Positions 1 through 5,070 are shown, numbered from the stretch's first letter. The stretch is 5,070 nucleotides of DNA from a bacterium (GCA_040757115.1 JBFLYA010000267.1:1-5070); one strand, 5' to 3'. The notes: generated from the letters alone by a model not told the origin. Translations and numbers: made by a program.

Positions 1-8
1 TAAAATTT

Positions 9-34
9 TTCGACCTGTGAAATAGGAATATTTT
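9..34 (+). repeat. TTCGACCTGT repeat, copy A
   Basis: Begins TTCGACCTGTGAAATAGG and continues GAATATTTT in an AT-rich setting. The first 25 bases are identical to copy D at 4514-4538. An inverted partner sharing 18 bases (copy B) lies at 357-374, so A and B bracket the GGAGATA hairpin element at 46-320. The element may extend left of the window. It is seen as a repeat; its identity (transposon end, MITE end or REP-like unit) is not established. Confidence 0.7.
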
Positions 35-45
35 GATCGTAGTTA

Positions 46-320
46 GTATAAGAAGGGGGATAAGGGGATAAAGGGGATATGGAGATATCAGAGAAGAATA
101 TCAAGAAAATCTACTTACTGAGATAATAATTCAATGTATTATCAAGGTACACCAGACACTGGGGCCAGGTTTTCTGGAGAGTATTTACCGCTTTAAAAGC
201 TGCAGGTGTAAAGGTGGCTATTCTTGTAAACTTTGCTAAAGAAAAGGCAGATTTTAGAAGAGTGGAATTAGAATAATATCCCCTTATCTCCTTAATCTCC
301 CTATCTCCTTTTCTTACACC
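46..320. repeat. Long inverted-repeat (MITE-like) element 1 with GGAGATA-rich arms
   Basis: The left arm (46-87) is a run of GGGGATA and GGAGATA units starting GTATAAGAAG. The right arm (276-320) is its imperfect inverse, ending in CTCCTTTTCTTACACC. Read on the opposite strand the right arm starts GTGTAAGAAAAGGAGATA, almost the same as the left arm of element 2 at 414. The space between the arms is filled by a decayed GxxExxY reading frame. No transposase is present. The arms are low in complexity, so exact ends are uncertain. Interpretation as a non-autonomous mobile or hairpin repeat is inference. Confidence 0.65.
79..276 (+). pseudogene. GxxExxY family protein, degraded remnant
   Basis: This is a broken copy of the GxxExxY family, small proteins of about 120-130 residues that are related to PD-(D/E)XK nucleases by family description and have no settled role. 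Three pieces in different frames can be read. ATG at 79 opens MEISEKNIKKIY. A second frame from about 114 gives LTEIIIQCIIKVHQTLGPG and then FLESIY, containing the name-giving G-x-x-E-x-x-Y motif at 168-188. A third frame from 190 gives LKAAGVKVAILVNFAKEKAD and FRRVELE, ending at TAA 274-276, which matches the family C-terminus. At least one frameshift lies near 111-116. About 50-60 residues are missing at the junction near 188-193, including the central part of the domain. The gene cannot make a working protein. It sits wholly inside the inverted-repeat element. Confidence 0.8.
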
Positions 321-356
321 AAGCAGTGGAGTATAATTTTGTTTTTCCCTCGTTGA

Positions 357-387
357 CCTATTTCACAGGTCGAAATTTTTTGGTGTC
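357..387 (-). repeat. TTCGACCTGT repeat, copy B (inverted)
   Basis: On the minus strand this reads GACACC, an A-rich stretch, then TTCGACCTGTGAAATAGG. The last 18 bases equal those of copies A and D. It faces copy A across element 1, and its GACACC end matches that of copy C at 571. A nearby 12-base stretch (401-412) reads ACAGGTTGAAAT, one base different from the inner part of this copy, and may be a fifth, decayed copy. Confidence 0.65.
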
Positions 388-413
388 TTAATCTAGCATA
401 ACAGGTTGAAATA

Positions 414-534
414 GTGTAAGAAAAGGAGATATGGGGATTATGGAGATAAGGAGATAAATTCATTCTAAAATTTTGCAAATTACAATGAATAATCTCCATC
501 TCTCCCTTTATCTCCTTATCTCCTTTTGGACACC
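414..534. repeat. Long inverted-repeat (MITE-like) element 2, no cargo
   Basis: The left arm (414-457) reads GTGTAAGAAAAGGAGATA followed by more GGAGATA-type units. The right arm (491-534) is its imperfect inverse, ending CTCCTTTTGGACACC. The loop between them pairs again (ATTCATT near 459 with AATGAAT near 484), so the whole segment can fold into one long hairpin. The arms match those of element 1, but there is no coding remnant between them. Any open frame read through this stretch is a by-product of the repeat. Confidence 0.65.
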
Positions 535-570
535 AAATCTGCATAGATTTCATTATTAGCGTTATTTTCA

Positions 571-594
571 GACACCACCAAATTTTCGACCTGT
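571..594 (+). repeat. TTCGACCTGT repeat, copy C (short)
   Basis: Shares GACACC, an A-rich tract and TTCGACCTGT with the reverse complement of copy B, then diverges after position 594, where the other copies continue GAAATAGG. B and C face each other across element 2. It may be a truncated end or a junction left by insertion or loss of DNA. Confidence 0.5.
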
Positions 595-630
595 ACGGTT
601 AGATTTAGGCTACGAATTTGATATCTCTAT

Positions 631-715
631 GCACCAAAGGTGCAAAGGAATTTATTAGCCCGTAGGTTTCAATCTACGGAATGGATTATTCCATAAAATC
701 AAGCCCCGACGGGGC
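631..715. repeat. Block of four small hairpins (REP-like)
   Basis: Four perfect short inverted repeats are packed into 85 bp: GCACC/GGTGC (631-643, loop AAA), CCGTAG/CTACGG (660-679, 8-nt loop), GGAAT/ATTCC (678-692, 5-nt loop) and GCCCC/GGGGC (703-715, loop GAC). The second and third share two bases. The GC-rich stems stand out in AT-rich DNA. Such a string suggests an extragenic palindromic repeat or a structured 3' region of the leftward transcript. No known RNA family was recognised. Confidence 0.5.
693..715 (-). terminator. Candidate intrinsic terminator of the leftward operon
   Basis: On the minus strand a perfect 5-bp GC stem, GCCCC-GTC-GGGGC, is followed directly by TTGATTTTAT, a fair U-rich tail. 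It lies about 110 nt past the stop codon of the secretin gene in the right orientation to end that transcript. The stem is short and the tail is interrupted, so termination may be partial. The same hairpin could simply be part of the repeat block that contains it. Confidence 0.4.
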
Positions 716-824
716 ACAGGAAGATTACCATCTATTCAAACCAGACAGATTTGCAAGAATATTTACCAATAATCTGAATTTTTGCAAACTTGTTGTGGAT
801 GAGTATATATAGTTCATTGAATAG

Positions 825-2921
825 TTACGATTTAATAATATGTGGTGTGATAAATATCATTACCTCTGTTTCCTCGGTAATAGTCTTAACCTGTTTAAAG
901 AAGAAACCAATAATAGGAATACTTCCTAAAACAGGTATTTTGACTAATGAATTTTTTTTCTTCTTTTGAGTTAGTCCACCAATAATAATAGTTTCTCCTT
1001 CCTTGACCCTAACTTTTGTTTCTACATTCCGTTTATTAATGATAGGTAATCCTTGTGGTGTTCCTTCACCAGCAACATCACCTACTTCAGAAATAATCTT
1101 AACAGTAATTTCTCCTTTTTGGGAAATATACGGTGTAATATCAAGGATAATTCCTGATTCAATCGCTTTGAGTGTTACCGATTCATATCCTACCCTGCCA
1201 CTTAATAATTGATAAAATTCTTCTCTGGACAATTTGATTTTAGCCTGTTGTCCAGTTAATGTAACTACTTTTGGATTAGCTTTAATTTCTGCCTTTCCTT
1301 CCTTAACTAACATATCGATGAATGTAATTAGAGCCTGAGAGGTAAGGTCATTAGTAATTGTGTAGGAAATTTTTGAGGTTTTATCCGTTTCCTTTTTGAG
1401 CGTCACCGAAGAATCCTTCCATTTAAAATTCCAATTTGTGCCAATATTCCTTATTCCTTCTTTAGATATTTCTGCAATAAGGGATTCAATGACAACCTGT
1501 TGTGGTGGGATATCAATCAAAGCGATATCATTTTTAATACGCTCAATAAGGGGATCTGGGGCAGTGATAGTCACCAGATTCTTTCCCTTATTTACCTGGA
1601 TAAAGGATAAAAAGGATTGCGGTATGAGGGTTAGTAAATCTTCTGCTTGCAAATAGTTCAAATTAAGAAATTCTGTTGAGGTAAGTTTAGCAAATGACGG
1701 ACCAGTTGGATCAGCTAATCCTACCAGATAGTAATTATCAAATTTACAAAACATATATCCTTTTGGAGCAAGAACCATCTCTAATGCTTTTGATAAAGGG
1801 ACATCCTGGAGTTCTACCGTAATAACTCCTCGAACAGTATCATCGGGGATAATTGGTATTTTTGCCTGAGTTGATATATCTCGAAGCACTTGAGAGATAT
1901 CTGTTTCAAAGAAGACATTAGTGATTAATGGTTCTTCTTTTTTCGGCTCTTCTTTGACCTGGATTTCTCCTCTTTTTACAGAAGCAGGTATTGAAGATTC
2001 AAGTGATTTAGCCTCCTTTTTTATGGTTTCTATTGTTGAGGCTCCTACTTCTTTCTCTGGCAATATCTGTTGAGGGCTAACCTGAGATTTCTTCTTTTCT
2101 ACACTCTCCTCTTTTATTACTACTTCAACTTGATTGATTCCTGAAGTAATCTGTGATACTAAGGATGGTTCCATTAACCCAATGGTTATTCTACTTATAT
2201 GTGTAGGAGTAGTAAGCAATTGGATAATGGAAATGAAAGAAATATAAGAATTTTTCTTTATCTTTTTTCTTGTGTATTCACATTTACATTCTAAAAAGTC
2301 TATAACTATTAAAGAAGGGTCTTCTGTGCGAAAATGTTTTAGAATAGGGGTATTAGAAGTTTTTATTATTACTCTTATTTGTCCTTCTTCTTCTTTGATA
2401 TCAATATCTTTTATCTGATATAATTCCTTACTTTCCTTCTCCTTTTGTAGATATTCTTCTTGCTTTAGAGTAGGAACAGCTGTAAGGACAACTGTGTTAT
2501 TAACTGACTCCACTAAGGGAATAACAGGAATTCGGAATTCTATTTCGGCAATAGTAGTAAAATCTCTTCCTTCAACGACATTAATCTTTTTTATTATGCC
2601 TTGTTCATAGAATTCTGTATCCGACAACCAACTATTTATTGTATCCTCAAAGATTATTTTTGCTGAAAGATTATTAAAGGCACGGATAAGCGAATAATTG
2701 GCTTGTTGCTCGGTGATAAAGATAACCTTTGTTTTATTCTTCTCATCTCCTTCTTTTACATCAATATCTAAGAGTTGTGTGTGTTGTGCCCCAAAAGCTG
2801 GGCTGAATAAAAATAGATAAAATATCAACCAGAGATAGATTTTTGCTTTTTTACTTAACTGTAAGTTTTTGTTTTTTAGAGATTGGTTCTTTAGCGCCAA
2901 AATCGAGTTCCGCAACTGCAT
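825..2921 (-). CDS. PilQ-like outer-membrane secretin with AMIN domains
   Basis: A 698-residue secretin, the family that forms the gated outer-membrane ring of type IV pilus, type II and related export systems. The hydrophobic core of the signal peptide is at residues 29-40, with likely cleavage after G44 or A45. Two AMIN-type domains (about 48-148 and 168-270) probably bind peptidoglycan. A charged linker (271-332) leads to an STN/N0 domain (334-402) and an N1-type domain (408-470). The secretin core runs from PPQQVVIESLIAEIS (472-486) through ANPKVVTLTGQQAKI (548-562) and VKEGETIIIGGL (639-650) to IPVLGSIPIIGFFF (662-675) and EVMIFITPHII (686-696). AMIN plus N0-N1 order is the PilQ layout, not GspD. 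The stretch between the two core halves is short, so the barrel lip looks compact. ATG at 2921 is chosen for its good Shine-Dalgarno, although it overlaps the upstream gene by 71 nt and gives a long 28-residue n-region. No pilMNOP genes are visible, so the symbol pilQ is withheld. Confidence 0.93.
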   Translation of the reverse strand: MQLRNSILALKNQSLKNKNLQLSKKAKIYLWLIFYLFLFSPAFGAQHTQLLDIDVKEGDEKNKTKVIFITEQQANYSLIRAFNNLSAKIIFEDTINSWLSDTEFYEQGIIKKINVVEGRDFTTIAEIEFRIPVIPLVESVNNTVVLTAVPTLKQEEYLQKEKESKELYQIKDIDIKEEEGQIRVIIKTSNTPILKHFRTEDPSLIVIDFLECKCEYTRKKIKKNSYISFISIIQLLTTPTHISRITIGLMEPSLVSQITSGINQVEVVIKEESVEKKKSQVSPQQILPEKEVGASTIETIKKEAKSLESSIPASVKRGEIQVKEEPKKEEPLITNVFFETDISQVLRDISTQAKIPIIPDDTVRGVITVELQDVPLSKALEMVLAPKGYMFCKFDNYYLVGLADPTGPSFAKLTSTEFLNLNYLQAEDLLTLIPQSFLSFIQVNKGKNLVTITAPDPLIERIKNDIALIDIPPQQVVIESLIAEISKEGIRNIGTNWNFKWKDSSVTLKKETDKTSKISYTITNDLTSQALITFIDMLVKEGKAEIKANPKVVTLTGQQAKIKLSREEFYQLLSGRVGYESVTLKAIESGIILDITPYISQKGEITVKIISEVGDVAGEGTPQGLPIINKRNVETKVRVKEGETIIIGGLTQKKKKNSLVKIPVLGSIPIIGFFFKQVKTITEETEVMIFITPHIIKS

Positions 2922-4467
2922 AATAATTACCTCTTTTTAATTCTCCCTTATATAAAGATGAGATTATCCTTTTCTGGTTAGGTAAGAGAGGTTCTATTTC
3001 TTCCATCAACGGAATGTTAAGTATTTCTTTCCTCTTCTCTTCTTCATATATCCTTAAATTCCCTTTTGGACGGAGATGAATATTCCCTAAATTAACGAAA
3101 GTAATAGAGAAAGATAATGAATTATCTTTATTCTTCTGATAGGAGATATTTTCAATTTCAGCCTTTTTTACTGCCGTGTTAGGAATTTCTACAGTAATTG
3201 ATACCTCTGAGGTAACGGTTGCTTTTTTATCTTTCGTAAGACCGGCAAAACACAACTTAGCATATTTTCCACCATTAACTTCGCGGGGAACCCGAATAGA
3301 AAAAGAAAGATTTCGTTTATCTTTTGGAGAAAGGTTAAATTTAGATTGATTAATAGATATCCATTTAGCACAAGAATAAGGTTGGTTACCAGCAGGTAAA
3401 TAGGAAATTTGGCCATCCTCGTTAACAGCATAATCTTGGGGAAAAACCTCAACCTCTAATTCCGATTGACCTTCATTACGCACTAATATAGAAAAGCTTC
3501 GCATCCCTCCAGGAGGTGAGATTAAGTCAATAAAAGATGGTTCAATCCATAGTTTTTCTTTCTTCTGTGCTTCTTTACTGACAGCAATTAATTCCTCTTC
3601 CTTCAATTCTTCAATTTTACCCTTAGAAACTTTTATCTTCTTACTTTTGGTTTTTTCTCTCTTCCCTCCATAAACAAATTTAGTTTCTATTATATAGATT
3701 CCATCACGGATGTTAGATCGAAAATCTCCTTTAAAATCTCTAATTCCTTCTGGTAAAACAGTCCCTTTCCCTGCGGTAAGAGTAATTGGCTCTCCTCTAA
3801 GTTTATATCCTTGTTCATTCTTCAATACCGCTTCACCATTAGCAATAATATGAATATTCCCTGTATTTTTTAACGAGGCTATAATCTCATATCCTGAATA
3901 ATTTTTAGAGGGCTTTAATTGAATATCTTCTATAACTGCATTGGTAGTAAGTCCATATCCTTTAATCGTCACCAGTAAGAGTGAGGCTAATCGATAGTAG
4001 ATTGGTGTAGATTTCTCTATCTTCTCAGGAACAATTTCGACCATAATTGCAGAATATCTTCCGCCTAATTCCCCTTTGGGGACAGAAAGTTTACACATCA
4101 CTTGAATGGCTTCATTCCCGCGCAGCACCTTTTCTTTTGGTAGAATAGTTAACCATTGGGTACAAGAATATTTAGAGGTACCTGGCTTAGGAAATAACAC
4201 CTTTCCTTCTCTCTCTAAAACTAAGTCTGTGGCATATAATTTTATCTGCAAATCATTCTCACCATTATTTGTCAATAATAAAGGAAATGTTTTAACTGCT
4301 CCCTGGACGGTAGATAATTCTATGATTGGTGGAGTTAAAGTAAGTTTAAGCTCTGAATTTGAAACAGCAGGAAAAGTAGATAGAGCACAAAATATACATA
4401 TCCACTTTATTAACTGATAGGAATTTGTTTTTTGAGCATTTTTGATGTTACCTTCACTTTTACTCAT
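2851..4467 (-). CDS. Exported protein with two tandem DUF916/WxLIP-like Ig modules
   Basis: A 538-residue exported protein of unproven function. Residues 20-36 form a signal-peptide core, with cleavage likely near AVS/SNS (34-38). The mature part is an internal duplication. Each copy has an N-half (about 40-146 and 305-410) with the pattern P..I.L....G....F...V.N.G, D.....G.....P.G...YSC..W, then V.VP.....GG.Y, and a C-half (about 175-280 and 436-538) with N.GNIH and a final G.Y.....V/F.G strand. This resembles WxL-interacting proteins (DUF916 followed by DUF3324) and other pilus-chaperone-like Ig folds. A Lys/Glu-rich linker (281-304) separates the copies. No C-terminal membrane helix or sorting signal is seen, unlike Gram-positive WxLIPs. 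It leads the operon and shares 71 nt with the secretin gene, hinting at a shared job in envelope assembly or adhesion. ATG 4467 has no Shine-Dalgarno and appears leaderless. Family membership is by motif pattern only. Confidence 0.85.
   Translation of the reverse strand: MSKSEGNIKNAQKTNSYQLIKWICIFCALSTFPAVSNSELKLTLTPPIIELSTVQGAVKTFPLLLTNNGENDLQIKLYATDLVLEREGKVLFPKPGTSKYSCTQWLTILPKEKVLRGNEAIQVMCKLSVPKGELGGRYSAIMVEIVPEKIEKSTPIYYRLASLLLVTIKGYGLTTNAVIEDIQLKPSKNYSGYEIIASLKNTGNIHIIANGEAVLKNEQGYKLRGEPITLTAGKGTVLPEGIRDFKGDFRSNIRDGIYIIETKFVYGGKREKTKSKKIKVSKGKIEELKEEELIAVSKEAQKKEKLWIEPSFIDLISPPGGMRSFSILVRNEGQSELEVEVFPQDYAVNEDGQISYLPAGNQPYSCAKWISINQSKFNLSPKDKRNLSFSIRVPREVNGGKYAKLCFAGLTKDKKATVTSEVSITVEIPNTAVKKAEIENISYQKNKDNSLSFSITFVNLGNIHLRPKGNLRIYEEEKRKEILNIPLMEEIEPLLPNQKRIISSLYKGELKRGNYYAVAELDFGAKEPISKKQKLTVK
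2929..2934 (-). promoter_or_regulatory. Shine-Dalgarno of the secretin gene, inside the upstream CDS
   Basis: AGAGGT lies 7 nt before ATG 2921. It is the only strong ribosome site near the start and decides the choice of the overlapping ATG over in-frame TTG codons downstream. The same bases encode Lys-Arg-Gly in the upstream protein (residues 511-513), so the site is under double constraint. Confidence 0.7.
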
Positions 4468-4476
4468 TATGGAGAT

Positions 4477-4505
4477 ATTTTACCATAGATTTTATTTCCT
4501 GTCAA
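4477..4505 (-). promoter_or_regulatory. Sigma-70-type promoter, probably giving a leaderless mRNA
   Basis: On the minus strand a perfect -35 TTGACA (4500-4505) is followed by a 17-nt spacer and -10 TAAAAT (4477-4482), five of six matches to TATAAT, preceded by TGG as an extended -10. Transcription would start about 7 nt later, near A4470, only about 3 nt before ATG 4467. There is no ribosome site in that gap, which agrees with leaderless translation of the first gene. An AT-rich tract from repeat D lies directly upstream of the -35 and could act like an UP element. Confidence 0.75.
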
Positions 4506-4513
4506 CAAAAAAA

Positions 4514-4538
4514 TTCGACCTGTGAAATAGGAATATTT
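4514..4538 (+). repeat. TTCGACCTGT repeat, copy D, beside the operon promoter
   Basis: 25 bases identical to copy A at 9-33, in the same orientation. Its A-rich end (4507-4513) comes within a few bases of the -35 box of the leftward promoter. Copies A and D therefore flank the two-gene operon and the left repeat region as direct repeats about 4.5 kb apart. Confidence 0.7.
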
Positions 4539-4846
4539 GAGAGCGTTGCGTAGGACATAAAGTTATATCTCTGGTCCCTGGCATTGTGTTACCTCATTTC
4601 TTGCCATCTTTTTGTATTTCTTGACATTTTGGAGTCCCAAAAGACAACCCAGAGGGTCATTAACCAGTCGATATAGCAGTTATTATTCAAAACTTTACTT
4701 ACAATTAAATACTCGTAACTACTCGTAGTGAATTAACAAGTTATGCGTGAACCATTACTACACTATGTCAAATTAATGCTATAACTCTCTATATTTTTAG
4801 ACAATTAGGGATGGTTTCTTTTATCGTTTTCCCTATGATTTTTGTT
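4539..4846. other. Non-coding stretch, nothing recognised
   Basis: About 300 AT-rich bases with no supported gene, tRNA or clear RNA. The only structure noted is a small palindrome ACTAC-TC-GTAGT at 4718-4729, next to a second ACTCGTA. A 38-codon minus-strand open stretch (4563-4679) has no convincing start or ribosome site. Confidence 0.6.
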
Positions 4847-4907
4847 GGAAATTGGAAATTAGAAATTGGGCTTTTGTCTCTCTCCCTAATTTCCAATTTC
4901 TAATTTC
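4847..4907. repeat. Inverted repeat built from GAAATTR heptads
   Basis: The left arm (4847-4870) holds three consecutive GAAATT(G/A) heptads ending in GGG. The right arm (4884-4907) is the inverse, also three heptads, separated by a 13-nt T/C-rich loop. Pairing is complete except at the seventh base of each heptad, where the two arms carry the opposite purine choice. It could be a hairpin, a MITE-like unit or an expanded short repeat. It lies outside the operon and has no visible coding role. Confidence 0.6.
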
Positions 4908-4967
4908 AATCCGCAATTTTTCAAACAAAAGTGAACCGTCCCGAGAATTCTACCTCATCCTTCATTT

Positions 4968-5043
4968 AATGTCCCATAGGGACAACATATCGGTAGAAAT
5001 AAATATCACACAAATAATGTCCCATAGGGACAATATATCGGTA
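4968..5043. repeat. Two 28-bp palindrome-bearing repeats, 48-bp period
   Basis: Two direct copies at 4968-4995 and 5016-5043 differ at one base. Each contains the palindrome TGTCCC-ATA-GGGACA followed by a tail ending ATATCGGTA. They are separated by 20 AT-rich bases. The short spacer and only two copies argue against CRISPR. Palindrome plus fixed tail is typical of REP/BIME-like or transposon-linked repeats, and more copies may lie beyond the window edge. Confidence 0.75.
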
Positions 5044-5070
5044 AATGGCTTTCCATAAATTTTCTACTAC

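Follow-up and report, generated by a model that had tools for sequence, protein, structure and literature searches.

Organisation of the locus

We analyzed a bacterial stretch of DNA of 5,070 bp (the window), which makes up the whole of contig C267, one of 462 contigs in a 4.3-Mb genome. It carries two clear open reading frames, both on the minus strand, that encode a 538-aa WxLIP-like protein and a 698-aa secretin (Table 1), and the positions and the 71-bp overlap of these genes agree with the initial annotation. A sigma-70-type promoter-like site ends 9 nt 5' of the ATG of the WxLIP-like gene. It has the top score in the window (11/12, tied with one plus-strand site at 2395-2424), is the best site on the minus strand, and is identical in sequence in a congener (G001:C385). 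This congener also retains both genes and their overlap, and dN/dS values of 0.36 and 0.45 for the two genes in this comparison indicate purifying selection. Terminator-like stem-loops, of which the window contains four against 2.6 expected, provide weak evidence. Taken together, the promoter-like site, the overlap, the stem-loop past the secretin stop, the conservation in the congener and the dN/dS values make the two genes look like a two-gene transcript, with no third gene of the unit visible up to the ends of the 5,070-bp contig. Because the window is one short contig in its entirety, the missing pil and gsp neighbors say little on their own, and relatives are needed as a test.

Table 1. 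Positions of genes, domains and putative signals in the window.
Feature	Position	Strand	Details or basis
Tandem WxLIP-like protein	2851..4467	-	538 aa; N terminus resembles a signal peptide; Ig-like domains, four predicted; C-terminal anchor absent
First WxLIP/PapD-chaperone-like half, ~residues 40-285	3613..4350	-	hhalign of halves; fold matches
Second WxLIP/PapD-chaperone-like half, ~residues 303-537	2857..3561	-	PF06030 (3268-3537); fold matches
Secretin, WxLIP-linked group	825..2921	-	698 aa; PF00263; tree
AMIN, residues 172-251	2169..2408	-	PF11741, E 1.7e-8
N0/STN-like, residues 338-391	1749..1910	-	PF21305/PF07660 under cut-off; conserved in alignment
N1 (Secretin_N), residues 418-475	1497..1670	-	PF03958, 21.7 bits, under 28.2 cut-off
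Secretin channel domain, residues 538-697	831..1310	-	PF00263
Coding overlap of both genes, 71 bp	2851..2921	-	ORF coordinates; overlap of 71 bp also in G001:C385
Shine-Dalgarno-like AGAGGT preceding secretin ATG	2929..2934	-	By inspection
Sigma-70-type promoter-like site	4477..4505	-	TTGACA-17-TAAAAT, 11/12, TG before -10; consensus match only
Terminator-like stem-loop past secretin stop	703..715	-	Weak

The tandem WxLIP-like protein

The first gene product had been described as a duplicated WxLIP/DUF916-type protein without a C-terminal anchor, and both the duplication and the missing anchor were borne out. Profile-profile comparison of the two halves (hhalign) aligned them at 99.9% probability (E 1.9e-34), and no hydrophobic stretch that could form a C-terminal transmembrane helix was found, the AlphaFold model ending in a strand. 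PF06030 (WxLIP_PGBD) matched the second half only (residues 311-400, 37.4 bits at a cut-off of 27.3, E 2.9e-9). PF11797 (DUF3324), which the initial annotation had also named for a profile search, was not among the Pfam matches listed, yet the fold match to WxLIP covers both domains. No match to PapD_N, PapD_C or a pilus-subunit family was listed either, and where a chaperone gene of this type would have an usher as its neighbor, the gene found here is a secretin instead. A search of PDB sequences yielded nothing WxLIP-like (best E 0.032).

The AlphaFold model of the 538-aa protein (pLDDT 78.9, pTM 0.46, from an alignment of four sequences) contains four Ig-like domains. Its best fold match in the PDB is an Enterococcus faecium WxLIP bound to a long WxL protein (9i25_C, Z 17.4 over 232 residues), which aligns with the first half (model residues 39-282), and the second best is the free E. 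faecium WxLIP (9i1y, Z 17.0). Below these, together with a few generic Ig proteins, we observed a long run of PapD-family pilus chaperones, many of them with Z values of 11-13.6, that match each half separately and across both of its domains: YadV (Z 13.5) and CsuC (Z 13.2) on the first half (residues 40-276), and SafB (Z 13.3) and CfaA (Z 13.2) on the second (residues 298-536), with FimC, Caf1M and PapD near 12-13 against the model. Ig folds are promiscuous, and fold matches of this kind call for caution; the top ranks of a Foldseek search, Ig proteins of cilia and of the sperm axoneme, were rejected as generic Ig-fold matches with an rmsd of about 20 or more. On the basis of the fold matches, the partner first seen as a Gram-positive-like WxLIP protein can be redefined as two tandem WxLIP/PapD-chaperone-like modules. 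A PapD-like fold does not prove chaperone function, although the predicted structure makes chaperoning the leading idea. A conserved basic residue at position 65 and the invariant R159, both in the first half, are candidates, and only candidates, for a donor-strand complementation chemistry.

A separate group of secretins

The second gene product had been called a PilQ-like secretin, of which the secretin part stands and the PilQ part does not. Membership in the secretin superfamily is certain (PF00263, 142.5 bits at a cut-off of 27.5, E 1.3e-41). As PilQ proper, however, the protein was rejected (TIGR02515, 176.6 bits versus a cut-off of 284.35; separate group in the tree), as it was as GspD (TIGR02517, 158 bits versus 351; no gsp neighbors seen for the pairs of relatives) and as SctC, HofQ or MshL, for which scores fell far under the curated cut-offs. 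The N-terminal domains were found in part: AMIN is matched in the window copy, the STN-like region stays under its cut-off, and PF03958 (N1), also under its cut-off here, exceeds it in members of the group from genomes G010 and G014. AMIN is not general to the group and is absent from most relatives; the 404-aa secretin of G010 and the 385-aa Thermotogota-like secretins start straight at N0. The protein thus has the secretin domain, N0/N1 and (in the window copy) AMIN in common with PilQ and GspD, but differs from them in its curated scores, in its genomic neighbors and in its position in the tree.

In a tree of 53 secretin sequences, all WxLIP-linked secretins (24 rows) lie on one side of a 100/98 branch, which, with midpoint rooting, describes a side of the branch and not a proven clade. 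The same side includes a further secretin, whose gene is separated by 2.5 kb from a WxLIP-like gene of opposite orientation, whereas the other side holds the PilQ, GspD and remaining secretin types found in these genomes. The WxLIP-linked group covers the window's own phylum, G356, the f54 phylum and the Thermotogota-like phylum. In addition to the window copy, the genome contains six secretin genes. One of these, a PilQ-type secretin, belongs to a locus on C68 that starts with pilM (PilM_2, E 5e-54), and another lies on C15 among genes that are gsp-like by eye. In the wide loci of relatives, we saw neither pilM-pilP genes nor gsp genes beside the pair. These observations agree with the initial annotation in placing the pair outside ordinary type IV pilus and type II secretion loci, as C68 and C15 are separate and have their own secretins outside the group of the pair.

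They also bear on the possibility that the WxLIP-like protein acts as a scaffold bound to peptidoglycan, or as a pilotin-like factor, and helps to assemble and place this secretin for the use of type IV pilus or type II machinery whose genes lie elsewhere in the genome. In favor of this, secretins depend on factors for their assembly and for anchoring to peptidoglycan, the window copy has an AMIN domain, PF06030 is named as a peptidoglycan-binding domain, and pil and gsp-like loci are present elsewhere in the genome. Nevertheless, these loci have secretins of their own from other tree groups, most members of the group lack AMIN, and the conserved neighbors of the pair are genes for small secreted proteins (SSPs; see below) and not pil genes. 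G017 (95% complete) has the WxLIP-linked type as its sole secretin, a finding that speaks against the secretin being no more than an accessory of type IV pili. We consider the scaffold explanation unlikely.

Conservation of the pair and linked secreted proteins

We found that the adjacency first noted in the window is conserved among relatives: the secretin starts -71 to +1 bp from the stop of the tandem WxLIP-like gene in 38 loci, with a 4-bp overlap being usual. In the remaining pair loci, the two genes are 638 bp apart (one), divergent but adjacent (two), or 2.5 kb apart (one), and at L131 and L179 the contig, or the flank that was read, ends too early for the spacing to be scored. Within the window's own phylum, three other families have the pair (G010, G014 and G017, with overlaps of 4, 55 and 14 bp, respectively), and three of the contigs concerned are named Yes70-08, Yes70-25 and UBA9088. 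The latter were found by an alignment-based search and had been missed when genome contigs were searched with a single window protein, which returned no close relatives. A second, diverged copy of the pair (32% and 42% identity) is divergently transcribed on C6 of the window's genome. Outside the phylum, the pair occurs in G356, in the phylum of G064 (all three species, one with a WxLIP-like gene truncated at the end of its contig), and throughout a phylum of 103 species, where the tandem profile matches 50 genomes. The pair therefore recurs in at least four phyla. In the reciprocal comparison, no WxLIP-like gene was present at 9 loci of other secretins, and a secretin was missing from about 25 loci whose WxLIP-like genes are single or arranged in another way. 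The viral contigs searched contained no relatives.

Directly upstream of the pair, most relatives encode between one and three homologous small signal-peptide proteins, the SSPs. These are about 190-260 aa in size, longer in a few cases, and are homologous across phyla (blastp 4e-22 for G356 versus G064); a profile made without Thermotogota sequences matches the Thermotogota-like SSPs with E values down to 3e-41. No Pfam family matched the SSPs, and the Pfam WxL family gave no match at E 10, a result whose sensitivity is limited by HMMER filters and divergence. A structure prediction reached a pLDDT of 43 and was not used. In the window's genome, SSP relatives (E 3e-11 to 6e-6) occur three in a row on C209, as two on C44 and as one on C6, the last lying about 14 kb away from the second copy of the pair. 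The window copy itself has no linked SSP gene; here the contig ends and the promoter-like site lies directly before the WxLIP-like gene, and a tie between the SSPs on other contigs and the window pair is a guess. The SSPs would be the obvious substrate candidates of the module.

The SSPs of G010 and of C209 in the window's genome close at their extreme C terminus with a beta-strand in which hydrophobic residues alternate. Subunits of chaperone-usher systems likewise end in such a strand. Thermotogota-like SSPs, unlike classical pilins, continue for 15-20 residues past the last strand, which counts against a strict chaperone-usher parallel. When compared with chaperone-usher pili (PapD, FimC, Caf1M and CsuC), each half of the tandem protein resembles a whole two-domain chaperone, and the operon likewise encodes an outer-membrane channel together with small proteins that bear signal peptides. 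In contrast to these pili, the channel is a secretin and not an usher, two chaperone-like units are fused, and no PapD or usher family of Pfam is matched.

The SSPs also extend the resemblance to the WxL-WxLIP clusters of Firmicutes (PF06030/PF11797), which have in common with the module the two-domain Ig-like WxLIP unit and small secreted partners encoded next to it. This raises the alternative that the WxLIP-like protein is itself exposed on the surface, leaving through the secretin with the SSPs and binding them there as in Gram-positive WxL clusters. Its top fold match is indeed a WxLIP bound to WxL, and the Gram-positive arrangement joins a WxLIP to a small partner (PMC10599100). However, the module has two units in tandem and lacks the C-terminal membrane helix or any anchor, its constant neighbor is an outer-membrane secretin, its small partners have no Pfam WxL match, and PapD-like chaperones too match each half over both domains. 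To us, a surface-exposed WxLIP-like protein seems rather improbable.

The module in a phylum that is probably Thermotogota

The phylum of 103 species appears to be Thermotogota, and a control search with PF06030 gave matches in T. maritima. One of its genomes, G473, contains two secretin genes at 91 kb and 1,130 kb, positions that fit TM0088 and TM1117 of T. maritima by gene number, and on this ground we infer that its small 387-aa secretin is very probably TM1117. The operon of this secretin consists of three SSP-like genes, a tandem WxLIP-like gene (544 aa), the secretin gene and a gene for a 370-aa protein. Both TM1117 and TM0088 have been listed as putative pilQ of T. maritima (PMC5637354, Table 6), which lends some credit to a role of the WxLIP-linked secretin in DNA uptake (competence). 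That list was drawn up by reference to known competence genes, though, and the genes themselves were untested there. Moreover, pilC (TM0094) is near the large secretin (~1190-1310 aa, TM0088-type) by gene number, and no com or pil genes were seen beside the small one. We thus give a competence secretin very little credence. Apart from the competence list, we found no open-access literature on TM1114-TM1117.

A proposed chaperone-secretin module

We propose that the pair forms the core of a dedicated chaperone-secretin module for export or surface assembly, a reading to which we assign a probability of roughly 0.55. The WxLIP-like protein and the secretin would both be exported through Sec-type signal peptides, and the SSPs would likewise cross the inner membrane via Sec. 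In the periplasm, the soluble tandem protein, with its two PapD/WxLIP-like two-domain units, may capture the small and presumably beta-rich SSPs through beta-strand interactions and hand them over to an outer-membrane ring of the co-translated secretin, through which they would reach the surface and form a layer or fiber. The driving force could be the energy of folding and assembly; no ATPase was found linked to the module. The initial annotation had suggested a stand-alone secretin with a dedicated partner, and gene order, homology and the secretin tree support this suggestion, with the refinement that in relatives the module includes the upstream SSPs and with export itself put forward as the probable function.

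Secretins are known as outer-membrane exits for machines that draw their power from the inner membrane, and Gram-positive surfaces are the known setting of WxLIP proteins. We found no description in the open-access literature of a combination of a secretin with DUF916, or of orphan secretins of the WxLIP-linked sort. The parts of the module belong to known families, and the novelty lies in their combination, which has a real chance of representing a separate pathway. We tentatively suggest, at somewhat less than even odds, that a stand-alone secretin fed by a tandem chaperone constitutes an undescribed route of export or surface assembly, one that is neither type II, III or IV nor chaperone-usher. 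Such a pathway would span at least four phyla and possibly helps to build the surface of Thermotogota (the toga). If true, diderm bacteria would gain a route of the chaperone type with a secretin for its channel, and a function would be provided for a secretin, very probably TM1117 of T. maritima, that has hitherto been called pilQ by similarity.

Arrangements of WxLIP-like genes and their neighbours

We observed a second arrangement of WxLIP-like genes, in which two tandem WxLIP-like genes follow one another; it is found at three loci (L030, L037 and L039), none of which carries a secretin, and is kept in 3 genomes of the family. The third arrangement pairs a single WxLIP-like protein with a 700-920-aa protein, which contains SdrD_B-like Ig domains at all four loci scanned (L038, L134, L135 and L147), and small secreted proteins are often encoded upstream. 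This arrangement could be an usher-like system; searches against Pfam gave no such identification. At another locus, the secreted pair beside a single WxLIP-like gene appears WxL-like by eye (NWxVKC ... GxYxGQIxYTYL) and has no match in Pfam.

Coordinates of the loci and repeats discussed
Position	Feature	Context
L030:3959-12262	genes for a 179-aa small secreted protein, for successive tandem WxLIP-like proteins of 484 and 511 aa, and for a 1444-aa protein	window's own genome (G000), contig C3
L031, L038, L040, L041, L134, L135, L147	single WxLIP-like protein (about 270-360 aa), then 700-920-aa protein
L128:9376-9894, L128:9910-10392	two related secreted proteins, 160-172 aa	adjoin single WxLIP-like gene
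L203:10467-11579, L204:10308-11480, L130:5061-6251	370-396-aa exported protein	immediately 3' of secretin, Thermotogota-like operons
L129:2681-4483, L132:2109-3911	second secretin, 600 aa	immediately behind WxLIP-linked secretin, f54 phylum
L027:12623-13279	RpoE-like sigma factor gene (by eye)	downstream of paralogous secretin, G000:C6
L188:4469-14604	SSP-like gene flanked by PorV/UPF0164-resembling gene and 2589-aa C25 peptidase	G000:C6
Window 277-319 / 414-456	43-nt inverted repeat, 91%
Window 2-33 / 357-385 / 4503-4538	29-32-nt element around TCGACCTGTGAAATAGGAATATTT, three copies
Window 4967-5043	29-nt direct repeat, 48 bp apart

Two of the three Thermotogota-like post-secretin proteins (L203, L204 and L130) gave a very weak secretin-domain match (E 0.04-0.08). 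An RpoE-like sigma factor gene is recognizable by eye downstream of the paralogous secretin of G000:C6, and likewise in the congener (G001:C201). Intergenic repeats lie at both ends of the window contig, and may be the reason that it ends at these points.

The small signal-peptide proteins (SSPs) also have relatives elsewhere in G000, at L188 and, in a comparable arrangement, at L187 (contig C44). The L188 peptidase is gingipain-like (PF01364, E 1e-66) and carries type IX secretion C-terminal signals (PF18962, PF13585); the PorV/UPF0164 likeness of the other neighbour was judged by eye. It is possible that the SSPs are connected to a type IX-like system.
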